Assembly (NCBI RefSeq): GCF_007570935.1
Contig: NZ_VLLR01000001.1
Span: forward strand, 1,612,001-1,676,000
Direction of reading: 5' to 3'
From: Lactobacillus sp. LL6
GTDB lineage: Bacteria; Bacillota; Bacilli; Lactobacillales; Lactobacillaceae
DNA: 64,000 bases
Below, one piece after another: positions 1-64,000 of this stretch. The notes beneath the pieces were generated by a model that was not told the origin of the DNA, did no database searches, and saw only the letters and a program-made list of their open reading frames with translations. Position numbers and translations under genes: made by a program. How positions within the stretch are numbered: the stretch's first letter is position 1; each line of letters starts with the position of its first letter.

Positions 1-406
1 CAGCAATTGCTAATTCCAAATTAATGGTATTAATATCTTCTTCTGGATCCACTTTACCAGTAACTGAAGTAATATTGTCATCATCAAAAGCACGAACTAC
101 GTGAACAATTGCATCAGTTTGACGAATATTTTCAAGGAACTTGTTACCAAGACCTTCACCTTTTGAAGCTCCTTTTACAAGCCCAGCAATATCAGTAAAT
201 TCAAAAGTAGTATGAACAATCTTTTTAGCAGGGATTAATTCTTGGATTCTTGCTAAACGACTATCTGGGACTTCAACCATACCAACATTTGGTTCAATGG
301 TTGCAAATGGATAATTGGCCATTTCAGCACCAGCTTTAGTAATTGCATTAAATAAAGTTGACTTACCAACATTTGGTAAACCGACGATTCCGGCAGTTAG
401 TGACAT
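1..406 (-). CDS. ychF: YchF/Obg-family GTP/ATP-binding protein, N-terminal part
   Basis: The gene runs off the left edge, so only about the first 135 residues are present. The start is an ATG at 406. The protein begins [20 protein letters not shown], which holds the P-loop GLPNVGKST at residues 8-16. The motif [20 protein letters not shown] follows near residue 70. This arrangement is specific to YchF, an Obg-family member that prefers ATP and associates with ribosomes and the oxidative-stress response. It lies downstream of the DUF951 gene and the par genes, which is the common Firmicute order. Family assignment is firm; the C-terminal TGS domain lies outside the window. Confidence 0.95.
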
Positions 407-433
407 ATTTTTCCTCTTTTTCTTTAATAATTT

Positions 434-697
434 TTATTGTAATAAGTTTGGTTTAGCAATACGATCTTTAGGAATATAATACTTCTTTTTCAAGTTTACA
501 GGATCAGATGCTTTAGTTAAAACCTTTTTTAGCTTTTTAGAAAATTCTGCTCTTGGCATCATAATCATTCTTCCACATCCCAAACACTTGATTTTAATAT
601 CTGCTCCCATACGCATAATTTCCCAATCATTGGTTTTACAAGCATGGGGCTTTTTCATCAAAACCGTATCAGCCAAATTATAATCTTGTTTAATCAT
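434..697 (-). CDS. DUF951 family small protein
   Basis: This 87-residue protein has the DUF951 layout: a short beta-rich start with LADTVLMKKPHACKTNDWEI, then a CLGCGRMIMMPR segment with a CxxC pair near residues 38-41, and a basic C-terminal tail. Residues His-18, Cys-20 and the CxxC pair could bind a metal, which is inference. Its start overlaps the end of parB by 8 bases, so it is probably translationally coupled. DUF951 genes commonly sit between parB and ychF in Firmicutes; the function is unknown. An additional C-terminal extension of about 20 residues beyond the usual domain is basic. Confidence 0.85.
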   Translation of the reverse strand: MIKQDYNLADTVLMKKPHACKTNDWEIMRMGADIKIKCLGCGRMIMMPRAEFSKKLKKVLTKASDPVNLKKKYYIPKDRIAKPNLLQ

Positions 698-1574
698 CTA
701 AATCAACGCCTAAAATATCAAGAATTCTATTAAGCTCTTCTTCTGAAGCAAAATCAATAGATAAATGTCCTTTACCCTTTTTGGACTCAGAGATATTTAC
801 ACTTGAGCCAAATTTTTCACTTAAACGACTTTCACTTGCTCTAATAAAAGCAGATTTTTGAGATACTTTTTTACGAGTTTTCTTAGCATTCAAAGAAGCA
901 ACTAAGGCCTCAACTTTTCTTACAGGCATCCCTTCTTTGACTACACGTTTTGCCAAAGAATCAATCTTATCTTTATTTTTAAGACCAAGCAAAGTTCTCG
1001 CTTGTCCCATAGAAAGCTCTCCATGTTGAAGAAGACGCTTAGTCTTATTAGGCAAAGTAAGCAATCTTAGATAATTTGCGATATATGGACGAGATTTTCC
1101 CATTCTTTTTGAAACTTCTTCTTGAGTAAGTCCAAGATTCTTTTGAAGCATTTCATAAGCTTGCGCTTCTTCAAGTGGAGTTAAATCCTCACGTTGCAAA
1201 TTCTCTAAAACTGCAACTTCCATCATCTCGCTCTCATCAAATTTTCTAATAATTGCTGGGACAGTTGTTTGTCCAGCTAATTTTGATGCACGAAAACGTC
1301 GCTCACCTGCAATAATCTCATAGCCATTAATTGATTTTCTAACAATAATTGGCTGAAAGACACCATTGTCTTTAATTGAAGCAGATAATTCTTCTAATGA
1401 CTTATCATCAAAGGTTTTTCTTGGTTGATAAGGATTAGGACGAATTTCATCAAGTGAAATTTCATGAACTTCTTCTGCTTCTGGCTCTGGGACAGTTTCT
1501 TCAAATAAAGCTTCAATACCTCTTCCTAAGCCACCTTTTTTTCTAGGTTCATTACTTTTTGAGTCTCTTGCCAT
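690..1574 (-). CDS. parB: Chromosome-partitioning protein ParB (Spo0J)
   Basis: The 294-residue protein has a basic KKGGLGRGIEALFEE start, which matches the ParB N-terminus that stimulates ParA ATPase. The ParB/Srx CTPase core follows (residues about 37-130), with IRPNPYQPR and GERRFRA. A helix-turn-helix (LTQEEVSKRMGKSRPYIANYLRLL, about 149-172) would bind parS, and the C-terminal region would dimerise. It loads at parS, spreads as a CTP-dependent clamp and works with ParA in origin segregation. It overlaps parA by 23 bases. It is distinguished from the second ParB paralogue (noc) by adjacency to parA and by its N-terminus. Confidence 0.93.
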   Translation of the reverse strand: MARDSKSNEPRKKGGLGRGIEALFEETVPEPEAEEVHEISLDEIRPNPYQPRKTFDDKSLEELSASIKDNGVFQPIIVRKSINGYEIIAGERRFRASKLAGQTTVPAIIRKFDESEMMEVAVLENLQREDLTPLEEAQAYEMLQKNLGLTQEEVSKRMGKSRPYIANYLRLLTLPNKTKRLLQHGELSMGQARTLLGLKNKDKIDSLAKRVVKEGMPVRKVEALVASLNAKKTRKKVSQKSAFIRASESRLSEKFGSSVNISESKKGKGHLSIDFASEEELNRILDILGVDLDD

Positions 1575-2340
1575 GCGCCTTTAACACCTCTTTTGCTAAA
1601 TCATCATACACCTTAGCACCACGAGATTTTGGTGCATATTCAGTAATTGGCTGCCCATAACTTGGAGCTTCTGCAAGCTTGGTAATTCTAGGAATAATAG
1701 TTTTATAAACTTTTTTATTGAAATATCCCTGAACTTCTTTTACAACTTCTGCTCCCAAGTTAGTTCTTGCATCTAGCATTGTAAGCAAAACGCCCTCAAC
1801 ACCTAAATCTTTATTGAAGTGTTTTTGCACAAGTCTAATTGTATTAAGAAGCTGGCTTAATCCTTCTAATGCATAATACTCACTTTGAACTGGAATCAAA
1901 ATTGAATTAGATGCAGTAAAAGCATTTATTGATAATTGGCCAAGTGAAGGCGGACAATCAATAAAAATGAAATCATAATCATGACTTACTGAATCAAGAG
2001 CTGATTTTAAACGAGTTTCACGAGCCATCATACTGATAAGTTCAGTTTCAGCACCAGATAAATTAATAGTTGCAGGAACAATATCTAGCTTTTTTGTGGA
2101 AGTATGATGAATGGTATCTTTTAAAGGGATTTCATCAATTAAAACGTTGTAAATGTCCTGGTCAATTTCTGATTTTTCAATTCCTAAACCAGAAGTCGCA
2201 TTTCCCTGCGGATCAATGTCCACAATCAAAACACGATAACCACGGTCGGCAATTGAGGCCGCTAAATCAATAGTGGTTGTGGTTTTACCAACACCACCTT
2301 TTTGATTAGCAACCGAAATTACATTTACCATATTTTTCAT
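1552..2340 (-). CDS. parA: Chromosome-partitioning ATPase ParA (Soj)
   Basis: This is a 262-residue MinD/ParA-type ATPase. The deviant Walker A motif KGGVGKTTT is at residues 14-22, DIDPQGNAT near 42-50, and the Walker B segment FIDCPPSLG near 126. It dimerises on DNA with ATP and drives ParB-parS complexes and DnaA regulation near the origin. GGAGG lies 5 bases before the first ATG (2340); the internal ATG at 2331 (MVNVISVANQ) gives a start more like the family and cannot be excluded. It sits between noc and parB in what looks like one transcription unit starting at rsmG. Confidence 0.93.
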   Translation of the reverse strand: MKNMVNVISVANQKGGVGKTTTTIDLAASIADRGYRVLIVDIDPQGNATSGLGIEKSEIDQDIYNVLIDEIPLKDTIHHTSTKKLDIVPATINLSGAETELISMMARETRLKSALDSVSHDYDFIFIDCPPSLGQLSINAFTASNSILIPVQSEYYALEGLSQLLNTIRLVQKHFNKDLGVEGVLLTMLDARTNLGAEVVKEVQGYFNKKVYKTIIPRITKLAEAPSYGQPITEYAPKSRGAKVYDDLAKEVLKAHGKRLKK

Positions 2341-2349
2341 GCTGCCCTC

Positions 2350-3240
2350 CTATTTTCTCTTTAGTTCAATAGTTATCTTATAATCATTAGGGTCGCCATT
2401 TTCAGTAACTTTAACATCGATTCCTGATTCTTCAGCTAACTTAACGGCACGCTTAATTGTATTAATTTGAACCTTAAGATCCTTAGGCATCTTAGTCATT
2501 GCACGAGTCTTAGATTCTTTTTTATTAGTTGCTGTTTTCTTAGTAGCAGAAGTTGCTCTTTTACTAGTTTTTTCAGCTGTTTTATTTTCAGGCTTTGGAT
2601 TAAAGTATGCATCAACATCAGCAGTAATAGCTTCAGTTTCTGTAACGTTCAATTTCTTATTAATAATTTCATCTAAAACTCTTGCTTGATTTTTCTCATC
2701 AAGATTTACTAAAGCACGCCCATGACGAGCAGAAATCTTACCAGCAACTAAAGCATCCTTAACTTTTTGACTTAATTTTAAAAGACGTAACTTGTTAGCA
2801 ACATAAGATTGTGACTTACCCATATCTTTTGCAAGCGCAGTTTGGGTTAAATCATTAAGCTCCATTAGACTCTTATAAGCTTCAGCTTCATCAATTGGAT
2901 TCAAGTTTTCTCTTTGTAAGTTTTCAATTACTGCAAGAGAAGCTGCCTTGTCATCATCCATATTATTAACAATTGCAGGAATTTTATCCCAACCTAAACT
3001 CTTAACAGCACGAAAACGACGTTCTCCAGCAATAATTTCATAACCATCACCATCTTCACGTACAATGATTGGTTGAAGTAATCCTTCTTCATTAATAGTT
3101 TGAGCTAATTCTTGAATAGACTCATCACTGAAAGTGTGACGAGGCTGATAACGATTAGGGGTAATTTTATCTAATTCTAAATCTTTAATTTGCTTGTTCT
3201 TTGGAACTTCATCACGATGTCCAAATGAAAATAATGCCAT
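2350..3240 (-). CDS. noc: ParB-like nucleoid occlusion protein Noc
   Basis: This is a second ParB-family protein of 296 residues. Its core carries ITPNRYQPRHTF, GERRFRA (about residue 78) and a helix-turn-helix (LTQTALAKDMGKSQSYVANKLRLL, about 131-154). A Lys/Thr/Ser-rich linker near 210-245 (KTAEKTSKRATSATKKT) separates the core from the C-terminal dimerisation part. Position directly downstream of rsmG and upstream of parA matches the Bacillus order rsmG-noc-soj-spo0J, which supports Noc rather than a duplicate Spo0J. Noc binds dispersed sites and blocks Z-ring assembly over the nucleoid. I did not see the amphipathic membrane-targeting N-terminus clearly, although MALFSFGHRDEV is short and partly amphipathic. 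Confidence 0.85.
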   Translation of the reverse strand: MALFSFGHRDEVPKNKQIKDLELDKITPNRYQPRHTFSDESIQELAQTINEEGLLQPIIVREDGDGYEIIAGERRFRAVKSLGWDKIPAIVNNMDDDKAASLAVIENLQRENLNPIDEAEAYKSLMELNDLTQTALAKDMGKSQSYVANKLRLLKLSQKVKDALVAGKISARHGRALVNLDEKNQARVLDEIINKKLNVTETEAITADVDAYFNPKPENKTAEKTSKRATSATKKTATNKKESKTRAMTKMPKDLKVQINTIKRAVKLAEESGIDVKVTENGDPNDYKITIELKRK

Positions 3241-3257
3241 TTATAACTCCTCCTAGT

Positions 3258-3980
3258 TTATACTATTGGTTTACGACGGGGGGTCCCTGCTTGCCGTGGA
3301 TATTTCTTAGGTGTAGTTTTGATCTTTTCAACTAAAACTAAAGTACGCTCTTCATCACTGTCTGGTAAAGTAAATTCTATATCTTTAATTAGCTTTCCGC
3401 CTAAAACATTCAAAGCTTTTTGACTATCTTCTAACTCTCCTGATGCTTTAGGACCTTTAAGTGCTATAAAGTATCCATTCTTCTTAACAAGGGGTAAACA
3501 ATATTCACTCAAAACTGTCATATTAGCAACGGCACGTGCTGTTACTAAATCAAAGCTTTCACGATATTGCGGATTTTGTCCAACATCTTCTGCTCTACCA
3601 TGCACCAGTTCAACGTTTTTTAAGTTTAGCTTTTGAACCAAACTTTCTAAAAACTTTAAACGCTTTGCAAGCGAATCAACAATGGTGACCTTAAGGCCTG
3701 GCATCAATATCTTAAGTGGAATTGAAGGAAAGCCAGCCCCTGCACCAACATCGCAAAGAGTTAGTCCATCTTTGAAAACTTCACTAAAAGTAAAAAGCGG
3801 CGTTACACTATCGAAGAAATGTTTAAGATACACTTCGCTTTCTTCAGTAATTCGAGTTAAGTTAACAACCTTATTGGTTTCAACTAATTCTTTAAAATAT
3901 ATCTTAAATTGTTCTTCTTGCTCTTTAGTTATTTTTAAATTATGTTTTGATAATTCTTGTACAAATTGTTGAGGATCCAT
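3258..3980 (-). CDS. rsmG: 16S rRNA (guanine-527-N7)-methyltransferase RsmG
   Basis: The 240-residue protein has the class I methyltransferase SAM-binding loop [17 protein letters not shown] (about residues 75-91). It then has [15 protein letters not shown], and [12 protein letters not shown] near 142-153, which together are typical of RsmG (GidB). It methylates G527 of 16S rRNA; loss confers low-level streptomycin resistance in other bacteria. Length is normal. The C-terminal tail [14 protein letters not shown] is the conserved family end. It is the first gene of the minus-strand segregation block, and a parS-like palindrome lies immediately upstream. Confidence 0.95.
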
Positions 3981-4006
3981 TTTTCACCTGTGAAACGGTG
4001 TTTCAC
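3981..4006. promoter_or_regulatory. parS-like half-site cluster upstream of rsmG
   Basis: Three half-sites resembling parS (consensus TGTTTCACGTGAAACA, from memory) lie in tandem: TTTTCAC at 3981-3987, GTGAAAC at 3990-3996 and GTTTCAC at 4000-4006. The first two form a parS-like dyad split by two extra bases. The last two form a 17-base palindrome in the opposite half-site order. The position just in front of the rsmG-noc-parAB block suggests ParB or Noc binding, but no canonical 16-base parS is present. This is inference. Confidence 0.3.
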
Positions 4007-4130
4007 ACTCCTTAAATTTAACGCTATTATTGGCTTTCTGTAAAGCCAAACTCAACATTTATTATCTATTATTTTTATTCACTCGTCAAAATTAAAATGA
4101 GGTATAATCTTTCAAAAGGAGAAAAAATTT

Positions 4131-4667
4131 ATGATTGTTACACTTATTGTTTTGCTATATCTTGCCTGGGAAACCTACAATGGGTATAAGACAGGCTTTA
4201 CTCGTTACATCATCAACCTAATATTTGCGGCACTTGTATTTATGATTGCAATTTTCTTCCAAAATCCACTAGGAAACTGGATGTATTCACAATTTACAGG
4301 TCAGCAAATTAAAGCAAATCTAACTATTGAAACTAGTTTAATGCTTTTTAGATTTGCGGCATTTTTTATTATTTTGTTTCTTGGAAGACAAGTTGTACAA
4401 ATTTTTAAATCATGGATTCCTAGCAAAAATCCAAATGCTACAAACGTGGGCAGCGTCTTAGATAGTGTGCTTGGAGGATTTGCTTCATTTATTGCAACTT
4501 ATTTCTTTATCTATGTTTTGCTTTCGATGCTTAATGCAATTCAAAACCCATGGTTCATGCAACAAACAGTTGACTCACCGATTTTAAAATTTATCATTTA
4601 TAATACTCCTGGTCTTTCCAATGGAATGTTTAATAGTATCTTTAGTATTGGTAAGACTGTGGGATAA
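4131..4667 (+). CDS. CvpA family membrane protein
   Basis: The 178-residue protein has about four hydrophobic segments (near residues 2-12, 22-45, 68-88 and 105-130). The N-terminal YLAWETYNGYKTGFTRYIINLI segment is typical of CvpA/colicin V production-type proteins. These membrane proteins are linked to purine-dependent colicin V export and envelope stress; the precise role in lactobacilli is unknown. AAAGGAG precedes the start, and a TATAAT at 4103-4108 lies about 23 bases before the start. It is monocistronic, ending at a strong terminator at 4671. Confidence 0.8.
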   Translation: MIVTLIVLLYLAWETYNGYKTGFTRYIINLIFAALVFMIAIFFQNPLGNWMYSQFTGQQIKANLTIETSLMLFRFAAFFIILFLGRQVVQIFKSWIPSKNPNATNVGSVLDSVLGGFASFIATYFFIYVLLSMLNAIQNPWFMQQTVDSPILKFIIYNTPGLSNGMFNSIFSIGKTVG

Positions 4668-4670
4668 AAA

Positions 4671-4700
4671 AGATTGGCTCGAAAAAAGCCAATCTTTTTT
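4671..4700. terminator. Bidirectional rho-independent terminator
   Basis: A 9-bp stem AGATTGGCT/AGCCAATCT with a 7-base loop is flanked by A and T runs on both sides. It can serve cvpA from the left and the convergent secreted-protein gene from the right. Confidence 0.9.
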
Positions 4701-4716
4701 ATTATTTCAAATTTCA

Positions 4717-5352
4717 TTAAAATTCAAAAAGTAAGATATTTTTTGAACGATTTTCTAAATTGCCATCTTTTTTAATTTGATTAAGAGATTGCATTACTAG
4801 TTTTCTTTGATTAGCTGGTAATTTCTTAGCAGCTTTAAGAGCTAAATTGAAATCCTTTTTATTTTTAGCATTCTTTAAACTACTGGAGTCTCTATCAATA
4901 ATTATTTTAAGTGGCTTCATTACATTTTTCATGGCTTTAGTATTAGCAAAATAATAACTTAAACCACTGCGAGTAGTCCAGCCACTATATTTTTTATCTT
5001 TAGAAGCTACAAAATACTGAGGTGCTCCAAAAATCGCTGCCTTTTTAGCTGTAGCCATTTTTTCAATTCTGAATTTAATATTTTTTATTTTTTTCCAGTT
5101 AATTGTCTTGCCCTTAAATGGTTCAGATGTCTTTAATCCATGCTTATAATCTGCTTTACCAACATAAATCTTGCCAGATGGATCTTTCACATTTAAAACA
5201 TAGCCTTGTTTGGTAAGATTTTTATTTGATGTGATTTTTTCAACTGATGAGTCTTTTATAGTTGTTGCTTCAGCTTGTTTAGGAGTTGTTGACAAAAAAG
5301 CTACTGAACTAGCTGTTAAAACTGTTATGAGTAATAATTTCCTAAATTTCAT
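4717..5352 (-). CDS. Hypothetical secreted protein
   Basis: I do not recognise this 211-residue protein. It starts with a clear signal peptide: MKFRKLL, a hydrophobic core to about residue 21, and a likely cleavage site after a QAEA near residue 29. The mature part is very Lys-rich and predicted soluble, with KIYVGKADYKHGLKTSEPFKG and a helical C-terminal stretch (NAKNKKDFNLALKAAKKLPANQ). No cell-wall anchor, LysM or SLAP motif is visible. It is convergent with cvpA and shares its terminator. It probably acts at the cell surface or outside the cell; lineage-specific Lactobacillus proteins often look like this. Confidence 0.75.
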   Translation of the reverse strand: MKFRKLLLITVLTASSVAFLSTTPKQAEATTIKDSSVEKITSNKNLTKQGYVLNVKDPSGKIYVGKADYKHGLKTSEPFKGKTINWKKIKNIKFRIEKMATAKKAAIFGAPQYFVASKDKKYSGWTTRSGLSYYFANTKAMKNVMKPLKIIIDRDSSSLKNAKNKKDFNLALKAAKKLPANQRKLVMQSLNQIKKDGNLENRSKNILLFEF

Positions 5353-5451
5353 TTTGCTTCCCTTAAATCATTAAACTATAAACCTTACAACTTACACATA
5401 TGTATTACCAAATATAAGATGTACTTTCAATGAATATATGAAATAAATAAA

Positions 5452-5486
5452 AATAGTGTATAGTTTTTCACTACACACTATTTTTT
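5452..5486 (-). terminator. Terminator downstream of apbE
   Basis: An AATAGTGT / ACACTATT hairpin, extended by imperfect pairing towards the loop, is followed on the minus strand by T-rich sequence. It starts at the apbE stop codon. Confidence 0.8.
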
Positions 5487-6429
5487 ATTTACCAAAATTA
5501 TCATACACAACTTTTTCATCATTATAGACAAAGATTGCGCCAATTCTATCTGGATCATCACTCCAGCCTTTGATAGGCTTGCCTGCAAAAAACAGCCGCT
5601 TACATTCAATTTCTGCTTCTACTGAAGTTTTTGTAAAAGTAGTAACTCCTGCTAAATCAGTTTGAACAGGATAACCAGTTCTTGGATCAATCAAGTGGTG
5701 ATATTTTTTACCATCAACAACTAAGTATCTTTCATAAGTACCACTAGTTACTGCAGAACACTCTGGAACCATCACAGAAGTAATATTGTCGCCACGTGGT
5801 TCTTTGGGATCTTGAATACCAATTGCCCATTGACCACCTACACGTTTAGGACTATCTCCTACAAGCAAAATATTGCCACCTAAATTAATAATTCCAGAAT
5901 TAATTCCGTAAGCATGCCAGAGGTCTTTTACACGGTCTGCAATCCAACCTTTAGCAATTCCGCCAAGATCTAACTCCATCCCTTTTTGAAGCAAAAATAC
6001 GCTTTGATTTACATCATCAAGTTTTACATTGTATGGATCTGTCAAAAGCATTTTTTGTTCAATTTCGCTCTTAGTTGGGACATGGGCTCCTTTAAATCCG
6101 ATATGCCACAATTTCACAACTGGTCCAATCAGCGCATTAAAACCAAAGCGTTCTCGACTTTTTTCAATTGCTAATTTAACTAAATCATAAGCACCTTTTG
6201 AAATTTGCACTGCATGATCCCCTGCTGCATGGTTAATATCCATAATTTCTGATTGATCACGATTAACTGTTAAGACATCTTCATAATGGTCAATTAATTC
6301 AAAGGATTTTTGAATTGCATAATCATCAGTTGTACCAAAAGTCTGTAAAGTAATTGAGGTCCCCAACGCATGATGATGCCCAATAGTTTGCTGCAGAGCT
6401 AAATCTTTAATAAATTTATCTTTACTCAT
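5485..6429 (-). CDS. apbE: FAD:protein FMN transferase (ApbE family)
   Basis: This is a 314-residue ApbE-fold protein. ApbE enzymes use FAD to attach FMN covalently to Thr/Ser residues of target proteins at the membrane. Family motifs are visible: ELDLGGIAKGWIADRV (about 157-172), the metal/FAD-binding SGIINLGGNILLVGDSP, and CSAVTSGTYERYLVVDGKKYHHLIDPRTGYPV (about 228-259). No lipobox or signal peptide is present, so it is likely cytoplasmic or peripheral. In lactobacilli ApbE proteins serve flavin-based extracellular electron transfer or fumarate-reductase-like proteins; no such target is adjacent. The downstream neighbour is an FMN reductase cluster 1 kb away. Confidence 0.9.
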   Translation of the reverse strand: MSKDKFIKDLALQQTIGHHHALGTSITLQTFGTTDDYAIQKSFELIDHYEDVLTVNRDQSEIMDINHAAGDHAVQISKGAYDLVKLAIEKSRERFGFNALIGPVVKLWHIGFKGAHVPTKSEIEQKMLLTDPYNVKLDDVNQSVFLLQKGMELDLGGIAKGWIADRVKDLWHAYGINSGIINLGGNILLVGDSPKRVGGQWAIGIQDPKEPRGDNITSVMVPECSAVTSGTYERYLVVDGKKYHHLIDPRTGYPVQTDLAGVTTFTKTSVEAEIECKRLFFAGKPIKGWSDDPDRIGAIFVYNDEKVVYDNFGK

Positions 6430-6434
6430 TTTTA

Positions 6435-7232
6435 CTACTTTTCTAAATAAATATCGCGTAACGCTTCTTTTAATTCAGGAGTTACACCTAGTTGATTTTT
6501 TATAAACTTATCCATTCCACCAAATTCTTTTTCTATAGTGATAAGCGAAGTATCTAAAAATGCATCACTTACTGATCCTAATGTTCGCATATTAGAACGG
6601 AAAGTCAAATTTTCACCATTTTCTTTAAATTTTATATCTCTTTTAGCTCGATAATTATTAAGCATTATATTTGAATATAGATAATCTTGCCGAATGACTT
6701 CCATATCAACTCCTAAAAGATAAAGAATCATAACAGTTACAAGACCTGTCCTATCTTTTCCTTCAGAACAATGATAAAGCACAGCTCCATTAGGAGTATT
6801 TACCAAAGTTTCTAAGATTTTCTTCATTGCATTTTGAGCATGTTCTTTATAAATGTGACCATGATATCTCTCACACATCATCTTAAAGCCAGCATATGGA
6901 TCTTTGCGATATTTTGCAAAAGTTTTTTCAATATTTCCTTTGCCACCCTTAGTGTTATCAATTTCAGACAAAGGAATAGATAAATGTTCTACACCGTCAA
7001 TTTTATCATCGGGGCATTTTTCTCGCTCTTGTTTAGAACGGAGGTCAATTATCTTTTTTAAACCATATTCTTGCAAGAACTTTTTATCATGTTCAGATAA
7101 TTTATTTACTTTTCCAGTTCTTAAAAGTTTATGCATTTTTATTTTTCGTCCGTCAATCCCCACATAACCTCCAAGATCACGAGGATTTCTAACAGTTCTA
7201 AGCGGTAAAATGTTAACTTCCATCCACTTCAC
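6435..7232 (-). CDS. Tyrosine/serine protein phosphatase (PTP-like)
   Basis: The 265-residue protein carries the cysteine-phosphatase P-loop HCSEGKDRTG (about residues 154-163) and the N-terminal NPRDLGGYVGIDGRKIK typical of Y_phosphatase3 enzymes. IDLRSKQERE supplies the general-acid region. Such enzymes dephosphorylate phosphotyrosine or phosphoinositide-like substrates; the target is unknown. Alternative starts are GTG at 7232 and ATG at 7223 (MEVNILPLR); the ribosome-binding site does not decide. A paralogue lies in the maltose locus (43666-44436). It ends 5 bases before apbE and probably shares its transcript. Confidence 0.85.
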   Translation of the reverse strand: MKWMEVNILPLRTVRNPRDLGGYVGIDGRKIKMHKLLRTGKVNKLSEHDKKFLQEYGLKKIIDLRSKQEREKCPDDKIDGVEHLSIPLSEIDNTKGGKGNIEKTFAKYRKDPYAGFKMMCERYHGHIYKEHAQNAMKKILETLVNTPNGAVLYHCSEGKDRTGLVTVMILYLLGVDMEVIRQDYLYSNIMLNNYRAKRDIKFKENGENLTFRSNMRTLGSVSDAFLDTSLITIEKEFGGMDKFIKNQLGVTPELKEALRDIYLEK

Positions 7233-7260
7233 TTCCCATCTTTAAAATTTAAAAAATGAA

Positions 7261-7288
7261 AAAGTCTGAGATATAATTCTCAGACTTT
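7261..7288 (-). terminator. Terminator after the FMN reductase pair
   Basis: A stem AAAGTCTGAG/CTCAGACTTT with an 8-base loop is followed by T-rich sequence on both strands. It lies 35 bases downstream of the FMN reductase stop and before the phosphatase start. Confidence 0.85.
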
Positions 7289-7322
7289 ATTTTACAACCT
7301 TTACCAAAATTGTGGCAAAACT

Positions 7323-7871
7323 TTATTTATTGGCTTGTTCAACAAACTTAAAGAAGTTACTCATTACTCCATCCAATTGTTCAATATAATTTGGATTGAC
7401 TAAGTCGCCAGTTTCTTTATCAAAGTTATTTGCGGCACCACCAATTAAAATTTCATTGCCAGGCAAAACATTAGCACTCATATCTGGTGAAAGTAAAATT
7501 TCACGAGCATCTTCTTGTGCACGACTTGCACCTTGAATACCATAAGAAGTACCAACAACCGCTGCTGGCTTCATTTTCATAACATTAGGACCAGCATGTG
7601 AACCAAGCCACTCTAAAGCACTTTTAAGTGAAGCTGGAATTGCGTGGTCGTATTCTGGAGTAGTTAAAATAATACCATCTGCCATTTTAACATCTTCAAT
7701 CCATGACTTAGTAGCTTCATCTGGTTCATCAGTGCGGCAAAAAGGCTTTATATCATCAATTTCTCTAACAATGATTTCTGCTTTATCGCCATAACGCTTA
7801 GCAATATATTTTGCCAAAAAGCGATTATATGAAAATGGTGCATTTGTACCAACAATAGCTAATAATTTCAT
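7323..7871 (-). CDS. NADPH-dependent FMN reductase family protein
   Basis: The 182-residue flavodoxin-like protein begins MKLLAIVGTNAPFSYNRFLAKYI, the FMN phosphate-binding loop. It has [25 protein letters not shown] (about 69-93), the conserved TPEYxxxxPxxLKxAxDW-type motif, and a GTSYGIQGASRAQ segment. It would reduce FMN or azo/quinone compounds with NADPH in the cytoplasm. It is the second gene of a tandem pair, 13 bases after its paralogue, so the pair likely arose by duplication and is co-transcribed. Confidence 0.85.
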   Translation of the reverse strand: MKLLAIVGTNAPFSYNRFLAKYIAKRYGDKAEIIVREIDDIKPFCRTDEPDEATKSWIEDVKMADGIILTTPEYDHAIPASLKSALEWLGSHAGPNVMKMKPAAVVGTSYGIQGASRAQEDAREILLSPDMSANVLPGNEILIGGAANNFDKETGDLVNPNYIEQLDGVMSNFFKFVEQANK

Positions 7872-7884
7872 ATTTTATCCCTTT

Positions 7885-8424
7885 CTACTTAGTAAGTTGT
7901 GCGTACCAGACATCAACCTCATCAAAGAAATGACCTAAAAACTTAATGGTACCTTCATCGACTAAGTTTCCTTCTTCATCAAATTGCTTAGGTGCATTGC
8001 CCATCATAAATTCATCACCATTGAATACATGAGCGCTGAAGCCAGGAGCTGCCAAAATATTCTTTAAATGAGTTTGTGAACGACTACCACCTTGAGGCAT
8101 TGGTGAAGTTGAAACAATCACTACTGGCTTTCCATGAAATGGATGAACTGAGCTAGATAACCATTCAAGTGCGCTCTTCAAGCTACTTGCAACTGAGTGC
8201 TGTTGTTCAGGAGAAGCAATCAAGATAAGATCTGAATCTTCAACTTGCTTTCCAAGTTCCAATACATTAGCTGGTGCATCAACACCTTCTTTATACATTG
8301 GTAATCCTTTTACAGTAGCTAATTCAAATTCGTATCTGTCTTCAAAATGCTTAATAATATACTTAAGAAGTGCTTCATTATATGAGCCTTCGGCGTTTGA
8401 ACCTGATAATGCGAGGATTTTCAC
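7885..8424 (-). CDS. NADPH-dependent FMN reductase family protein (tandem paralogue)
   Basis: This flavodoxin-like protein (179 residues) is related to its downstream neighbour. It begins (V)[22 protein letters not shown] and has [26 protein letters not shown] and [15 protein letters not shown] place the start at the GTG at 8424, because AAAGGTGG ends 8 bases upstream; the longer frame beginning MVFLVK would put the ribosome-binding site inside the gene. A PEQQH replaces the PEYDH of the paralogue, so substrate or flavin handling may differ. Confidence 0.85.
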
Positions 8425-8481
8425 TAAAAAAACCACCTTTCGAAAACTAATTCCTATTATTTATTATAACTTAACTAAACA

Positions 8482-8513
8482 AAAAAGCACTCCCTAAATA
8501 GGAAGCGCTTTTT
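8482..8513 (-). terminator. Terminator after the TetR gene
   Basis: On the minus strand an AAAAAGCGCTTCC / GGGAGTGCTTTTT hairpin with one mismatch ends in a T run. It follows the TetR-family gene and precedes the FMN reductase pair. Confidence 0.8.
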
Positions 8514-8545
8514 CTTAGACTGAAAGCACAGTGATTCAGATTGAC

Positions 8546-9169
8546 TTAGGCTAATTGATCCTTAAGTGATGCATCTTCGCCAGAAGCAAACATTGGGTTT
8601 TCTTGAGTTTCGCTGAGACGATCGTTAAGCATTGCATCGTGAATCTGTGCATTAAGTACGTTAACAATTTGGTTTTGGTTGAAAGTAGCAATCTTATTAA
8701 CTACTAAAGCAGCCATACCAGTAGTAGAAATCCAGTTAGCAATTACAATATCACGAACTCTTTCGTCATCGTAATTTGTATTGCTGTATTGTTCTTTGAA
8801 CTTTTCAGTTCCAAGTTCCATCAAAGTATCAGAAATAACTTTGCTACCAAACTTACCGTCTACAAACATTGCACGGAATAAGTTTACATGCTTTTCTGCA
8901 AAATCAATGTATGATAAGTCTAAGTCAATTAAAGCATCGCCTGTAAACTTTTGTTGCAAAGTCTTAGTCTTCAAATCATTTGAAATTCTTGCAAGTACTT
9001 GTTCACGCAAGTCATTCATGTTGCTAAATTCAAGATACAAAGGTTGGGTTGAAAAGTGTCCAGTCTTTGCAATGCTACGAGCAGTTAAACCTTCAATACC
9101 ATCTTTAACTGCCATCTTATAAGCAACATCTAAAATTTTATCTCTACTAATTTCTTTCTTTCTTGCCAT
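8546..9169 (-). CDS. TetR/AcrR family transcriptional regulator
   Basis: The 207-residue protein has an N-terminal helix-turn-helix (KILDVAYKMAVKDGIEGLTARSIAKTGHFSTQPLYLEFSNMNDL, about 9-52) with the TetR pattern, followed by an all-helical ligand domain. I chose the ATG at 9169 (MARKKEISRD), because GAGGTG sits 7 bases upstream. The neighbouring FMN reductases lie downstream on the same strand, but a terminator separates them. The regulated genes are therefore unclear; the regulator may control itself or those reductases. Confidence 0.85.
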   Translation of the reverse strand: MARKKEISRDKILDVAYKMAVKDGIEGLTARSIAKTGHFSTQPLYLEFSNMNDLREQVLARISNDLKTKTLQQKFTGDALIDLDLSYIDFAEKHVNLFRAMFVDGKFGSKVISDTLMELGTEKFKEQYSNTNYDDERVRDIVIANWISTTGMAALVVNKIATFNQNQIVNVLNAQIHDAMLNDRLSETQENPMFASGEDASLKDQLA

Positions 9170-9295
9170 TTTAAACACCTCAATCAGAATTACTCAGCTG
9201 TGCTTTTCAGTTACAGTCGTTATTTTTCTCTTCACAACTATAATAACGCTATAAAATAACAAATGCAAGTGTTAAATGACAAATGTTTTTTATTT

Positions 9296-9538
9296 TTACA
9301 ATCTAGAAAATAGTGATGTACTCGTACCACCAGTAAATTGGTCATAGTTGGAGTTAACCATTTCAATAACTTCCTGCTTATCCAGCCCTTGAGATGCACA
9401 ATATGCAAATAGCGCTGCAGACAATATGTAACCGCGTTCACGTGAATCAGATAAATTATCTGAAAACTTCATGTTTATTGCCTGGTTCTTATAATCAGTC
9501 TCTAATTCAATTGACTTATTTTCAATTTCTTCAGCCAT
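9296..9538 (-). CDS. Hypothetical small protein
   Basis: I do not recognise this 80-residue acidic protein. It starts MAEEIENKSIELE and has a central helical region (YILSAALFAYCASQGLDKQEVIEMV). There is no signal peptide or membrane span. AGAGGTACTATT precedes the ATG with an AGAGG at about 7 bases. A short conflicting frame overlaps it, but this frame has the better start and composition. It is single, between the TetR gene and the divergent pepD. Confidence 0.6.
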   Translation of the reverse strand: MAEEIENKSIELETDYKNQAINMKFSDNLSDSRERGYILSAALFAYCASQGLDKQEVIEMVNSNYDQFTGGTSTSLFSRL

Positions 9539-9618
9539 AATAGTACCTCTATTTTTTCAAAAAATATTTTTCAAGTTATAATAATTATAATTCAATTTAG
9601 CAGAAAGTGTGAAAATCT

Positions 9619-11028
9619 ATGGAAACAAAAGTTGGTCGTTCATCATGTACTTCAATCTTAATCGGTAAAAAAGCTTCCATTTCTGGCAGCGTAATGATTG
9701 GACGCAATGAAGATGCTAAAACTGCATGGCCTAAGCATTTAGCTTTTAATAAACATGAGACTATTTCAAATAATCATTTTAAGTCAAAAGATAACAAATT
9801 TGAAATGGATCTCCCAAATGAAAAACTTGCTTATTCTTCAACTCCTGAATGGACAGATAAATATGGAGTATTTGAAGAAGATGGAATTAACGAATATCAT
9901 GTTGCAATGAGCGCAACTGAAAGTGCATATGCAAACGACCGAGTTCAAGCAGCAGACCCATTTGATACTGAAAAGGGCATTCTTGAAGAAGCCATGGTAA
10001 GTGTAGTTTTGCCTTATATTAAAACGGCTCGCGATGGTGTAGCACGTTTAGGCGATATTGTAGAAAAACACGGAGCTGCAGAAGCTGATGGAATATTATT
10101 TGCAGACCCTGATGAAGCTTGGTACATGGAAATTGGTTCAGGTCATCATTGGGTAGCTGAGCGCATTCCTGATGATTCATATGCCGTAGTTGCAAATCAA
10201 CTAGCAATTCAGGAAATTGACTTTAACAGTGATAACTTTATGTATTCTAAAGGTATTCGTGATTTTGTTTATAATAACAAATTATGGCCTGAAAATAGAC
10301 CTTTTAATTTCCGTGAAATTTTTGGCACTCACGATGATAGTGACTTGCATTATAACACTCCACGTGTCTGGGTAGGACAAAGGCTACTAACTCCTACAAT
10401 AGAACAAAAACCTCAAAGTTTTGACTTACCGTTTACTCAAAAACCAGACAAACCATTATCAGCACAAGATGCCCAAGCTGTTTTAAGTAATCATTATCAA
10501 AATACACCCTATGATTTAACAAATAAAAAGAATAAAGACAATGCTACTTTCCGTCCTATTTCAGTAGCTACTACACAAGAGTCTCATTTACTTGAATTAA
10601 ACGGCGAAAATATGATTCACTGGCTTGCAATGGGAGTAGCTTCTCAAAGTGTTTATATTCCATTTTATCCACAAGGTACAAAAGTTCCTACAATGTATAA
10701 ATATGGAAAAGAAACTTACAGCCAAAATTCAGCTTATTGGGTATTTAAACTTACTAGTACCTTAGTTGATCGTGATTGGAGTAAGTATGGAACTGACTTA
10801 GCCAATGCACAAAGTGAAGCTAATCAAAAAGTTAACAGAATCCGTTATGAATTTGACCAAAAATTAGCTAAAGAAACTGACGACAAGCAAAGAATCAATT
10901 TAGTTAATGAAGCAAATAATAAAATGGCAAAAACTGCATTAGATATTTTCCGTGAATTAAATGCTAAATTAATTACAAAACAAACTGCAGATTCACCATT
11001 ACGTTTTCAAATGGATCCTAATTTATAA
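9619..11028 (+). CDS. pepD: C69 family dipeptidase (PepD type)
   Basis: The 469-residue protein belongs to peptidase family C69 (Ntn-hydrolase). The candidate nucleophile is Cys-10 in SSCTSILIGKKAS, followed by the family motif MIGRNEDAKTAWPKHL (about 28-43). DPDEAWYMEIGSGHHWVAERIPDDSYAVVANQ (about 160-191) is the conserved core. These enzymes cleave broad-specificity dipeptides in the cytoplasm and supply amino acids from imported peptides. Related lactobacilli carry several copies. In this type the Cys is not exposed by removal of a long propeptide. It is monocistronic, ended by the terminator at 11037. Confidence 0.92.
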   Translation: METKVGRSSCTSILIGKKASISGSVMIGRNEDAKTAWPKHLAFNKHETISNNHFKSKDNKFEMDLPNEKLAYSSTPEWTDKYGVFEEDGINEYHVAMSATESAYANDRVQAADPFDTEKGILEEAMVSVVLPYIKTARDGVARLGDIVEKHGAAEADGILFADPDEAWYMEIGSGHHWVAERIPDDSYAVVANQLAIQEIDFNSDNFMYSKGIRDFVYNNKLWPENRPFNFREIFGTHDDSDLHYNTPRVWVGQRLLTPTIEQKPQSFDLPFTQKPDKPLSAQDAQAVLSNHYQNTPYDLTNKKNKDNATFRPISVATTQESHLLELNGENMIHWLAMGVASQSVYIPFYPQGTKVPTMYKYGKETYSQNSAYWVFKLTSTLVDRDWSKYGTDLANAQSEANQKVNRIRYEFDQKLAKETDDKQRINLVNEANNKMAKTALDIFRELNAKLITKQTADSPLRFQMDPNL

Positions 11029-11036
11029 CAAAAAAC

Positions 11037-11073
11037 AAATAACCTACTTCATAATTGAAATAGGTTATTTTTT
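11037..11073 (+). terminator. Terminator after pepD
   Basis: A stem AAATAACCTA/TAGGTTATTT with a 14-base loop is followed by T residues on the plus strand, 9 bases after the stop. Confidence 0.85.
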
Positions 11074-11090
11074 ATATACTCATAACAGTA

Positions 11091-11765
11091 TTATTTCTTC
11101 TTACTCATCTTACCATCCATCATTTCATAAATATGATCAGCATATTTTTCAAGACGAGGATCGTGAGTAACAAGGATTATTGCTTTATCACGTTCTTTAG
11201 CTAATTTTTTAAATAATTTTCCAACTTCTTCTACGTTCTTAGTATCAAGAGATGCAGTTGGTTCATCTGCCAAGAGAATATCAGGATTGGCATATAAAGC
11301 TCTAGCAATCGCAACACGTTGCTGCTGACCACCAGATAATTCATTAGGATATTTTTTAACTAGTTTTTCTATACCTAAATCTTTTAATAATTTATCTAAA
11401 TCTTCTTTAGACAAATTATTTTGCTTTTTAACTTTATCAACTAAAACAAATTGTTCATGAACATCCAAAAATGGTACTAAGTTATAAGCTTGTAATACAA
11501 AGCCAATCTTATTTAATCGTAAATTATTGCTTTGCTTAGCTGAAAACTTTGTAATATCTTTACCATCAATTAAAACTATACCTGAAGTAGGTTTTTGAAG
11601 TGAGCCAGCAATTGTTAAAAATGTACTCTTTCCAGCTCCACTTGGGCCCATGATTAAGACCACTTCACCTTTATTAGCCTGAAAGTCAACATCTTTTAAT
11701 GCTTCAACTCGTGCAATTCCTTTTCCATAAAACTTGTTCACATCTTTTAATTCAATTACTGCCAT
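11091..11765 (-). CDS. ABC transporter ATP-binding protein (MacB/LolD type)
   Basis: The 224-residue ATPase has Walker A GPSGAGKST (about 40-48), the signature LSGGQQQRVAIARAL (about 143-157) and Walker B ILLADEPTASLD. The overall form (VEALKDVDFQANKGEVVLIMGPSG) is that of the ATPases paired with FtsX-type permeases. It lies 2 bases after the permease gene and forms an exporter or mechanotransmission complex with it. The upstream TetR gene in the same operon suggests inducible efflux or envelope-stress response. Confidence 0.9.
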   Translation of the reverse strand: MAVIELKDVNKFYGKGIARVEALKDVDFQANKGEVVLIMGPSGAGKSTFLTIAGSLQKPTSGIVLIDGKDITKFSAKQSNNLRLNKIGFVLQAYNLVPFLDVHEQFVLVDKVKKQNNLSKEDLDKLLKDLGIEKLVKKYPNELSGGQQQRVAIARALYANPDILLADEPTASLDTKNVEEVGKLFKKLAKERDKAIILVTHDPRLEKYADHIYEMMDGKMSKKK

Positions 11766-11767
11766 AA

Positions 11768-12829
11768 TTACTCACCAATCGCTTTCGCAGGATCTACTTT
11801 AAGAATTGATCTTACTGGAATCAAACTACCAATTATTCCCATCAAAAGCATTCCAATACTTCCAGCTAACATAATTGCAGGGGTAAATTTCATTGGAACA
11901 CTTGCTGGTAATAACAATGCTGTAATCCACATCATAATAAGGGCAATAACTACACCAACTACAACTAAAATAATTGATTGACTTACTGTAGCCCCAACAA
12001 GGGTCTTAGATGGGATTCCTTGAGCACGCATTACTGCAAAATTGTGCATCTTTTGCATTGTCAAAATATATAAGAACACTGCAATAATAATTAATGAAAT
12101 AACAAATAAGAATCCAATCATTAATTCAAAAGTCATATTTTGAGCAGTATAGCCTGGTAATTTGTTAATAAATGTTGCAATATTATAAGTTTTAGCATTT
12201 TTATGATTAAATTTATAATTTGCATTTTGAGAAATAATCGCCGAAACTTTTACATTATTCATCCCCTGACGAAGAGATTTCCAAGTAGCTAAATTTCCAT
12301 AAACAATAGGAGCAATATTGATTTTTGCATTCTTAACAAAACCAACAATTTTATATTTCTTATCAGAATCATTAAGTTTAATTTTATCGCCTAGTTTATA
12401 TCCTTTAATTTTAAAAGCTTCATCAACAGTTACTTCATTACCATTTTTTGCCTTTCTACCAGAAATTAGATTTTGATTTTTATAAATAAACTGTGATTTT
12501 TCAATTCCTAAAAATTGTGCCGATACTGATGCCTCATCTTTTGCCTTTACTACTACTGGAGTTTGTCCAATATAGGCTTCATCTTTACCCAGCTTAACAC
12601 CTTTTAAATCATCTGCAGTTAAGATTGACTGAGACATACTAATATTTGCATTTTTATTTAGAACTACTTTTTTAGCATCCCAAGCATTGATTGCTTGCGT
12701 ATTTTCATCAGCTAAACCAATTGCTAAAGATGACAGCATAAAAATCAAATAGCTTATTAGGAAAATCATCAAAATAATTAATCCATAGCGCAACTTTTCA
12801 CGCTGGATTTCTTTAAATGCTAAAAACAT
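11768..12829 (-). CDS. FtsX-like ABC transporter permease
   Basis: The 353-residue protein has one membrane span at about residues 13-37, then a large extracytoplasmic domain (about 40-225, with GQTPVVVKAKDEASVSAQFLG) and three C-terminal spans ending KVDPAKAIGE. The final DPAxAIGE sequence is the conserved FtsX/MacB C-terminus. It is the membrane partner of the adjacent ATPase. The start codon shares one base with the end of the TetR gene (12829), so expression is translationally coupled to the regulator. Confidence 0.9.
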   Translation of the reverse strand: MFLAFKEIQREKLRYGLIILMIFLISYLIFMLSSLAIGLADENTQAINAWDAKKVVLNKNANISMSQSILTADDLKGVKLGKDEAYIGQTPVVVKAKDEASVSAQFLGIEKSQFIYKNQNLISGRKAKNGNEVTVDEAFKIKGYKLGDKIKLNDSDKKYKIVGFVKNAKINIAPIVYGNLATWKSLRQGMNNVKVSAIISQNANYKFNHKNAKTYNIATFINKLPGYTAQNMTFELMIGFLFVISLIIIAVFLYILTMQKMHNFAVMRAQGIPSKTLVGATVSQSIILVVVGVVIALIMMWITALLLPASVPMKFTPAIMLAGSIGMLLMGIIGSLIPVRSILKVDPAKAIGE

Positions 12830-13359
12830 TACTTTTTTGCCCCCTTATCTAATAAATAAAGTGCTTCTTTATAACGTTTTAAATTTTTTTCCTTATTATC
12901 AGGATCAGCAAATACTGCAGTAATTACTTCATGACTTAATACCATTGCACTCCACATTTCTGGAGACATATGGAGCAATTGCTCTGAATTAATTCGCATA
13001 CTATTAGGAAGAGCTGCCTCATTTTGAAGCATATGCAATTTCATCATTGGTTCATACTTGCTGTGCTGAGTTTCATCAATAAACTTTAATACCCTTTCAT
13101 AGAAAAAGTCTGGATCAAATTTATCCCCAGGACTCATATTGATATGAATATCTTGAATTGCAATTCGATAAAGGTACATATAAGCATCAGTCAAGTCATC
13201 AAAATATTTATAAAAAGCGCCTCTAGCAATATCAGCATCCTTGACAATCCTTGCTACTTGACTATCAGTTAAAGCGTGATGGCTGAACTCATTCAAGAGA
13301 GCTGCAGTCACGCGCTTTTTTTTAACTTCTGGTAAACGTGTAAAAGTTGCTTTAACCAT
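12829..13359 (-). CDS. TetR/AcrR family regulator of the ABC operon
   Basis: The 176-residue protein has the TetR N-terminal DNA-binding domain: RVTAALLNEFSHHALTDSQVARIVKDADIARGAFYKYFDDLTDAYMYLYRI (about 16-66), including the recognition-helix GAFYKYF. It is the first gene of a three-gene operon with the FtsX-type ABC exporter. Two palindromes TGACAnnnTGTCA flank its promoter, so it very probably represses itself and the exporter and is released by an unknown ligand. Confidence 0.88.
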   Translation of the reverse strand: MVKATFTRLPEVKKKRVTAALLNEFSHHALTDSQVARIVKDADIARGAFYKYFDDLTDAYMYLYRIAIQDIHINMSPGDKFDPDFFYERVLKFIDETQHSKYEPMMKLHMLQNEAALPNSMRINSEQLLHMSPEMWSAMVLSHEVITAVFADPDNKEKNLKRYKEALYLLDKGAKK

Positions 13360-13382
13360 AATATTATCCTCTTTCCCTTTGG

Positions 13383-13437
13383 TGACATTTTGTCATTATC
13401 TACAGCATTATAATAAGAAGAAAATGACACAATGTCA
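13383..13437 (-). promoter_or_regulatory. TetR operator pair overlapping the ABC operon promoter
   Basis: Two 13-base dyads, TGACATTTTGTCA (13383-13395) and TGACACAATGTCA (13425-13437), have the same arms TGACA/TGTCA around a 3-base centre. On the minus strand the upstream copy contains the -35 TTGACA, followed 17 bases later by TATTAT; the other copy lies downstream of the -10. This arrangement fits autorepression by the adjacent TetR protein. Assignment of the binding protein is inference. Confidence 0.7.
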
Positions 13438-13450
13438 ATAGAAAAGTATT

Positions 13451-13475
13451 AAAAAAGGCGATTTTTTCGCCTTAC
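13451..13475 (-). terminator. Terminator of the histidine phosphatase gene
   Basis: On the minus strand AAGGCGA-AAAAAA-TCGCCTT is followed by a T run. The stem starts inside the stop codon of the upstream gene. Confidence 0.88.
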
Positions 13476-14071
13476 ATTAAAATCCGATTGTAATATACTA
13501 AACGATTAATTCCTTCTCGAATAGAAAATTCTGCTAAACCGCAATTTTCCATAGTTTGAAAAGCATCAATATTTCCATTTGCAATCAAATGTGCAGCCAT
13601 CATTCTAATTAAAGTTCCGTGAGCTACTACTAATACTTTTTTATCTGGATATTTTTTAATCATTTCATCTAAAAAACTAGCACATCTTGCTTCAAGCTCA
13701 CTCATTCTTTCGCCATGAGGAGCATACTTAACATAATTGCCATTAGCTTTTCCCCAAGGGTCAATGGCATCAGGATACTTTTCTGCCATTTCAGTTAATA
13801 ATGCACCGTCCCATTCACCATAATCAAACTCAAGCAAACGCTTATCTAAAATAATGTCTTTTTTACCTTTAGTAAAAATTCTTGCAGTTTCAAAAGCTCT
13901 TTTCATAGGACTTGCGTAAACTACATCAAATTGACTTTCATCAAAATTTTCAGAGGATTCTTGGGCCAGTTTTCTCCCTACACTGTTTAGTTCAGCATCA
14001 ATATTTGATCCTTGAATCCTACCTGTTTTATTTACATCTGTTTGACCATGTCTAATGAATACAATTTCCAT
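13472..14071 (-). CDS. Histidine phosphatase family protein (phosphoglycerate mutase-like)
   Basis: The 199-residue protein has the RHG motif FIRHGQTDVN at residues 5-14 with the catalytic His-8. It also has YASPMKRAFETARI (about 52-65), LLEFDYGEWDG and the second histidine in VVAHGTLIRMMA (about 148-159). It is a cofactor-dependent phosphatase of the GpmB/CobC type. The substrate cannot be deduced: phosphosugars are likely. It is monocistronic and ends in a terminator that overlaps its stop codon. Confidence 0.88.
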   Translation of the reverse strand: MEIVFIRHGQTDVNKTGRIQGSNIDAELNSVGRKLAQESSENFDESQFDVVYASPMKRAFETARIFTKGKKDIILDKRLLEFDYGEWDGALLTEMAEKYPDAIDPWGKANGNYVKYAPHGERMSELEARCASFLDEMIKKYPDKKVLVVAHGTLIRMMAAHLIANGNIDAFQTMENCGLAEFSIREGINRLVYYNRILM

Positions 14072-14192
14072 ATTATCATCCTCACTTTAAAAATATCTTA
14101 CTATTTTATACGAATTCTTTCCATTTTCTTAACTTGTTTCACTTTGAAAAGGATTAAAATATAAATATACAGTGTATTTAAGGAGAAAATTT

Positions 14193-14948
14193 ATGTCTCG
14201 TGTAACAATTCAAAGAGACGGTCTAACTTTAGTTGGAGACCGCGAAGAACCATTTGGTGAAATTTATGATATGGCAATTCTCATGCATGGTTTTACTGCT
14301 AATCGAAATACTGATTTATTAAAACAGATTGCTGATAATCTGCGTGATGAAAATGTCGCAAGTGTCCGTTTTGACTTTAATGGTCATGGCGAAAGCGATG
14401 GTAAATTTGAAGACATGACTGTTCCAAATGAAATCGCTGATGCAAAAGCAGTTCTAGATTATGTAAGAACTGATCCACATGTTAGAAACATTTTCTTAGT
14501 AGGACACTCTCAAGGCGGCGTAGTTGCTTCAATGCTGGCTGGACTATATCCTGATATTGTTAAAAAGGTTGTCTTAATGGCGCCTGCTGCTTCATTAAAA
14601 GATGATGCTTTAAAAGGGAATACTCAGGGAGCAATCTATGATCCTTATCATGTACCCAACAAAATCCCTTTAATTGGAGAAAAGTCTGGTCTAAAGCTTG
14701 GTGGAATGTATATTAGAACAGCTCAAGTCTTACCTATCTATGAAGTAGCAGGTCGCTTTACTGGACCTGTATCAATAATTGATGGTACAAATGATCAAGT
14801 AGTTGATCCAAAATATTCTAAAAAATATAATGATGTTTATTCAAATAGTGAACTTCATATGATTGAAGATGCAGATCATCGCTTTAGTGGAGAATATAAA
14901 GGAATCGCTGCAAAACTAGCTAGTGATTTTCTAAAGCCACTATTTTAA
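14193..14948 (+). CDS. Alpha/beta hydrolase, cinnamoyl (feruloyl) esterase-like
   Basis: The 251-residue protein closely resembles, by memory, the cinnamoyl esterases characterised in Lactobacillus johnsonii. It has MHGFTANRNTDLL, SVRFDFNGHGESDGKFEDMTV, the nucleophile elbow GHSQGGV (Ser near 106), the acid DGTNDQVVDP and the catalytic His in DADHRFSGEY. Such enzymes hydrolyse hydroxycinnamate esters such as chlorogenic acid. AAGGAG lies 7 bases before the ATG at 14193, which excludes an upstream GTG in frame. The 3' end overlaps the convergent yaaA by 4 bases. Confidence 0.85.
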   Translation: MSRVTIQRDGLTLVGDREEPFGEIYDMAILMHGFTANRNTDLLKQIADNLRDENVASVRFDFNGHGESDGKFEDMTVPNEIADAKAVLDYVRTDPHVRNIFLVGHSQGGVVASMLAGLYPDIVKKVVLMAPAASLKDDALKGNTQGAIYDPYHVPNKIPLIGEKSGLKLGGMYIRTAQVLPIYEVAGRFTGPVSIIDGTNDQVVDPKYSKKYNDVYSNSELHMIEDADHRFSGEYKGIAAKLASDFLKPLF

Positions 14949-15706
14949 CGGCGCTTAAAGTCAAAATTTGTACGGAAAATATAATTAGTTTCCGTACTAT
15001 TTTCTTTATCAAAAATAAATTCAAAATCATGAAAATCCTGCAATTCTGTAGGATTTTTTATTTGGTTTTCACAAATATATCGTGCCATTTCTCCTCGCGC
15101 CATTTTTGCATGAGTTCCAATCGTCTTCCATTTTCCATTGCGTTCTTCTAAAAAATCAATATCAATCATTTTTCGTTGTGAATCCGTATAAGGACGTATT
15201 GCACGAGAATATTCTTTAGAAGCTAAATTAATTACTATATCATTATCTTTATATAATTCTTTTGCAATTAAATCGCCCCAATAATGATACAAACTATAAT
15301 CACGAAAACCTGTCATTTTAGCATTCATCTCTAATCGGTATGGCGTTACTCCATCAAAAGGACGCAAAATCCCATAGAATCCTGACAAAATTTTAAGATG
15401 GTCTTTGGCATAATCTAATCCTTTTTGAGAAAATATATCAGCTGCCATATATTGATACTGTATTCCATGATAAGCAACTAAAGCCGGAGTTAAATTATGA
15501 TCTAAATCCATCACCTCAAGCTGCTTTAAACCCTCTTTAGTAATACGGTCACTAGATTTCCATAATTTTTGTAATTCATCTTGAGAGCGTGACTTTAAAT
15601 ATTTTTCCAAAATTCGGCTTTTATCTAAAAACTTCGGCATTGTCTCAACATTAAAAGAATCTCTATCAACAAGCATTTTCTTAGCTGGGGAAATAATAAT
15701 CTGCAT
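14945..15706 (-). CDS. yaaA: Peroxide stress protein YaaA
   Basis: This is a 253-residue UPF0246/YaaA protein. It begins MQIIISPAKKMLVDRDSF and has LKILSGFYGILRPFDGVTPYRLEMNAKM (about 104-131), VINLASKEYSRAI and GTHAKMARGEMARYI, all family signatures. In E. coli YaaA lowers free iron and limits Fenton damage during peroxide stress. Length is normal. It is convergent with the esterase gene, overlapping at the stop codons. Confidence 0.93.
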   Translation of the reverse strand: MQIIISPAKKMLVDRDSFNVETMPKFLDKSRILEKYLKSRSQDELQKLWKSSDRITKEGLKQLEVMDLDHNLTPALVAYHGIQYQYMAADIFSQKGLDYAKDHLKILSGFYGILRPFDGVTPYRLEMNAKMTGFRDYSLYHYWGDLIAKELYKDNDIVINLASKEYSRAIRPYTDSQRKMIDIDFLEERNGKWKTIGTHAKMARGEMARYICENQIKNPTELQDFHDFEFIFDKENSTETNYIFRTNFDFKRR

Positions 15707-15769
15707 TTTTTTGGCATCGCCTTTCTAATAAGTTACAATTAATAAGTATTAATTGAGAGGAGAAAAAAT

Positions 15770-16414
15770 ATGAATCCTGATTTTGCAATCGTCTTAAATT
15801 TTAACCTAAATAATGCTAAAAATGTTGACTTTGACTCACTTGTAAAAAAGGCGCGTGATATTGGTGTACGTGCTATTAGTGCAAGTAATGATTTTCAAGA
15901 AGCTTGTGACAAATACACCATTAAGTTAATAGATGAACAAAATGGTGAAAATTTAACTACAGACAACGTCATCAATGCAATTGTAGAAAATCGTAAAAAT
16001 GGCGATAAAACTGTTATTAATATCAATTTAGAAGATGGAAAAATTTCTGCTTCTGACGAAGAAATGCTTGAAAAAATCAATTCTTGGATGCACATGTTTG
16101 GACATGCGTTTAATGAGGGAATTCCAAGTGAATTAAGCGTTGATAAAGATGGCTTTATTTTAGAAAATCGTCATGCAAATTATCAAAAGTATATCTTCTT
16201 AAAGAGTCCTATCCCTGAAAAAATTGCAGTTAAAGGATTAAATGAAGAACCAAATCGAGTTGAATGGATTGAAAATCGTGTAGATTTAAAATTCAATTAT
16301 ACTGATGAAAAGTTAGAAATTGAACTTGTAAAACCTGATGATGAATTTGACTGGGAAGTAATTCGCATTCAAGCACACCGTCCAGAAGATGATATTTTAG
16401 AAACTAAATTTTAA
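15770..16414 (+). CDS. Hypothetical protein
   Basis: I do not recognise this 214-residue acidic cytoplasmic protein. The start (MNPDFAIVLNFNLNNAKNVDFDSLVKKARDIGVRAISASNDFQEACDKYTIKL) looks like an alpha/beta domain. The C-terminal half (FILENRHANYQKYIFLKSPIPEKIAVKGL... ) is predicted beta-rich. No catalytic motif is evident. GAGAGGAG gives a strong ribosome-binding site. It is monocistronic, closed by the terminator at 16416. Confidence 0.75.
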   Translation: MNPDFAIVLNFNLNNAKNVDFDSLVKKARDIGVRAISASNDFQEACDKYTIKLIDEQNGENLTTDNVINAIVENRKNGDKTVININLEDGKISASDEEMLEKINSWMHMFGHAFNEGIPSELSVDKDGFILENRHANYQKYIFLKSPIPEKIAVKGLNEEPNRVEWIENRVDLKFNYTDEKLEIELVKPDDEFDWEVIRIQAHRPEDDILETKF

Positions 16415-16415
16415 T

Positions 16416-16458
16416 AAAAGCTGATACACCACTAAAAAAAGTGGATGTAGCAGCTTTT
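16416..16458. terminator. Bidirectional terminator
   Basis: A long imperfect stem (AAAAGCTGATACACCACT against AGTGGATGTAGCAGCTTTT) closes a small A-rich loop with T-rich flanks on both strands. It serves the hypothetical gene from the left and the GalT-like/small membrane pair from the right. Confidence 0.9.
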
Positions 16459-16639
16459 ATTTTTCATTCTCAAATTTAACTGTCAAAGCATATCCTAGAG
16501 CAAGCAAAGTGACTAGTACAATAATTGAAATAATCTCATTAACATAAGCACTAACTTCTAGCCATAGCTCAAAAGCAAAAAGCTCGTTAATTATGAATTG
16601 AATTGCAAAAATTATTTTAGACTTCCAATCATTTTTCAT
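16457..16639 (-). CDS. Small hypothetical membrane protein
   Basis: This 60-residue protein has a basic start (MKNDWKSK), a hydrophobic segment near 10-22, and a clear membrane span near 35-54 (IISIIVLVTLLALGYALTV). Its start lies within the last 11 bases of the GalT-like gene, so it is translationally coupled. Function unknown; both proteins end in ENEK, which is probably coincidence. Confidence 0.6.
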   Translation of the reverse strand: MKNDWKSKIIFAIQFIINELFAFELWLEVSAYVNEIISIIVLVTLLALGYALTVKFENEK

Positions 16640-17432
16640 TTTCTAACTTTGACCCTTCATCAAAAAACTTTCTAAAACGATGAGCTTCTTTATCTAATGT
16701 TATCTCATCATTAACTTGTGATAATTTATACCCAACAAAATATGGTGGAGCATTAAAGCGTGTAATAAATTTTGCACAATAACCGTCTTGCTCACGTGGA
16801 TAAAAGAAAAGATTATAAGAATCACATCTGCCATCATACATAACATTAAGCATATATTTAGCACCACTTCTAATCCAATCCGCCCATAAATCAAGATTGT
16901 TTTTATTCAAAGTATTAATATTAAGTTCAGTGTAGCCTTGAACTGGATGTTGAGCAATATTTACTTCTACATTTCCATTATTAAATAAAGTTTCACCTTC
17001 AAAATTATTTGGATGAATATACTTATAACCATTCTCATGCTCTAGTCCCACAATCTGCATATGCGGATGAATCAAGGACCCACCAGAATTGGGACCATAA
17101 TTCTTGTACCAAACTACTGATTGGAATTTTTTGCTACTATTCATCTTTTCAAAAACATGAAGTGCAAACTTAATAACTTTTCGATTATGTTCAATTGAAT
17201 ACGTTGAAATATCTCCATGATGATTACTTGATTCAATTAATACAGTTTGAAGAGTATCACGCAAAGTGGGAAATTTGTTTTTTAGCCAAATAATTTCACC
17301 ATCTTGTTCATAAATATCAGTTAAATTATCAATATCGCAAAATGGACATATCTTTTTGTGCTTACTTTTTCGATAAGATTGTGGCTTACCTTTGGCCTGC
17401 TCCATTTGAAAGACAATTGGATCATTATTCAT
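16629..17432 (-). CDS. DUF4931 / GalT-like HIT-superfamily protein
   Basis: The 267-residue protein resembles galactose-1-phosphate uridylyltransferases. It has a zinc-type CPFC at about residues 29-32, ENKFPTLRD-like LKNKFPTLRD, and the HIT triad-like GGSLIHPHMQIVGLE (about 116-130). It is shorter than GalT and probably belongs to the DUF4931 group; the nucleotidyl-transfer substrate is unknown. AAGGGG sits 9 bases before the ATG at 17432, so this start is preferred over an in-frame TTG two codons upstream. It is coupled to the small membrane protein gene downstream. Confidence 0.75.
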   Translation of the reverse strand: MNNDPIVFQMEQAKGKPQSYRKSKHKKICPFCDIDNLTDIYEQDGEIIWLKNKFPTLRDTLQTVLIESSNHHGDISTYSIEHNRKVIKFALHVFEKMNSSKKFQSVVWYKNYGPNSGGSLIHPHMQIVGLEHENGYKYIHPNNFEGETLFNNGNVEVNIAQHPVQGYTELNINTLNKNNLDLWADWIRSGAKYMLNVMYDGRCDSYNLFFYPREQDGYCAKFITRFNAPPYFVGYKLSQVNDEITLDKEAHRFRKFFDEGSKLENEK

Positions 17433-17585
17433 TATCAATATCCCCTTATAATTTCATTTTGTACTTTTTATTATAGTAGAAAAAGACTAAAATATTCTTA
17501 TAAAAGCTAATGCCTTTACCAAAAAGCAATTAGCTGATAAACTGTTAAGCAAACGCATATTCTCAATTAGTGGGTGTTAAACATA

Positions 17586-18788
17586 ATGGATTCTAGAAAA
17601 AACTTAAGACAGAAAAACAAGCGCAATAATCTTTATTTGGTTATTGGTGCACTAGTATTAGTGGTAGCTATTGCTGCTGGATTTATGATTCATAGTGAAC
17701 ATGTCAAAGGAGAAGCGAAGGCACGCACATTTGCGACTACACACTTCAATCCTAATGTAAAAATCTATGGTATAGATGTTGGCAATCTAACTGTTGCAAA
17801 AGCAACCGAAAAAATCAACAAAAAAGCTACCAATGTCATTCATCTAAAAGATGATAAAGTAGTAGCAGAACGTGATCCTGAAATTACCACGATCAGTAAA
17901 GAACAAGTTCAAAAGTACTTTGATCAACAGCATACTGATATGCCAACTAACAAGAAGTACAATTATACTTCCAAAGAATACGATCAAGCTAAAGAAAAGC
18001 TTACAAAAGTTCATAACGCAAGTGTAACTTATAAGATTGATGGTAAAGAATATAACTTAAAGGCTAAGGATTTAATTACCGAAGCCAACTATAAAAATGG
18101 TAAGTATCAATTCATTGATGTGAAGAATTTAACTAAGAAACTTAACGATATTAACAAAGAAGTTTCCACTCTTCATAAGAGTTACAAAGTTCAAGTTCCA
18201 TCTGGCAATAGTGTAAAAGGTAAAACCATCACTGTTAAAAATGAAAGCTATGGCTGGGGAGTTTACGTTAAAAAGGCCCAAGCAGCTGTTGAACAAGCAT
18301 TTATGAATGGTGATAAGACTTTAGATGGTAGTAAGTACCTCTATGGAGATGGCTTTAGTACATATGAACATGGCTATGGCAAGAGCAACCATGGTCTTGG
18401 TGAAAACTATGCCGTTGTTTCTATTAAGAACCAAGAATTATGGGTTGTTAGAAAAGGCAAAGTTGCAGTTCACTTAAACGATGTCGTAACTGGAACTAAC
18501 AGTGGCGATAATAAAACACCTGTTGGTGTTTGGTACGTAATGTACAAAGAGTCACCAAGTACATTGCGCGGGTTTAATGATGATGGCTCAAGATATTCAT
18601 CCCCAGTTCAATACTGGATGCCATTTACACTTAGTGGATGTGGCTTCCATGATGCAAGCTGGAGAACTAACTGGTCTAAGTCAGCATATCTTTCTGGAGG
18701 CTCCCATGGATGTGTAAATATTCGTCCAAGCGAAATCCACAGCGTATGGAGCAATGTAATCAAGGATGAACCAGTTGTAATTTATTAA
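17586..18788 (+). CDS. L,D-transpeptidase (YkuD domain) with peptidoglycan-binding region
   Basis: The 400-residue protein has an N-terminal signal-anchor (LYLVIGALVLVVAIAAGFMI, about 18-37). An extracellular PG_binding_4-like region follows (about 65-240), then a C-terminal YkuD domain with SGGSHGCVNIRPSE holding the catalytic Cys and the conserved His. The enzyme forms 3-3 cross-links in peptidoglycan or attaches proteins to it. I prefer the ATG at 17586; a GTG four codons upstream is possible and neither has a strong ribosome-binding site. It is followed by a terminator that is duplicated 1.8 kb downstream. Confidence 0.92.
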   Translation: MDSRKNLRQKNKRNNLYLVIGALVLVVAIAAGFMIHSEHVKGEAKARTFATTHFNPNVKIYGIDVGNLTVAKATEKINKKATNVIHLKDDKVVAERDPEITTISKEQVQKYFDQQHTDMPTNKKYNYTSKEYDQAKEKLTKVHNASVTYKIDGKEYNLKAKDLITEANYKNGKYQFIDVKNLTKKLNDINKEVSTLHKSYKVQVPSGNSVKGKTITVKNESYGWGVYVKKAQAAVEQAFMNGDKTLDGSKYLYGDGFSTYEHGYGKSNHGLGENYAVVSIKNQELWVVRKGKVAVHLNDVVTGTNSGDNKTPVGVWYVMYKESPSTLRGFNDDGSRYSSPVQYWMPFTLSGCGFHDASWRTNWSKSAYLSGGSHGCVNIRPSEIHSVWSNVIKDEPVVIY

Positions 18789-18800
18789 TAAGAAATTATA

Positions 18801-18851
18801 AATCCCTCTCCCAGAGCAATCAACTCTGGGAAGGGATTTTTGTATAAAGAA
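18801..18851. repeat. Terminator after the L,D-transpeptidase, left copy of a direct repeat
   Basis: A stem CCCAGAG/CTCTGGG, extended by the outer arms AATCCCTCT and AAGGGATTT, is followed by a T run. The first 31 bases are identical to those at 20638-20668, and the remainder, to a TATAAAGAA, is nearly identical. The two copies flank the SLAP and helveticin-like genes in direct orientation, 1837 bases apart. Confidence 0.9.
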
Positions 18852-18933
18852 GTCAAATTCATCCTTATTATTCCCTTTGTATTGTAAAATAAAGATGAAT
18901 TACCATTATATTTTTAGAAAGGATTTATAACAA

Positions 18934-19563
18934 ATGAATAAAAGAAATACACTAATAATTGCACCATTTATATTTATTATTTTTTCAATCTTTTTATTAA
19001 TTTTTCTAAAAACGCCTGCTATAGCATCAACTAATAATACACCAATTACTTTTAATCATAATTCTTATATTTATAATAAAAACGGAAAAAGAATTATGAA
19101 AAATAAAAAGTATTTAAAAAACGAATCCACTATAGCTAAAGGTAGAATTGTAAAACTTAGTAAAAATAAAAAATACTATACACTTTATTATTCTTCTGGA
19201 AAAATTACTAAACTTTGGCTCCCATATACTATAATAAATAAACATGCGTATTATAATATCAAGGATAACGAATATATAAAAGTAGCTAATGTAAAAAGTA
19301 TTAATAACCAAGAATTAATCGCCACTTCAGGAAAAATAATTATTAAAAAAGATACCTATTTTTACGATATAAACGGTAATAAAACAAAAGAAAGAGTAGC
19401 GAAAAACACAATTCTTAAAGTTAATGGCTTATTTAATTTAAAACCAAACTGGCCACAAGGAAGAAACTTTTATCGTGTCTACGGAACTAATCATTACTTA
19501 CTAATATATGATGTAATTCAACCACGTACTCCTCTTCTTCTTCAATCTAAGGAAAGTATTTAG
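18934..19563 (+). CDS. Secreted protein with SLAP-type repeats
   Basis: The 209-residue protein has a signal peptide (MNKRNTLIIAPFIFIIFSIF, cleavage probably after AIAS at about 32). Two surface-layer-protein-A (SLAP)-like modules follow. Each has the NSYIYNKNGKRI / DTYFYDINGNKTKERV pattern, then a KNTILKVNGLF / AKGRIVKLSKN strand and a YYTLYYSSG / FYRVYGTNHYLL strand. SLAP modules bind cell-wall polymers non-covalently, so the protein is probably wall-associated. AT content is higher than in the neighbours. It lies 106 bases upstream of the helveticin-like gene inside the repeat-bounded cassette. Confidence 0.75.
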   Translation: MNKRNTLIIAPFIFIIFSIFLLIFLKTPAIASTNNTPITFNHNSYIYNKNGKRIMKNKKYLKNESTIAKGRIVKLSKNKKYYTLYYSSGKITKLWLPYTIINKHAYYNIKDNEYIKVANVKSINNQELIATSGKIIIKKDTYFYDINGNKTKERVAKNTILKVNGLFNLKPNWPQGRNFYRVYGTNHYLLIYDVIQPRTPLLLQSKESI

Positions 19564-19669
19564 AAATTAACTCATGAAAACAAATCGTTATTTTTGAATC
19601 TTTATTTAATTGCATTATAATAAAAGTAGAGATAAAAACTTAGATTTATAATCAAAGAAGGTAATTCAA

Positions 19670-20629
19670 ATGGAAATTACATTAAAAGCTAAGTTAAATA
19701 CTCCCTTTGCACGAGTAGTTCAAAAAGCAAATATAGGTTCAAAATATACTTATGCCTTACAAATGTATAAAAATGATACCTATGTAAGTCGAACATATAA
19801 TGCAACTTATAATGGTCAAACATTAAACTTCCCATCTCCAGGATTAAAAATGATTGGTCGCACTACTCAAGATATAAATAATAATACTCATAAAGATGCC
19901 GCTGGTGGTCACACTCAAACTTGGGAATACGCAGGAGGAAAAAATCAAAATAACTTTAATGGAGGATGGTTTATCGGAACTAAATCCAATGACAAAAAAT
20001 GGACTATTCAAATAGGTAGATTAACATATCCTGGTACTTATAGTAAAAATACTCAAATATCTCGTATCTCAAACTTAGTAGAGATTACTAACGGTAATTG
20101 GAGTGGACAACATATCTACAGAGTAGAAGCCGCTGTGTCCCCAAGTTACCACTATCTAATGATAGCCACAGTTTGGACAAATAATTCTGGCCATTTTGCT
20201 TTATATGATCTTGCTAAAGTTAATAACGCATTAAATAATAACGGTTCTAGCAATGTCACTATCAGTGATTTATCTCCATATAAAGTAGCTCCTTATATTG
20301 ACATTGATAATTTTGTAGGGCGCATTAATTCTATTCAAGGTTATGATATTGATGACAGTAAAAATATTTATATTTCTAGTCAATATTCTCCAGATAAACC
20401 TAACGCATCTGAAAGAAAATTAGTAAAATTTAATTGGCAAAACTTCAATAATTGGGAAATACATAACCTTACTAAAGATAGTCGATTAGATACTAATTTT
20501 GTTGGATATCCTACTGAGCTTGAAGGTATCCAAGTAATAGGAAACAACGATTTATATTTGACCGTTGCATATCATAGTAAAGACGGTAACAGTACCATTG
20601 GAAATCAAATATTTAGAATTACATGGTAA
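19670..20629 (+). CDS. Helveticin J family class III bacteriocin-like protein
   Basis: The 319-residue protein aligns by eye with helveticin J (about 333 residues). Shared points are ARVVQKANIGSKYTYALQMYK near the start, AGGHTQTWEYAGG (about 80-92), GGWFIGTK, HIYRVEAAVSPSYHYLMIATV (about 145-165), FVGRINSIQGYDIDDSKNIYISSQYSPD and the C-terminal LEGIQVIGNNDLYLTVAYHSK. Helveticin J is a heat-labile bacteriolysin. No signal peptide is visible, as for helveticin J itself. GAAGG precedes the ATG. No dedicated immunity gene was seen. The SLAP protein upstream could be a partner, which is inference. Whether it kills is unknown. Confidence 0.85.
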   Translation: MEITLKAKLNTPFARVVQKANIGSKYTYALQMYKNDTYVSRTYNATYNGQTLNFPSPGLKMIGRTTQDINNNTHKDAAGGHTQTWEYAGGKNQNNFNGGWFIGTKSNDKKWTIQIGRLTYPGTYSKNTQISRISNLVEITNGNWSGQHIYRVEAAVSPSYHYLMIATVWTNNSGHFALYDLAKVNNALNNNGSSNVTISDLSPYKVAPYIDIDNFVGRINSIQGYDIDDSKNIYISSQYSPDKPNASERKLVKFNWQNFNNWEIHNLTKDSRLDTNFVGYPTELEGIQVIGNNDLYLTVAYHSKDGNSTIGNQIFRITW

Positions 20630-20637
20630 GTAGTTTT

Positions 20638-20689
20638 AATCCCTCTCCCAGAGCAATCAACTCTGGGAGAGGATTTTTTATATAAAGAA
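20638..20689. repeat. Terminator after the helveticin-like gene, right copy of the direct repeat
   Basis: This is the same hairpin as at 18801-18851, with the order of two purines changed in the right outer arm (GAGGA versus AGGGA) and one base length difference in the T tract. It acts as terminator of the helveticin-like gene and marks the right edge of the cassette. Confidence 0.9.
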
Positions 20690-20756
20690 TTATTATCTCA
20701 CTATTTAACTAATTAAGCTTTAAGAATACCCATATATGGGATTTTTTTGCAAAAAA

Positions 20757-20785
20757 ATAATGGCCAAGTTTGACCATTATTTTTA
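20757..20785 (-). terminator. Terminator of dtpT
   Basis: AATAATGG/CCATTATT arms with a 10-base loop are followed by T residues on the minus strand. It lies immediately downstream of the dtpT stop codon. Confidence 0.8.
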
Positions 20786-20789
20786 TTAT

Positions 20790-22292
20790 TTAATTTACTC
20801 CAGCCATAAGTGAGTGAATCTTTTTAGCAAAGAATAGCATCACAATACCAAAGATTACACTAACAATACCAACAATCAAGAAGTAAGGTACTTCTGTAGC
20901 ACTTGAGTAGTATTTAACAATTTGTGCGTTTACAGCTTGTCCTGCAGCGTCTGCCAAGAACCACATACTCATCATCTGTGACTTAAATGCTTTTGGTGCA
21001 AGCTTAGTTGTTACAGAAAGTCCAATTGGTGAAATAAGCATTTCTGCAATTTCAACAATAAACCATGAACCAACAAGCCAGAATGGACTAACACGGTCAC
21101 TAGTACCAAACAACCAACCTGGAATTGCCATCCACATATAGGAAAGTCCAGCAAATACCAACCCTGCCGCAAACTTAGTAGGTGCACTTGGTTGTTTTTT
21201 CCAATTTTCCCAAAGCCATACAAAGAATGGTGTCAAAATCATGATGAAAACAGGGTTTAAAGTTTGGAAGTTAGCAGCTGCAAAGTGCCAGTTTCCAATA
21301 TGAAGTACTGTACGTTGTTCAGCAAAAAGTGCTAAAACAACAGAACCAGATTCTTCAATTCCCCAGAAAATTGCTGCAGCAATAAACAAAGGTACATAAG
21401 CCCATACACGTGAGCGTTCAACCTTAGACACCTTTGGACTGCGAAGCATAATTACAAAGTAGTAAACAGGAATCGCAATTGCTAAAATGGTTAGCAAATT
21501 AATGATATTATCAATGTTCAATTGTCCCATTAATGCCATTACTACTAAAAGAGCAACTACAATTACAACACCAATAACTACTTTTTGAATAATCTTATTT
21601 AAATCTTTACGTTCAATTGGATCGTTTGGATACATTCCTGCTTCTGGCAAGTATTTTTTACCATCGAAGTAGTATTGAACAAGTCCAATAAACATACCGA
21701 TTGCTGCAAGTGAGAATCCAGCATGGAAATTATAATGATTACCAAAAGCATGGAAACCAAAGCCATTAGATGCCCATGGCACTAAGATAGGAGCAATTGC
21801 AGATCCTAAATTAATACCGAAAACAAACATACTGAACCCTGCATCACGGCGACGGTCATTTTCTGAATAAAGACTACCAACCATGTCAGATACATTTGGC
21901 TTTAAAAGACCAGTACCTACAACAATTAAGGCAATTGAGCTATAAAGTGCTGCTAATCCCCATGGAAAGGCTAAAACAATATGACCAAACATGATGAGGA
22001 CACCACCGAAGAAAACAGTTCTTCTAGGTCCCCATACACGGTCTGAAAGCCAGCCCCCTACAACACTAGATAAATAAACAAGTGAACCATAAATCGACAT
22101 TACACTAGCTGCCGTTGTCTGGCTCATTCCAAGTCCGCCTGCACTTACTGCATAATACATGTAGAAGAGCAGAATGGCTCTCATGCCATAGTAACTAAAT
22201 CTTTCCCACATTTCTGTGAAGAAGAGTGTGGAAAGACCTCTCGGTTGACCAAAGAAAGCCGTATCAATATTCTTTTTATTACTCATTAACAA
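20790..22292 (-). CDS. dtpT: Proton-dependent di/tripeptide transporter (POT family)
   Basis: The 500-residue protein has about 12-14 membrane spans. It begins with the family sequence [35 protein letters not shown], containing the conserved ExxERFxYYG proton-coupling motif. [19 protein letters not shown] and the PTR2 signature [17 protein letters not shown] follow. It imports di- and tripeptides with protons, feeding peptidases such as PepD and PepN in this window. The true start is probably MSNKKN at 22286 (the third codon); both are in frame. It is monocistronic. Confidence 0.93.
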
Positions 22293-22391
22293 TTTTCCCC
22301 CTTAAATTAGGTAAGTGAGTATTAATGTTAATTATATTTGATTAGTAGGGGATTAGTCAATATATGCTGTATATGTATACTGTATATAAAC

Positions 22392-22430
22392 AAAAATAGA
22401 AACTTATTTATACATAAGTTTCTATTTTTT
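22392..22430. terminator. Bidirectional terminator downstream of pepN
   Basis: The stem AAAATAGAAACTTA/TAAGTTTCTATTTT with an 8-base loop has A and T runs on both sides. It terminates pepN on the minus strand and lies upstream of dtpT. Confidence 0.9.
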
Positions 22431-22446
22431 TAGTTATTATTTATTT

Positions 22447-24978
22447 TTAGTTAATTTCAACTTCAATTGCGCCATTCACAGCATCTTTTTCTTTTTCAAT
22501 CAAGTTGACCTTAGTTTCAATTACTTTAATATCCATTTTAATTTCACGAGTTAAACCTGGAGTATTAATTTTGGGTTCAAAGAACTTCTTAAATTCTTCA
22601 AGTCGCTCTGGGGTATGGAATACATAAGCAGTAACAGTAATAAATGTAGCAAATTCCATATCGCCACCAACTGTCTTTTCAAGCCAATCCCAATCTTCAC
22701 GAAGCCAATTCCAAGCAGCTTGTTGACCATGAGAATTAGCAAGAACACCACGATACCAGCCACGTAAATCTTGTGGCTTAATTACATTAGCATCTTCAAA
22801 GTAGCCTACAATCTTATTAATTTCAGCAATATCTACAGAGCTAGTTGATGCAAGACGAATATCGGCTTTATATGAAGCATCAGAAGTTTTTTGGTAATCT
22901 TTAATTAGCATTGCCATTAAATTATGACCGCCAAAGTTTTTGACTTCACTAATCAAAACATAAGGACGAATATCAGCATTAATTGCCTCTAAGTTATCCT
23001 CATTTTCAACAAAAATCTTATGGGCTTCTTTAATTGATTCAGGATTGCCCGCATAAATACTTGCACTAAGTTCAAGTGGTCGAATTTGTGCATCTTCATC
23101 ACTTTCGCCCTTCTTTGGAATCCAGCCAAGACGCGCAACTTGTTCTACTGAAAGGTCATCATAGAACTTCTTTAAATTCTTTTCATCCCCTGAACCAGGC
23201 TTTACAAATTCACGTAATTTTGCAGCAGTTGCATAAAGAGCAGTAATTACTAAACTAGATTTAGAATTTGCAAATTTTGCAAGAAGCGGAACAATTGTAG
23301 CATAAGAAATTTGTCCACCTTGTGCTAAAAGTCTTAAATCTTGCAAAATTTGAAGCTTAGCAATTGAATCAAGTTCATCAGTATCAGCTAAAATATCATC
23401 AAGCAAAGTCTTATCATATTCAACAATAAAATGAGAATTATTACCAACATTTAAACGAAGAGGATGACCTGCTTTATCACGCAAATCCTTATAATTACCC
23501 AAGTTAATTTCTTTATCCTTCATAATTGTTGGTGCATCAAAATTAGCATTCAAAGGAATTTGCCAAGTTCTTCCCTTATCTTCTCCATCACCAATGAAGA
23601 ATTGTTTTTGACTTAAAATAAGGTCCCCGTTGTCATCAATTTTAGCTGTAACAACTGGATAGCCCGGTTGTTCAAGCCAAGAATGCATAATTTCACCAAT
23701 ATTCAAATCAGTTGCAGTAGACAAAGCATTCCATAAGTCGTCACCTGTGGCATTATCAAACTTATGATGATCAAAGTAGTATTTAAGTCCTTTTCTAAGA
23801 GCTTCATCGCCTAAAAGTGAACGAACCATGACAAGAAGTCTTGATCCCTTAGCATAAACAATTGCTGGATCAAACAGGGCATCAATTTCAGCCGGATCAT
23901 TAACTTCAACATGAACTGACTGTACCCCATCGGTAGCATCTCTTTGAAGTGCTTGAGGAGCTTCGCTTGTTTGGAACATTTCCCAAATATGCCAATTTGG
24001 TTCTAAATGATCCACTGAAAGATATTCCATCATATTAGCAAAACTTTCATTAAGCCATAAGTTGTCCCACCACTTCATAGTTACCAAATCACCAAACCAT
24101 TGGTGAGCTAATTCGTGAGTAATAACTGTTGCAACCAGCTTTTTATTTTCAAGAGTAGTATTATCTGGATCTAAAAGGAGATATGCTTCACGATAAGTGA
24201 TAAGACCCCAGTTTTCCATAGCTCCTGCTGAAAAATCAGGAAGTGCCAATTGCCATGAGTGTGGTAATGGATATGGAGTTTCATAAAATTCTTCATAAAA
24301 ATCAATCGCACGTTTTGCAATATCTAAAGCAAAATCAAGTTCTTTTGGTTTATGAGCTTTAGTGGCAAATACACCAACCTTGATACCATTTTTAGTTTCG
24401 GTGATTTTTGATTGAAGTTCACCAAAGGCAAAGGCTACAAGATAAGTTGACATGCGAACTGTTTCTTCAAAATGGTGGACACCATCAACGACTTCAGTTT
24501 CAGGCATGTTAGCAAGTGCGATTTCACCAGGTTTTTCATCCCACTTAAGAGATAAAGTAAAAGTAGCCTTTGCTTCAGGTTCATCAACTGAAGGGAAAGC
24601 TTGTCTAGCAAATGTAGTTTCAAATTGGGTCCCGATAATTTGCTTCTTTTCACCATTAAATTCGTAATAAGAAGGATAAATCCCCATCATTGTGTCAGTA
24701 AGTGGAGCAGTATAATCAATTGCAATAGTAGTCTTACCAGTTCTACCTAAATTGATTTTAATTGCTTCATCTTTATCACTAACTTCAAACTCTACATCTT
24801 CTCCATCAGCACGAACTGCGGAAATTGTCATGTATTTTTGATTAATAAAAACTGTGTCATCTTGTGCTTCACCAGTAATAGTTGAAGTACCGCTAATTAA
24901 TTTTTTGCCCCGGTTGACATCAATAAAAAGATCATAATGTTCTGGGTGGAAAGTTTCGTAAAAACGTTTTACTGCCAT
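22447..24978 (-). CDS. pepN: Aminopeptidase N (lysyl aminopeptidase)
   Basis: This is an 843-residue M1 metallopeptidase. The exopeptidase motif GAMENWGLITYRE is near residue 254. The zinc-binding HELAHQW (about 288-294) is followed by NESFANMMEYLS with the third zinc ligand Glu. A catalytic Tyr in AIVYAKGSRLLVMVR (about 375) is also visible. Length and domain layout match LAB PepN. It releases N-terminal residues from peptides in the cytoplasm and is part of casein-derived peptide use. GGAGG precedes the start. It is monocistronic. Confidence 0.96.
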   Translation of the reverse strand: MAVKRFYETFHPEHYDLFIDVNRGKKLISGTSTITGEAQDDTVFINQKYMTISAVRADGEDVEFEVSDKDEAIKINLGRTGKTTIAIDYTAPLTDTMMGIYPSYYEFNGEKKQIIGTQFETTFARQAFPSVDEPEAKATFTLSLKWDEKPGEIALANMPETEVVDGVHHFEETVRMSTYLVAFAFGELQSKITETKNGIKVGVFATKAHKPKELDFALDIAKRAIDFYEEFYETPYPLPHSWQLALPDFSAGAMENWGLITYREAYLLLDPDNTTLENKKLVATVITHELAHQWFGDLVTMKWWDNLWLNESFANMMEYLSVDHLEPNWHIWEMFQTSEAPQALQRDATDGVQSVHVEVNDPAEIDALFDPAIVYAKGSRLLVMVRSLLGDEALRKGLKYYFDHHKFDNATGDDLWNALSTATDLNIGEIMHSWLEQPGYPVVTAKIDDNGDLILSQKQFFIGDGEDKGRTWQIPLNANFDAPTIMKDKEINLGNYKDLRDKAGHPLRLNVGNNSHFIVEYDKTLLDDILADTDELDSIAKLQILQDLRLLAQGGQISYATIVPLLAKFANSKSSLVITALYATAAKLREFVKPGSGDEKNLKKFYDDLSVEQVARLGWIPKKGESDEDAQIRPLELSASIYAGNPESIKEAHKIFVENEDNLEAINADIRPYVLISEVKNFGGHNLMAMLIKDYQKTSDASYKADIRLASTSSVDIAEINKIVGYFEDANVIKPQDLRGWYRGVLANSHGQQAAWNWLREDWDWLEKTVGGDMEFATFITVTAYVFHTPERLEEFKKFFEPKINTPGLTREIKMDIKVIETKVNLIEKEKDAVNGAIEVEIN

Positions 24979-25174
24979 TTTTTAACCTCCTATATACGGA
25001 ACTATTTTTCTTAATTTTAGCAAAAAACTTTAAATGTTACATTAAAAACGCTAAAAACATAGGATTGTAAGCCTCTCGTGGTCGTTTTGTAACATTGTTG
25101 TCATATTCACCATGTAATATATAAGCATAGTCATTAAGAAATAGTTAAGTTTACGGGGAATGAAATTAAGAATA

Positions 25175-25534
25175 ATGAATAATTTTAAATCTACTATTGT
25201 TAAATTAATCGCAGCTATCGCTTTAGCTTTCACTGCTGTTGTTGCAGTTCAAACCATTACTGCTAACAGTTCAAACACTACTGTTCAAGCTGCTACTAGA
25301 AAATTATCTAAGAAAGAAAAAGCAGCTAAGCATTGGATTGCAATGCGTGAAAGTGGCGGCAGCTACACTGCAAGAAATGGTGTTTGTTATGGTCGCTATC
25401 AATTAAACATTGGTTACTTGCATGGTGATTACTCAAAGAAGAACCAAGAAAGAACTGCTGATAACTACGTTTATGGTCGTTATGGTTCATGGGTAAATGC
25501 TAAGAGATTTTGGCTTAGTCACCACTGGTATTAA
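25175..25534 (+). CDS. Aggregation-promoting factor (Apf)-like secreted protein
   Basis: The protein has 119 residues from the ATG at 25175 (MNNFKSTIVKLIAAIALAFTAV). A start at 25160 (MKLRIMNN) is also in frame. GGGGA lies directly before the first ATG and 15 bases before the second, so the ribosome-binding site does not decide. A signal peptide ends near AATRK. The C-terminal domain AAKHWIAMRESGGSYTARNG...WLSHHWY matches the Apf domain, with RESGG resembling a lysozyme/resuscitation-factor catalytic region. Apf proteins affect autoaggregation and cell shape. It lacks the Ala/Gln/Pro-rich central region of classic Apf. A promoter TTGTCA (25098) - 16 bases - TATAAG lies upstream. Confidence 0.85.
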   Translation: MNNFKSTIVKLIAAIALAFTAVVAVQTITANSSNTTVQAATRKLSKKEKAAKHWIAMRESGGSYTARNGVCYGRYQLNIGYLHGDYSKKNQERTADNYVYGRYGSWVNAKRFWLSHHWY

Positions 25535-25562
25535 TACAATTTAAATTAATTCCCAGTAATAA

Positions 25563-25603
25563 AAAATACAGCTTGATCAATTTGATCAGGCTGTATTTTT
25601 TTA
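25563..25603. terminator. Bidirectional terminator
   Basis: Stem ATACAGCYTGATCA with AATT loop region closes against GATCAGGCTGTAT, with A/T tracts on either side. It is shared by the Apf-like gene and the convergent membrane protein gene. Confidence 0.9.
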
Positions 25604-26581
25604 TTCAAATTTATCTTGTTTAATAAAACGATATAGTGAAATTAATAAAACAACAACTGAGCAGATAATTGCTACATAAGCCATACCTCCAACTTTAACA
25701 GCATTATTTGCCGCTTGCTGACTCATATTGTTTTCCATAGCGTAAGCAACTACCCAATGACGCATTAATACTGGAGTTAAAACAAAAGATATTGCAGAAA
25801 TAATAGAAGCAATAAGTGCAGAATTGCGTGAATATGGTTCCTTAAAGAATTGCGAAAGTACACAAAAAGCTGGCGCAATCATCAAAACAAATATCCACAT
25901 TACAATCCAGCGTCCAGATGGTGAACTCATCATTTGAGCACTATTGGTTGCATAACGATATGAACTCCATAATTGTCCTCCGGTGAACGTATTGAGCAAG
26001 TTTAAAAAATATGTTCCCTGTTGACCATATGCCCCACCACGATTAGATAAAAGTCCCGTAATAACTTGAAAACTATCAGTAGAACCTGCTGAAGAAAAGT
26101 CTACTGATACTACTTGTTTCATATAAGTTGCTAAAAACATCAAAATTGACCCACCAAACTGAATTGCACGAAGCATACTCAATCTTCTGGAAGCTTTCAT
26201 CTTAAACTCTAAACTTAAGACTTGGTTAGGATGATGACTATTACCTATCACACTGATTCCTATGATAACTATTCCAGCTAGAATTAAAAGTCCCCACCAG
26301 AGCTTAACCATAATTAAAATAATTGCAACTACTATTACCGCTACTGCAACATATGGACGATCTGCAAAAATGTCCCAAAAGTTTAAAGTATGACGCTTAT
26401 CTTCTCGAGTTGTAATATTTTGTGCAATATTTGCTGAACTCATTTGAGGTTTTTGACGACTATTTCTAAACTCTTCCCTATTAATACTTTTATTTTTAGC
26501 AAAATTAGCCTTGGAACTGCTTGTTCCTTGCGAATTTTTTGCATTTTTCATTCTATATTCGCGACGCGACATATGTGCCAT
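25601..26581 (-). CDS. Hypothetical multi-spanning membrane protein
   Basis: I do not recognise this 326-residue protein. A hydrophilic, Lys/Asn/Ser-rich cytoplasmic region of about 70 residues (MSRREYRMKNAKNSQG...) precedes roughly six membrane spans (about 76-92, 93-110, 135-152, 222-242, 252-275, 298-318). Between spans two and four is an exposed stretch with GGAYGQQGTYFLNLLNTFTGGQLWSSYRYATNSAQMMSSPSG. AAGGGAG lies 10 bases before the ATG. It is monocistronic and conserved in appearance, but no functional motif is visible. Confidence 0.75.
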   Translation of the reverse strand: MAHMSRREYRMKNAKNSQGTSSSKANFAKNKSINREEFRNSRQKPQMSSANIAQNITTREDKRHTLNFWDIFADRPYVAVAVIVVAIILIMVKLWWGLLILAGIVIIGISVIGNSHHPNQVLSLEFKMKASRRLSMLRAIQFGGSILMFLATYMKQVVSVDFSSAGSTDSFQVITGLLSNRGGAYGQQGTYFLNLLNTFTGGQLWSSYRYATNSAQMMSSPSGRWIVMWIFVLMIAPAFCVLSQFFKEPYSRNSALIASIISAISFVLTPVLMRHWVVAYAMENNMSQQAANNAVKVGGMAYVAIICSVVVLLISLYRFIKQDKFE

Positions 26582-26714
26582 AAGCTAGCACTCCCTTCTA
26601 AGAAAATATGCTAGCATAGTTTATTTGCAATAAGTTAACAATTAAGTGAAATTTAGTAATTTTTGAAATATGTTACAATAAAAGCTAAGTATTTTAAAAA
26701 AAGAAGATGAAATT

Positions 26715-27959
26715 GTGACTCAAGAGAAGTCAAAACTACCTACAGGTTGGCATAAAGCTTTTTATACTTTATGGCTAGGTTGCTTTATCACAGGAATGGG
26801 ATATTCAATGACAATGCCATTTATTTCATTGTTTATTTCAGATTTAGGAAACTATACAAAACTTCAAATTAATCTTTATTCAGGATTGGCTTTTGCCATG
26901 ACTTTTATCGCTCAAGCTATTGTTTCACCTTATTGGGGTAGCTTAGCTGACAGAAAAGGGCGAAAGTTAATGTGTATGCGAGCAAGTGGCGTAATGGCCT
27001 TAACTATTACCTTAACCGGATTTGCACCTAATGCAGTTTATATTGTTGTTATGCGTTTTATTCAGGGGTCTTTTTCCGGATATATTAATAATGCGACAGC
27101 ATTAATGGCAGGAGAAACGCCTCATAATCGTAGTGGCTGGGTAATGAGTCAAATGATGACCGCTGGAACTGCTGGTAATTTAGTTGGTCCTCTTCTTGGA
27201 GGTACGCTTTCTAGTTTCTTTGGAAATATGCTTGGTGGTGCATGGGGATATCGAATTCCATTCTTTATCACTGGTGTTTTAATGTTCTTAGTATTTCTAG
27301 GAACTACATTCTTTGTTCATGAAGACTTTACTCCTATTTCTCGTGAAAAGATGAAACCAATTGGTGAAATTATGAAAAGTTTACCAAGTGTAAAACTTAT
27401 TATAATTATGTTTATAACTACAATGCTTGTTCAATCTTCTACTATGTCAATTGATCCAATTGTTTCATTATACGTAAAGTCCATGATGCCTAATAGTAGA
27501 GATGTTGCATTAGTTGCTGGTATTGTTGCAGCTACTCCTGGTCTGGGAACATCGATTGCAGCTTCCAAGATTGGACATAAAATGGACGAAATAGGACCAC
27601 TTAAAGTTCTCAGAATTGGACTTGTTGTTGGTTTTGTTCTATTTGTTCCAATGGCAATAACTAATTCACCATGGGTGTTGGCTGGACTTAGATTTTTGCT
27701 TGGAATTGCTAGTGCGGGAATGCTTCCAGCCGCACAAACTGTGCTAACTTTAAATACACCAAGTGAAAGTTTTGGACGTATCTTTTCATATAACCAATCA
27801 TTCCAGGCTGTCGGTTCTGTTATGGGATCTCTGATGGGGTCAGCTATTTCAGGTTTTTCAAATTATGCAACTGTATTTTGGATTACTGGACTTACTTTAC
27901 TCATTAATTTCATATTAATTTTAATTTTTGCTCATGGCATTTCTTATTCAAATAGATAA
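26715..27959 (+). CDS. MFS multidrug efflux transporter
   Basis: The 414-residue protein has 12 membrane spans and the MFS loop signature YWGSLADRKGRKLMCMRASG (about 74-93). The N-terminal LGCFITGMGYSMTMPFISLFISDLG fits drug:H+ antiporters of the PmrA/TetA type. The start is a GTG at 26715 with AAGAAG upstream. The final 28 codons are duplicated at 30002-30087 beyond the ABC cassette, so the present 3' end may have been rebuilt by recombination. The substrate is unknown. Confidence 0.88.
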   Translation: MTQEKSKLPTGWHKAFYTLWLGCFITGMGYSMTMPFISLFISDLGNYTKLQINLYSGLAFAMTFIAQAIVSPYWGSLADRKGRKLMCMRASGVMALTITLTGFAPNAVYIVVMRFIQGSFSGYINNATALMAGETPHNRSGWVMSQMMTAGTAGNLVGPLLGGTLSSFFGNMLGGAWGYRIPFFITGVLMFLVFLGTTFFVHEDFTPISREKMKPIGEIMKSLPSVKLIIIMFITTMLVQSSTMSIDPIVSLYVKSMMPNSRDVALVAGIVAATPGLGTSIAASKIGHKMDEIGPLKVLRIGLVVGFVLFVPMAITNSPWVLAGLRFLLGIASAGMLPAAQTVLTLNTPSESFGRIFSYNQSFQAVGSVMGSLMGSAISGFSNYATVFWITGLTLLINFILILIFAHGISYSNR

Positions 27960-28014
27960 ACAACAGAATCTACAGAAAAACTATTTCAACTAAATTTAAA
28001 TAAAAACCAAAAAT

Positions 28015-28065
28015 AAAATCGTTAATATATCTAGGCTTATGGAACCAAGACTATTAACGATTTTT
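28015..28065. terminator. Bidirectional terminator
   Basis: Arms AAAATCGTTAATA (28015-28027) and TATTAACGATTTT (28052-28064) enclose a 24-base loop, with a T run on the plus strand. It separates the MFS gene from the convergent ABC permease. Confidence 0.85.
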
Positions 28066-28080
28066 GTGATTTTATACTCT

Positions 28081-29226
28081 TTATTTATTTTTTAAATTTA
28101 ACAATTGTAATGAAGCACTAGCTATTACTATTCCAGTAAAAAGACTAATTACTCCATTCGTGTAATTTACATTAAAATTACCAATTTGAAAGGCTAATTC
28201 TCCAGATACTGTCTTTATACTATTTAAGTAAGTAGTCGGTAAATAAGGAGCAATATTTTTCAAAGGTACTATAAATGCAGTAGCCATATTAAAACCAACT
28301 AGTAATACTATTCCTATAAATAAAGTTGGTAATTGATCTTTTAATAATTTAGAAATCAATTGCATCATTACCACTATGAAACCAATACCTAAAAAACTTA
28401 ATATTATTGAAGGCATAAATATATTCCTTACTGGAGTATAGTAACCCGCTGATTCGCTAGTATAAATATAAAAAGGATAGTCGATACTACCGGTTCCAAA
28501 TAATATACTTGAACCTATAAATACTAATAAATTAACTAATATATAGATAAAACCTACTATGATGACTCCAGACAAAGAATTATATAAAATTTTCTTATTA
28601 CTTTGCAAAGGAATTAAGGAGTCAATATCAACTTTATTTTTATAACTTGAAGTATATAATTGCGTAAGCATAAAAACTGCAATTACACTAAATATTATAG
28701 GTAAATATAGCTGATTTAAATCAGTTAAAAACATATAACCTTCACTAGGCGGATCTGTTTGATATGGTAAAGGATGCCTTTTTAAATAGGCAAATAAAGC
28801 CAAATTCTTATTCAAGTAAAACTTTTCGGTTTGTGTAGCACTTTTATCCTGAAAAGTATATTTATCTGCCTTTAATAAGTTACTATATTTAATTTTATAA
28901 ACTTTTTCCCAATTTTTATTTTTTAACTCTTTTATTAGGGTATTAGTTTTTTCAAGCTCTGCCTCATTGCTAGTTAAATCTTCTTGAGCAACTTTATAAC
29001 GCTCACTATTTTTAGGGAAATTTTTTAAATCAGCTTTACTTTCTTTAATATTCTTCTGTTGTAACGCTTGATTTCCATAGGCTTCACTTTCTAAGGACAT
29101 TTGAGTAGCAGCGTTTTTATTTAAAATTAGTACTACAAAACTTAATACGATTAACAGTCCTACAGTAATAATTATTAAGTTATTTTTTGTTACTTTTTTT
29201 ATTTGAAATTTAAGATAATTCATCAA
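28081..29226 (-). CDS. ABC transporter permease, ABC-2 type
   Basis: The 381-residue protein has one N-terminal membrane span (about 17-36). A long, Lys/Glu-rich extracytoplasmic coiled region follows (about 40-165). Five or so more spans lie in the C-terminal half (about 170-188, 210-235, 268-290, 298-320, 350-372). The build is that of bacitracin/lantibiotic-type or Na+-type ABC-2 permeases. It overlaps the ATPase gene by 17 bases and forms an exporter with it. Possible roles are peptide export, or immunity to a bacteriocin. It lies in a repeat-bounded cassette. Confidence 0.8.
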   Translation of the reverse strand: MMNYLKFQIKKVTKNNLIIITVGLLIVLSFVVLILNKNAATQMSLESEAYGNQALQQKNIKESKADLKNFPKNSERYKVAQEDLTSNEAELEKTNTLIKELKNKNWEKVYKIKYSNLLKADKYTFQDKSATQTEKFYLNKNLALFAYLKRHPLPYQTDPPSEGYMFLTDLNQLYLPIIFSVIAVFMLTQLYTSSYKNKVDIDSLIPLQSNKKILYNSLSGVIIVGFIYILVNLLVFIGSSILFGTGSIDYPFYIYTSESAGYYTPVRNIFMPSIILSFLGIGFIVVMMQLISKLLKDQLPTLFIGIVLLVGFNMATAFIVPLKNIAPYLPTTYLNSIKTVSGELAFQIGNFNVNYTNGVISLFTGIVIASASLQLLNLKNK

Positions 29227-29833
29227 TTTTTTGTTCCTTCATTGTTAGATTTTCTAAATTCAATCTAATTAGTGGAGTAACTTCAATTTTATCAGCATAA
29301 TGAGAAGTATAAATAATACATTTATGTTGCAGTTTTTGTTTTAATTGATCATAAAATTTTTGCCGACTGGATTGATCTAATCCATTGGTTATTTCATCCA
29401 TTAAAAAATAATCGGCATCACTCAAAAAATACATTGCAATAATAAGTTTTTGCTTCATTCCTAAAGAATATTTTTTTATTGGAACATTCCAATATTCATC
29501 TACTCCCCACAAATGGGCTTCCTTCTTAATAGAAAGCGATGAATTCCACTGAAACTCAATCATTTGTAGATAATCTTTAGCTGTTAAATTAGGATTTAGC
29601 CACTCATTTGACTCAAAGAAAAATACTTTATTTTTCTTTTCTGCGAAAGGTTCATCATCAATTGTTACTTGACCATCATATGAGATTAAACTAGTTAATG
29701 CACGTAAAAAACTTGTCTTACCTGCACCATTTTCAGCAACTATATGATAAAAGTTTTTCTTTTCAAAAGTATAGCTAAAATTATCTAAAATTTTTTCTCT
29801 AGTCTTTAAGGTCATCTCTTTTACTGAAATCAT
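29210..29833 (-). CDS. ABC transporter ATP-binding protein
   Basis: This short ATPase (207 residues) has Walker A AENGAGKTSF (about 34-43), a signature YSLGMKQKLIIAMYF with the LSGGQ replaced by SLGMKQ, and Walker B YFLMDEITNGLD (about 140-151). The form is that of ABC-2/CcmA-like ATPases in which SGGQ is degenerate. It is the first gene of the two-gene unit. A perfect hairpin lies 24 bases upstream of the start, in the leader. The cassette has no own regulator. Confidence 0.85.
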   Translation of the reverse strand: MISVKEMTLKTREKILDNFSYTFEKKNFYHIVAENGAGKTSFLRALTSLISYDGQVTIDDEPFAEKKNKVFFFESNEWLNPNLTAKDYLQMIEFQWNSSLSIKKEAHLWGVDEYWNVPIKKYSLGMKQKLIIAMYFLSDADYFLMDEITNGLDQSSRQKFYDQLKQKLQHKCIIYTSHYADKIEVTPLIRLNLENLTMKEQKIDELS

Positions 29834-29856
29834 AACTTTTCCTCTTGGTTTAATTT

Positions 29857-29890
29857 AAAAGGATAGAAAATTGTGATTTTCTATCCTTTT
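29857..29890 (-). terminator. Perfect 15-bp hairpin in the leader of the ABC cassette
   Basis: Arms AAAAGGATAGAAAAT (29857-29871) and ATTTTCTATCCTTTT (29876-29890) enclose a TGTG loop. On the minus strand it ends in TTTT and lies just before the ribosome-binding site AGAGGAAAAG of the ATPase gene. It could be an attenuator in the leader, or the end of whatever once stood to the right. Confidence 0.7.
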
Positions 29891-30001
29891 ATTTTTATTA
29901 ATTAATATCCACCCTTATAAAAATTAGTGTGCAGATAACGTTTATTGCTTTTGTAAAAAAACATAATACATATATTTGCACATAATGTCAATTATTTTTT
30001 A

Positions 30002-30087
30002 TACTTTGGATTACGGGACTTACTTTACTCATCAACTTCATATTAATTTTAATTTTTGCCCATGGCATTTCTTATTCAAATATGTAA
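30002..30087 (+). pseudogene. Remnant: duplicate 3' end of the MFS transporter gene
   Basis: The stretch translates to WITGLTLLINFILILIFAHG followed by ISYSNM and a stop, which matches the last ~28 codons of the MFS gene at 26715-27959 (which ends ISYSNR). About 93% of bases agree, and nearly all differences are synonymous third-position changes (ACT/ACG, ATT/ATC, AAT/AAC, GCT/GCC). The remnant has no start and is followed by its own terminator. It is 2128 bases from the intact copy and has the same orientation. Confidence 0.93.
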
Positions 30088-30092
30088 AATCA

Positions 30093-30137
30093 AAAACCAT
30101 TTCCTAGGAAATAATTCTTTGGAAATGGTTTTATTTT
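30093..30137. terminator. Terminator after the MFS remnant
   Basis: Arms AAAACCATTTCC and GGAAATGGTTTT around an A/T-rich loop are followed by TATTTTT. It is likely the original terminator of the MFS gene and also faces the convergent macro-domain gene. Confidence 0.85.
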
Positions 30138-30153
30138 TACTCAAAAATATTTG

Positions 30154-30654
30154 TTACGCAACTTCTTCAAACAAGCGATACATCTTGTCATTATAAGCGC
30201 ACATAGTTACATCAATATCATAATTACTATTTTCTTGAATCCAACGATTAACAGTGTCAAAAGCAATCTCAGTAGCATCTTTAGCAGGATAGCCATAAGC
30301 TCCTGTGGAAATTGCTGGAAAAATAATACTGTGAAGATTTTTTTCTTTTGCTAAATTAAGAGAGTTGATATAACAAGACTTTAAAACCCTGCTATCAATT
30401 TCTCTTCCAGCATAAACAGGTCCTACTGTATGAATAATATATTTTGCTGGTAATCTGTAGCCATTAGTGATTTTTGCATCCCCGCTACGACAACCATTTA
30501 AAGTCATACATTCTTCAATAAGTTTAGGACCAGCGGCTTTGTGAATAGCTCCATCCACTCCAGCACCACCAAGAAGAGAATTATTAGCTGCATTAACAAT
30601 TGCATCAGCTTTCATTTTAGTAATGTCACCTTGTACAATTTGAAACTTACTCAT
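30154..30654 (-). CDS. Macro domain protein (O-acetyl-ADP-ribose deacetylase type)
   Basis: The 166-residue protein is a stand-alone macro domain. It has GDITKMKADAIVNAANNSLLGGAGVDGAIHKAAG (about 8-41), ITNGYRLPAKYIIHTVGP and the ribose-binding loop FPAISTGAYGYPAKDA (about 116-131). These are the YmdB-type residues for hydrolysing O-acetyl-ADP-ribose or removing mono-ADP-ribose. No ADP-ribosyltransferase or sirtuin is adjacent, so it is probably a housekeeping enzyme. It is monocistronic. Confidence 0.93.
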   Translation of the reverse strand: MSKFQIVQGDITKMKADAIVNAANNSLLGGAGVDGAIHKAAGPKLIEECMTLNGCRSGDAKITNGYRLPAKYIIHTVGPVYAGREIDSRVLKSCYINSLNLAKEKNLHSIIFPAISTGAYGYPAKDATEIAFDTVNRWIQENSNYDIDVTMCAYNDKMYRLFEEVA

Positions 30655-30730
30655 ATTTCTTACTTCTTTCTGACACTCTTCCAGTCCTCTCTTTTATAAT
30701 AACACTAACTGTAAAAAAATAGGCAAAAAT

Positions 30731-30766
30731 AAAAAAGTTTCTCAAAAATATGAGAAACTTTTTTAT
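30731..30766. terminator. Bidirectional terminator of the maltodextrin import operon
   Basis: Stem AAGTTTCTCA/TGAGAAACTT with an AAAAAT-type loop and flanking A and T runs. It ends the malK-E-F-G operon. Confidence 0.9.
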
Positions 30767-30780
30767 TTTTATTCATCATA

Positions 30781-31638
30781 CTATCCTTTATCAGCACCTG
30801 CTGTAATACCATTTACATAGAATTTTTGCATGAAGATAAACAAGATTGTGATTGGAATTGCAATGATAACACACCCAGCAACAAATTGTGCAAAGTATGC
30901 AGTCGCGTTACCCTTTGCGGTGTGAACCATGTTGTACAATCCATAGGCAATTGTGTAATTCTTAGCATTTCCTGAAGTGGAGAGAATAATACCTGAGAAA
31001 ATGAAGTCAGTCCATGGTGCAATAAATGCAGTAAGGGCAGTATAAACAATCATCGGCTTTGAAAGTGGCAATCCAATATGTACAAATACTTGCCATTTAG
31101 TAGCACCGTCAATTTCTGCAGCTTCATCTATTGCCCGGGGAATAGTATCAAAGAATCCTTTTGCAACATAAAAGCCAAGTCCAGCACCACCAACATACAC
31201 AAGGAACAAACCAAATAAGTTCAACATGTTAAGTCCCTTTAAAATGTAGTAAAGAGCAATCATTGACATGAATCCTGGGAACATTCCAAGAACTAATGCA
31301 ATTTGTAAGAATGGCTTTCTAAATTTAAAACGAAGACGTGATAATACATAAGCTACTGAAATCGTCAAAAATGTTGAAACAATCATTGAAGCAATTGAAA
31401 CAATCAAAGTATTAATAATCCAGTTTACAAATGGATACTGTGAATTAGTAAAGATACCAATATAATTCTGCAGTGTAAACTTATCTGGCCAAAATGTTGA
31501 AACAAATCCAGTATCATTATATGAAAAACTTGCTAAGACGATCCACACAATTGGTAATACCCAGATAATTGCCAAAGCAATTAAAAGAATATAGCGAAAT
31601 ATCAATGAGAGCCGTCTCTGATTTTTATAAGACTTCAT
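30781..31638 (-). CDS. malG: Maltodextrin ABC transporter permease MalG
   Basis: The 285-residue protein has six membrane spans. It carries the EAA motif EAAEIDGATKWQVFVHIGLPLSKP (about 194-217), which contacts MalK. It starts MKSYKNQRRLSLIFRYILL and matches MalG/GanQ permeases of the CUT1 class. It is the last gene of the malK-E-F-G importer operon, 5 bases after malF. Confidence 0.93.
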   Translation of the reverse strand: MKSYKNQRRLSLIFRYILLIALAIIWVLPIVWIVLASFSYNDTGFVSTFWPDKFTLQNYIGIFTNSQYPFVNWIINTLIVSIASMIVSTFLTISVAYVLSRLRFKFRKPFLQIALVLGMFPGFMSMIALYYILKGLNMLNLFGLFLVYVGGAGLGFYVAKGFFDTIPRAIDEAAEIDGATKWQVFVHIGLPLSKPMIVYTALTAFIAPWTDFIFSGIILSTSGNAKNYTIAYGLYNMVHTAKGNATAYFAQFVAGCVIIAIPITILFIFMQKFYVNGITAGADKG

Positions 31639-31643
31639 AATTA

Positions 31644-33002
31644 TTAGCCCTCCTTGTAAGCATTAGTATGACGATATGCAATCAACGATACCACAGCACT
31701 AATGATAAAGATCAAGATACCCAGAACGGCTGAGGCATTATAACGTTGCTCTTGGCCAAAAGTTAAGTTATACAGCCACGTTACCAAAAGGTCGGTTGAT
31801 CCTGCACCGTTATATTTACTATTCATTGGAGCACCTCCTGTTAAAAGGAAGATAACATTGAAGTTGTTGATATTTCCAATGAATTGTTGAATAAGAGATG
31901 GGGCCATTACAAAGAGAATTTGAGGGAAAGTAATTGAACGAAAAATTTGTACTGCATTTGCACCATCAATTTTAGCAGCTTCAATTTGATCTTGCGGTAA
32001 GTTTTGAATAATAGCTGTTGAAACAAGCATCGAAACTGGGATACCAATCCACATATTAACAATAATAACTGTAATTCTAGCTACCAATGGTGAAGCTTGA
32101 TTATCAATAAAGTGAATTGGATGAGAAATCATTCCAATATTCATCAAGATATTGTTAAGCGCACCTTGATAATCTAAGAATTGGGCCATCATTAAAAGTG
32201 ATACGAATTGTGGCACTGCCCATACAATAACAAAAACAGTTCTCCAAAATCCTTTATGCTTAATTCCTTTTGACTCAATTAATAATGCAAGCAAAACTCC
32301 GAAGAAGAAAGTAGTTGCAGTAGCTGCCACTGCCCAAATCAAGGTCCAGCCAAGAACTGGGAAGAAGGTACCAGCTAAGTCACCGCTTAAAACATTTCCA
32401 AAAGCTTGAAAACCAGTCCATGAAAATGCAATTGGGTGTTCTCTATCATAGTTAGTAAAGGCCATTGAAATCATGAATACTGTTGGCAAAATGGTAAAGA
32501 ATAAGATTCCAAGAAGTGGAATTACCATTAAAGTTGCATGAAGACGTGAATCAAATAGGCTTTTAATTTCTTGCATGTTAGTTGGAATATGTTCCCCATC
32601 ACGCTTCAAAATAAAGTTATGACGTGTTGAACGCAAGTTAACAATGTATAAGCAAATAATTGCAATACATAAAATAATTGCGAGTACACCAAATAGTAAA
32701 ATTAAAACAGAATTTGATGGTTGTTGTGTAACATAAACACCTTGAGCCGCATCATAGACAACTTTCTTAGTTTTATTAGTACCCAGTGTAGCAAGCAAAC
32801 TTAAAGTGGAAATACCACTAAAGAAGAACCAGACTAAAAAGACAATTTCTGAAATCAATAATGAGAATCCTTTTGCCCATTGCTTATTAGCTAAGGCATT
32901 TGATCCCATTATGAAAAATGAAAGCTTTGTAGCAAGGTCACCTTTAGACCAAACTTCTTTATAAGTTGCTTTAGGAGCTACATGCTTTTTCCTTCTAAAC
33001 AT
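31644..33002 (-). CDS. malF: Maltodextrin ABC transporter permease MalF
   Basis: The 452-residue protein has eight or so membrane spans. The N-terminal cytoplasmic region (MFRRKKHVAPKATYKEVWSKGDLATKLSF) precedes the first span. The EAA motif QIEAAKIDGANAVQIFRSITFPQI (about 345-368) marks the MalK interface. I start at the ATG at 33002, which has GGGGAGAAA upstream, rather than the in-frame codons 16 positions earlier that overlap the intercistronic hairpin. It pairs with MalG to form the channel. Confidence 0.93.
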   Translation of the reverse strand: MFRRKKHVAPKATYKEVWSKGDLATKLSFFIMGSNALANKQWAKGFSLLISEIVFLVWFFFSGISTLSLLATLGTNKTKKVVYDAAQGVYVTQQPSNSVLILLFGVLAIILCIAIICLYIVNLRSTRHNFILKRDGEHIPTNMQEIKSLFDSRLHATLMVIPLLGILFFTILPTVFMISMAFTNYDREHPIAFSWTGFQAFGNVLSGDLAGTFFPVLGWTLIWAVAATATTFFFGVLLALLIESKGIKHKGFWRTVFVIVWAVPQFVSLLMMAQFLDYQGALNNILMNIGMISHPIHFIDNQASPLVARITVIIVNMWIGIPVSMLVSTAIIQNLPQDQIEAAKIDGANAVQIFRSITFPQILFVMAPSLIQQFIGNINNFNVIFLLTGGAPMNSKYNGAGSTDLLVTWLYNLTFGQEQRYNASAVLGILIFIISAVVSLIAYRHTNAYKEG

Positions 33003-33025
33003 ATTTTCTCCCCCTCTAAACAAAA

Positions 33026-33047
33026 GGCTGACTGTAATAAGCCAGCC
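33026..33047 (-). terminator. Intercistronic hairpin between malE and malF
   Basis: On the minus strand GGCTGGC and GTCAGCC arms around TTATTACA are followed by TTTTGTTT. It lies between the malE stop and the malF ribosome-binding site. A partial terminator or RNA-stability element here would raise malE expression over malF-malG, as is common for binding-protein transporters. Confidence 0.6.
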
Positions 33048-33063
33048 CAATGTTTAAAATTTA

Positions 33064-34284
33064 TTACTTCTTTTCAATTGCTTTTTCTAATTTAGCAAGT
33101 TGTGGTTTATATTGACTAGGCTTAATCTTACCATCATAAGCACCGCTGATAAGTGGAGCTGAACCGTTCCAGAATGCAGCCATTTGTGGAAGCATTGGTT
33201 GAAGAACAGAATTACCAGGTTTAGCCATTTCAATTACAGCATCTGCAACTGGATCCTTCTTAACAGCACTAGAGTTTACAGCAGCCTTCAATACTGGAAT
33301 TTGACCAGCTTTATCATGGGCAATCAATTGTGCTTTCTTATTAGTAATATAAGCAGCTAAGTCTGAAGCAGCTTTAGCATTTTTAGTGTGTGAGTTTACA
33401 GCGAAGCCTTCAATACCAAGAAATGCTTCCATTTGCTTAGTTTTACCGCCAACTTCAATTGTTGGATATTTTGCTACAGCAAAGTTATCGCCTAAAATCT
33501 TCTTAATATTAGCTGCATTCCAAGGACCATCTAAGATAGCTTGAGCGTTACCCTTCTTTAATTGGTTTAAGGCATTTGAAGTTTGCATTACACCTTTATT
33601 GCTCTTTTGAGCTGCATACCACTTCAAACCATTAACACCGTTTTGTGAATTAAAGGTTGAACCCTTAAGCTCTTGACCATTATCACCAAATAATTTTGTA
33701 CCTGCTGAGAACATTACTGGCCACATTACGTAAGCATTTGTAAAGTCAGTAGCTACTACACCTTTTGAAGTCATAGTCTTCCAAGATTTGACATCATTTG
33801 CAGAAAGTTTGCTCTTATTGTAGTAAATAGTTTGTGCTTGTTGAGCATATGGATATGCATAAATCTTATTCTTCCAAGTTACACCCTTTGAAGCAACACT
33901 TACATAGTTAGCTTTAATGTCTTTAGTTGCAGATGGTGAAAGTGGATTAATATAACCAGCTTCTGCCATTTGCCCCAATTGGTCATTTGGTACTTCAAAT
34001 ACATCTGCAGCTTTTGATGGGTCCTTACCAACATCGGTTTTGGCATTAGCTGAACCATTTGGACTTTGAACAACACGAACCTTGATATTCTTATTCTTGT
34101 TAGTAAATTCCTTAGCAATTTGCTTGTAGTATGGAACTTGTTGAGTATCAACCCATAAAGTCAAATTAGCCTTCTTATTACTATTTGATGAAGTAGATGA
34201 ATTATTTGAATTAGAACAAGCAGCTAAACTTACACTTGCAAGTACAGCAGCACTTCCTAAAGCCATCTTTTTCCAAAACTTCAT
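33064..34284 (-). CDS. malE: Maltodextrin-binding lipoprotein MalE
   Basis: The 406-residue protein has a lipoprotein signal peptide with lipobox LAAC (Cys near residue 23), then a Ser/Asn-rich linker. The rest is a family 1 solute-binding fold: LTLWVDTQQVPYYKQIAKEFTNKN, DVFEVPNDQLGQMAEAGYI, AILDGPWNAANIKK and VEGFAVN-type IEGFAVNSHTK. It captures maltose and maltodextrins outside the membrane and delivers them to MalFG. The start at 34284 (MKFWKKMALGS) is favoured by GGAGG upstream; an upstream in-frame Met is poorly placed. It lies downstream of malK. Confidence 0.93.
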   Translation of the reverse strand: MKFWKKMALGSAAVLASVSLAACSNSNNSSTSSNSNKKANLTLWVDTQQVPYYKQIAKEFTNKNKNIKVRVVQSPNGSANAKTDVGKDPSKAADVFEVPNDQLGQMAEAGYINPLSPSATKDIKANYVSVASKGVTWKNKIYAYPYAQQAQTIYYNKSKLSANDVKSWKTMTSKGVVATDFTNAYVMWPVMFSAGTKLFGDNGQELKGSTFNSQNGVNGLKWYAAQKSNKGVMQTSNALNQLKKGNAQAILDGPWNAANIKKILGDNFAVAKYPTIEVGGKTKQMEAFLGIEGFAVNSHTKNAKAASDLAAYITNKKAQLIAHDKAGQIPVLKAAVNSSAVKKDPVADAVIEMAKPGNSVLQPMLPQMAAFWNGSAPLISGAYDGKIKPSQYKPQLAKLEKAIEKK

Positions 34285-34393
34285 AATATTTCCTCCGTAT
34301 AAAATCAAAAACAAAACATTTTTCTTAACAACTGCAGAATTAGCTGCGGATTGCTATCAATATTAAATTCTTATACTGCGTCTTCAGCACAAG

Positions 34394-35500
34394 TTAGTTA
34401 ACAATAGCCTTAGTAGTATCTTTGTCAAAGAAGTGAGCTTTATTAACATCAAAGCCCATTCTGACTTTGTCGCCGGGTTCATGATAATCACGAGCATTTA
34501 CAATAGCAACAAATTCGGTACCATCGACTTTTTGATATAGCTGAATAGTTGCACCTAAAAGTTCAGAAACAACAACTTCTGATTCAACTACAGCATTTGG
34601 CCAAGTTTCCAAAAAGGCTTCTTCAGCGTGAATATCTTCAGGACGAATCCCAAATACTACATCCTTATCTGCGTAACCTTTTTCTTCAAGCATCTTGGCT
34701 TTTCCTTCAGGAATCTCAATATTAAGACCCTTACCATCAGTAATACGCTGATTTTTATAATGAACATTGAAAAAGTTCATTTGAGGAGATCCAATAAATC
34801 CAGCTACAAATTGATTTACTGGATGGTTATATACCTCAAGGGGAGTGCCAATTTGTTCAACTCTACCAACTGACATAACTACAACTCTATCAGCCAAAGT
34901 CATGGCTTCAGTTTGGTCGTGAGTTACATAAATAGTAGTTGTGCCAAGACGTTGATGAAGCTTGGCAATATTGGCACGCATTGATACACGTAATTTTGCA
35001 TCAAGGTTTGAAAGTGGTTCATCCATCAAAAAAATTGGAGCATCGCGCACAATTGCACGTCCAAGTGCTACACGCTGACGTTGACCACCAGATAATTCTC
35101 CTGGCTTTTTATCAAGATATTGCTTCAATCCTAAAATATCAGCAGCATGTTGTACTCGCTTTTCAATTTCGTCCTTTGAATAATGACGCAACTTTAAACT
35201 AAATGCCATATTGTCATAAATTGACATGTGAGGATACAAGGCATAGTTTTGGAATACCATAGCAATGTGTCGGTCTTTTGGAGCAACATCGTTCATTACT
35301 TTATGGTCGATTTCTAACGTACCCTTACTAATATCCTCAAGTCCCGCTACCATTCTTAAGGTAGTTGACTTACCACAACCAGATGGTCCAACAAAAACGA
35401 TAAATTCTTTATCTTTAATATGTAAATCAAAGTCATTTACAGAATAGTAATCATTTCCTGGATATTTTTTATAGATATGGTTTAAATCAACTTCAACCAT
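34394..35500 (-). CDS. malK: Sugar ABC transporter ATPase MalK/MsmK
   Basis: The 368-residue protein has Walker [11 protein letters not shown] (about 38-47), signature [15 protein letters not shown] (about 135-149), Walker [16 protein letters not shown], and the C-terminal TOBE/regulatory domain (about 240-368) of CUT1 ATPases, including [13 protein letters not shown]. It energises the MalEFG importer and may serve other CUT1 systems. It is the first gene of the operon; an upstream region with two cre sites and a MalR-type operator controls it. Confidence 0.93.
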
Positions 35501-35577
35501 ATTCTCCCCCTACTTTCTATCTTTATCTCTTTTCAAAAACTGTTTTAGCTTCTGGATAAATCAAGTATTTTGCTTTT

Positions 35578-35645
35578 TGTTTACGCTTACATTATGAATG
35601 TTTTGAAAACGCTTTACAATAGCTTTTTTATTGTTACCGGTATCA
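35578..35645 (-). promoter_or_regulatory. malK promoter with two cre sites and an upstream MalR-type operator
   Basis: On the minus strand, reading towards malK: operator TGATACCGGTAACA (35632-35645), 12 bases, then -35 TTGTAA (35615-35620), 17 bases, then -10 CATAAT. A cre-like TGTAAAGCGTTTTCA (35604-35618) overlaps the -35 and spacer. A second, consensus cre (ATGTAAGCGTAAACA, 35578-35592) lies just after the -10. The operator upstream of the -35 fits an activator position. Binding proteins (CcpA, and the LacI-type regulator at 42705) are inferred. Confidence 0.7.
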
Positions 35646-35657
35646 GAATTTATAACA

Positions 35658-35706
35658 AAATATTAAAAAAGCAGACTAAATTGTCTGCTTTTGTTATTTA
35701 TTCTCT
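35658..35706. repeat. Left direct repeat and terminator bounding the microcin-C-like island
   Basis: About 49 bases with the hairpin GCAGAC-TAAATT-GTCTGC and TTTGTTATTTATTCT following are nearly identical to 39137-39187, in direct orientation, differing by small indels and one substitution. It also acts as terminator of the rgg gene, whose last codons it contains. The two copies are 3479 bases apart. Confidence 0.9.
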
Positions 35707-36557
35707 AGTCTTTTAATTTCATCCATAAATTCAAAGGCTGTATCTCTTTGATTCAGACTAGAAGCTATATTAATTAACTCACTAAGTTTAGAGAGATCCT
35801 TATTTTTATCCTTTTTATAATTTAATAATTCAATTAAAAACTGTCTCCGTAACTCTATATACAAAAAATCTCGTTTTATTGGTATGTCTTTGATTTTTAT
35901 AGCCAATTTTTCAGCATAAAGATAATTTTTTCTTACAATTAAAATATCTAATGCATTTAATAATGTATGAAATGCAATACTATAAGTTGCTACTCCATCT
36001 TGATTTATATCATCCAATACTTGAATATCAGACCAATTAGATATTAATAGGCTTGTTAATCCATAGATATTTTTATCAGATAGCAAAACAATGCTATTCC
36101 CTAAAATACTAATATATTTTTTAGTCCACAATTTAACATCTGATAACTTATTGATTAATTTCTCTTGGTACTTAGATGATAATAAATTTTTACCACTTAA
36201 ATCATAATAGTAATTACATGAGATTACTGCCAAATATAAATCATCAAGAGACCGTCTTTTTTGATAAAGTTTTATTCGTTTTGTAGTTAAGGTTTCAAGA
36301 CCTTCATTATCCTTAGTCATATACAGAGATTCTATTTTTTTAACTACTGAACTAGGTGTTGCAATTTTAGCCAATTTAAAAAATTCCTCAGGAGTTAAAT
36401 TAATTCGCTTAATTAATTTAACAAATTTTTCAAAAGTAATATCACTTTTTCCATTTTCCCATAACGATAACAACGGAACTGATACTATATTTTTAGCAGC
36501 ATTTTTTTGCAAAATATTTTGTTGAACACGCAATTTTTTATAAATTTCTCCATACAT
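35694..36557 (-). CDS. Rgg/MutR-family transcriptional regulator
   Basis: The 287-residue protein has an N-terminal XRE helix-turn-helix (IYKKLRVQQNILQKNAAKNIVSVPLLSLWENGKSDITFEKFVKLIKRI, about 5-52). A long helical region of TPR-like character follows (about 60-285). This is the Rgg build, in which the C-terminal domain binds a short imported peptide pheromone. The family has a SxWENGKS sequence at the end of the recognition helix. It is divergent from the SHP-like peptide and the microcin-like genes and probably controls them. Two more Rgg-like genes lie at 48706 and 57672. Confidence 0.85.
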   Translation of the reverse strand: MYGEIYKKLRVQQNILQKNAAKNIVSVPLLSLWENGKSDITFEKFVKLIKRINLTPEEFFKLAKIATPSSVVKKIESLYMTKDNEGLETLTTKRIKLYQKRRSLDDLYLAVISCNYYYDLSGKNLLSSKYQEKLINKLSDVKLWTKKYISILGNSIVLLSDKNIYGLTSLLISNWSDIQVLDDINQDGVATYSIAFHTLLNALDILIVRKNYLYAEKLAIKIKDIPIKRDFLYIELRRQFLIELLNYKKDKNKDLSKLSELINIASSLNQRDTAFEFMDEIKRLENK

Positions 36558-36733
36558 TTTCGTTCTTATCTCCTCTTGCTACTTTTTATACAGCCTATTT
36601 TTATAAGCTAGTTTCTCTTAATACCAATCATTTCAGCTATTATTTATAAAGTAAACTTTAGTATTTTAAATAAAATTAAAATTAAATTTTATTTATTTTA
36701 CACTATATGTATCAAGTAACGAAAGGAGAAAAA

Positions 36734-36820
36734 ATGAAAATCAGGAAATATTTCATTACACTATTAAGTTTATATGTCTTGCCAACTACTCTTATTCAAT
36801 TATTGGCAAAACTATCTTAG
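36734..36820 (+). CDS. Short hydrophobic peptide (SHP-like pheromone candidate)
   Basis: This 28-codon gene is too short for normal gene finders. It has GAAAGGAG 6 bases before the ATG. The peptide has a basic start (MKIRK) and a hydrophobic body with a Pro near the middle (TLLSLYVLPTTLIQLLAKLS). It is divergent from the rgg gene, the layout of SHP/Rgg pairs in streptococci, where a short C-terminal part is secreted and reimported. It lacks the acidic residue usually found near the cleavage site in streptococcal SHPs. An alternative is a leader peptide. Promoter not certain; a dyad ATAAAATT/AATTTTAT lies at 36670-36692. Confidence 0.6.
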   Translation: MKIRKYFITLLSLYVLPTTLIQLLAKLS

Positions 36821-36852
36821 TTTTTATATTAATTTGAAAGGAGATGATTTTT

Positions 36853-36888
36853 ATGACAACTCGTCAATGGCGCAACGGTGGTCGTTAA
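36853..36888 (+). CDS. Microcin-C-like precursor peptide candidate (11 codons)
   Basis: The reading frame encodes MTTRQWRNGGR. AAAGGAG ends about 9 bases before the ATG at 36853, a strong ribosome-binding site for so short a gene. It lies directly before a terminator-like hairpin and a MccB-like gene, the position of mccA in microcin C operons. Its C-terminus is NGGR, whereas MccB substrates end in Asn. An in-frame Asn is at residue 8. A second, out-of-frame peptide MAQRWSLIMYFN (ATG 36867, AAC-TAA at 36900-36905) does end in Asn but lacks a ribosome-binding site. The real precursor is unresolved. Confidence 0.65.
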   Translation: MTTRQWRNGGR

Positions 36889-36899
36889 TAATGTACTTT

Positions 36900-36934
36900 A
36901 ACTAACAAGTCTAACTTGTTAGTTTTATTTTATC
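36900..36934 (+). terminator. Hairpin between the precursor peptide and the MccB-like gene
   Basis: Perfect 10-bp arms AACTAACAAG (36900-36909) and CTTGTTAGTT (36915-36924) close a TCTAA loop and are followed by TTATTTTAT. It begins 11 bases after the peptide stop. In E. coli mcc operons a hairpin at this place gives more mccA than mccB transcript through a ribosome-controlled termination mechanism. Such a role here is inference. Confidence 0.85.
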
Positions 36935-36949
36935 TAAGGGAATAAAAAC

Positions 36950-37930
36950 ATGGAAATTAAATTAAAGAAAACATTACAACCAACTATTGAAAACGATGAA
37001 ATTGTTTTTGGATACGGTAATCCAACATTAGTTAGAAAAATTTCTAATACATCTATCAATCGTAATCTCATTAAATTTCTTAATGATGAAATTACACGTT
37101 CTGAAATTAATATAACAGACGCAGAACTGAAAGAAAAGATAAAGGAATTTACAAATTTGGGCATTTTAACCACAAATGATTATCAAACACAATATAGGTA
37201 TTCTAGAAATTATAATTTTTATGAATGGATTGATATTTCTAAAAATGTTAATCCAATAAAATACCAAAATATTTTATCACAAGTTCATGTAATGATTTTT
37301 GGATTAGGTGGTATAGGATCTAACGTTGCAGAACAACTTATACGCACAGGAATCAAACACTTCACATTATTAGACTTTGATAAAGTAGATTATTCTAATT
37401 TAACTCGACAAGGAGCTTATACTGAACAAGATATTAACATCTTTAAAACAGAGGCTTGCAAAAATTATCTTAGTTCAATTGATAGTAAAACTTCAATTAA
37501 AACTATTAATATTCAAATTAAATCTAAACAAGATATAGAAAAATTACTTAATTCTAATACTAAAGTAGACTTAATTATAAATTGCATGGACAGACCCAAG
37601 AATATAGATAGGTGGTTTGATAGTATCTCTAATCAGTTTAATATTCCTGTTATCTTTGGAAGTTATGCTTCCACGTGTGCTAATGTATTTGTAAAAATTC
37701 CTAAAATTACTATAAATTATAGTGATTTTGTAGGAGAAAATGGTATTGAAGCTGATACTTTAGTAAAGTGTGAATTTCCAACCGCTGTAATAGCTCCAGT
37801 AACATATATGGCCGCTGGTTTAGTTGCTTACAACGCCATTTTATTACTCACTAAATTACGTATCCCTAAAACAGCAATACAAATAGATTTCGATAGTTGG
37901 GACATTCTTAAATATGACGTATCAAAATAA
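36950..37930 (+). CDS. MccB-like ThiF/E1-family peptide adenylyltransferase
   Basis: The 326-residue enzyme has an N-terminal peptide-clamp-like region (about 1-85), then RYSRNYNFYEWIDI (about 84-97), which matches the RYSRN segment of E. coli MccB by memory. The Rossmann nucleotide-binding loop FGLGGIGSNVAE is at about 119-130, followed by DFDKVDYSNLTRQGAYTEQDI (about 143-163), the catalytic ThiF-type region with its Arg and Gln, a Lys in IFKTEACKN, and metal-binding Asp in NCMDRP. Paired CxxC zinc motifs are absent. Microcin C-type MccB activates the peptide C-terminal Asn with ATP and forms an N-P bond to AMP. Overlaps the MFS gene by 17 bases. Confidence 0.85.
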   Translation: MEIKLKKTLQPTIENDEIVFGYGNPTLVRKISNTSINRNLIKFLNDEITRSEINITDAELKEKIKEFTNLGILTTNDYQTQYRYSRNYNFYEWIDISKNVNPIKYQNILSQVHVMIFGLGGIGSNVAEQLIRTGIKHFTLLDFDKVDYSNLTRQGAYTEQDINIFKTEACKNYLSSIDSKTSIKTINIQIKSKQDIEKLLNSNTKVDLIINCMDRPKNIDRWFDSISNQFNIPVIFGSYASTCANVFVKIPKITINYSDFVGENGIEADTLVKCEFPTAVIAPVTYMAAGLVAYNAILLLTKLRIPKTAIQIDFDSWDILKYDVSK

Positions 37931-39158
37931 AATTGAAAATCAAAACTTCTGGAAACTAATTTTAGGTCAATCGCTTTTTACAATTGGTGATTCAATATTT
38001 GAAATTTTACTACTTTACACTTTAGTAAAAAATTATCATGCAAATTCTAGTATTCTAGGAATATTTGGAATAATTGCAATACTTCCCTCAATGCTATTAG
38101 CAATATTAGTACCTAAACTTGCAACTATTAAGAATCAAAAATTTTTACTAATATTTTTACAAGCTTCAGCAATTCTTATTCTCATAACAGAAGTATGCTT
38201 AATAATATTTAAATTTAATTTGATATATATTGGAATTTTACAATTTTTGCTTCAACTTATTGTTACAATATCTGGTTCTATTGAAATCGGCTATATACCT
38301 ATAATTTTATATGAAGATCAATCTGAAATAGACAAAACTGTCAACATTAGCTATGTTACTAGTTCTGTATTAACAATTTTAACAGGATTAATTAGTTCAG
38401 GTGTAATTATAACTATTGGAAGTTCATTACTACTAATACTCAGTATTCTTTTACCATTTATAGGTATATTTTTTTATTTAGGTATAAATTATCATACTCC
38501 TAAACAAGAAGAACCTAATATTATTAACGATACCACTGAAAAAACATACTTATCACTATTAAAAGGAAAGTTTTATACATATACTCATACTTTACCTGCA
38601 TTTTTAATAATCTTATCAGAAGCTATTCTTGGCGGTTTAACAGGACTATTATTGCAACTTTTACCAATAACTATGAAAGAACTTGGTTTAGCAGTCGCTT
38701 TATTTCCATTAGTATCTTCAATTCAAAAAACAGGTGATGTCTGCGGTGGATTGCTGGCTCCATTTATAAAATTAAATGCTCATAGTTTTTTTATAATTGA
38801 TTATATTATTACCGGAGGTAGTTTTATTGTTATAGGGATTCCTGGAATGCCTGATATCATTAGATTATTCTTTTTGCTAATTTCTTCATTGACTACTGGA
38901 CTTAGTGGTAATATTTTTGAAAAACTTATGTATCGGTCATTCTCATCACAGGACATGAGTTCTATGCACGCACTTGTTACTTCAACTTTTTCATTATTTT
39001 CATTAGTTAGTTATTTCAGCTCCTTTCTTAAAATCTCCACTCTTTATTTATGGATTGGAACTGGAATATTTTCACTAATTATAGGACTAGCTTTGATTAT
39101 TTATAGCCATCTTAATTCACCCACCATTACAAAATTAAATATTAAAGAAGCAGACTAA
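37914..39158 (+). CDS. MFS exporter of the microcin-C-like operon (MccC-like)
   Basis: The 414-residue protein has about 12 membrane spans, starting FWKLILGQSLFTIGDSIFEILLLYTLV. The sequence is very rich in Ile/Leu and uses AT-rich codons. It overlaps the MccB-like gene by 17 bases, so the two are translationally coupled, as are mccB and mccC. It most likely exports the modified peptide and gives some self-protection. The last four codons (IKEAD stop region) lie inside the right direct repeat. No mccE or mccF immunity gene is present. Confidence 0.8.
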   Translation: MTYQNKIENQNFWKLILGQSLFTIGDSIFEILLLYTLVKNYHANSSILGIFGIIAILPSMLLAILVPKLATIKNQKFLLIFLQASAILILITEVCLIIFKFNLIYIGILQFLLQLIVTISGSIEIGYIPIILYEDQSEIDKTVNISYVTSSVLTILTGLISSGVIITIGSSLLLILSILLPFIGIFFYLGINYHTPKQEEPNIINDTTEKTYLSLLKGKFYTYTHTLPAFLIILSEAILGGLTGLLLQLLPITMKELGLAVALFPLVSSIQKTGDVCGGLLAPFIKLNAHSFFIIDYIITGGSFIVIGIPGMPDIIRLFFLLISSLTTGLSGNIFEKLMYRSFSSQDMSSMHALVTSTFSLFSLVSYFSSFLKISTLYLWIGTGIFSLIIGLALIIYSHLNSPTITKLNIKEAD

Positions 39159-39187
39159 ATTGTCTGCTCTTTGTTATTTATTCTAGT
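39137..39187. repeat. Right direct repeat and terminator bounding the microcin-C-like island
   Basis: This copy of the repeat at 35658-35706 contains the end of the MFS exporter gene and the hairpin GCAGAC-TAAATT-GTCTGC. It also ends the convergent neopullulanase gene. Recombination between the copies would excise the whole 3.5 kb island and leave one terminator. Confidence 0.9.
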
Positions 39188-40910
39188 TTTCCTTGTTAGA
39201 AACTACAAAGCCTTTAGGAGTAAGGATGCCATTTTTATATCCTTGGCTAAGATTATCATCGACTGTTATCTTTATATCTTTATTAGTTGTATTAAAATAT
39301 GCAACAATTTCTTGATTACCGGTACGTTTAACCTCAATAAGTCCATCCTTTGTTACCGATAATAAAATACTGCCTTTACTCAAGGTTTCACTATTATCTA
39401 AACGATACTTAATAAGATTATGGACCTTCTTCCAAGTATCTTTATCTTTTTTGCTCCAATCCATTGGCTTACGGCAATCTGGATCATTTCCACCGTTCAT
39501 TCCCATTTCTGTTCCATAATAAATACATGGACTACCTGGCTGTAAAAACATAAAAGTTAACCCTTGAAGAGCTAATGCTTGATCATCTTTAGCAACTGTC
39601 AAAATTCTAGCAGTATCATGGCTATCAAGCATATTCATCATTACTTGATTAGTCATATCACGATACATCATCAATTGATCTGTTAAATGCTCTACTAAAT
39701 CTTCTGCGCTAGTCTTATTTTTAAAGAAATGATCCTCAATTTGTAAAGTGTAAGGATAATTCATGACTCCAGAAAATTCATCCCCATTAAGCCACGGACG
39801 TGCAGAATGCCAAATTTCACCAACAATATAGAAATTAGGTTTAATCTTTACAAGTTCATCATGGAATCTTCTCCAAAAATGATGATCTACTTCATTTGCT
39901 ACATCTAAACGCCAAGCATCAATGTCAAAATATTTAACCCAGTAAGTCGCAATTTCTAATAAATATTCTTGAACCTCCGGATTTGCAGTATTTAATTTTG
40001 GCATATGCTTTTCAAAAGCAAATGTATCATATGGAGCCTCACCTTCTCCTTTTGATGGATCTTTATAAGGTTCAACTGGGAAATAATTAATATGGAACCA
40101 GTCTTTAAAGCGTGACTTTTCTCCGTTTTGAACAACATCCCGCCATTGCATTGACTCGTCACCTAAATGATTGAAAACTGCATCCAGCATAATTTTCATT
40201 CCACGTTTATGAGCTTCATTTACTAATTTATTAAATAACTCTTTATCTCCAAAATCTGGATCAATATCAAAATAATCAATAGTATCATACTTATGATTAG
40301 ATGGTGCTTTAAAAATTGGACACATATATAATCCAGTTACGCCCAATTCTTGCAAATAATCTAAATGATCAATTATTCCTTGTAAATCTCCTCCATAAAA
40401 ATCATCTCGACCAGGATGGTCTTGTGGATTCCATGGTTTTACATTTTTAGGGTCATTACTTTTATCTCCATTAGCAAATCTCTCCGGAAAAATCTGATAC
40501 CATACAGTCTGCTTGACCCAATCGGGGGTTTTAGTCATATCAATTTCATGTAAATAAGGTCTCTTAAAATATGATCCATCTTCATTAAGATTTTCTTTTG
40601 AAAATTCGCTAATCCCACGATCTCCCAAAATAACTTTTGTACCATCTTTACCAACAATTTCAAAAGTATACTTCAAACGATGATATGGTGCTGTTAAAGT
40701 TGCAGCCCAATAGTCACTAACTTGACCCCTACCGATTTTTTTTAGTTCAATTTTTTTAACTGATTCAGTAGGCATATAGTTATCTGTATAATATGCAAAA
40801 ATCTCTGCCACATCATCCTTGCCTGTATGTACACGAACGCGGACATGTTTATTATCTAAAGCAAAACAATCTTCACTTTCAGTTCTATGTCTTAATGCTG
40901 CTAATTGCAT
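39183..40910 (-). CDS. Neopullulanase/maltogenic amylase-type GH13 enzyme
   Basis: The 575-residue protein has an N-terminal CBM34-like domain (about 1-120, with DDVAEIFAYYTDNYMP) followed by a GH13 barrel. GH13 regions are visible: DAVFNHLG (about 243-250), WRLDVANEV with the nucleophile Asp (about 330), IVGEIWH with the acid Glu (about 360) and LDSHDTA. The N-domain and size match GH13_20 cyclomaltodextrinase/neopullulanase. It cleaves maltodextrins to maltose and glucose in the cytoplasm (no signal peptide). It follows the alpha-glucosidase gene. Confidence 0.9.
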   Translation of the reverse strand: MQLAALRHRTESEDCFALDNKHVRVRVHTGKDDVAEIFAYYTDNYMPTESVKKIELKKIGRGQVSDYWAATLTAPYHRLKYTFEIVGKDGTKVILGDRGISEFSKENLNEDGSYFKRPYLHEIDMTKTPDWVKQTVWYQIFPERFANGDKSNDPKNVKPWNPQDHPGRDDFYGGDLQGIIDHLDYLQELGVTGLYMCPIFKAPSNHKYDTIDYFDIDPDFGDKELFNKLVNEAHKRGMKIMLDAVFNHLGDESMQWRDVVQNGEKSRFKDWFHINYFPVEPYKDPSKGEGEAPYDTFAFEKHMPKLNTANPEVQEYLLEIATYWVKYFDIDAWRLDVANEVDHHFWRRFHDELVKIKPNFYIVGEIWHSARPWLNGDEFSGVMNYPYTLQIEDHFFKNKTSAEDLVEHLTDQLMMYRDMTNQVMMNMLDSHDTARILTVAKDDQALALQGLTFMFLQPGSPCIYYGTEMGMNGGNDPDCRKPMDWSKKDKDTWKKVHNLIKYRLDNSETLSKGSILLSVTKDGLIEVKRTGNQEIVAYFNTTNKDIKITVDDNLSQGYKNGILTPKGFVVSNKEN

Positions 40911-40932
40911 AATTTTCTCCTTATTCCTTACT

Positions 40933-42600
40933 TTATTCCTTACTTTGTTTTTTTAGTACAACTCCTGCATAAGGCATCAGTGTTAAATTTCCATTATTTA
41001 AATTATATTGACCAGCCTTTAATAATTCGTTATTAAAAACAGTTGGTATTGTCACTTGTTCTTTTTCTGAGCTTAATGAAACAGCTACAATAGCTTCTTC
41101 ATCACCTAATTTACGCTGATAAATATAGCTTTTTTCATCAGTAGCTAACATATAATAATTTCCATCTTGAAAGAGTGGTTCTTTTTTTAGTGCAATCATT
41201 TTTTTATAAAAATTCAATACACTCTCTAAGTTATTCTCTTCTTCTACTACACATGCTTGATCACGTTTTTCGCCATCAAGCCATGGAGTTACGCTACTAA
41301 AGCCATGGTACTGTTCATTATTCCAAGGCATTGGACCACGAGCTGGCAATTTATGAGTCTGGCTTGCCATTTCAACAGCATCCTCATAACTTAAACCAGC
41401 ATCTTGAGCAGCCTGAACAAAGTCTTTTACAGTCTTATCATTAAACTGTTCAACTTTATCAAACTTTAAATTTTGTAATCCCAACTCTTCACCATAATAA
41501 ATAATTGGAATCCCTCGCTGCAAATACATCAACATTGCTAAACTTTCAGCTTCAACATTATTCTTAGCAACTCTAGTTCTTAAGCGCGCCATATCATGGT
41601 TACCCCAGTAGAGTACTGGTCTTGAAATTCCAGCCAAAGTTTGTTGCCAAACCGTTTGATTTTGTTTAAAAGCTGTCATATCTAGCTGTTTAGGTTGATA
41701 ATTTGCTGGAAAATCTTTATTAACATCATCATCTTTTTCAGTAAAATATCTGAAAGTAATTACACTATCCATCAAGTGATTTCGCTTAGTGGTATAATCT
41801 ACTGCTAAGTTTACATTTGCACTCGCTGCTTCACCCAGCAATAAACATTCTGGATAATCTTGCTTGATTCTTTCACAAAATGGTCTAAGCCATTCTTGTA
41901 CTTGTGGTAAATTAGCAAAAAATGGTTCTGCAACTACTGGTTTTGAACTATTATTTTTAGTTGGGTAACTTTGTCTTAAGTCTGCTTTTGCAATATGAAT
42001 AAATGCATCTAATCTTAAACCATCAATACCTTTTTTGAGCCAATATTCTGCAACTTCTAGCATGGCATGACGAACTTCAGGATTTTTCCAATTTAAATCT
42101 GGCATCCGCTTATCAAATAAGTGGAAATAAAATTGACCAGTATTTGCTGGATCGGCTTGCCATACACTTCCGCCAAAAAAGCTTCCCCAATTATTGGGAC
42201 GTTGATTATCATGTCCAGCAAAAATATAATAGTCACGATAAATACTGTTAGGATCCTTAATTGCATCTTGAAACCATGGATGCTGATCAGAAGTATGATT
42301 AAGCACAAAATCCATAATCACATGTATCCCAGCTTGATGAAGATCATGAATCAAATTTTCCATATCTTGCATAGTTCCCATATGTGAATCAATTGCAAAA
42401 TAATTTGAAACATCATATCCATTATCAACCTGCGGAGAAACAAAAACTGGATTTAGCCATACTGCGTTGATTCCTAATTTCTTTAAATATGGAATTCTTT
42501 TTCTGATTCCATTTAAGTCACCAATTCCATCATTATTAGAATCTTGAAATGATTTAGGATAAATTTGATAAATAATTGCGTGATCATACCAATGTTTCAT
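40933..42600 (-). CDS. Alpha-glucosidase (oligo-1,6-glucosidase type, GH13_31)
   Basis: The 555-residue protein begins MKHWYDHAIIYQIYPKSFQDSNNDGIGDLNGIRKRIPYLKKLG, typical of MalL/DexB/IMA enzymes. GH13 regions: MDFVLNHTSDQHPWF (about 98), GLRLDAFIHIAK with the nucleophile (about 195), LLGEAASAN with the acid Glu, and WGNHDMARLR. It hydrolyses alpha-1,4 or alpha-1,6 maltosaccharides to glucose in the cytoplasm. GGAGG lies 9 bases before the ATG at 42600. Its promoter carries an operator and a cre with the same geometry as at malK. Confidence 0.9.
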   Translation of the reverse strand: MKHWYDHAIIYQIYPKSFQDSNNDGIGDLNGIRKRIPYLKKLGINAVWLNPVFVSPQVDNGYDVSNYFAIDSHMGTMQDMENLIHDLHQAGIHVIMDFVLNHTSDQHPWFQDAIKDPNSIYRDYYIFAGHDNQRPNNWGSFFGGSVWQADPANTGQFYFHLFDKRMPDLNWKNPEVRHAMLEVAEYWLKKGIDGLRLDAFIHIAKADLRQSYPTKNNSSKPVVAEPFFANLPQVQEWLRPFCERIKQDYPECLLLGEAASANVNLAVDYTTKRNHLMDSVITFRYFTEKDDDVNKDFPANYQPKQLDMTAFKQNQTVWQQTLAGISRPVLYWGNHDMARLRTRVAKNNVEAESLAMLMYLQRGIPIIYYGEELGLQNLKFDKVEQFNDKTVKDFVQAAQDAGLSYEDAVEMASQTHKLPARGPMPWNNEQYHGFSSVTPWLDGEKRDQACVVEEENNLESVLNFYKKMIALKKEPLFQDGNYYMLATDEKSYIYQRKLGDEEAIVAVSLSSEKEQVTIPTVFNNELLKAGQYNLNNGNLTLMPYAGVVLKKQSKE

Positions 42601-42634
42601 AATTTTTTCCTCCAAATTCAGTCTACCTGAATAT

Positions 42635-42675
42635 AGAAATCGTTTACAAGATTTTTATATATGTTACCGCTATCA
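42635..42675 (-). promoter_or_regulatory. malL promoter: operator, 12 bases, TTGTAA -35, overlapping cre
   Basis: On the minus strand: operator TGATAGCGGTAACA (42662-42675), 12 bases, TTGTAA, then the cre-like TGTAAACGATTTCT (42635-42648), which overlaps the -35. A weak -10, TAGACT, follows 18 bases after TTGTAA. The operator-to--35 spacing of 12 bases is the same as at malK, which supports shared control. The operator abuts the terminator of malR. Confidence 0.7.
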
Positions 42676-42703
42676 AAAAAGATAATACTTATTAAGTATT
42701 GTC
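42676..42703 (-). terminator. Terminator of the malR gene
   Basis: On the minus strand GACAATACTTA / TAAGTATTATC arms are followed by a TTTTTT run that runs into the operator of the malL promoter. Confidence 0.75.
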
Positions 42704-42704
42704 T

Positions 42705-43655
42705 CTATCTTGTAGATCCTCTTCTAACTAACGTAGGGTCTATTAAAATTTCTCCTTGAGGCGAGCCAGATTGGTCAATTTTTTGAAGAAGCATTTGAGC
42801 AAGCAATTCGCCCATTTCAAAAATAGACTGACGAATTGTAGTTAATTTAGGATTAGATACTTGATCTAAAAACACTCCATCATATCCAATTACTCCAAAA
42901 TCTTCCGGAACTCGGCCATCCATATCTTGTAGCTGACGCACTACTCCAGTTGCAATTCTGTCTGAAGCACATATAAAGCAGGTATCTTTTTTAAATTCAG
43001 AAAAATGCTCTTTAATTAAACTCTGCGCTGAATGGCTATGGTTTGAAATTCGATAAATTTGCGGTATTAGTTTATTCTTTTGCAAAGTGTTAATATATCC
43101 AGCTTCCCGTGAATATTCAAAAGCTTCTTTAACATCAATTCCAATAAAAATAATATGTTTATATAATCTCGAAAGTGCATATTCAGTAGCCATTCGAGTT
43201 CCAGTTTGATTATCATTATCAACAAAATCAAAACCACGATGATTTTCACCAAATAATACAAAAGGCTTTTTTAAATGATCAAACAATTCATAATTCTTAG
43301 TTCGTGCCCCAGTAATTAAATAGCCATCTGCACGTCCTAATTCAATCTCATCACAATTCGTAATCAATTGAAAAGCATAATGTTTTTTTGTAAGTCCTTT
43401 GGCAAAACCAAATAATAAATTCATGTAATAAGGTTCAGTAGTATCTATATCTTCTAATGTAACAAACTTTACTACATTACTGCGATGATTGACTAAAGCT
43501 TGCGCTACAGTATTAGGGTGATAATCAAGTTTAGTCATTGCAGCCTCTACTAACACTTTTAACTCTTCTGTAACTTGTTCAGGATGATTAATGACTCTTG
43601 AAACTGTCATTTTAGAAACATTAGCCTCTTTGGCAACATCAGATAAAGTTACCAT
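42705..43655 (-). CDS. malR: LacI/GalR-family regulator (MalR-like)
   Basis: The 316-residue protein has an N-terminal LacI helix-turn-helix and hinge (VTLSDVAKEANVSKMTVSRVINHPEQVTEELKVLVEAAM, about 2-40). A periplasmic-binding-protein-like sugar domain follows, with DGYLITGARTK, CFICASDRIATGVVRQL (about 230-246) and IGYDGVFLDQVSNPKLTTIRQ. It is in the maltose locus between alpha-glucosidase and a phosphatase gene. Putative sites TGAWAnCGnTAACA occur at malK, malL and in front of its own unit. MalR of Lactococcus lactis, a LacI-family member, activates maltose genes, and the upstream operator positions fit that here. Confidence 0.85.
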   Translation of the reverse strand: MVTLSDVAKEANVSKMTVSRVINHPEQVTEELKVLVEAAMTKLDYHPNTVAQALVNHRSNVVKFVTLEDIDTTEPYYMNLLFGFAKGLTKKHYAFQLITNCDEIELGRADGYLITGARTKNYELFDHLKKPFVLFGENHRGFDFVDNDNQTGTRMATEYALSRLYKHIIFIGIDVKEAFEYSREAGYINTLQKNKLIPQIYRISNHSHSAQSLIKEHFSEFKKDTCFICASDRIATGVVRQLQDMDGRVPEDFGVIGYDGVFLDQVSNPKLTTIRQSIFEMGELLAQMLLQKIDQSGSPQGEILIDPTLVRRGSTR

Positions 43656-43665
43656 ATTTTACCTC

Positions 43666-44436
43666 TTAAACTAAATACATTTTTCTTAATTTATCAATAT
43701 CATTTTGAGTAAAGCCAAGTTCTTTTTTAAAGAAATTATCTGGACTTCCCCATCCACAACGAATAGTTTCAGTAATGCCAATAATGGCTGTCCCTTCACC
43801 TTTTGTGACATTCATTTTAGCAACCATTTTTGAAATTTCATCATTTGATGGTAATTGCTTAGAGACTGCAAAATCGTATAATTGATTCGTTAATAAATAA
43901 TCACGAGCAATAGTTTCATCATCAACTCCTAATAATGTCAAAATAAGGGCTGCTGTCATTCCGGTTCTATCTTTTCCAGCACTACAGTGAAAAACAAGCG
44001 CCTCATCTTCCGGTAATTCCAATAAATAAGCAAAAATTTTACTAAATTCTTCTTGGCTATGGGAATTTAGTAAAACTCTTTGATAAATTTGTCCAATATA
44101 ATTATCCAAATTAGGAATACGATGAATAAAACGAAATAACTTACTGTCACCTTTATTTTCTCGCGGATCTTCAGAATAAATATGGGCATCAATATATTTA
44201 ACATTAGGCCAAAGAACATCTGGTGCTGAGATTTGTTCATATTTTGACCTTAAATCACAATCAACAGTAACTTTCATTCTAGTTAGTTTTATTTTGTCAT
44301 TAAATGATAAAGAACTTAGAGAATCTGAACGATAAATTTTGTTCCATTTTACAGTTTGACCATCTTTATTTTTATATCCACCTAAATCACGAAAATTTAA
44401 CGGACCATCTAAAGCAACGATTCTATCATGTGCCAT
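43666..44436 (-). CDS. Protein tyrosine/serine phosphatase (PTP-like) in the maltose locus
   Basis: The 256-residue protein has the P-loop HCSAGKDRTGMTAAL (about 158-172) and the N-terminal GPLNFRDLGGYKNKDGQTVKW typical of Y_phosphatase3 proteins. I start at the ATG at 44436 (MAHDRIVALDG), which has AAGGTGG 9 bases upstream; the longer frame would start inside the operator. It is 10 bases upstream of malR. A role in sugar-phosphate or protein-phosphate control is possible. It is a paralogue of the gene at 6435. Confidence 0.85.
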   Translation of the reverse strand: MAHDRIVALDGPLNFRDLGGYKNKDGQTVKWNKIYRSDSLSSLSFNDKIKLTRMKVTVDCDLRSKYEQISAPDVLWPNVKYIDAHIYSEDPRENKGDSKLFRFIHRIPNLDNYIGQIYQRVLLNSHSQEEFSKIFAYLLELPEDEALVFHCSAGKDRTGMTAALILTLLGVDDETIARDYLLTNQLYDFAVSKQLPSNDEISKMVAKMNVTKGEGTAIIGITETIRCGWGSPDNFFKKELGFTQNDIDKLRKMYLV

Positions 44437-44456
44437 CTTATTTTCCACCTTCTTTT

Positions 44457-44506
44457 TGAAACCGTTAACATACAAAACTATTATACCATTTTCCCTATTT
44501 ATCAAT
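44457..44506 (-). promoter_or_regulatory. Phosphatase-malR promoter with MalR-type operator at the start site
   Basis: On the minus strand a TATAAT -10 (complement of 44482-44487) is followed by the operator TGTTAACGGTTTCA (44457-44470, complement TGAAACCGTTAACA). A -35-like sequence upstream is weak. The operator sits just after the -10 and before the ribosome-binding site, a repressor position, unlike the upstream sites at malK and malL. Autorepression is inferred. Confidence 0.65.
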
Positions 44507-44531
44507 ATATTTATAAAACTAGATTTATATA

Positions 44532-46079
<1,548 letters not shown>

Positions 46080-46172
46080 TTATCATATAAAAAAAGTCTT
46101 TTCCCTGTTTTTTCTACTATTATTAGTTATACTACTCTTATATATAGTAAAAACTAAAAACGGAGGGTAATT

Positions 46173-46988
46173 ATGGAGCAAGAACCAATTGCAGTAACAA
46201 TTGCAGGGAATGATAGTGATGGTAGTGCAGGAATGCCAGCTGATCTCCATTCTTTTTATGCAAGAAACGTTTATGGAATGGGACTTATGACTGCAGCTGT
46301 TGCAGGGAATACCACTGGAATTTACGCCCAACAAATAATGCCAGTTGACTTTATTCAAAAGCAATTTGATGTTTTGGCAGAAGATTTTAATATTAAGGCC
46401 GCTAAAACTGGAATGGTTGCTGATTCTGAAATTATGAATTGCGTTGCTGACAACTTAGAAAAATATGACTTTGGTAAAATTGTCATTGATCCAGTAATAT
46501 CAACTAAACATGGTAATACCTTGATGGATGATGACTCGTATAATACTTTCATTAAGCGACTTGTTCCATTAGCAGATGTAATTACACCTAACTTTTATGA
46601 ACAAAGAAAACTTACTGGACTTGAGTTAAACACTCTTGATGAAGTTAAAAAAGGCGCACATTTACTACAAGAAATGGGTGCTAAAAATGTTCTGATGAAA
46701 GGGCGCCATGATTTAGATAATCAAACAGAAGTAACTGATTTATTATTAACTGAAGATGGAAAGTTCCATACTTTTACTAAGCCTTATTTTAAAACTGACC
46801 GCGTAAATGGAACTGGTGATACTCTTTCAGCAGTAATTGCAGCTGAACTTGCGAAAGGTAATTCAATTTTAAATAGTGTAAAGATTGCCAAAGACTTCAC
46901 TTATGATGCTATTTCTCACCCAATTGAAGTCGGTTCTAAATGGGGACCAATTAACCATATGGCAGCTCAGAAAGAAACCGAAGAATAA
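46173..46988 (+). CDS. Pyridoxal / hydroxymethylpyrimidine kinase (PdxK/ThiD family)
   Basis: The 271-residue kinase has TIAGNDSDGSAGMPADLHSF (about 8-28), AAKTGMVADSEI, VIDPVISTKHGNTL, and the anion-hole GTGDTLSAVIAAEL (about 212-225). These are the ThiD/PdxK ribokinase-fold motifs. Typical ThiD has DxSGGAGxQAD; here it is NDSDGSAGMPAD, with the QAD replaced, which suggests a PdxK-like enzyme. It phosphorylates pyridoxal or HMP. ACGGAGGG is a strong ribosome-binding site. It is monocistronic. Confidence 0.85.
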   Translation: MEQEPIAVTIAGNDSDGSAGMPADLHSFYARNVYGMGLMTAAVAGNTTGIYAQQIMPVDFIQKQFDVLAEDFNIKAAKTGMVADSEIMNCVADNLEKYDFGKIVIDPVISTKHGNTLMDDDSYNTFIKRLVPLADVITPNFYEQRKLTGLELNTLDEVKKGAHLLQEMGAKNVLMKGRHDLDNQTEVTDLLLTEDGKFHTFTKPYFKTDRVNGTGDTLSAVIAAELAKGNSILNSVKIAKDFTYDAISHPIEVGSKWGPINHMAAQKETEE

Positions 46989-46991
46989 AAA

Positions 46992-47022
46992 TAACTGCTT
47001 CCAAAAAAGGAAGCAGTTTTTG
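46992..47022 (+). terminator. Terminator after the kinase gene
   Basis: Arms AACTGCTTCC and GGAAGCAGTT around AAAAAA are followed by TTTTGG, directly after the stop codon. Confidence 0.9.
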
Positions 47023-47110
47023 GTTCATTATGTTTGATATTAAAGACGTTTGGGTCCATAGTGAGAGTGAATAAGTAATTGAGAATATGGATGAAAAGAG
47101 GCGCATCACT

Positions 47111-47434
47111 ATGAATCCAATCTTTGGTGCTATGCTATGGGCATTAATAGTTGTCTTTATTATCGTAGGTGGTAGATGGCTCTATACAAGTAATAGAAAC
47201 AAACCATTTTTTAAATTGATTAAGAATGATGTTGTCAAAAGAAAAAAAGAAATTCGTGGTCTATATATTTCAAGTTTATTAACAGTTTTTATTGGATTAT
47301 TGATGATTTCAATGATTTATTATCAATTCAACGTTGATTCGTTTGCGGAATACTTCTTTGGCTTCTGTTGTGTCTTTATTGGGATTGCTACAACACTAAT
47401 TTTGATGAAAGAAACTAAGAATGATACCAATTAA
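47111..47434 (+). CDS. Hypothetical membrane protein
   Basis: This 107-residue protein has three membrane spans (about 4-22, 55-72, 78-98) with a cytoplasmic basic loop (KLIKNDVVKRKKEIRG). I start at the ATG at 47111 (MNPIFGAMLWA), which has AGAGG 10 bases upstream; the frame also has an ATG eight codons earlier. I do not recognise it. It ends at a terminator. Confidence 0.65.
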   Translation: MNPIFGAMLWALIVVFIIVGGRWLYTSNRNKPFFKLIKNDVVKRKKEIRGLYISSLLTVFIGLLMISMIYYQFNVDSFAEYFFGFCCVFIGIATTLILMKETKNDTN

Positions 47435-47435
47435 C

Positions 47436-47461
47436 CAATTCATTGCGAATTGTTTTTTTTG
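47436..47461 (+). terminator. Terminator after the small membrane protein gene
   Basis: Arms CAATTC (47436) and GAATTG (47447) enclose ATTGC and are followed by a T8 run. Confidence 0.85.
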
Positions 47462-47558
47462 TTTTGACTTTTTTGCAGAGGTGCAAGATTTCGTTAATCT
47501 AATTTGAAGAGAATTGCTTTCTTAAGTTATAATGCAAATAATTTAAGAAAGGAGATCC

Positions 47559-47913
47559 GTGATCAATAAATTAATGCAAAAAATATTCAGAATTATCTTA
47601 ATTATCTTAGCTATAATCGGATTAATTCTATCATCTATTACTTTGTCTATTTTTATTCAAAGTAATACCACCAATTTTTCCAAAAATGATTATTTATTTT
47701 CTGTTTGTTTATTTTTGCTATTTTAATTCTATTTAAGAAATTATCATTAAATTGCTTGATAATAAATATTTTAATTATGATTATTACAATAACTTTTAGT
47801 TTCAATTTCCTTCTATTGCAATAATTTATACTTATTTTCTTGCATACGATGTACTATCGTCTTTAATTTGCATTTATTATTTGAAAAATAATACCCAAAA
47901 TGAAAATAATTAA
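47559..47913 (+). pseudogene. Frameshifted membrane protein gene
   Basis: A GTG start at 47559 with GGAG upstream opens a frame for 55 residues ending at a TAA at 47726 (after LFSVCLFLLF). A second frame then continues in phase with ILILFKKLSLNCLIINILIM and FSFNFLLLQ, and a third with IIYTYFLAYDVLSSLICIYYL to a TAA at 47911. Together they read as one hydrophobic protein of about 115 residues broken by two frameshifts. It overlaps the start of the next gene in the way of an ATGA-type coupled operon. Alternatively the first 55 residues alone are made. Confidence 0.65.
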
Positions 47914-48271
47914 ATATCTACTTCAAACAATTACTGTAATTTTTTTAATCTTCATTACTTCAATTACAGCGATAAATCTATCTGACTATATTAATTCTGC
48001 AAATATCATAGGAATTAAAGATTTTATCATTCCCATAATAGGTCATGTTGTTGCTATATTAGTACTAATTTTTGAGTTAATTTTTACTTTTAAAAAGCAA
48101 AAATTTAATAAGGTAATTGTTATACTTCTTACATTAGTTGTTTTAACTGCAGTAGGATTATATTTACCAATTGGCTGGGGCCCGGGATTATTGAATTATA
48201 ACTTTATTGTACTGGGGTTAATTTTACTTTTAAAAATTCTGAAGGAAAAAACATGTCAATCAAAATCTTAA
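47900..48271 (+). CDS. Hypothetical membrane protein
   Basis: The 123-residue protein has four membrane spans (about 5-25, 42-62, 70-88, 97-115). No motif is recognised. Its start overlaps the end of the broken upstream gene by 14 bases, and its end overlaps the next gene by 19 bases, so all were expressed as one unit. The cluster is close to an Rgg regulator and may be a peptide-linked or immunity locus; this is inference. Confidence 0.6.
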   Translation: MKIIKYLLQTITVIFLIFITSITAINLSDYINSANIIGIKDFIIPIIGHVVAILVLIFELIFTFKKQKFNKVIVILLTLVVLTAVGLYLPIGWGPGLLNYNFIVLGLILLLKILKEKTCQSKS

Positions 48272-48585
48272 AATTCATACTTTTAATTTTAGATATTGTT
48301 ATATCTGGATTTATTTTTATCAACTTATTATTTTCATTAGGTTCCGGAATACATAGTAATGTTGACTTAATTCGTTATGTGTTTTTAGGACTAGTAGCAA
48401 TATTATTACTAGCTTTGCCAATATTAAACTTCTGCAAAACTCAACTACGTACAAGTTTAATTTTATTAATTATTGGAATTATTTCAGCATTTATTGCTTG
48501 GAATCCAATGATCTCTACTTTTGCAATAATTAATTTTGTACTCATTGGAATTATTGCTTATTACTCGAAAGGACTATCTAAATGA
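48253..48585 (+). CDS. Hypothetical membrane protein
   Basis: The 110-residue protein has three or four membrane spans (about 5-24, 33-54, 60-75, 85-105). Its start is inside the end of the upstream gene, and its last codons overlap a 35-codon peptide gene. Composition and size resemble the bacteriocin-immunity-like small membrane proteins of LAB, but no motif proves this. Confidence 0.6.
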   Translation: MSIKILKFILLILDIVISGFIFINLLFSLGSGIHSNVDLIRYVFLGLVAILLLALPILNFCKTQLRTSLILLIIGIISAFIAWNPMISTFAIINFVLIGIIAYYSKGLSK

Positions 48586-48689
48586 AAAAGAAAGTCTTTG
48601 CAGGTATTACAACAATTGCACTAACTTCAGCATATGATGTTTTGAACCTAAATGTTGTGACCCACCTAATTTCAACGTTTATCCATTAA
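48582..48689 (+). CDS. Small secreted-peptide candidate (35 codons)
   Basis: The frame starts ATGAAAAAG at 48582, overlapping the previous gene's stop codon (ATGA). It encodes MKKKVFAGITTIALTSAYDV followed by LNLNVVTHLISTFIH. A basic start and a hydrophobic middle give a short export-type peptide with a polar end. It is convergent with an Rgg-like gene across a shared terminator. It could be a signalling peptide, a leaderless product or only coupled read-through; no proof is possible from sequence. Confidence 0.45.
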   Translation: MKKKVFAGITTIALTSAYDVLNLNVVTHLISTFIH

Positions 48690-48690
48690 C

Positions 48691-48727
48691 AAAAAGAAGC
48701 GCGAATTATTTCGGGCTTCTTTTATTT
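48691..48727. terminator. Bidirectional terminator
   Basis: AAAAGAAGC-type arm pairs with GCTTCTTTT, with an inner CGAA/TCG pairing and A/T runs on each side. It lies between the 35-codon peptide and the Rgg-like gene and includes the end of the latter. Confidence 0.85.
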
Positions 48728-49572
48728 TGAGCTACATCCTTGCACAATAATGCAAGTTCATTTGCATATTCTGAATAACCTACTTCGCCCAGCAGTGAAG
48801 TAACTTTTTCCATTTTTTGAACTGCAAAATTATCCCCTAATTGATAATTAAGTAGATTATTTAGGAAAGACAATTTCACTTTTGCATACATTAAGTATCG
48901 CGGAATCTCCAAATTCTCTAATAGTATTTTTGCTTTTTTAGCTAAAACTATACTTGTCTTAATAAGTTTTGTATAAGCATTAAGTAAAGCTATAATCATG
49001 CAATTTTTTCTTTTGGCATCTACATTTGAGATTTCATCTATAGCAATAACTATACTTTTCATATATTGAAAAATTCTCTCATTATCTATAACTTCTACTA
49101 CATTTCCAAATGCTCTACTGTAATATTCATTCCAACTTTGAACCCTATCAAAAATCGAATATAATTCTGCTTTCAACTTATTAGAAAGAATGCTTTTATT
49201 AGTCAAATCTTGATACATGCAACAAATCGTTACTACTAAAAACAAATCAAGTTCTTCTGTAGTATTTTCATAATTTTTAAGCTGAGTTTGAGCTAATCCA
49301 TATAGTCCTCTACTATCTTTTTCTGAATATAGTTTTTTCAGTTTTTCAAAAATTACATTCCTCTTTTTATTAGCATTTGTTTTTGCAATCATAATGAATT
49401 CGTCAGGATACATATTTATTTTCTTCAAAAGCTCAATTACATTACCAAAATACATATCACCTTTGCCATTTTCCCAACGTGATAAGGTCGCTGCATCAAC
49501 AATTCCGCTCGAAGCTTGGCTTAAGGTTAAACCATGTTTTTTGCGTAACTTTTTATAAGTATTTCCGTATAT
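48706..49572 (-). CDS. Rgg/MutR-family regulator lacking an ATG start
   Basis: The frame is open upstream of the first Met (MYFGNVIELL at 49455) and reads, from 49572, ATA-TAC-GGA-AAT, then YKKLRKKHGLTLSQASSGIVDAATLSRWENGKGD. This is the same XRE helix-turn-helix as in the rgg at 35694, where the equivalent codons are ATG-TAC-GGA. From ATA the protein is 288 residues, equal to its two paralogues (287 and 289). A canonical ATG/GTG/TTG is absent between the upstream in-frame stop and the helix-turn-helix. Either a rare ATA start is used, or the start codon is mutated and the gene is crippled. The helical C-terminal domain is intact. Confidence 0.75.
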   Translation of the reverse strand: MYGNTYKKLRKKHGLTLSQASSGIVDAATLSRWENGKGDMYFGNVIELLKKINMYPDEFIMIAKTNANKKRNVIFEKLKKLYSEKDSRGLYGLAQTQLKNYENTTEELDLFLVVTICCMYQDLTNKSILSNKLKAELYSIFDRVQSWNEYYSRAFGNVVEVIDNERIFQYMKSIVIAIDEISNVDAKRKNCMIIALLNAYTKLIKTSIVLAKKAKILLENLEIPRYLMYAKVKLSFLNNLLNYQLGDNFAVQKMEKVTSLLGEVGYSEYANELALLCKDVAQNKRSPK

Positions 49573-49621
49573 ATCGATGTTATCTACTTCTTTCTTTGTC
49601 TAAGAACTTTGCTAAAACAAT

Positions 49622-49664
49622 TATAATATAGTAAGATGTAAGATGTAAGACGGTTTGCTATATT
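49622..49664 (+). promoter_or_regulatory. Toxin-antitoxin promoter/operator region
   Basis: A TATAAT at 49622-49627 is followed by an inverted repeat AATATAGTAA (49625-49634) / TTGCTATATT (49655-49664). The space between holds three tandem 7-mers TAAGATG, TAAGATG, TAAGACG (49632-49652). AAAGG of the antitoxin gene follows. The position fits autoregulation by the AbrB-type antitoxin or its complex. Confidence 0.5.
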
Positions 49665-49681
49665 TTGAAAGGATGATTTAT

Positions 49682-49945
49682 ATGGATTCATTAACTGGAC
49701 ATGTTTCTCAAAAAGGACAAATTGTTATTCCTGTAAAGATTCGCAAATTATTAGGTTTAGAAAAAGGAACCAAAGTTACCTTTGAAGTAAAAGATAACTC
49801 CGTTACTATTAAAAAATTACCAACAGCATTAGATTGGGCAAACTTGGTAGATCAACTTCCAAGTGAAAAAGTTGATTTCGATAAAAATGGAAATTATGAT
49901 CCTAAAAAATCACCTAATTTCCATGAATGGATGACAAATGAATGA
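49682..49945 (+). CDS. AbrB/MazE-type antitoxin
   Basis: This 87-residue protein has a swapped-hairpin AbrB domain: MDSLTGHVSQKGQIVIPVKIRKLLGLEKGTKVTFEVKDNSVTIKKL (residues 1-46). The C-terminal tail (DWANLVDQLPSEKVDFDKNGNYDPKKSPNFHEWM) is the likely toxin-binding region. AAAGG lies 8 bases before the ATG at 49682. It overlaps the downstream toxin gene by 4 bases (ATGA), a typical antitoxin-toxin layout. Confidence 0.88.
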   Translation: MDSLTGHVSQKGQIVIPVKIRKLLGLEKGTKVTFEVKDNSVTIKKLPTALDWANLVDQLPSEKVDFDKNGNYDPKKSPNFHEWMTNE

Positions 49946-50292
49946 AAGCAATGGATATTTATATAGCAGATGTTCCTTTTGATGATATAGATAAAAGTAA
50001 AGTTAGACCTGCTTTAGTAGTTAAGGTTTCACAAAATCGAGTGAATGTTTTCAAAATTACCAGTAAATATAAAAATAAATCTAATGTTATTAAGCAACTA
50101 TATTATCCTATAAAAGAATGGAAATCTGCAGGATTAAGCCACCCATCATATGTTGATACACATAGAACATATAATTTACCACAAGAAAAAATTTTTGCAA
50201 AAAAGCCCTTAGGTAAATTATCAGATATTGACAGAATTCAATTATTTGAATTCATTCAAGCTAAATTAGGAGAGCAAAAAAGACAAAAATAA
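49942..50292 (+). CDS. PemK/MazF-type toxin
   Basis: The 116-residue protein begins MKAMDIYIADVPFDDIDKSKVRPALVVKVSQNRVNVFKITSKYKNKS, matching the MazF/PemK beta-barrel with the conserved RPALVV segment and a loop K/R near residue 46. MazF toxins are sequence-specific mRNA endoribonucleases. It is translationally coupled to its antitoxin. The conserved core VxxxRPxLV is present, so the fold is confident; activity is inferred. Confidence 0.85.
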   Translation: MKAMDIYIADVPFDDIDKSKVRPALVVKVSQNRVNVFKITSKYKNKSNVIKQLYYPIKEWKSAGLSHPSYVDTHRTYNLPQEKIFAKKPLGKLSDIDRIQLFEFIQAKLGEQKRQK

Positions 50293-50369
50293 TTTCTCTT
50301 TCCTTTGATTAACTGGCTACTTGTAGGTACAATAAAAAGAGTTAATTATAGAAATCAAGGGATATAAAA

Positions 50370-51056
50370 ATGAACGAAAAACTAGTTAAGATTGCATATT
50401 TATACGAAGATTTAATGAACACCTATGGAGATTCTGGAGACGTTAAAATTTTAAGTTTTTTATTGAAAAATCAAGGCTATGATACTCAAGTTGATAACAT
50501 TTCACTTGGAGACGACTTTGATGCTTTTGATTATGACTTTGTCTTTTTTGGTGGTGGTCAAGACTTTGAACAGACTGTTGTTGCTAAAGACTTACCACGT
50601 CATAAAGTCACTTTAGACAAATATGTTAACGATGGTAATCCAATGCTCTGTATTTGCGGCGGCTACCAATTAATGGGAAGTTACTACAAGACTAACTCTG
50701 GTGTAACTATTAAGGGACTTGGAATTTTACCACTCCATACTGTCTTCAAAGCTGATAAACGTATGATTGGTGATACTAAGTATCGAACTGAATGGGGAGA
50801 AGTTACTGCCTTTGAAAATCATTCAGGTCAAACTTATTTTGATAATACTGATAAACTACATCCCTTAGGTGAAATGATTGAAGGTTACGGCAACAACCCT
50901 CAAGATGGTGTTGAAGGTTTACGTTATCGCAATTTCATTGGTTCATATTCACATGGTCCGCTTCTTAAGAATGTTAACGTTGCAAATGCTATTGTTGAAA
51001 TGATCTTACAGCGCCATGATGAACGCATTAACAATGCTCAAGAAAAAGCAGAATAA
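50370..51056 (+). CDS. gatD: Lipid II isoglutaminyl synthase, glutamine amidotransferase subunit
   Basis: The 228-residue protein has a class I glutamine amidotransferase fold of the GatD/CobB type. It starts VKIAYLYEDLMNTYGDSGDVKIL, has FVFFGGGQDFEQTVV (about 57-71), and a catalytic-cysteine loop MLCICGGYQLMG (about 91-102). The His in SYSHGPLL (about 195) completes the site. GatD supplies ammonia to MurT to amidate the D-Glu residue of lipid II. The partner murT is not next to it in this window, though the two are usually adjacent. It is monocistronic here. Confidence 0.88.
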   Translation: MNEKLVKIAYLYEDLMNTYGDSGDVKILSFLLKNQGYDTQVDNISLGDDFDAFDYDFVFFGGGQDFEQTVVAKDLPRHKVTLDKYVNDGNPMLCICGGYQLMGSYYKTNSGVTIKGLGILPLHTVFKADKRMIGDTKYRTEWGEVTAFENHSGQTYFDNTDKLHPLGEMIEGYGNNPQDGVEGLRYRNFIGSYSHGPLLKNVNVANAIVEMILQRHDERINNAQEKAE

Positions 51057-51060
51057 TACA

Positions 51061-51092
51061 AAAATCACGAAGCAAAATGCTTCGTGATTTTT
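51061..51092. terminator. Bidirectional terminator
   Basis: Arms AAAATCACGAAGC and GCTTCGTGATTTT around an AAAAT loop, with A/T tracts. It serves gatD and the convergent DMT gene. Confidence 0.9.
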
Positions 51093-52014
51093 AATTTTCT
51101 TCAAGTTTAGATTTATTTTTCTTCTTAGGAGTAATATTTAATGCCATTGCAGCCAATACAACTAAAATTGAACCAACCCAATCCATTGGCTTCATTACTA
51201 ACCCAAAGCAAAGCACTGACCCAATAGTTGCAGAAAATGGTTCAAATGCATCAAGCAAGCTAGCAGTTGAAGCTTTAATGAACCTAAGTGAATTAGTCAT
51301 CAGTTGAAATGGAATCAAAGTCCCAATTACAATTACGCACCCTGTATAAAACCAAACTTCAGGTGTATTTGGAATTTTGGGCCAAGAGGGATGAACTATC
51401 ATTAAGCAGATTCCAGCAGAAAGCAACCCCCAGCCAGTAACTACTAAACTAGAAACTCGTTTTAAAACATTAATTGGAATTAAAGTATTAGTTGCAACTC
51501 CAACTGCAGAAAGTAAACCCCAGAATAAGACTTCAGGAGTAATTGCAAAGGTGTTGAACTTTCCATGAGTCGCAAGAAGTACTACCCCAAGAAATGCAAC
51601 AATCGCTGCAACTATGTCAATAGTGCGCATAACTTGTTTTTTTGTAATTGCTAAATATGCCATTACAAAAAATGGTCCTACAAATTGTAAAATTGTTGCA
51701 ATTGAAGCATTTGCTTTAGCAACTACAATAAAATAAAACAATTGTACTGGTAATAATCCAAAAACTCCATAGGCTATAATTACCCATGCATCATGTTTAT
51801 TTGTCATTGTTTTAAATGGCTTTTGTTTAACTAGTCCTGCCACAATCAACAAAATAATTCCTGAAGTTACCATTCTGATTTGTGATAACCACATTGGCGT
51901 AATACTTGGACTAGTATCAAATAAAGCTTTCGCAAAAAGACCAGAAATCCCCCACATAATGCAAGCAAGAGCAGCCATTGCTGCCCAAAAACGGCGCTGT
52001 TTTTTTGAATCCAT
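51091..52014 (-). CDS. DMT-superfamily (EamA) transporter
   Basis: The 307-residue protein has ten membrane spans in two EamA repeats. It starts MDSKKQRRFWAAMAALACIMWGISGLFAKALFDTS, and the second repeat has TGWGLLSAGICLMIVHPSWPKIP and ASLLDAFEPFSATIGSVLCFG. It is a tandem paralogue of the next gene, with very similar sequence, and belongs to the RhaT/EamA type. The substrate is unknown. The two are separated by 67 bases. Confidence 0.85.
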   Translation of the reverse strand: MDSKKQRRFWAAMAALACIMWGISGLFAKALFDTSPSITPMWLSQIRMVTSGIILLIVAGLVKQKPFKTMTNKHDAWVIIAYGVFGLLPVQLFYFIVVAKANASIATILQFVGPFFVMAYLAITKKQVMRTIDIVAAIVAFLGVVLLATHGKFNTFAITPEVLFWGLLSAVGVATNTLIPINVLKRVSSLVVTGWGLLSAGICLMIVHPSWPKIPNTPEVWFYTGCVIVIGTLIPFQLMTNSLRFIKASTASLLDAFEPFSATIGSVLCFGLVMKPMDWVGSILVVLAAMALNITPKKKNKSKLEEN

Positions 52015-52081
52015 CTAATTCCTCCTCATTTTCAACAATATTAATCATAACATGCAAACTATCTAATAATAGGTAGCTAGT

Positions 52082-53014
52082 TTAATCTTCTAGATTTTCA
52101 GCATTTTGAATTTTAGATTTAGGTACAATATTTAACGCCATCGCTGCCAAAACAATAAGAATTGAGCCAAACCAATCAATTGGTTTCATTATTAAGCCAA
52201 AGCATAATACTGATCCAATCGTTGCTGCAAGTGGTTCAAAAGCATCAAGCAAGCTAGCAGTTGAAGCTTGAATGAATCTAAGTGAATTAGTCATCAGTTG
52301 AAACGGAATTAAAGTTCCAATCACAATTACCCCAGCAGTGTATAACCATACTCGCGGTTCATTTGGAACATGCGGCCAAGAGGGATGAACTATCATTAAG
52401 CAGATCCCAGCAGAAAGTAACCCCCAACCTGTTACTACTAAACTTGAGATTTTGCGTAATTTTAATACATGAATCGGAATTAAAGTATTAGTTGCTACAC
52501 CAATGGCTGATAAAAATCCCCAGAACAAAGTATCAGGTGTTAGTGCTAAATGAGTAAAATTACCATGCGTTGCTAAGAGTACTACACCAACAAAAGCTGC
52601 AAGTGCTGCAATTGCATCAAGTCTTCTAATAATCTGTTGACGACGAAGTGCTAAATATGCCATTACAAAAAATGGTCCCACAAACTGTAAAATTGTTGCA
52701 ATTGAAGCATTTGCTTTTTGTACAACTATAAAATAAAAAAGCTGAAATGGAACCAATCCAAAAATACCATAAGCAATAATTTCTACAGCATCACGTTTAT
52801 TAGTCATCGTTTTAAGTGGCTTTTGCTTAAAAATTGCCGCTGCAATAATTAAGATAATACCCGATACGACCATTCTGACTTGCGTTAACCACATTGGCGT
52901 AATTGCTGGACTCAAATTAAACAAAGCTTTTGCAAAAAGACCTGATATTCCCCACATAACGCAGGCCACTGCGGCTAGAAAAGCCCAAAGCTGACGCTGT
53001 TTTTTCGTAACCAT
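52082..53014 (-). CDS. DMT-superfamily (EamA) transporter, tandem paralogue
   Basis: The 310-residue protein has ten spans and is highly similar along its length to the downstream gene, sharing IMWGISGLFAKALF-type and IATILQFVGPFFVMAYLA sequences. The duplication is recent enough that large DNA stretches are also shared. Residue changes are spread, so both are probably functional. One could have a shifted substrate range. Confidence 0.85.
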   Translation of the reverse strand: MVTKKQRQLWAFLAAVACVMWGISGLFAKALFNLSPAITPMWLTQVRMVVSGIILIIAAAIFKQKPLKTMTNKRDAVEIIAYGIFGLVPFQLFYFIVVQKANASIATILQFVGPFFVMAYLALRRQQIIRRLDAIAALAAFVGVVLLATHGNFTHLALTPDTLFWGFLSAIGVATNTLIPIHVLKLRKISSLVVTGWGLLSAGICLMIVHPSWPHVPNEPRVWLYTAGVIVIGTLIPFQLMTNSLRFIQASTASLLDAFEPLAATIGSVLCFGLIMKPIDWFGSILIVLAAMALNIVPKSKIQNAENLED

Positions 53015-53078
53015 TTTTTATCTCCCAAACTTAAGTGAATACCTAATTTTAACATTTTAAAATTAAGAAAAAAGCTAA

Positions 53079-53112
53079 AAATAAAAAAGCCTGAGAAATT
53101 ATTTTTCTCAAA
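53079..53112. repeat. Left direct repeat (terminator) of the amidase cassette
   Basis: 34 bases including GCCTGAGAAATTATTTTTCT are identical to 54538-54571. The hairpin TGAGAA/TTCTCA sits inside, extended here by AGC/GCTTTTT. It is the terminator of the 53124 gene. The copies are 1459 bases apart and flank the YiiX-like and 140-residue genes. Confidence 0.93.
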
Positions 53113-53123
53113 GCTTTTTAAAA

Positions 53124-53546
53124 CTATCTTACTGTATATACCTTTTCTTTTCCAAATGGTTCTTCTTTAATATAAACCTTCCATTTACCGGAAAATTTAG
53201 CAGCACTTATAGAATACTTATATGGACTATCTAATTCATCATATTTGCCTAGATGAATATTATTTTTTCGAAATAATATTTTATTCTTTTTCAAAGTTTT
53301 TTTAGTAGAAAATGAACTTTGATAATCATAAATAGTAATAAATTTTCCGTTAATTTTAACTGCATCAAAATCTATAGGTTCATATCCTTGTTGATTTGTA
53401 ACTTTTTGCATTTGTTGTAATGCAATTGCTTTTTGATTCTCTAAATATATATCTTGGCAAGTATTAAAAATGCAAAATAATATAAATATCCAAACAGGAG
53501 ATGTTAACAAAATCAACAGTACTTTACGTGGTTTTATAGTTTTCAT
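53124..53546 (-). CDS. Hypothetical membrane-anchored protein
   Basis: This 140-residue protein has one N-terminal membrane span (VLLILLTSPVWIFILFCIF, about 9-27) and a soluble part with predicted beta strands (FDAVKINGKFITIYDYQ, SPYKYSISAAKFSGKWKVYIKEEP). No motif is recognised. It is 6 bases downstream of the broken amidase gene, in the same cassette, so it could serve as a partner or immunity factor; this is inference. Confidence 0.6.
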   Translation of the reverse strand: MKTIKPRKVLLILLTSPVWIFILFCIFNTCQDIYLENQKAIALQQMQKVTNQQGYEPIDFDAVKINGKFITIYDYQSSFSTKKTLKKNKILFRKNNIHLGKYDELDSPYKYSISAAKFSGKWKVYIKEEPFGKEKVYTVR

Positions 53547-53552
53547 AGATAT

Positions 53553-54462
53553 TTAGTATGTTGCAACCTTATATGGTGCATATGTATTATTAAAAGTATT
53601 AATTAAAGCTTTAGGCATTACATATGTTAATCCCGCTGACCATGTTCCAATAACATTATAATTACCTGAACCATAATAAAATGATTGCCATACTAACTTA
53701 GAACAATAATTTGGATCAAAGCTTCTTAAACTAGGAGTAATTTTATATGTTATATATCTATTTTTAGTTTTAGAGTGCGTACTACTCCAAAATTTATAAT
53801 CAGCATAATTTGCAACTTTAGAACTCATAATTTGCAACTTTAGAACTCATAGTTTTATTTTTAGGACGCCAAATCTGAATTTTTGCTTTACCATGATTGC
53901 ACCATTTATCTATCCATTGGCTTTTAGTTTTCTGACTATTATTATTAGGTATTCCTGTAACCAACCACTTTACAACATTATATCCACCTGGCATTTCTAA
54001 AATATAATTATCAGTTGTAGCTATTGCCGCATGTCCCACTGCTCCACCAACTAATAAAATATCTCCTTTTTTTACTTTACCCATAAATTTTGCTCTCCGC
54101 AATGTGGTATATAATGATAAAAATGGTGAATATATCTCTTCATCATTATCAGACTTATCATTTGCAAAAGGAGAAGAACCATCTGGCATAGCACCATAAT
54201 TATTATCTTGGGCAAAGTATTCTTCAAAATCGATAGTATTATTATCAATATCTAGATACATATCTTTAGCTTGATCATAAGCTGTTAAAAAATCTGAATA
54301 ATTATAAGTAGATTTTTGTATTTTACCGTCACGTATTCCCTGATTATATAGATTTAAAGCTTCTGAATTATCAGAACTAGGGGAAGCAAATACATTTCCA
54401 CTACTAGTAATTAATATTATTATATTCAGTATTATGCTTGCTATTAATTTGTTTAATTTCAT
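53553..54462 (-). pseudogene. YiiX-like NlpC/P60-type amidase, split by a 22-bp tandem duplication
   Basis: Two reading frames (214 and 94 residues) form one protein of about 295 residues. A signal peptide (MKLNKLIASIILNIIILITSSG...FA) is followed by a permuted papain-like fold. The catalytic-His segment KGDILLVGGAVGHAAIATTDN is in the first frame, and the catalytic-Cys segment NYCSKLVWQS in the second. A 22-base tandem duplication at 53805-53848 shifts the frame after SSKVANY, which separates His and Cys. Deleting one copy would give ...KTMSSKVANYADYKFW. As read, the protein is inactive. Confidence 0.8.
53805..53848. repeat. 22-bp perfect tandem duplication
   Basis: The unit (ATAATTTGCAACTTTAGAAC plus TC) occurs twice in direct succession, 53805-53826 and 53827-53848. 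It lies inside the amidase gene and changes the reading frame by one base. Slippage or recombination could remove one copy and restore the gene. Confidence 0.95.
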
Positions 54463-54537
54463 ATATTTACTCCTTTGTAATTTATATCAATATAATAATA
54501 CTTAGTTTACAAAAAATAAAGTGCTTTCATTGAATTT

Positions 54538-54571
54538 AAATAAAAAAGCCTGAGAAATTATTTTTCTCAAA
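54538..54571. repeat. Right direct repeat (terminator) of the amidase cassette
   Basis: Identical over 34 bases to 53079-53112. Here it is the terminator of the ABC locus gene at 54574. The right-hand arm of the stem is shortened compared with the left copy. Confidence 0.93.
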
Positions 54572-54573
54572 CC

Positions 54574-55068
54574 CTACACTAAAACTCTAAATATTCCTAT
54601 CACTACTGCCACTAATACATATCTTATCCAATTAGGCAATCTATACATTGGCAGTCCCACTAACACTATCCACATAATAATAAATCCAGCCAATATTTCC
54701 AAGGAAATAATCCAGTTTCTACTATTATAAAGAAACATATGAATTATAATTACTGGTATTAAATATTCAAAAAAATTTTTATCAAATGCTTTCCATCTTT
54801 TGACAAAACCTACTTTTCTAAAATGCAAAAAACTCTCTATTGAATCTGCCTCACTTCTTGCAAAAATAATAGAAGCATAATCAAAGAAAATAACATTTGC
54901 ATTTAACAAAGCTACTCTTAAAGGCCTACTAATTAAACCAAAATTAACCACTTGCATCTTATTCAAGGTCAATTCTGGTAAGTTTATCCTAGCTAAAAAT
55001 AATATTAAAGCTGTAATAAATGCATAAATCCAAAATCCGCGCCTTCTATTCACCTTCCAAGACTCCAT
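54574..55068 (-). CDS. Hypothetical membrane protein of the ABC locus
   Basis: The 164-residue protein has about four membrane spans (about 12-27, 45-60, 102-132, 140-160). The loop between the second and third contains FARSEADSIESFLHFRKVGFVKRWKAFDKNF. It overlaps the ATPase gene by 23 bases and is the last gene of the locus. It probably acts with the ATPase and the two upstream permease-like proteins. Confidence 0.65.
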   Translation of the reverse strand: MESWKVNRRRGFWIYAFITALILFLARINLPELTLNKMQVVNFGLISRPLRVALLNANVIFFDYASIIFARSEADSIESFLHFRKVGFVKRWKAFDKNFFEYLIPVIIIHMFLYNSRNWIISLEILAGFIIMWIVLVGLPMYRLPNWIRYVLVAVVIGIFRVLV

Positions 55069-55645
55069 TTACTAACTTTAATTCTTTATCATACTTAAGA
55101 TTTGGAATGTCATCATGATTAGCAATAATTACAGCCCGATTTTGCTTTTTCAATTCTTCTAATATTTCTACAAAAACTGCAATTCCTTCTTTATCAATTC
55201 CGCGAGTTGGTTCATCAAGTAAAACAATATTCTGCTTTTCCATGATTGCTTGAATAATACCAAGTTTTTGACGCATTCCAATTGAATACTTACTGACAGC
55301 CTGTGAATCATCTGGATCAAGCGATAGACGCTTCATTAACTTGCGTACGCGATCTTCATTATAATTATGATTAAGTTCGGCCAAGAATTTCATATTCTCA
55401 AGACCTGCTTCATATTCAAGAAAGCCTGGATTTTCAATAAGTGCGCCAATTACATCTCCATCATCAATATTAACTGTGCCACTATTTTGCTTTAAAATTC
55501 CAGTAATAATTTTAAAAATCGTCGACTTACCAGAACCATTTTTTCCTATAATATGAAGTCGCTCTCCGGGTTGTAATTCAAAGGATACATCTTTTAGGAC
55601 TTCTTTTTTGCCAAACTTTTTATTTAAATTCTCAACTTTTAACAT
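55046..55645 (-). CDS. ABC transporter ATP-binding protein
   Basis: The 199-residue ATPase has Walker A GKNGSGKSTIF (about 38-48), a degenerate signature YSIGMRQKLGIIQAI (about 120-134) and Walker B NIVLLDEPTRGIDKEG. The form is of the lantibiotic-immunity/ABC-2 class. It is preceded by two membrane proteins and followed by one. It probably energises export of, or protection from, a peptide or the small secreted protein at 57105. Confidence 0.85.
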   Translation of the reverse strand: MLKVENLNKKFGKKEVLKDVSFELQPGERLHIIGKNGSGKSTIFKIITGILKQNSGTVNIDDGDVIGALIENPGFLEYEAGLENMKFLAELNHNYNEDRVRKLMKRLSLDPDDSQAVSKYSIGMRQKLGIIQAIMEKQNIVLLDEPTRGIDKEGIAVFVEILEELKKQNRAVIIANHDDIPNLKYDKELKLVNGVLEGE

Positions 55646-55654
55646 ACTTTCTCC

Positions 55655-56233
55655 TTAATAATAAATATGGTGGATTGCTTGATATAATGGATCGAAGATA
55701 ATGCTATACTTAACCATTAATATTGGCCGTTCTAAGTTATAGTGATATAGCAGCGTTACAAGTAGTGCAAAAACAAATGCCAAATATGGATACGGCATAC
55801 TATAAGCTGCTATCATAATTAGCATTACGATAAGCATTAATAGCATATGCATTACTAATAGAAGTAATCCCACGCGCCAATCTCCAACTTGAAATAATTT
55901 CGTCCGATGAATCAAGCAATATGGAATCAATAGACAACTCCAAAAAATAAACCAGTCCAATAATACTAATTTAAATAATTTTAAAATAGTTTCATTAGTC
56001 TTATTACGTACTTCAATCATATTTCTAATTGGACGAAGTCGTAGAATCTGAGTAAAAACAATCAAATAGACTGCAGTTTGAAAATATAATGAGATACCAT
56101 GTTTATATAAAAACGCATATGGAATTTCAACCATATCATCATGTTGATTACTAAAGAAAAAGCTAGCAACTAAACCAATTCCAGCTATCCAAAGAAGTGT
56201 CTGTTTAAAGTATTTCTCTGTCTTATCTTGCAT
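55655..56233 (-). CDS. Hypothetical membrane protein of the ABC locus
   Basis: The 192-residue protein has six short hydrophobic segments (about 11-26, 48-64, 90-110, 122-140, 141-158, 175-190). No known family motif was identified. Overlaps the end of the upstream permease gene by one base (56233). It is probably a permease half of the ABC transporter. Confidence 0.65.
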   Translation of the reverse strand: MQDKTEKYFKQTLLWIAGIGLVASFFFSNQHDDMVEIPYAFLYKHGISLYFQTAVYLIVFTQILRLRPIRNMIEVRNKTNETILKLFKLVLLDWFIFWSCLLIPYCLIHRTKLFQVGDWRVGLLLLVMHMLLMLIVMLIMIAAYSMPYPYLAFVFALLVTLLYHYNLERPILMVKYSIIFDPLYQAIHHIYY

Positions 56234-57045
56234 TAGGCACCTCGCAATTGCTTCTTATACCATAATTTAATTAATAAAAATGAAACAGATGCATAAATTA
56301 TGGCAATTATTATCCAAGTTAAAGGTAATCCTAATGGTGGGAATTGGCTATGTATAGAAACTTGACCTGGTGCTATCAAATTAAATATTGTAGTTATATT
56401 AGCTACAAACACAGTAATTGAATTAATTGGAAATAAAGCAAAGAATAGCATTAACGCTAATCCTACAACAGCTCCTGAAATTAGGTAAATAGCATTTTTC
56501 TTAATAAATAATCCTATTGCAAAAATTAGTACTGCAAATATTCCCCAACCAACGGAAGAAGTAATCAAATATGCAATTAAATGAATCAAACTATTACTTG
56601 TAAAATGGGGTCGTTGACTTACTACTAGACTATTTGAAGTAAAAGCAAACGGAGAATAAAACCAATTAATTAACACTATTTCATAAAGCTGAACACCCAA
56701 TGCAAAAACGCTAGCAAATGAAAAAACATGTAAAACTGATGTCTGTAAATATTTTTTGTAGCCAATTCTCTGAATTATGTTAGTGATACCATTATTATTC
56801 TTAATGAAAATAATATAAAATGAACTGAATACTGGTATTAAAAGTAATGGCATCATACTTGTAATAAATCCGTCATCCGCAAACCCAAATGGCTGTACAC
56901 CAAGAAACATGTATATTCCATTATCCACATCGAACTTTAACCCAGGACGGAGTTCTTCTTTAATAGCAGCTAATACCATATAAGTCGTTAATACAAAATA
57001 TATTAATGCCCCTATTACAATTATCTTTTTTGTTCTTTTTGTCAT
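56233..57045 (-). CDS. Membrane protein of the ABC locus, putative permease
   Basis: The 270-residue protein has six membrane spans, beginning IIVIGALIYFVLTTYMVLAAI. I start at the ATG at 57045 (MTKRTKK), as AAAGAGG is 8 bases upstream and the longer frame begins with TTG inside the terminator hairpin. It is the first of four genes after the secreted-protein gene, separated by a hairpin. It is a plausible ABC-2 permease. Confidence 0.65.
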   Translation of the reverse strand: MTKRTKKIIVIGALIYFVLTTYMVLAAIKEELRPGLKFDVDNGIYMFLGVQPFGFADDGFITSMMPLLLIPVFSSFYIIFIKNNNGITNIIQRIGYKKYLQTSVLHVFSFASVFALGVQLYEIVLINWFYSPFAFTSNSLVVSQRPHFTSNSLIHLIAYLITSSVGWGIFAVLIFAIGLFIKKNAIYLISGAVVGLALMLFFALFPINSITVFVANITTIFNLIAPGQVSIHSQFPPLGLPLTWIIIAIIYASVSFLLIKLWYKKQLRGA

Positions 57046-57067
57046 CCCTTTTTCCTCTTTCATTAAG

Positions 57068-57096
57068 TACAAAAAGAGATCTTACTAAGATCTCTT
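57068..57096 (-). terminator. Hairpin between the secreted-protein gene and the ABC genes
   Basis: Perfect 10-bp arms AAGAGATCTT (57074-57083) and AAGATCTCTT (57087-57096) with a 3-base loop are followed by TTTTTG on the minus strand. It lies between the 57105 gene and the ABC genes and would make the precursor transcript more abundant than that of the transporter. Confidence 0.8.
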
Positions 57097-57104
57097 ATCG
57101 CTTA

Positions 57105-57518
57105 TTATTTTCGATCTGAACTGAAGTGAAGTTTTACGCGGGTCTCATTAGGTTCAAATGTTTGAGAGCGTACATCTGAATAGTAATAGTAATTACGTTT
57201 TCCAGAATTATTATCAGCATGTGTAGTTCTATCTTTATATAAACCAACCCAAGAAGATCTACCAGAGGCATGACTATTAATTAATCGAACATTATATCCT
57301 AATACAGCTGGTAAAGCATCCCCATTAAAAGAAGCAACATTAGAGTTAGTAGTTTTTAAGTTAGGATCACCATAAGAGCTCCATGATCCACCAGCTCCTA
57401 CATTTACTTCTGTAATAGTCCAACTTGAAGCACTAGCAACTGCAGTACCACCTAAAGTCAATGCCAAACCCAATGCAGCAACAGACTTAGCTACAATCTT
57501 TTTCTTTGAAAATAACAT
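57105..57518 (-). CDS. Small secreted protein next to the ABC locus (bacteriocin-like candidate)
   Basis: The 137-residue precursor has a signal peptide (MLFSKKKIVAKSVAALGLALTLGGTAVASA, cleavage after about residue 30). The mature part of about 107 residues is Ser/Gly/Asn/Tyr-rich (SSWTITEVNVGAGGSWSSYGD, GKRNYYYYSDVRS). GGAGG sits 6 bases before the ATG. Its layout with ABC genes and a divergent Rgg regulator is that of secreted bacteriocin-like or lactococcin-972-type loci; the sequence is not a clear match to any family I know. It could also be a DUF2712-type protein, which I cannot verify. Confidence 0.65.
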   Translation of the reverse strand: MLFSKKKIVAKSVAALGLALTLGGTAVASASSWTITEVNVGAGGSWSSYGDPNLKTTNSNVASFNGDALPAVLGYNVRLINSHASGRSSWVGLYKDRTTHADNNSGKRNYYYYSDVRSQTFEPNETRVKLHFSSDRK

Positions 57519-57547
57519 ATCTTTCCTCCAAAACGAAATCTTACTTC

Positions 57548-57626
57548 ATTACTTGATTTAATATTAGAATTCAAGTAATATCTTTAACTACTAAAAGAAC
57601 TTCATCGGTACCATTGTAAATACCGA
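57548..57626. promoter_or_regulatory. Inverted repeats in the rgg-secreted protein intergenic region
   Basis: Two dyads lie between the divergent genes: ATTACTTGA (57548-57556) / TCAAGTAAT (57571-57579), and TCGGTA (57605-57610) / TACCGA (57621-57626). On the minus strand the first dyad covers a -35-like TTGAAT and a TAATGA about 17 bases on. They are candidate Rgg operators for the secreted-protein gene and autoregulation. Confidence 0.55.
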
Positions 57627-57671
57627 AAATAAACTTTCAACAAATTTATTCAAATCGAAAGGACCTCCTCA

Positions 57672-58541
57672 ATGATTAAAAATGAAATTGGTAAAAAATT
57701 TAGAGAACTTCGAGAACTACAAAACATAACCTTAACTAAAGCTACTCAAAATATTGATAATCTCTCTGTATCAAGAGTTTCACATTGGGAAACCGGTGAT
57801 GGAGAAATACCTTTATCAAAATTAAATCAGCTCTTATATAATATCCATATCTTACCTAGTGAATTTGAAAATTGGACAAAATTACGTCCAGAGAATCAAC
57901 TAATAAATAATCTTCAAAAAGCTTTTATTGAAAATGATTTAGATTTAATTTTGTCATTATCAAGATCACAGTTAGATATGTACAAAAATACTAATAAAAA
58001 CGAAGATTTATTTTTGGCTGCTACTGGCTACAATTTATACTTCCAAATAACACAAAAAAATTTGCTTTCTACAAATTATCAACAAAAGCTCTACATCGCT
58101 TTAAGTAATGTAGACTTCTGGAGCCAATATTACATAAGTATTTTCAGTAATACTCTTGATCTCTTGGATTCAAATTTTGTTTATAGACTTTCTTGCTCCA
58201 TAACCAATAACTTTTCCACTATTCAAAAGTTAGGATTAGAAACTGAAATTTATGCTACTACTTCACTCTTAAATGCATTAAACATGCTAACCTTAAAAGA
58301 AACAACTTTAGCACAGAAATTATTAACTAAAATCAATAAACTACCCTATTCTGCTTTTAACACTGATTCAAGTTTAAGAAAAAAATTTCTATCTCACATA
58401 TTGTCCTATCAAACTAACAATAATAAGAATGATTACAACATAGCTAACTCTATTTCTAATTTAGCTTCATTAATTGATCGAGATAATCTCGCAAAAGAGC
58501 TAAAGTTGACATTATCTAAAGTTCAAAACTCCTCCAAATAA
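57672..58541 (+). CDS. Rgg/MutR-family transcriptional regulator
   Basis: The 289-residue protein has an N-terminal XRE helix-turn-helix (IGKKFRELRELQNITLTKATQNIDNLSVSRVSHWETGDGEIPLSKLNQLL, about 5-54) and a helical C-terminal domain of the Rgg type. It is divergent from the small secreted protein gene and probably activates it in response to an internalised peptide. No obvious short hydrophobic peptide gene lies next to it. It is the third Rgg paralogue in the window. Confidence 0.85.
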   Translation: MIKNEIGKKFRELRELQNITLTKATQNIDNLSVSRVSHWETGDGEIPLSKLNQLLYNIHILPSEFENWTKLRPENQLINNLQKAFIENDLDLILSLSRSQLDMYKNTNKNEDLFLAATGYNLYFQITQKNLLSTNYQQKLYIALSNVDFWSQYYISIFSNTLDLLDSNFVYRLSCSITNNFSTIQKLGLETEIYATTSLLNALNMLTLKETTLAQKLLTKINKLPYSAFNTDSSLRKKFLSHILSYQTNNNKNDYNIANSISNLASLIDRDNLAKELKLTLSKVQNSSK

Positions 58542-58582
58542 TTCACTCTTACAAGTATAAAGAAACGTTTTTCTATATCTAC

Positions 58583-58611
58583 CAAAGTTGCGCGAGACGC
58601 AACTTTTTTAC
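58583..58611 (+). terminator. Terminator of the Rgg gene
   Basis: AAGTTGCG-CGAGA-CGCAACTT is followed by TTTTTA on the plus strand. Confidence 0.88.
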
Positions 58612-58615
58612 ACAT

Positions 58616-58643
58616 AAAAAGACGCATCCCTCACGATGCGTCT
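58616..58643 (-). terminator. Terminator of the small membrane protein gene
   Basis: On the minus strand AGACGCATC/GATGCGTCT-type arms with a short GTGAGG loop end in TTTTTA. The stem overlaps the last codons of the gene at 58631. Confidence 0.85.
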
Positions 58644-58972
58644 TCTTCATTATCTTCTTTATTTTGCTTCATCCAATACCAATTCATCCAAGCTTGTACC
58701 ACTCCATAAACAAGATACATTAAATACAGTGGCCATGCTCCATGAAGTATTGCCCAGGAAATAATCGTCCCAATTAAGATGATTATATCTAAAACTAAAA
58801 CTATCTTTTCTAAATTTTTAATTAGTCCAACTATTCCTGACAAAATAATCACAGCACTAAATGTAAGCAACCAATAATTGCTGCTATCAAGTCCTGTGCC
58901 AATTACCTGACTAAATAATAAAAGCGCGATAATCATGAAGAATACGCGCAAAGACTTTTCTAATTCTTTCAT
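58631..58972 (-). CDS. Small hypothetical membrane protein
   Basis: The 113-residue protein has three or four membrane spans (about 10-27, 35-55, 60-80, 85-102) and an acidic, Lys/Glu-rich end (KQNKEDNEEDAS). The sequence is Trp-rich (NWYWMKQN). It is 10 bases after the other small membrane protein, in one unit. Function unknown. Confidence 0.65.
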   Translation of the reverse strand: MKELEKSLRVFFMIIALLLFSQVIGTGLDSSNYWLLTFSAVIILSGIVGLIKNLEKIVLVLDIIILIGTIISWAILHGAWPLYLMYLVYGVVQAWMNWYWMKQNKEDNEEDAS

Positions 58973-58982
58973 TATAAATAAA

Positions 58983-59345
58983 CTATTGTTCCTTACTTAT
59001 TACAAATGGACTCAACACACCACTAGCTAAGCCATAAACGAAATACCATGTATAAATATCACCTTGATCTGGATGACGAATCCAAAGAATAAATGCCATC
59101 ACAGCTAAAAGCGCTCCTAAAAATAAAGTTGAAACCATATGTCTATTAGCTAAAAAACTAACTGCTGTTCCAAGCGTAATCAATAATAATAGACTGAAGA
59201 TAACTACAATTACTGGTCCTTTTGCCTCTATATTTACATCTAGTAATGAAGCTCCATTCATTAATTGCCAAACTAAGAATCCTGATAGTGCAATTCCCAC
59301 TAAAAACACTAGAATACGAACTACCATTGAAACAAACTTCTTCAT
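58983..59345 (-). CDS. Small hypothetical membrane protein
   Basis: The 120-residue protein has four membrane spans (about 8-28, 42-62, 70-87, 95-112). AAGGAGA lies before the ATG. It is similar in build to the downstream gene, both ending in a VYGL/VYGVV pattern before the tail, so they may be related by duplication. No function can be assigned. Confidence 0.65.
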   Translation of the reverse strand: MKKFVSMVVRILVFLVGIALSGFLVWQLMNGASLLDVNIEAKGPVIVVIFSLLLLITLGTAVSFLANRHMVSTLFLGALLAVMAFILWIRHPDQGDIYTWYFVYGLASGVLSPFVISKEQ

Positions 59346-59460
59346 ATAGCTTCTCCTTCACATAAATATTATGACAACTATAACTGATTTTTCTTACATA
59401 CTCAAGTGTTCACCAAAATTCTAATTTTTGTCCAATTATCTTCTAAATTTTTTGCATATT

Positions 59461-59500
59461 AAAAGAGAGGTCAGATGGGGACTAAACCATTCAACCTCTC
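59461..59500 (-). terminator. Terminator of the SEC10-type gene
   Basis: On the minus strand GAGAGGT / ACCTCTC arms (59465-59471 and 59494-59500) enclose a loop with an inner ATGG/CCAT pairing and are followed by TTTT. It lies 68 bases after the stop. Confidence 0.85.
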
Positions 59501-59568
59501 GGATTAGGAAACTTTATTAAATTCGAACTACTGTCAGAATATATTTATATCTATATCACTTATTAAGA

Positions 59569-60438
59569 TTACTTATTAAATTTCTTGTAGTTCTTGATGT
59601 AACGCTTTGCTACACCCATCATGTGAACACTGATCTTGCTATCGTCATTCTTTAAGCCACTAAAGCTTACACCGAAGTATTTAGTCTTAGCGTCAAAGCC
59701 GTTTGATGAACGAAGACCTAACAAGTCGCCTGCGTGTTCCCATTCAGTGTAACGAGAAGCATTGTTGTAATCACTTTCGTTACCGTAGAAACCGCCGAAT
59801 ACCATTTGCTTTACGTTAAAGTAAATTTGATTCTTAAGAGCGGCCATTGAACGAGTTTGACCATGCCAATCACTGCTGATAGGAAGACCAGCTTCGTCTT
59901 CATATACTTGACCTACAGAGGAATTAAGACCTGATTGTTTTGCAGCACGTTGAATACCTGCTACATAGTGGTCTGAATCCCAGCATGAACGGTTATTGTT
60001 GTAGTATTGTGCAGCAGTACGATCTGCAAACTTCAACGCACCCTTTCTGTAGGTCCAGTTCTTCTTACCCATTTGACGACGGGCAGAATTGATTAAGTTC
60101 ATAGTGAAGTGACTAAGTTCAACTTTGTCACTCCATGATAAGTTAGTTACATTAACAATCTTAGCTCTGTCTGAAGCATCTGTATCGATCCAGTTGTTGC
60201 TCTTCATACCGACCATAGAACCCTTAATCAACTTGTTCTTATCACTTTGAGAAAGGCGTCCTTTGTTAGCCTTCAAAACTCTAGATTTGCTGTAACCAGC
60301 TTTCTTAGCACTTGACATGCTAATAGTTGCTGCTTGAGCTGAAGCATTAGTCCCTACTTCATTACTCATCATAACACTACCGCCAAATAATGCAGCTGCA
60401 ATTCCAAATACTGCTAAAAATTTTACGTTCTTTCTCAT
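59569..60438 (-). CDS. SEC10/PgrA surface exclusion domain protein (CAP-like)
   Basis: The 289-residue protein has a signal peptide (MRKNVKFLAVFGIAAALFGG, cleavage near SAQA at about 35). A SEC10/PgrA domain follows with LSHFTMNLINSARRQMGKKNWTYRKGALKFADRTAAQYYNN (about 108-148), SCWDSDHYVAGI, QVYEDEAGLP and EWEHAGDLLGLRSSNG (about 235-250). SEC10/PgrA proteins are CAP-superfamily surface proteins in Lactobacillaceae and enterococci. There is no LPxTG anchor, so it is probably secreted or wall-bound by the N-terminal region. Its function in lactobacilli is unclear. Confidence 0.85.
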   Translation of the reverse strand: MRKNVKFLAVFGIAAALFGGSVMMSNEVGTNASAQAATISMSSAKKAGYSKSRVLKANKGRLSQSDKNKLIKGSMVGMKSNNWIDTDASDRAKIVNVTNLSWSDKVELSHFTMNLINSARRQMGKKNWTYRKGALKFADRTAAQYYNNNRSCWDSDHYVAGIQRAAKQSGLNSSVGQVYEDEAGLPISSDWHGQTRSMAALKNQIYFNVKQMVFGGFYGNESDYNNASRYTEWEHAGDLLGLRSSNGFDAKTKYFGVSFSGLKNDDSKISVHMMGVAKRYIKNYKKFNK

Positions 60439-60967
60439 TTTCCTAATCCCCTAATCTACTAAATATATAACCATTTGCTATGTTTTTTTGAATTGAATTC
60501 GAAGTAGTCAATTTCGTCATCAACTCAATTAGTCCTTTACGTCTCTTCATTTATAAGGATAGCAGGGTTTAAATAATTGTCTACCCGCGAATAGGTTAAA
60601 TAACACCAGTATTTAATATATAACCTTAGTTATTTTCTACCCATGCAATAAGTCAAGTTCCATAATAGGCGTTATAGAATAAAAATCAGATAAATAATTT
60701 TATGTTTTTTTATTTTTCTTCAAAATATATAAAAAAATATATTACTATAACCAAAGTTATAATATACAAAATCATATTTTCTAAAAATAAACCTTGTTAT
60801 ATAAGTATTTTTACTTATTTTAGTAGTCAAACCCATTTTTATACATAATACAAATAAATTTTTTATTTATCTTCGCTTGTTATCTTATTTTCTATCCCAT
60901 GATATATTTCAGTTTCTTAGCAGATATCTTTGTTATCTTTTTCCTATTTTTTATAGTAGAAAAACAA
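60439..60967. promoter_or_regulatory. Intergenic region upstream of the SEC10-type gene, with three 13-base dyads
   Basis: This 529-base stretch has no credible gene. It is over 75% A+T. Three similar 13-mers occur: TAACCTTAGTTAT (60621-60633), TAACCAAAGTTAT (60748-60760) and TAAACCTTGTTAT (60788-60800); the first two are near-palindromes. A hairpin-forming AGGTTA...TAACCT also lies at about 60592-60626. A transcription regulator of the SEC10 gene could bind here, but low complexity makes this uncertain. Confidence 0.35.
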
Positions 60968-60991
60968 AAAAGACCTTTTCAGGTCTTTTTA
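60968..60991 (-). terminator. Terminator of purB
   Basis: AAAAAGACCT-GAAA-AGGTCTTTTT on the minus strand, ending in T's, about 6 bases after the purB stop. Confidence 0.9.
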
Positions 60992-60996
60992 CCATC

Positions 60997-62292
60997 TTAT
61001 TCTAAGCCTAGCTTTTTAAAAATGTCGTCCACATGACGTAAGTGATAATGATAGTCAAAAGCATCATCAATATCACTTTCAGACAAGTAGTTCATAATTT
61101 CGCTATCTTCAACTAACTTTCTAAATGAAGTTTGTTCATTCCAAGACTTAGCGGTTAATTTTTGTACCATATCATAAGCCTTTTCACGAGAAAGACCAGC
61201 TTCATCAATTAGTTTAAGAAGTACACGTTGCGAATAAATCAAGCCATAAGTACGATCCATATTCTTGAGCATTGTCTCTGGAAATACATCCAAGTTAGTA
61301 AGAATACGGTTAAAACGATTAAGCATGTAATCAATGCCAATTGTAGCATCTGGCAAAATAACACGTTCAGCACTGGAGTGAGAAATATCACGTTCATGCC
61401 ATAAAGTTACATCTTCATAAGCTGTTACGATTTCACCACGAAGAACTCGAGCCATCCCGCATAAATTTTCTGAACCAATCGGATTACGCTTATGAGGCAT
61501 TGCAGATGAACCCTTTTGACCAGCACGGAAATGCTCTTCTACTTCATGAATTTCGCTTCTTTGCAAACCACGAATTTCAGTGGCCCAATTTTCAATACTA
61601 GTTGCAATCAAAGCAATCGTAGCAATGTATTCTGCATGTAAGTCTCGTGGTAAAATTTGACTAGTAATTGGCTGTTGAGTAAGACCTAGTTGTTTCATTA
61701 CACTAGTTTCAACTGCTGGTGGAACATTTGCAAAAGTTCCTACGGCCCCAGAAATTTTTCCACTTTCCACACCTTTTGCAGCATGTTCAAAGCGTTCGAT
61801 ATTACGATTGATTTCTGCATACCAGCGAGCAAGTTTAAGACCAAAAGTAGTTGGTTCAGCTTGTACCCCATGAGTACGTCCCATTTCAACCGTATTTTTA
61901 TATTTAATTGCTTTTTCAGCAATAGTTTTTTTCAAAGCTGCTAAGTCTTGACGGATGATTTCATCGGCTTGCTTTAAAATATAGCCTTGTGCAGTATCCA
62001 CTACATCAGTTGAAGTAAGACCAAAGTGGACCCACTTCTTTTCATCGCCTAAGCTTTCTGAAACAGTTCTAGTAAAAGCCACTACATCATGATGAGTAAT
62101 TTCTTCAAGTTCTGCCACACGTTCAACTGTAAAACTTGCATTTTTTGCAATTTTTTCTGCATCTGCTTCTGGAACTTCCCCAAGGCTAGCCCAAGCATTA
62201 GTTGCTGCAATTTCAACCTTAAGCCAAGCAGCATATTTATTTTCAAGTGACCAAATTTTGCCCATTTCAGGACGAGTATAACGTTCTAACAT
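60997..62292 (-). CDS. purB: Adenylosuccinate lyase
   Basis: The 431-residue protein begins MLERYTRPEMGKIWSLENKYAAWL. It has the fumarase/aspartase-superfamily signature SSAMPHKRNPIGSENL (about 262-277), EMGRTHGVQAEPTTFG with a catalytic His (about 136-151) and TSTDVVDTA. It makes AMP from adenylosuccinate and AICAR from SAICAR. It is 3 bases downstream of purA, so both are in one operon for AMP synthesis from IMP. Confidence 0.97.
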   Translation of the reverse strand: MLERYTRPEMGKIWSLENKYAAWLKVEIAATNAWASLGEVPEADAEKIAKNASFTVERVAELEEITHHDVVAFTRTVSESLGDEKKWVHFGLTSTDVVDTAQGYILKQADEIIRQDLAALKKTIAEKAIKYKNTVEMGRTHGVQAEPTTFGLKLARWYAEINRNIERFEHAAKGVESGKISGAVGTFANVPPAVETSVMKQLGLTQQPITSQILPRDLHAEYIATIALIATSIENWATEIRGLQRSEIHEVEEHFRAGQKGSSAMPHKRNPIGSENLCGMARVLRGEIVTAYEDVTLWHERDISHSSAERVILPDATIGIDYMLNRFNRILTNLDVFPETMLKNMDRTYGLIYSQRVLLKLIDEAGLSREKAYDMVQKLTAKSWNEQTSFRKLVEDSEIMNYLSESDIDDAFDYHYHLRHVDDIFKKLGLE

Positions 62293-62295
62293 AAA

Positions 62296-63606
<1,311 letters not shown>

Positions 63607-63627
63607 TCAATAATTGTTACATATGAT

Positions 63628-63737
63628 ATTCTAGCAATAATTATTAGAATGTCAATGTAAAAAGCGAATCATTTTTATTTAATTCAAAAATATAGTTCGC
63701 TTTTATTGTTGACAAAAAGATGATTCTCTTTTATATT
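63628..63737. promoter_or_regulatory. Divergent purA/guaC control region with paired PurBox-like sites
   Basis: purA promoter on the minus strand: TTGACA (63650-63655) and TAGAAT (63628-63633), spacer 16. guaC promoter on the plus strand: TTGACA (63709-63714), 17 bases, TATATT (63732-63737). Between the two -35 boxes lie inverted sites AAAAGCGAATCAT (63660-63672) and, on the other strand, AAAAGCGAACTAT (complement of 63692-63704). Both resemble the PurR PurBox (AWWWCCGAACWWT). They lie about 17-19 bases apart, the PurR spacing. The same arms can also form a hairpin, but no gene ends here. Confidence 0.6.
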
Positions 63738-63781
63738 ATCTTTGTTTCGAAAACTTCACGATATTTAAGGAGAATATTACA

Positions 63782-64000
63782 GTGAGCAATTATTTTAGTA
63801 TGGAAGCCTTTGACTATGATGATATTCAATTAGTTCCTAATAAAGGCATTATCAAAAGTCGCCATGATGCAGATACAAGTATTAAGTTTGGAAGCCGAAC
63901 ATTTAAAATTCCAGTTGTACCTGCCAACATGGAAAGTGTTATTGATGAAAAACTCGCTACTTGGCTAGCTCAAAATGGCTATTACTATGTAATGCATCGT
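63782..64000 (+). CDS. guaC: GMP reductase, N-terminal part
   Basis: The gene runs off the right edge; the first 73 residues are seen. A GTG start at 63782 has AAGGAG 9 bases upstream. The sequence [20 protein letters not shown] and [31 protein letters not shown] matches the GuaC branch of the IMPDH/GMPR family. It converts GMP back to IMP with NADPH, feeding the adjacent purA-purB branch. It is divergent from purA and shares a PurBox-like region. Confidence 0.92.

Follow-up and report, generated by a model that had tools for sequence, protein, structure and literature searches.

The window, a stretch of 64,000 nucleotides from Lactobacillus sp. LL6, contains an island whose probable product is a short peptide that a microcin-C-like enzyme modifies chemically and that is then secreted. 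On balance, we lean towards reading the island as a RiPP cluster that is minimal and under peptide control, and whose ThiF-like adenylyltransferase belongs to a distinct clade. By analogy with characterised relatives, the enzyme most likely activates the carboxylate of a C-terminal Arg, which would then close a small ring onto an internal nitrogen. The initial annotation had described a microcin-C-like locus under Rgg control, and every element it named is present in the sequence (Table 1). Part of that reading holds, including the MccB-like enzyme, a tiny precursor with a strong ribosome-binding site, the hairpin, an exporter-like gene, and the Rgg gene with its hydrophobic peptide, but the precursor ends in Arg, not Asn, and the enzyme belongs to a separate clade without two CxxC pairs.

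Table 1. Features of the island, with positions in the window.
Feature	Position	Strand	Basis
Direct repeat, left copy (terminator, 3' of rgg)	35658..35704	.	Terminator-like; repeat comparison
Inserted island, about 3.49 kb	35661..39148	.	Flank spacing in relatives
Rgg-family (RRNPP) regulator	35694..36557	-	Pfam and NCBIfam profiles
28-aa hydrophobic peptide MKIRKYFITLLSLYVLPTTLIQLLAKLS, candidate pheromone (SHP-like), divergent from rgg	36734..36820	+	Position, composition
Strong Shine-Dalgarno (SD) of precursor, GAAAGGAGATGA	36837..36846	+	Sequence; SDs also read in homologues
Precursor peptide MTTRQWRNGGR (11 aa)	36853..36888	+	ORF, homologues, shuffle control
Hairpin then T-rich DNA between precursor and enzyme gene; probable partial terminator	36900..36924	+	
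ThiF-like adenylyltransferase, possible N-terminal RRE-like domain	36950..37930	+	Pfam ThiF 6.5e-41
MFS-like exporter gene (17-nt overlap with ThiF)	37914..39158	+	Position; 15 overlapping hydrophobic segments
Direct repeat, right copy (terminator; contains last MFS-like gene codons)	39137..39184	.	

Pfam matches of the flanking genes show a maltodextrin ABC ATPase gene on one side of the island and, on the other, a neopullulanase-like gene of the alpha-amylase family. The limits first drawn for it coincide with the direct repeat, whose copies (47 and 48 nt) are identical at 46 of 48 positions. Matches occurred in 15 other genomes, and we compared the flanks in six relatives among these. The two flanks were 3551-3787 nt apart in the window and 77-310 nt apart in four of the six (L148, L149, L150, and L152), and the island is therefore absent from these four. 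The left flank had no match above the cut-off in the other two.

The precursor and the enzyme occur together in 13 genomes from Lactobacillus, its relatives, and probable streptococci. These genomes encode 10 distinct precursors, all of which end in [W/H/F/Y]-R-x-G-x-R (two residues longer in one of them), and the C-terminal Arg is encoded in all 13. In the gap-free alignment of eight precursors, R(-4), G(-2), and R(0) never vary, while position -5 is W, H, F, or Y (Trp in three of the eight, Phe in one precursor). The N-terminal half is not conserved. Lengths range from 11 to 23 aa, with at least 17 aa in four of the ten; the precursor in the window is the shortest. An SD-preceded ORF ending [WHFY]R.G.{1,3}R lay at most 450 nt upstream of the enzyme at 9 of 10 loci, as compared with 0 of 10,000 dinucleotide shuffles, and the tenth locus, L109, has its motif ORF further upstream. 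Three sister-type loci (L037, L038, and L075) have C-terminal Q, N, and H. The C-terminal R of the clade and these three residues all bear a side-chain nitrogen, as would be needed by an MccB-like chemistry turned to Arg. The order of precursor, hairpin, ThiF gene, and exporter recurs in Lactobacillus, in other Lactobacillaceae, in another family of the order (G750), and in a genus that we take to be Streptococcus.

The perfect 10-bp hairpin was flagged as terminator-like, and its folded stretch gave a z of -2.45, with 7 of 200 shuffles as good. Five terminator-like sites were called where 0.5 would be expected; the two flanking terminators, counted on both strands, make up four of them. A hairpin is also present at all nine other clade loci folded, with the shuffle control covering the window only. 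Since it stands directly 3' of the 11-aa ORF, that ORF might be a translated leader that attenuates the enzyme gene, with the substrate encoded elsewhere or the enzyme serving another role; one relative (L003/L019) indeed retains a ThiF gene but has no precursor in its vicinity. We regard this explanation as very unlikely, because the peptide end is conserved over divergent loci, as the shuffle comparison indicates, and because L003 has also lost its ATP-site motifs (GIDKIG, ANLANQ), which is consistent with decay after precursor loss.

The enzyme carries RYSRN, GLGGIGSN, and SNLTRQ, as originally read. Its ATP-site residues R153, Q154, K166, and D214 are kept and align with those of MccB and of IndF-like and EnfB-like proteins. 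The initial annotation had offered a grouping with ThiF/MoeB proteins as its counter-case; the sequence does not group this way, with MccB as the best PDB profile match (E 9e-39) and MoeB at 6e-22. MccB was also the best Foldseek match of the enzyme model, which was built from three sequences and has a moderate pLDDT of 72. An ordinary ThiF/MoeB enzyme that activates a sulphur carrier is hardly credible: the Pfam ThiF domain would suit it, and by VIA-align Z MoeB and MccB are equally good fits to the ThiF domain of the model, but the NCBIfam ThiF/MoeB scores lie far under their cut-offs (102.9 against 159, 100.5 against 275, and 71.9 against 377), and the precursor and exporter-like genes adjoin. 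The CxxC pairs, which form the zinc site of ThiF/MoeB enzymes, are moreover absent from all 13 clade enzymes scanned. The N-terminal domain, predicted as strand-helix in the model, is tentatively an RRE; searched alone with Foldseek, it had the RRE proteins TbiB1, MccB, and lasso B1 near the top at E > 0.1, the top match being unrelated.

Our tree contained 9 of the 13 clade enzymes and the decayed L003; its IndF-like and EnfB-like clades were identified from the accompanying precursors. The nine enzymes and L003 formed one clade (support 100/97), apart from both others. By precursor and tree together, the island is of neither the EnfB type (no WWIVI-type precursor, no placement in that clade) nor the IndF type (no NWYFI-type precursor, no placement in that clade). 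IndF eliminates water in joining the C-terminal carboxylate to a Trp indole (PMC12150305), and EnfB joins the carboxylate to a backbone amide (review PMC12250964). Because one precursor has Phe at -5, an IndF-type indole link is ruled out as the reaction common to the clade.

Under the RiPP reading that we favour, Rgg and a re-imported hydrophobic pheromone, derived from the 28-aa peptide, would switch on the divergent promoter. A short, strongly translated mRNA would then yield MTTRQWRNGGR, and the hairpin would let few transcripts continue into the enzyme gene, so that precursor would be abundant and enzyme scarce, as the layout suggests and as in mcc. The ThiF-like enzyme would bind the precursor and, as its intact ATP site implies, adenylate the C-terminal Arg carboxylate with ATP. 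A nitrogen within the R-x-G-x-R end could capture the activated carboxylate with loss of water, leaving a small C-terminal ring; the likeliest nucleophile, by analogy with IndF and EnfB, would be the R(-4) guanidine or the G(-2) backbone amide. Export would follow through the MFS-like protein, or through two ABC proteins in one relative.

The transporter next to the enzyme was assigned by position and similarity, and is weak by Pfam. The exporter in the window had no Pfam match, and among six other clade exporters scanned with Pfam, MFS_1 was above the cut-off in L062, matches in L061 (MFS_1) and L100 (MFS_3) were below it, and L018, L063, and L099 had no match at all.

The conserved end could also be a site for simpler chemistry, in which the C-terminus forms a self-lactam (an Arg delta-lactam) or is amidated by a free amine; the product would be a linear peptide with a capped end, acting as a signal or an antimicrobial. 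The invariant Arg(0) in all 13 precursor-bearing genomes would suit this, as would the report that EnfB amidates its C-terminus if amines are available (PMC12250964). We nevertheless find it unlikely, as it leaves the invariance of R(-4) and G(-2) unexplained.

A microcin-C-type peptidyl nucleotide, with AMP or CMP on the C-terminus via an N-P bond and Trojan-horse inhibition of an aminoacyl-tRNA synthetase, has several points in its favour: MccB is the nearest solved relative, the tiny precursor, strong RBS, hairpin, and MFS-like gene match mcc, and the Q, N, and H ends of the three sister-type loci carry the side-chain nitrogen needed for MccB-like self-cyclisation. We still judge it rather unlikely. 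In the available part of PMC6495379, all MccA precursors found ended in Asn, which is needed for the N-P bond, and the precursor family here ends in Arg, so the product is probably not a microcin C. None of 20 flanking proteins scanned belonged to the S66 or HIT families, and no methyltransferase gene was seen there either. They included a single GNAT (L101), located between TsaD- and TsaB-like genes. The gene rimI often lies between genes of these types, and the GNAT looks like this housekeeping gene. With the separate enzyme clade, these results leave the earlier proposal of a Trojan horse aimed at AspRS unsupported; with a terminal Arg, the target of a peptidyl nucleotide would instead be ArgRS. 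Only one ArgRS (PF00750) was present per genome in all 10 searched of the 13 member genomes, and thus there is no spare resistant copy in them. A variant in which MccB chemistry has turned to Arg is quite unlikely: the Arg would be adenylated, and its guanidine would cyclise or attack a second nucleotide, giving a peptidyl-arginine nucleotide that mimics arginyl-adenylate, a Trojan-horse ArgRS inhibitor switched on through an Rgg pheromone.

The divergent regulator is an Rgg protein by Pfam Rgg_C (2.1e-11) and HTH_3 (5.2e-8) and by NCBIfam RGG_Cterm (39.5 bits, cut-off 36.9). The 28-codon ORF was found as described; its product is hydrophobic with a basic N-terminus, has a visible RBS upstream, and matched no Pfam or NCBIfam family above any cut-off. 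Position and composition make it a candidate pheromone. Rgg_C also matched in L018, L066, L101, and L102 (below the cut-off in L018 and L102), of which L066 and L102 are of the sister type, outside the clade. L100 has an HTH regulator with a neighbouring peptide containing IDPGPAN, like published TprA-like signals. No RRNPP regulator was seen beside the clusters of L061, L062, L063, L099, and L020 in ORF lists read by eye, and peptide control is thus not constant across the family.

Rgg/SHP control, as first suggested, is plausible for the island, but it is not new in kind, since S. thermophilus is reported to have Rgg genes in the neighbourhood of ThiF or radical-SAM genes (PMC12445099). As far as the literature searched reaches, what is new is the precursor/enzyme clade. 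In that literature, each characterised ThiF-like RiPP branch gave a different bond (phosphoramidate, thiolactone, indolylamide, or imide). A branch in which an invariant Arg stands at either end of five residues would be expected to use chemistry that this literature does not report for ThiF-like RiPP enzymes, such as an acylguanidine or Gly-imide ring. Because the precursor has 11 residues and the island has a single modifying enzyme and no leader peptidase gene, the system can be tested in one reaction. Lactobacilli also gain a defined, peptide-regulated product to search for.

Among known systems, SHP/Rgg and TprA/PapR-like RiPP loci are streptococcal, whereas the window is Lactobacillus and its Rgg-peptide pairing is putative. 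The likeness lies in an Rgg gene divergent from a short hydrophobic peptide beside a peptide-modifying enzyme (window, L018, L066, and L102). SHPs often end in Gly (PMC12445099); the 28-aa peptide is longer than published SHPs (20-26 aa) and lacks this end.

Microcin C (E. coli mccA-mccB-mccC, with L. johnsonii and H. pylori homologues) shares with the island its enzyme family and fold, a very small precursor ORF that lies behind a strong RBS and is followed by a hairpin before the enzyme gene, and an MFS-like gene overlapping the enzyme gene. In contrast, the last residue of the island precursor is an Arg within [WHFY]-R-x-G-x-R, and the 11 aa of this precursor fall outside both MccA length ranges given in the part of PMC6495379 available (7-8 aa in the main clade, 17-56 aa in a second). 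At 326 aa, the island enzyme is shorter than the MccB entries (348-375 aa) and lacks the CxxC pairs, the island exporter is not similar to E. coli MccC by BLAST (E 0.85), and the methyltransferase and S66 peptidase genes which, with a GNAT gene, belong to the E. coli cluster were not seen in the scanned flanks.

Enterofaecin (EnfA/EnfB, WWIVI) likewise combines a ThiF-like enzyme with a conserved precursor end, and quorum-sensing-type regulators are reported for it. Its reported attacker, the Ile19 amide of a 21-residue precursor, is at position -2, where the island clade has its invariant Gly. It differs in enzyme clade and end motif, in the conserved leader motif (V/I)RKA, which is absent from the island clade, and in the two CxxC pairs that EnfB-like enzymes retain. 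In the Ind system (IndA/IndF, NWYFI), a ThiF-like enzyme also acts on a Trp-containing C-terminal end, but it belongs to a separate clade, its clusters have a leader peptidase gene, and position -5 in the island clade may be Phe, which offers no nucleophile. In EnfA and IndA, as in the island clade, the C-terminal end is the conserved part of the precursor.

We found a clade of ThiF-like, MccB-like adenylyltransferases whose short precursors end in [WHFY]-R-x-G-x-R. We searched 75 genomes at the genus level, 397 at the family, 395 at the order, and 398 at the class level, together with two single genera (26 and 247 genomes). Genomes recur between these sets, the larger of which are samples. 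Thirteen genomes combine a ThiF gene with such a precursor upstream (G000, G050, G067, G254, G237, G210, G750, G545, G669, G737, G837, G956, and G888). We take G545, G669, G737, G837, G888, and G956 to be probable members of Streptococcus, partly on the basis of a TprA-like signal peptide. There were ten distinct precursors: MTTRQWRNGGR (the window), METYSNAQWRDGNR, MTLDGDRVGWRKGCGLR, MTEVVELPGGWRWGKR, MDFADLNGSNGHRVGGR, MSSRLPAPKHSSLPPVGFRVGSR, MTAEVVNRPGYRIGGR, MTVVAVQTFPGHRVGGR, MSAVPYSFQGHRLGGR, and MSAVPCSFQGHRLGGR. Position counts used eight of them, leaving aside one with two extra residues and one near-duplicate. Counting backward from the C-terminal Arg at position 0, R(-4), G(-2), and R(0) were invariant in all eight, with G or Q at -6 and W, H, F, or Y at -5. 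An SD-preceded ORF with the clade end lay no more than 450 nt upstream of the enzyme in nine of ten tested loci, and 10,000 dinucleotide-shuffled versions of this DNA contained none; at the tenth locus, L109, the precursor ORF sits farther upstream than 450 nt.

In a 60-row tree, from which L073 and L107-L109 were left out, ten clade enzymes (nine with a precursor plus the decayed L003) grouped together with support of 100/97. IndF-like enzymes, identified by their NWYFI or WYFI precursors, and EnfB-like enzymes, identified by WWIVI or WWIII precursors, each fell into another supported clade, and E. coli MccB sat on a long branch whose placement is unsure. A three-row group, which we call the sister type (support 99/100), has precursors ending in ...QNRVGGQ, ...MTRGEGGN, and ...MNRASDH; no fork of the tree firmly unites it with the clade. 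Genus searches for further sister-type members (25 and 21 genomes) returned only the already known one each, so the idea of an R/Q/N/H end residue rests on three sister loci.

None of the enzymes from the 13 precursor-bearing genomes has a CxxC pair, nor do L003 and the three sister-type proteins; L076, MccB, and the full-length IndF- and EnfB-like proteins each have two. Among the ORFs scanned, the pairs are also absent outside the clade, from L006, L089, L097, L171, and several ORFs that are short or truncated; CxxC loss is not unique to the clade. Five plasmid regions were read (L166, L167, L169, L170, and L171), four of them with both pairs and none with an R-x-G-x-R precursor; a sixth, L168, had no clean open frame. 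The precursor-like ORF of L169 ends in ...AVEPR and, like the ...VEGR types of L112 and L129, indicates that an Arg end is found outside the clade too. Still other ThiF-like clusters have short precursors of the types ...GSC (L076 and L111) and MKIQAKKVESVRTTAVAA (L113 and similar).

We considered whether the enzyme came from a phage or plasmid, searched viral, phage, and plasmid sequences, and rejected this reading. Viral contigs gave no match to the queries A1 and L066, and query A3 matched 16 loci, with best segments 26-46% identical across part of the protein. In the phage collection, coverage did not exceed 80% in any of the 13 records. A plasmid search gave 205 records, all below 60% identity; separate plasmid searches gave 1 record with the L100 query and 51 with the L066 query.

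Four further genomes carry remnants. In G922 (L110), the precursor and the enzyme N-terminus are missing, and G110 (L036/L064) retains only the C-terminal part of the enzyme, with a precursor-like ...YWRYGNR directly 5' of it. In L. corticis (L032), 28 matching residues lie ahead of two ABC genes; this remnant was among three loci from a genome-contig search with A1, and the same search with the window enzyme as single query gave no match. G002 (L003/L019) lacks a precursor, and its enzyme has altered ATP-site motifs. At L019 1528-4275 (L. acetotolerans), these read GIDKIG and ANLANQ, and the enzyme follows a flavin reductase-like gene (FMN_bind and FAD_binding_2) at a distance of 12 nt.

Features of the island and its neighbors (window positions)
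Feature	Position	Strand	Remark
Maltodextrin ABC ATPase gene	34394-35500	-	left neighbor, Pfam
rgg	35694-36557	-	island
28-aa hydrophobic ORF	36734-36820	+	island
11-aa precursor ORF (MTTRQWRNGGR)	36853-36888	+	island
Hairpin	36900-36924		between precursor ORF and ThiF-family gene
ThiF-family gene	36950-37930	+	island
MFS-like gene	37914-39158	+	island
Neopullulanase-like alpha-amylase-family gene	39183-40910	-	right neighbor, Pfam

A direct repeat of 47/48 nt, identical at 46/48 positions, bounds the island, and both copies are terminator-like hairpins. Since the right copy contains the final codons of the MFS-like gene (window 39137-39158), the insertion joined the gene end to a terminator. 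Fifteen other genomes gave a match, and six of these relatives were compared at the site. In four (L148, L149, L150, and L152), the flank matches are 77-310 nt apart, versus 3551-3787 nt in the window, and the island is therefore absent; the other two (L147 and L151) had no left-flank match over the cut-off. With these repeat edges and relatives lacking the island, the extent of 35658..39187 proposed in the initial annotation proved correct to within a few bases. Rfam matched nothing in the whole window at the gathering threshold.

A hairpin between precursor and enzyme was found in all ten clade loci and all three sister-type loci folded, our script taking the best hairpin in each; the window hairpin, the one that was shuffled, had a z of -2.45. 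The same script found no simple hairpin at the E. coli mcc locus (L106), since just 41 nt are available with the annotated start of MccB; the mcc terminator is known from the literature (PMC6495379).

Of nine distinct clade clusters read together with their flanks, eight (the window, L018, L061, L062, L063, L099, L100, and L101) have an exporter that is MFS-like by position and similarity, and the ninth, L020, has two ABC proteins. When seven clade exporters were compared with the Pfam MFS family, L062 scored over the cut-off, L061 and L100 below it, and four, the window's included, had no match. BLAST of the window protein against MccC showed no similarity. We also looked for immunity genes, using Pfam for 20 flanking proteins from eight loci and inspecting the remaining flanks by eye. 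Methyltransferase, GNAT, and S66 genes are part of the E. coli mcc cluster, whereas none of the 20 proteins belonged to an S66, HIT, or methyltransferase family. The one GNAT (L101) adjoins TsaD and is probably rimI. Four of the 20 had no Pfam match (two of L018, one of L062, and one of L100). Elsewhere, genes for a phage-integrase-family protein and a TIR-domain protein lie near the cluster of L100 (679-2379, probable Streptococcus). Two sister-type loci (L066 3130-4146 and L102 3973-4956) encode a protein of ~330 aa with no Pfam match and the motif HIWEH or HLLEH; HxxEH is the pattern of M16 peptidases, and by analogy with IndP in ind clusters these proteins are perhaps leader peptidases. 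In one Lactobacillus (L009/L077, read by eye), a ThiF-like enzyme follows an acyl-carrier-like protein and a 41-aa peptide that contains Cys.

Five clusters (the window, L018, L066, L101, and L102) have an adjoining Rgg_C match, which in L018 and L102 is below the Pfam cut-off; the gene is on the same strand as the cluster in L101 and divergent in the other four. L100 has an HTH regulator alongside a 44-aa peptide with the IDPGPAN signature of TprA-like signals in the literature. Inspection by eye showed no RRNPP-type regulator next to L061, L062, L063, L099, or L020. Elsewhere in the window, two Rgg-like proteins are 31% (57672-58541, +) and 27% (48706-49455, -) identical to the island Rgg, the latter with a late start and without the N-terminal HTH part. 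For S. thermophilus, Rgg genes close to ThiF genes are described, with radical-SAM or ThiF genes in 11 of 21 regions (PMC12445099). Rgg control, in which, along with the precursor, the initial annotation had mainly placed the novelty, is thus not new in kind.

The island had also been read as microcin-C-like, making an AspRS-type Trojan-horse inhibitor. According to PMC6495379, all precursors near MccB-like genes ended in Asn, which is needed for the N-P bond. This end is missing in all 13 precursor-bearing clade genomes, and we rejected the AspRS Trojan horse as the main reading. MccB turns a tag with Gly replacing that Asn into a thioester (PMC13255007), so adenylation itself does not require Asn. 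On this basis, a putative MccB-like first step, adenylation, is kept and the identity with microcin C is dropped. A second, resistant ArgRS was sought as a sign that ArgRS is the target; each of the 10 member genomes searched, out of 13, has a single copy, which weakens ArgRS as a possible target.

Gene order, the conserved precursor end, the intact ATP site, and the enzyme clade are shown by this analysis. In the ThiF-like RiPP enzymes described in PMC12150305 and PMC12250964, adenylation activates a carboxylate for capture by various nucleophiles. The window enzyme would likewise adenylate the C-terminal Arg of its precursor, and an internal nitrogen of the precursor would capture the activated Arg carboxylate. 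R(-4) and G(-2) are candidate capture sites because both are invariant. Trp(-5) is not the common nucleophile, because one precursor has Phe at -5; with His or Tyr there in others, an IndF-type indolylamide was rejected as the common reaction. It is possible for the window precursor itself, which has Trp at -5. The calculated monoisotopic masses of this precursor are 1361.674 (linear) and 1389.668 (formylated), becoming 1343.663 and 1371.658 on loss of water and 1690.726 and 1718.721 on addition of AMP.

Neither the clade motif nor an Arg-ended precursor class appeared in the literature that we searched. Wang 2024, as cited in PMC12250964, mined Lactobacillales ThiF-RiPPs and drew precursor logos, which may already include the clade. 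For the window enzyme as single query, the best sequence match after MccB, and a strong one, was AclA of Tenacibaculum discolor (PDB 9egb/9egc, released 2025), for which we found no paper. EnfB reportedly uses the backbone amide of Ile19 in a 21-residue precursor (PMC12250964); this amide corresponds to position -2, where the clade has its invariant Gly.
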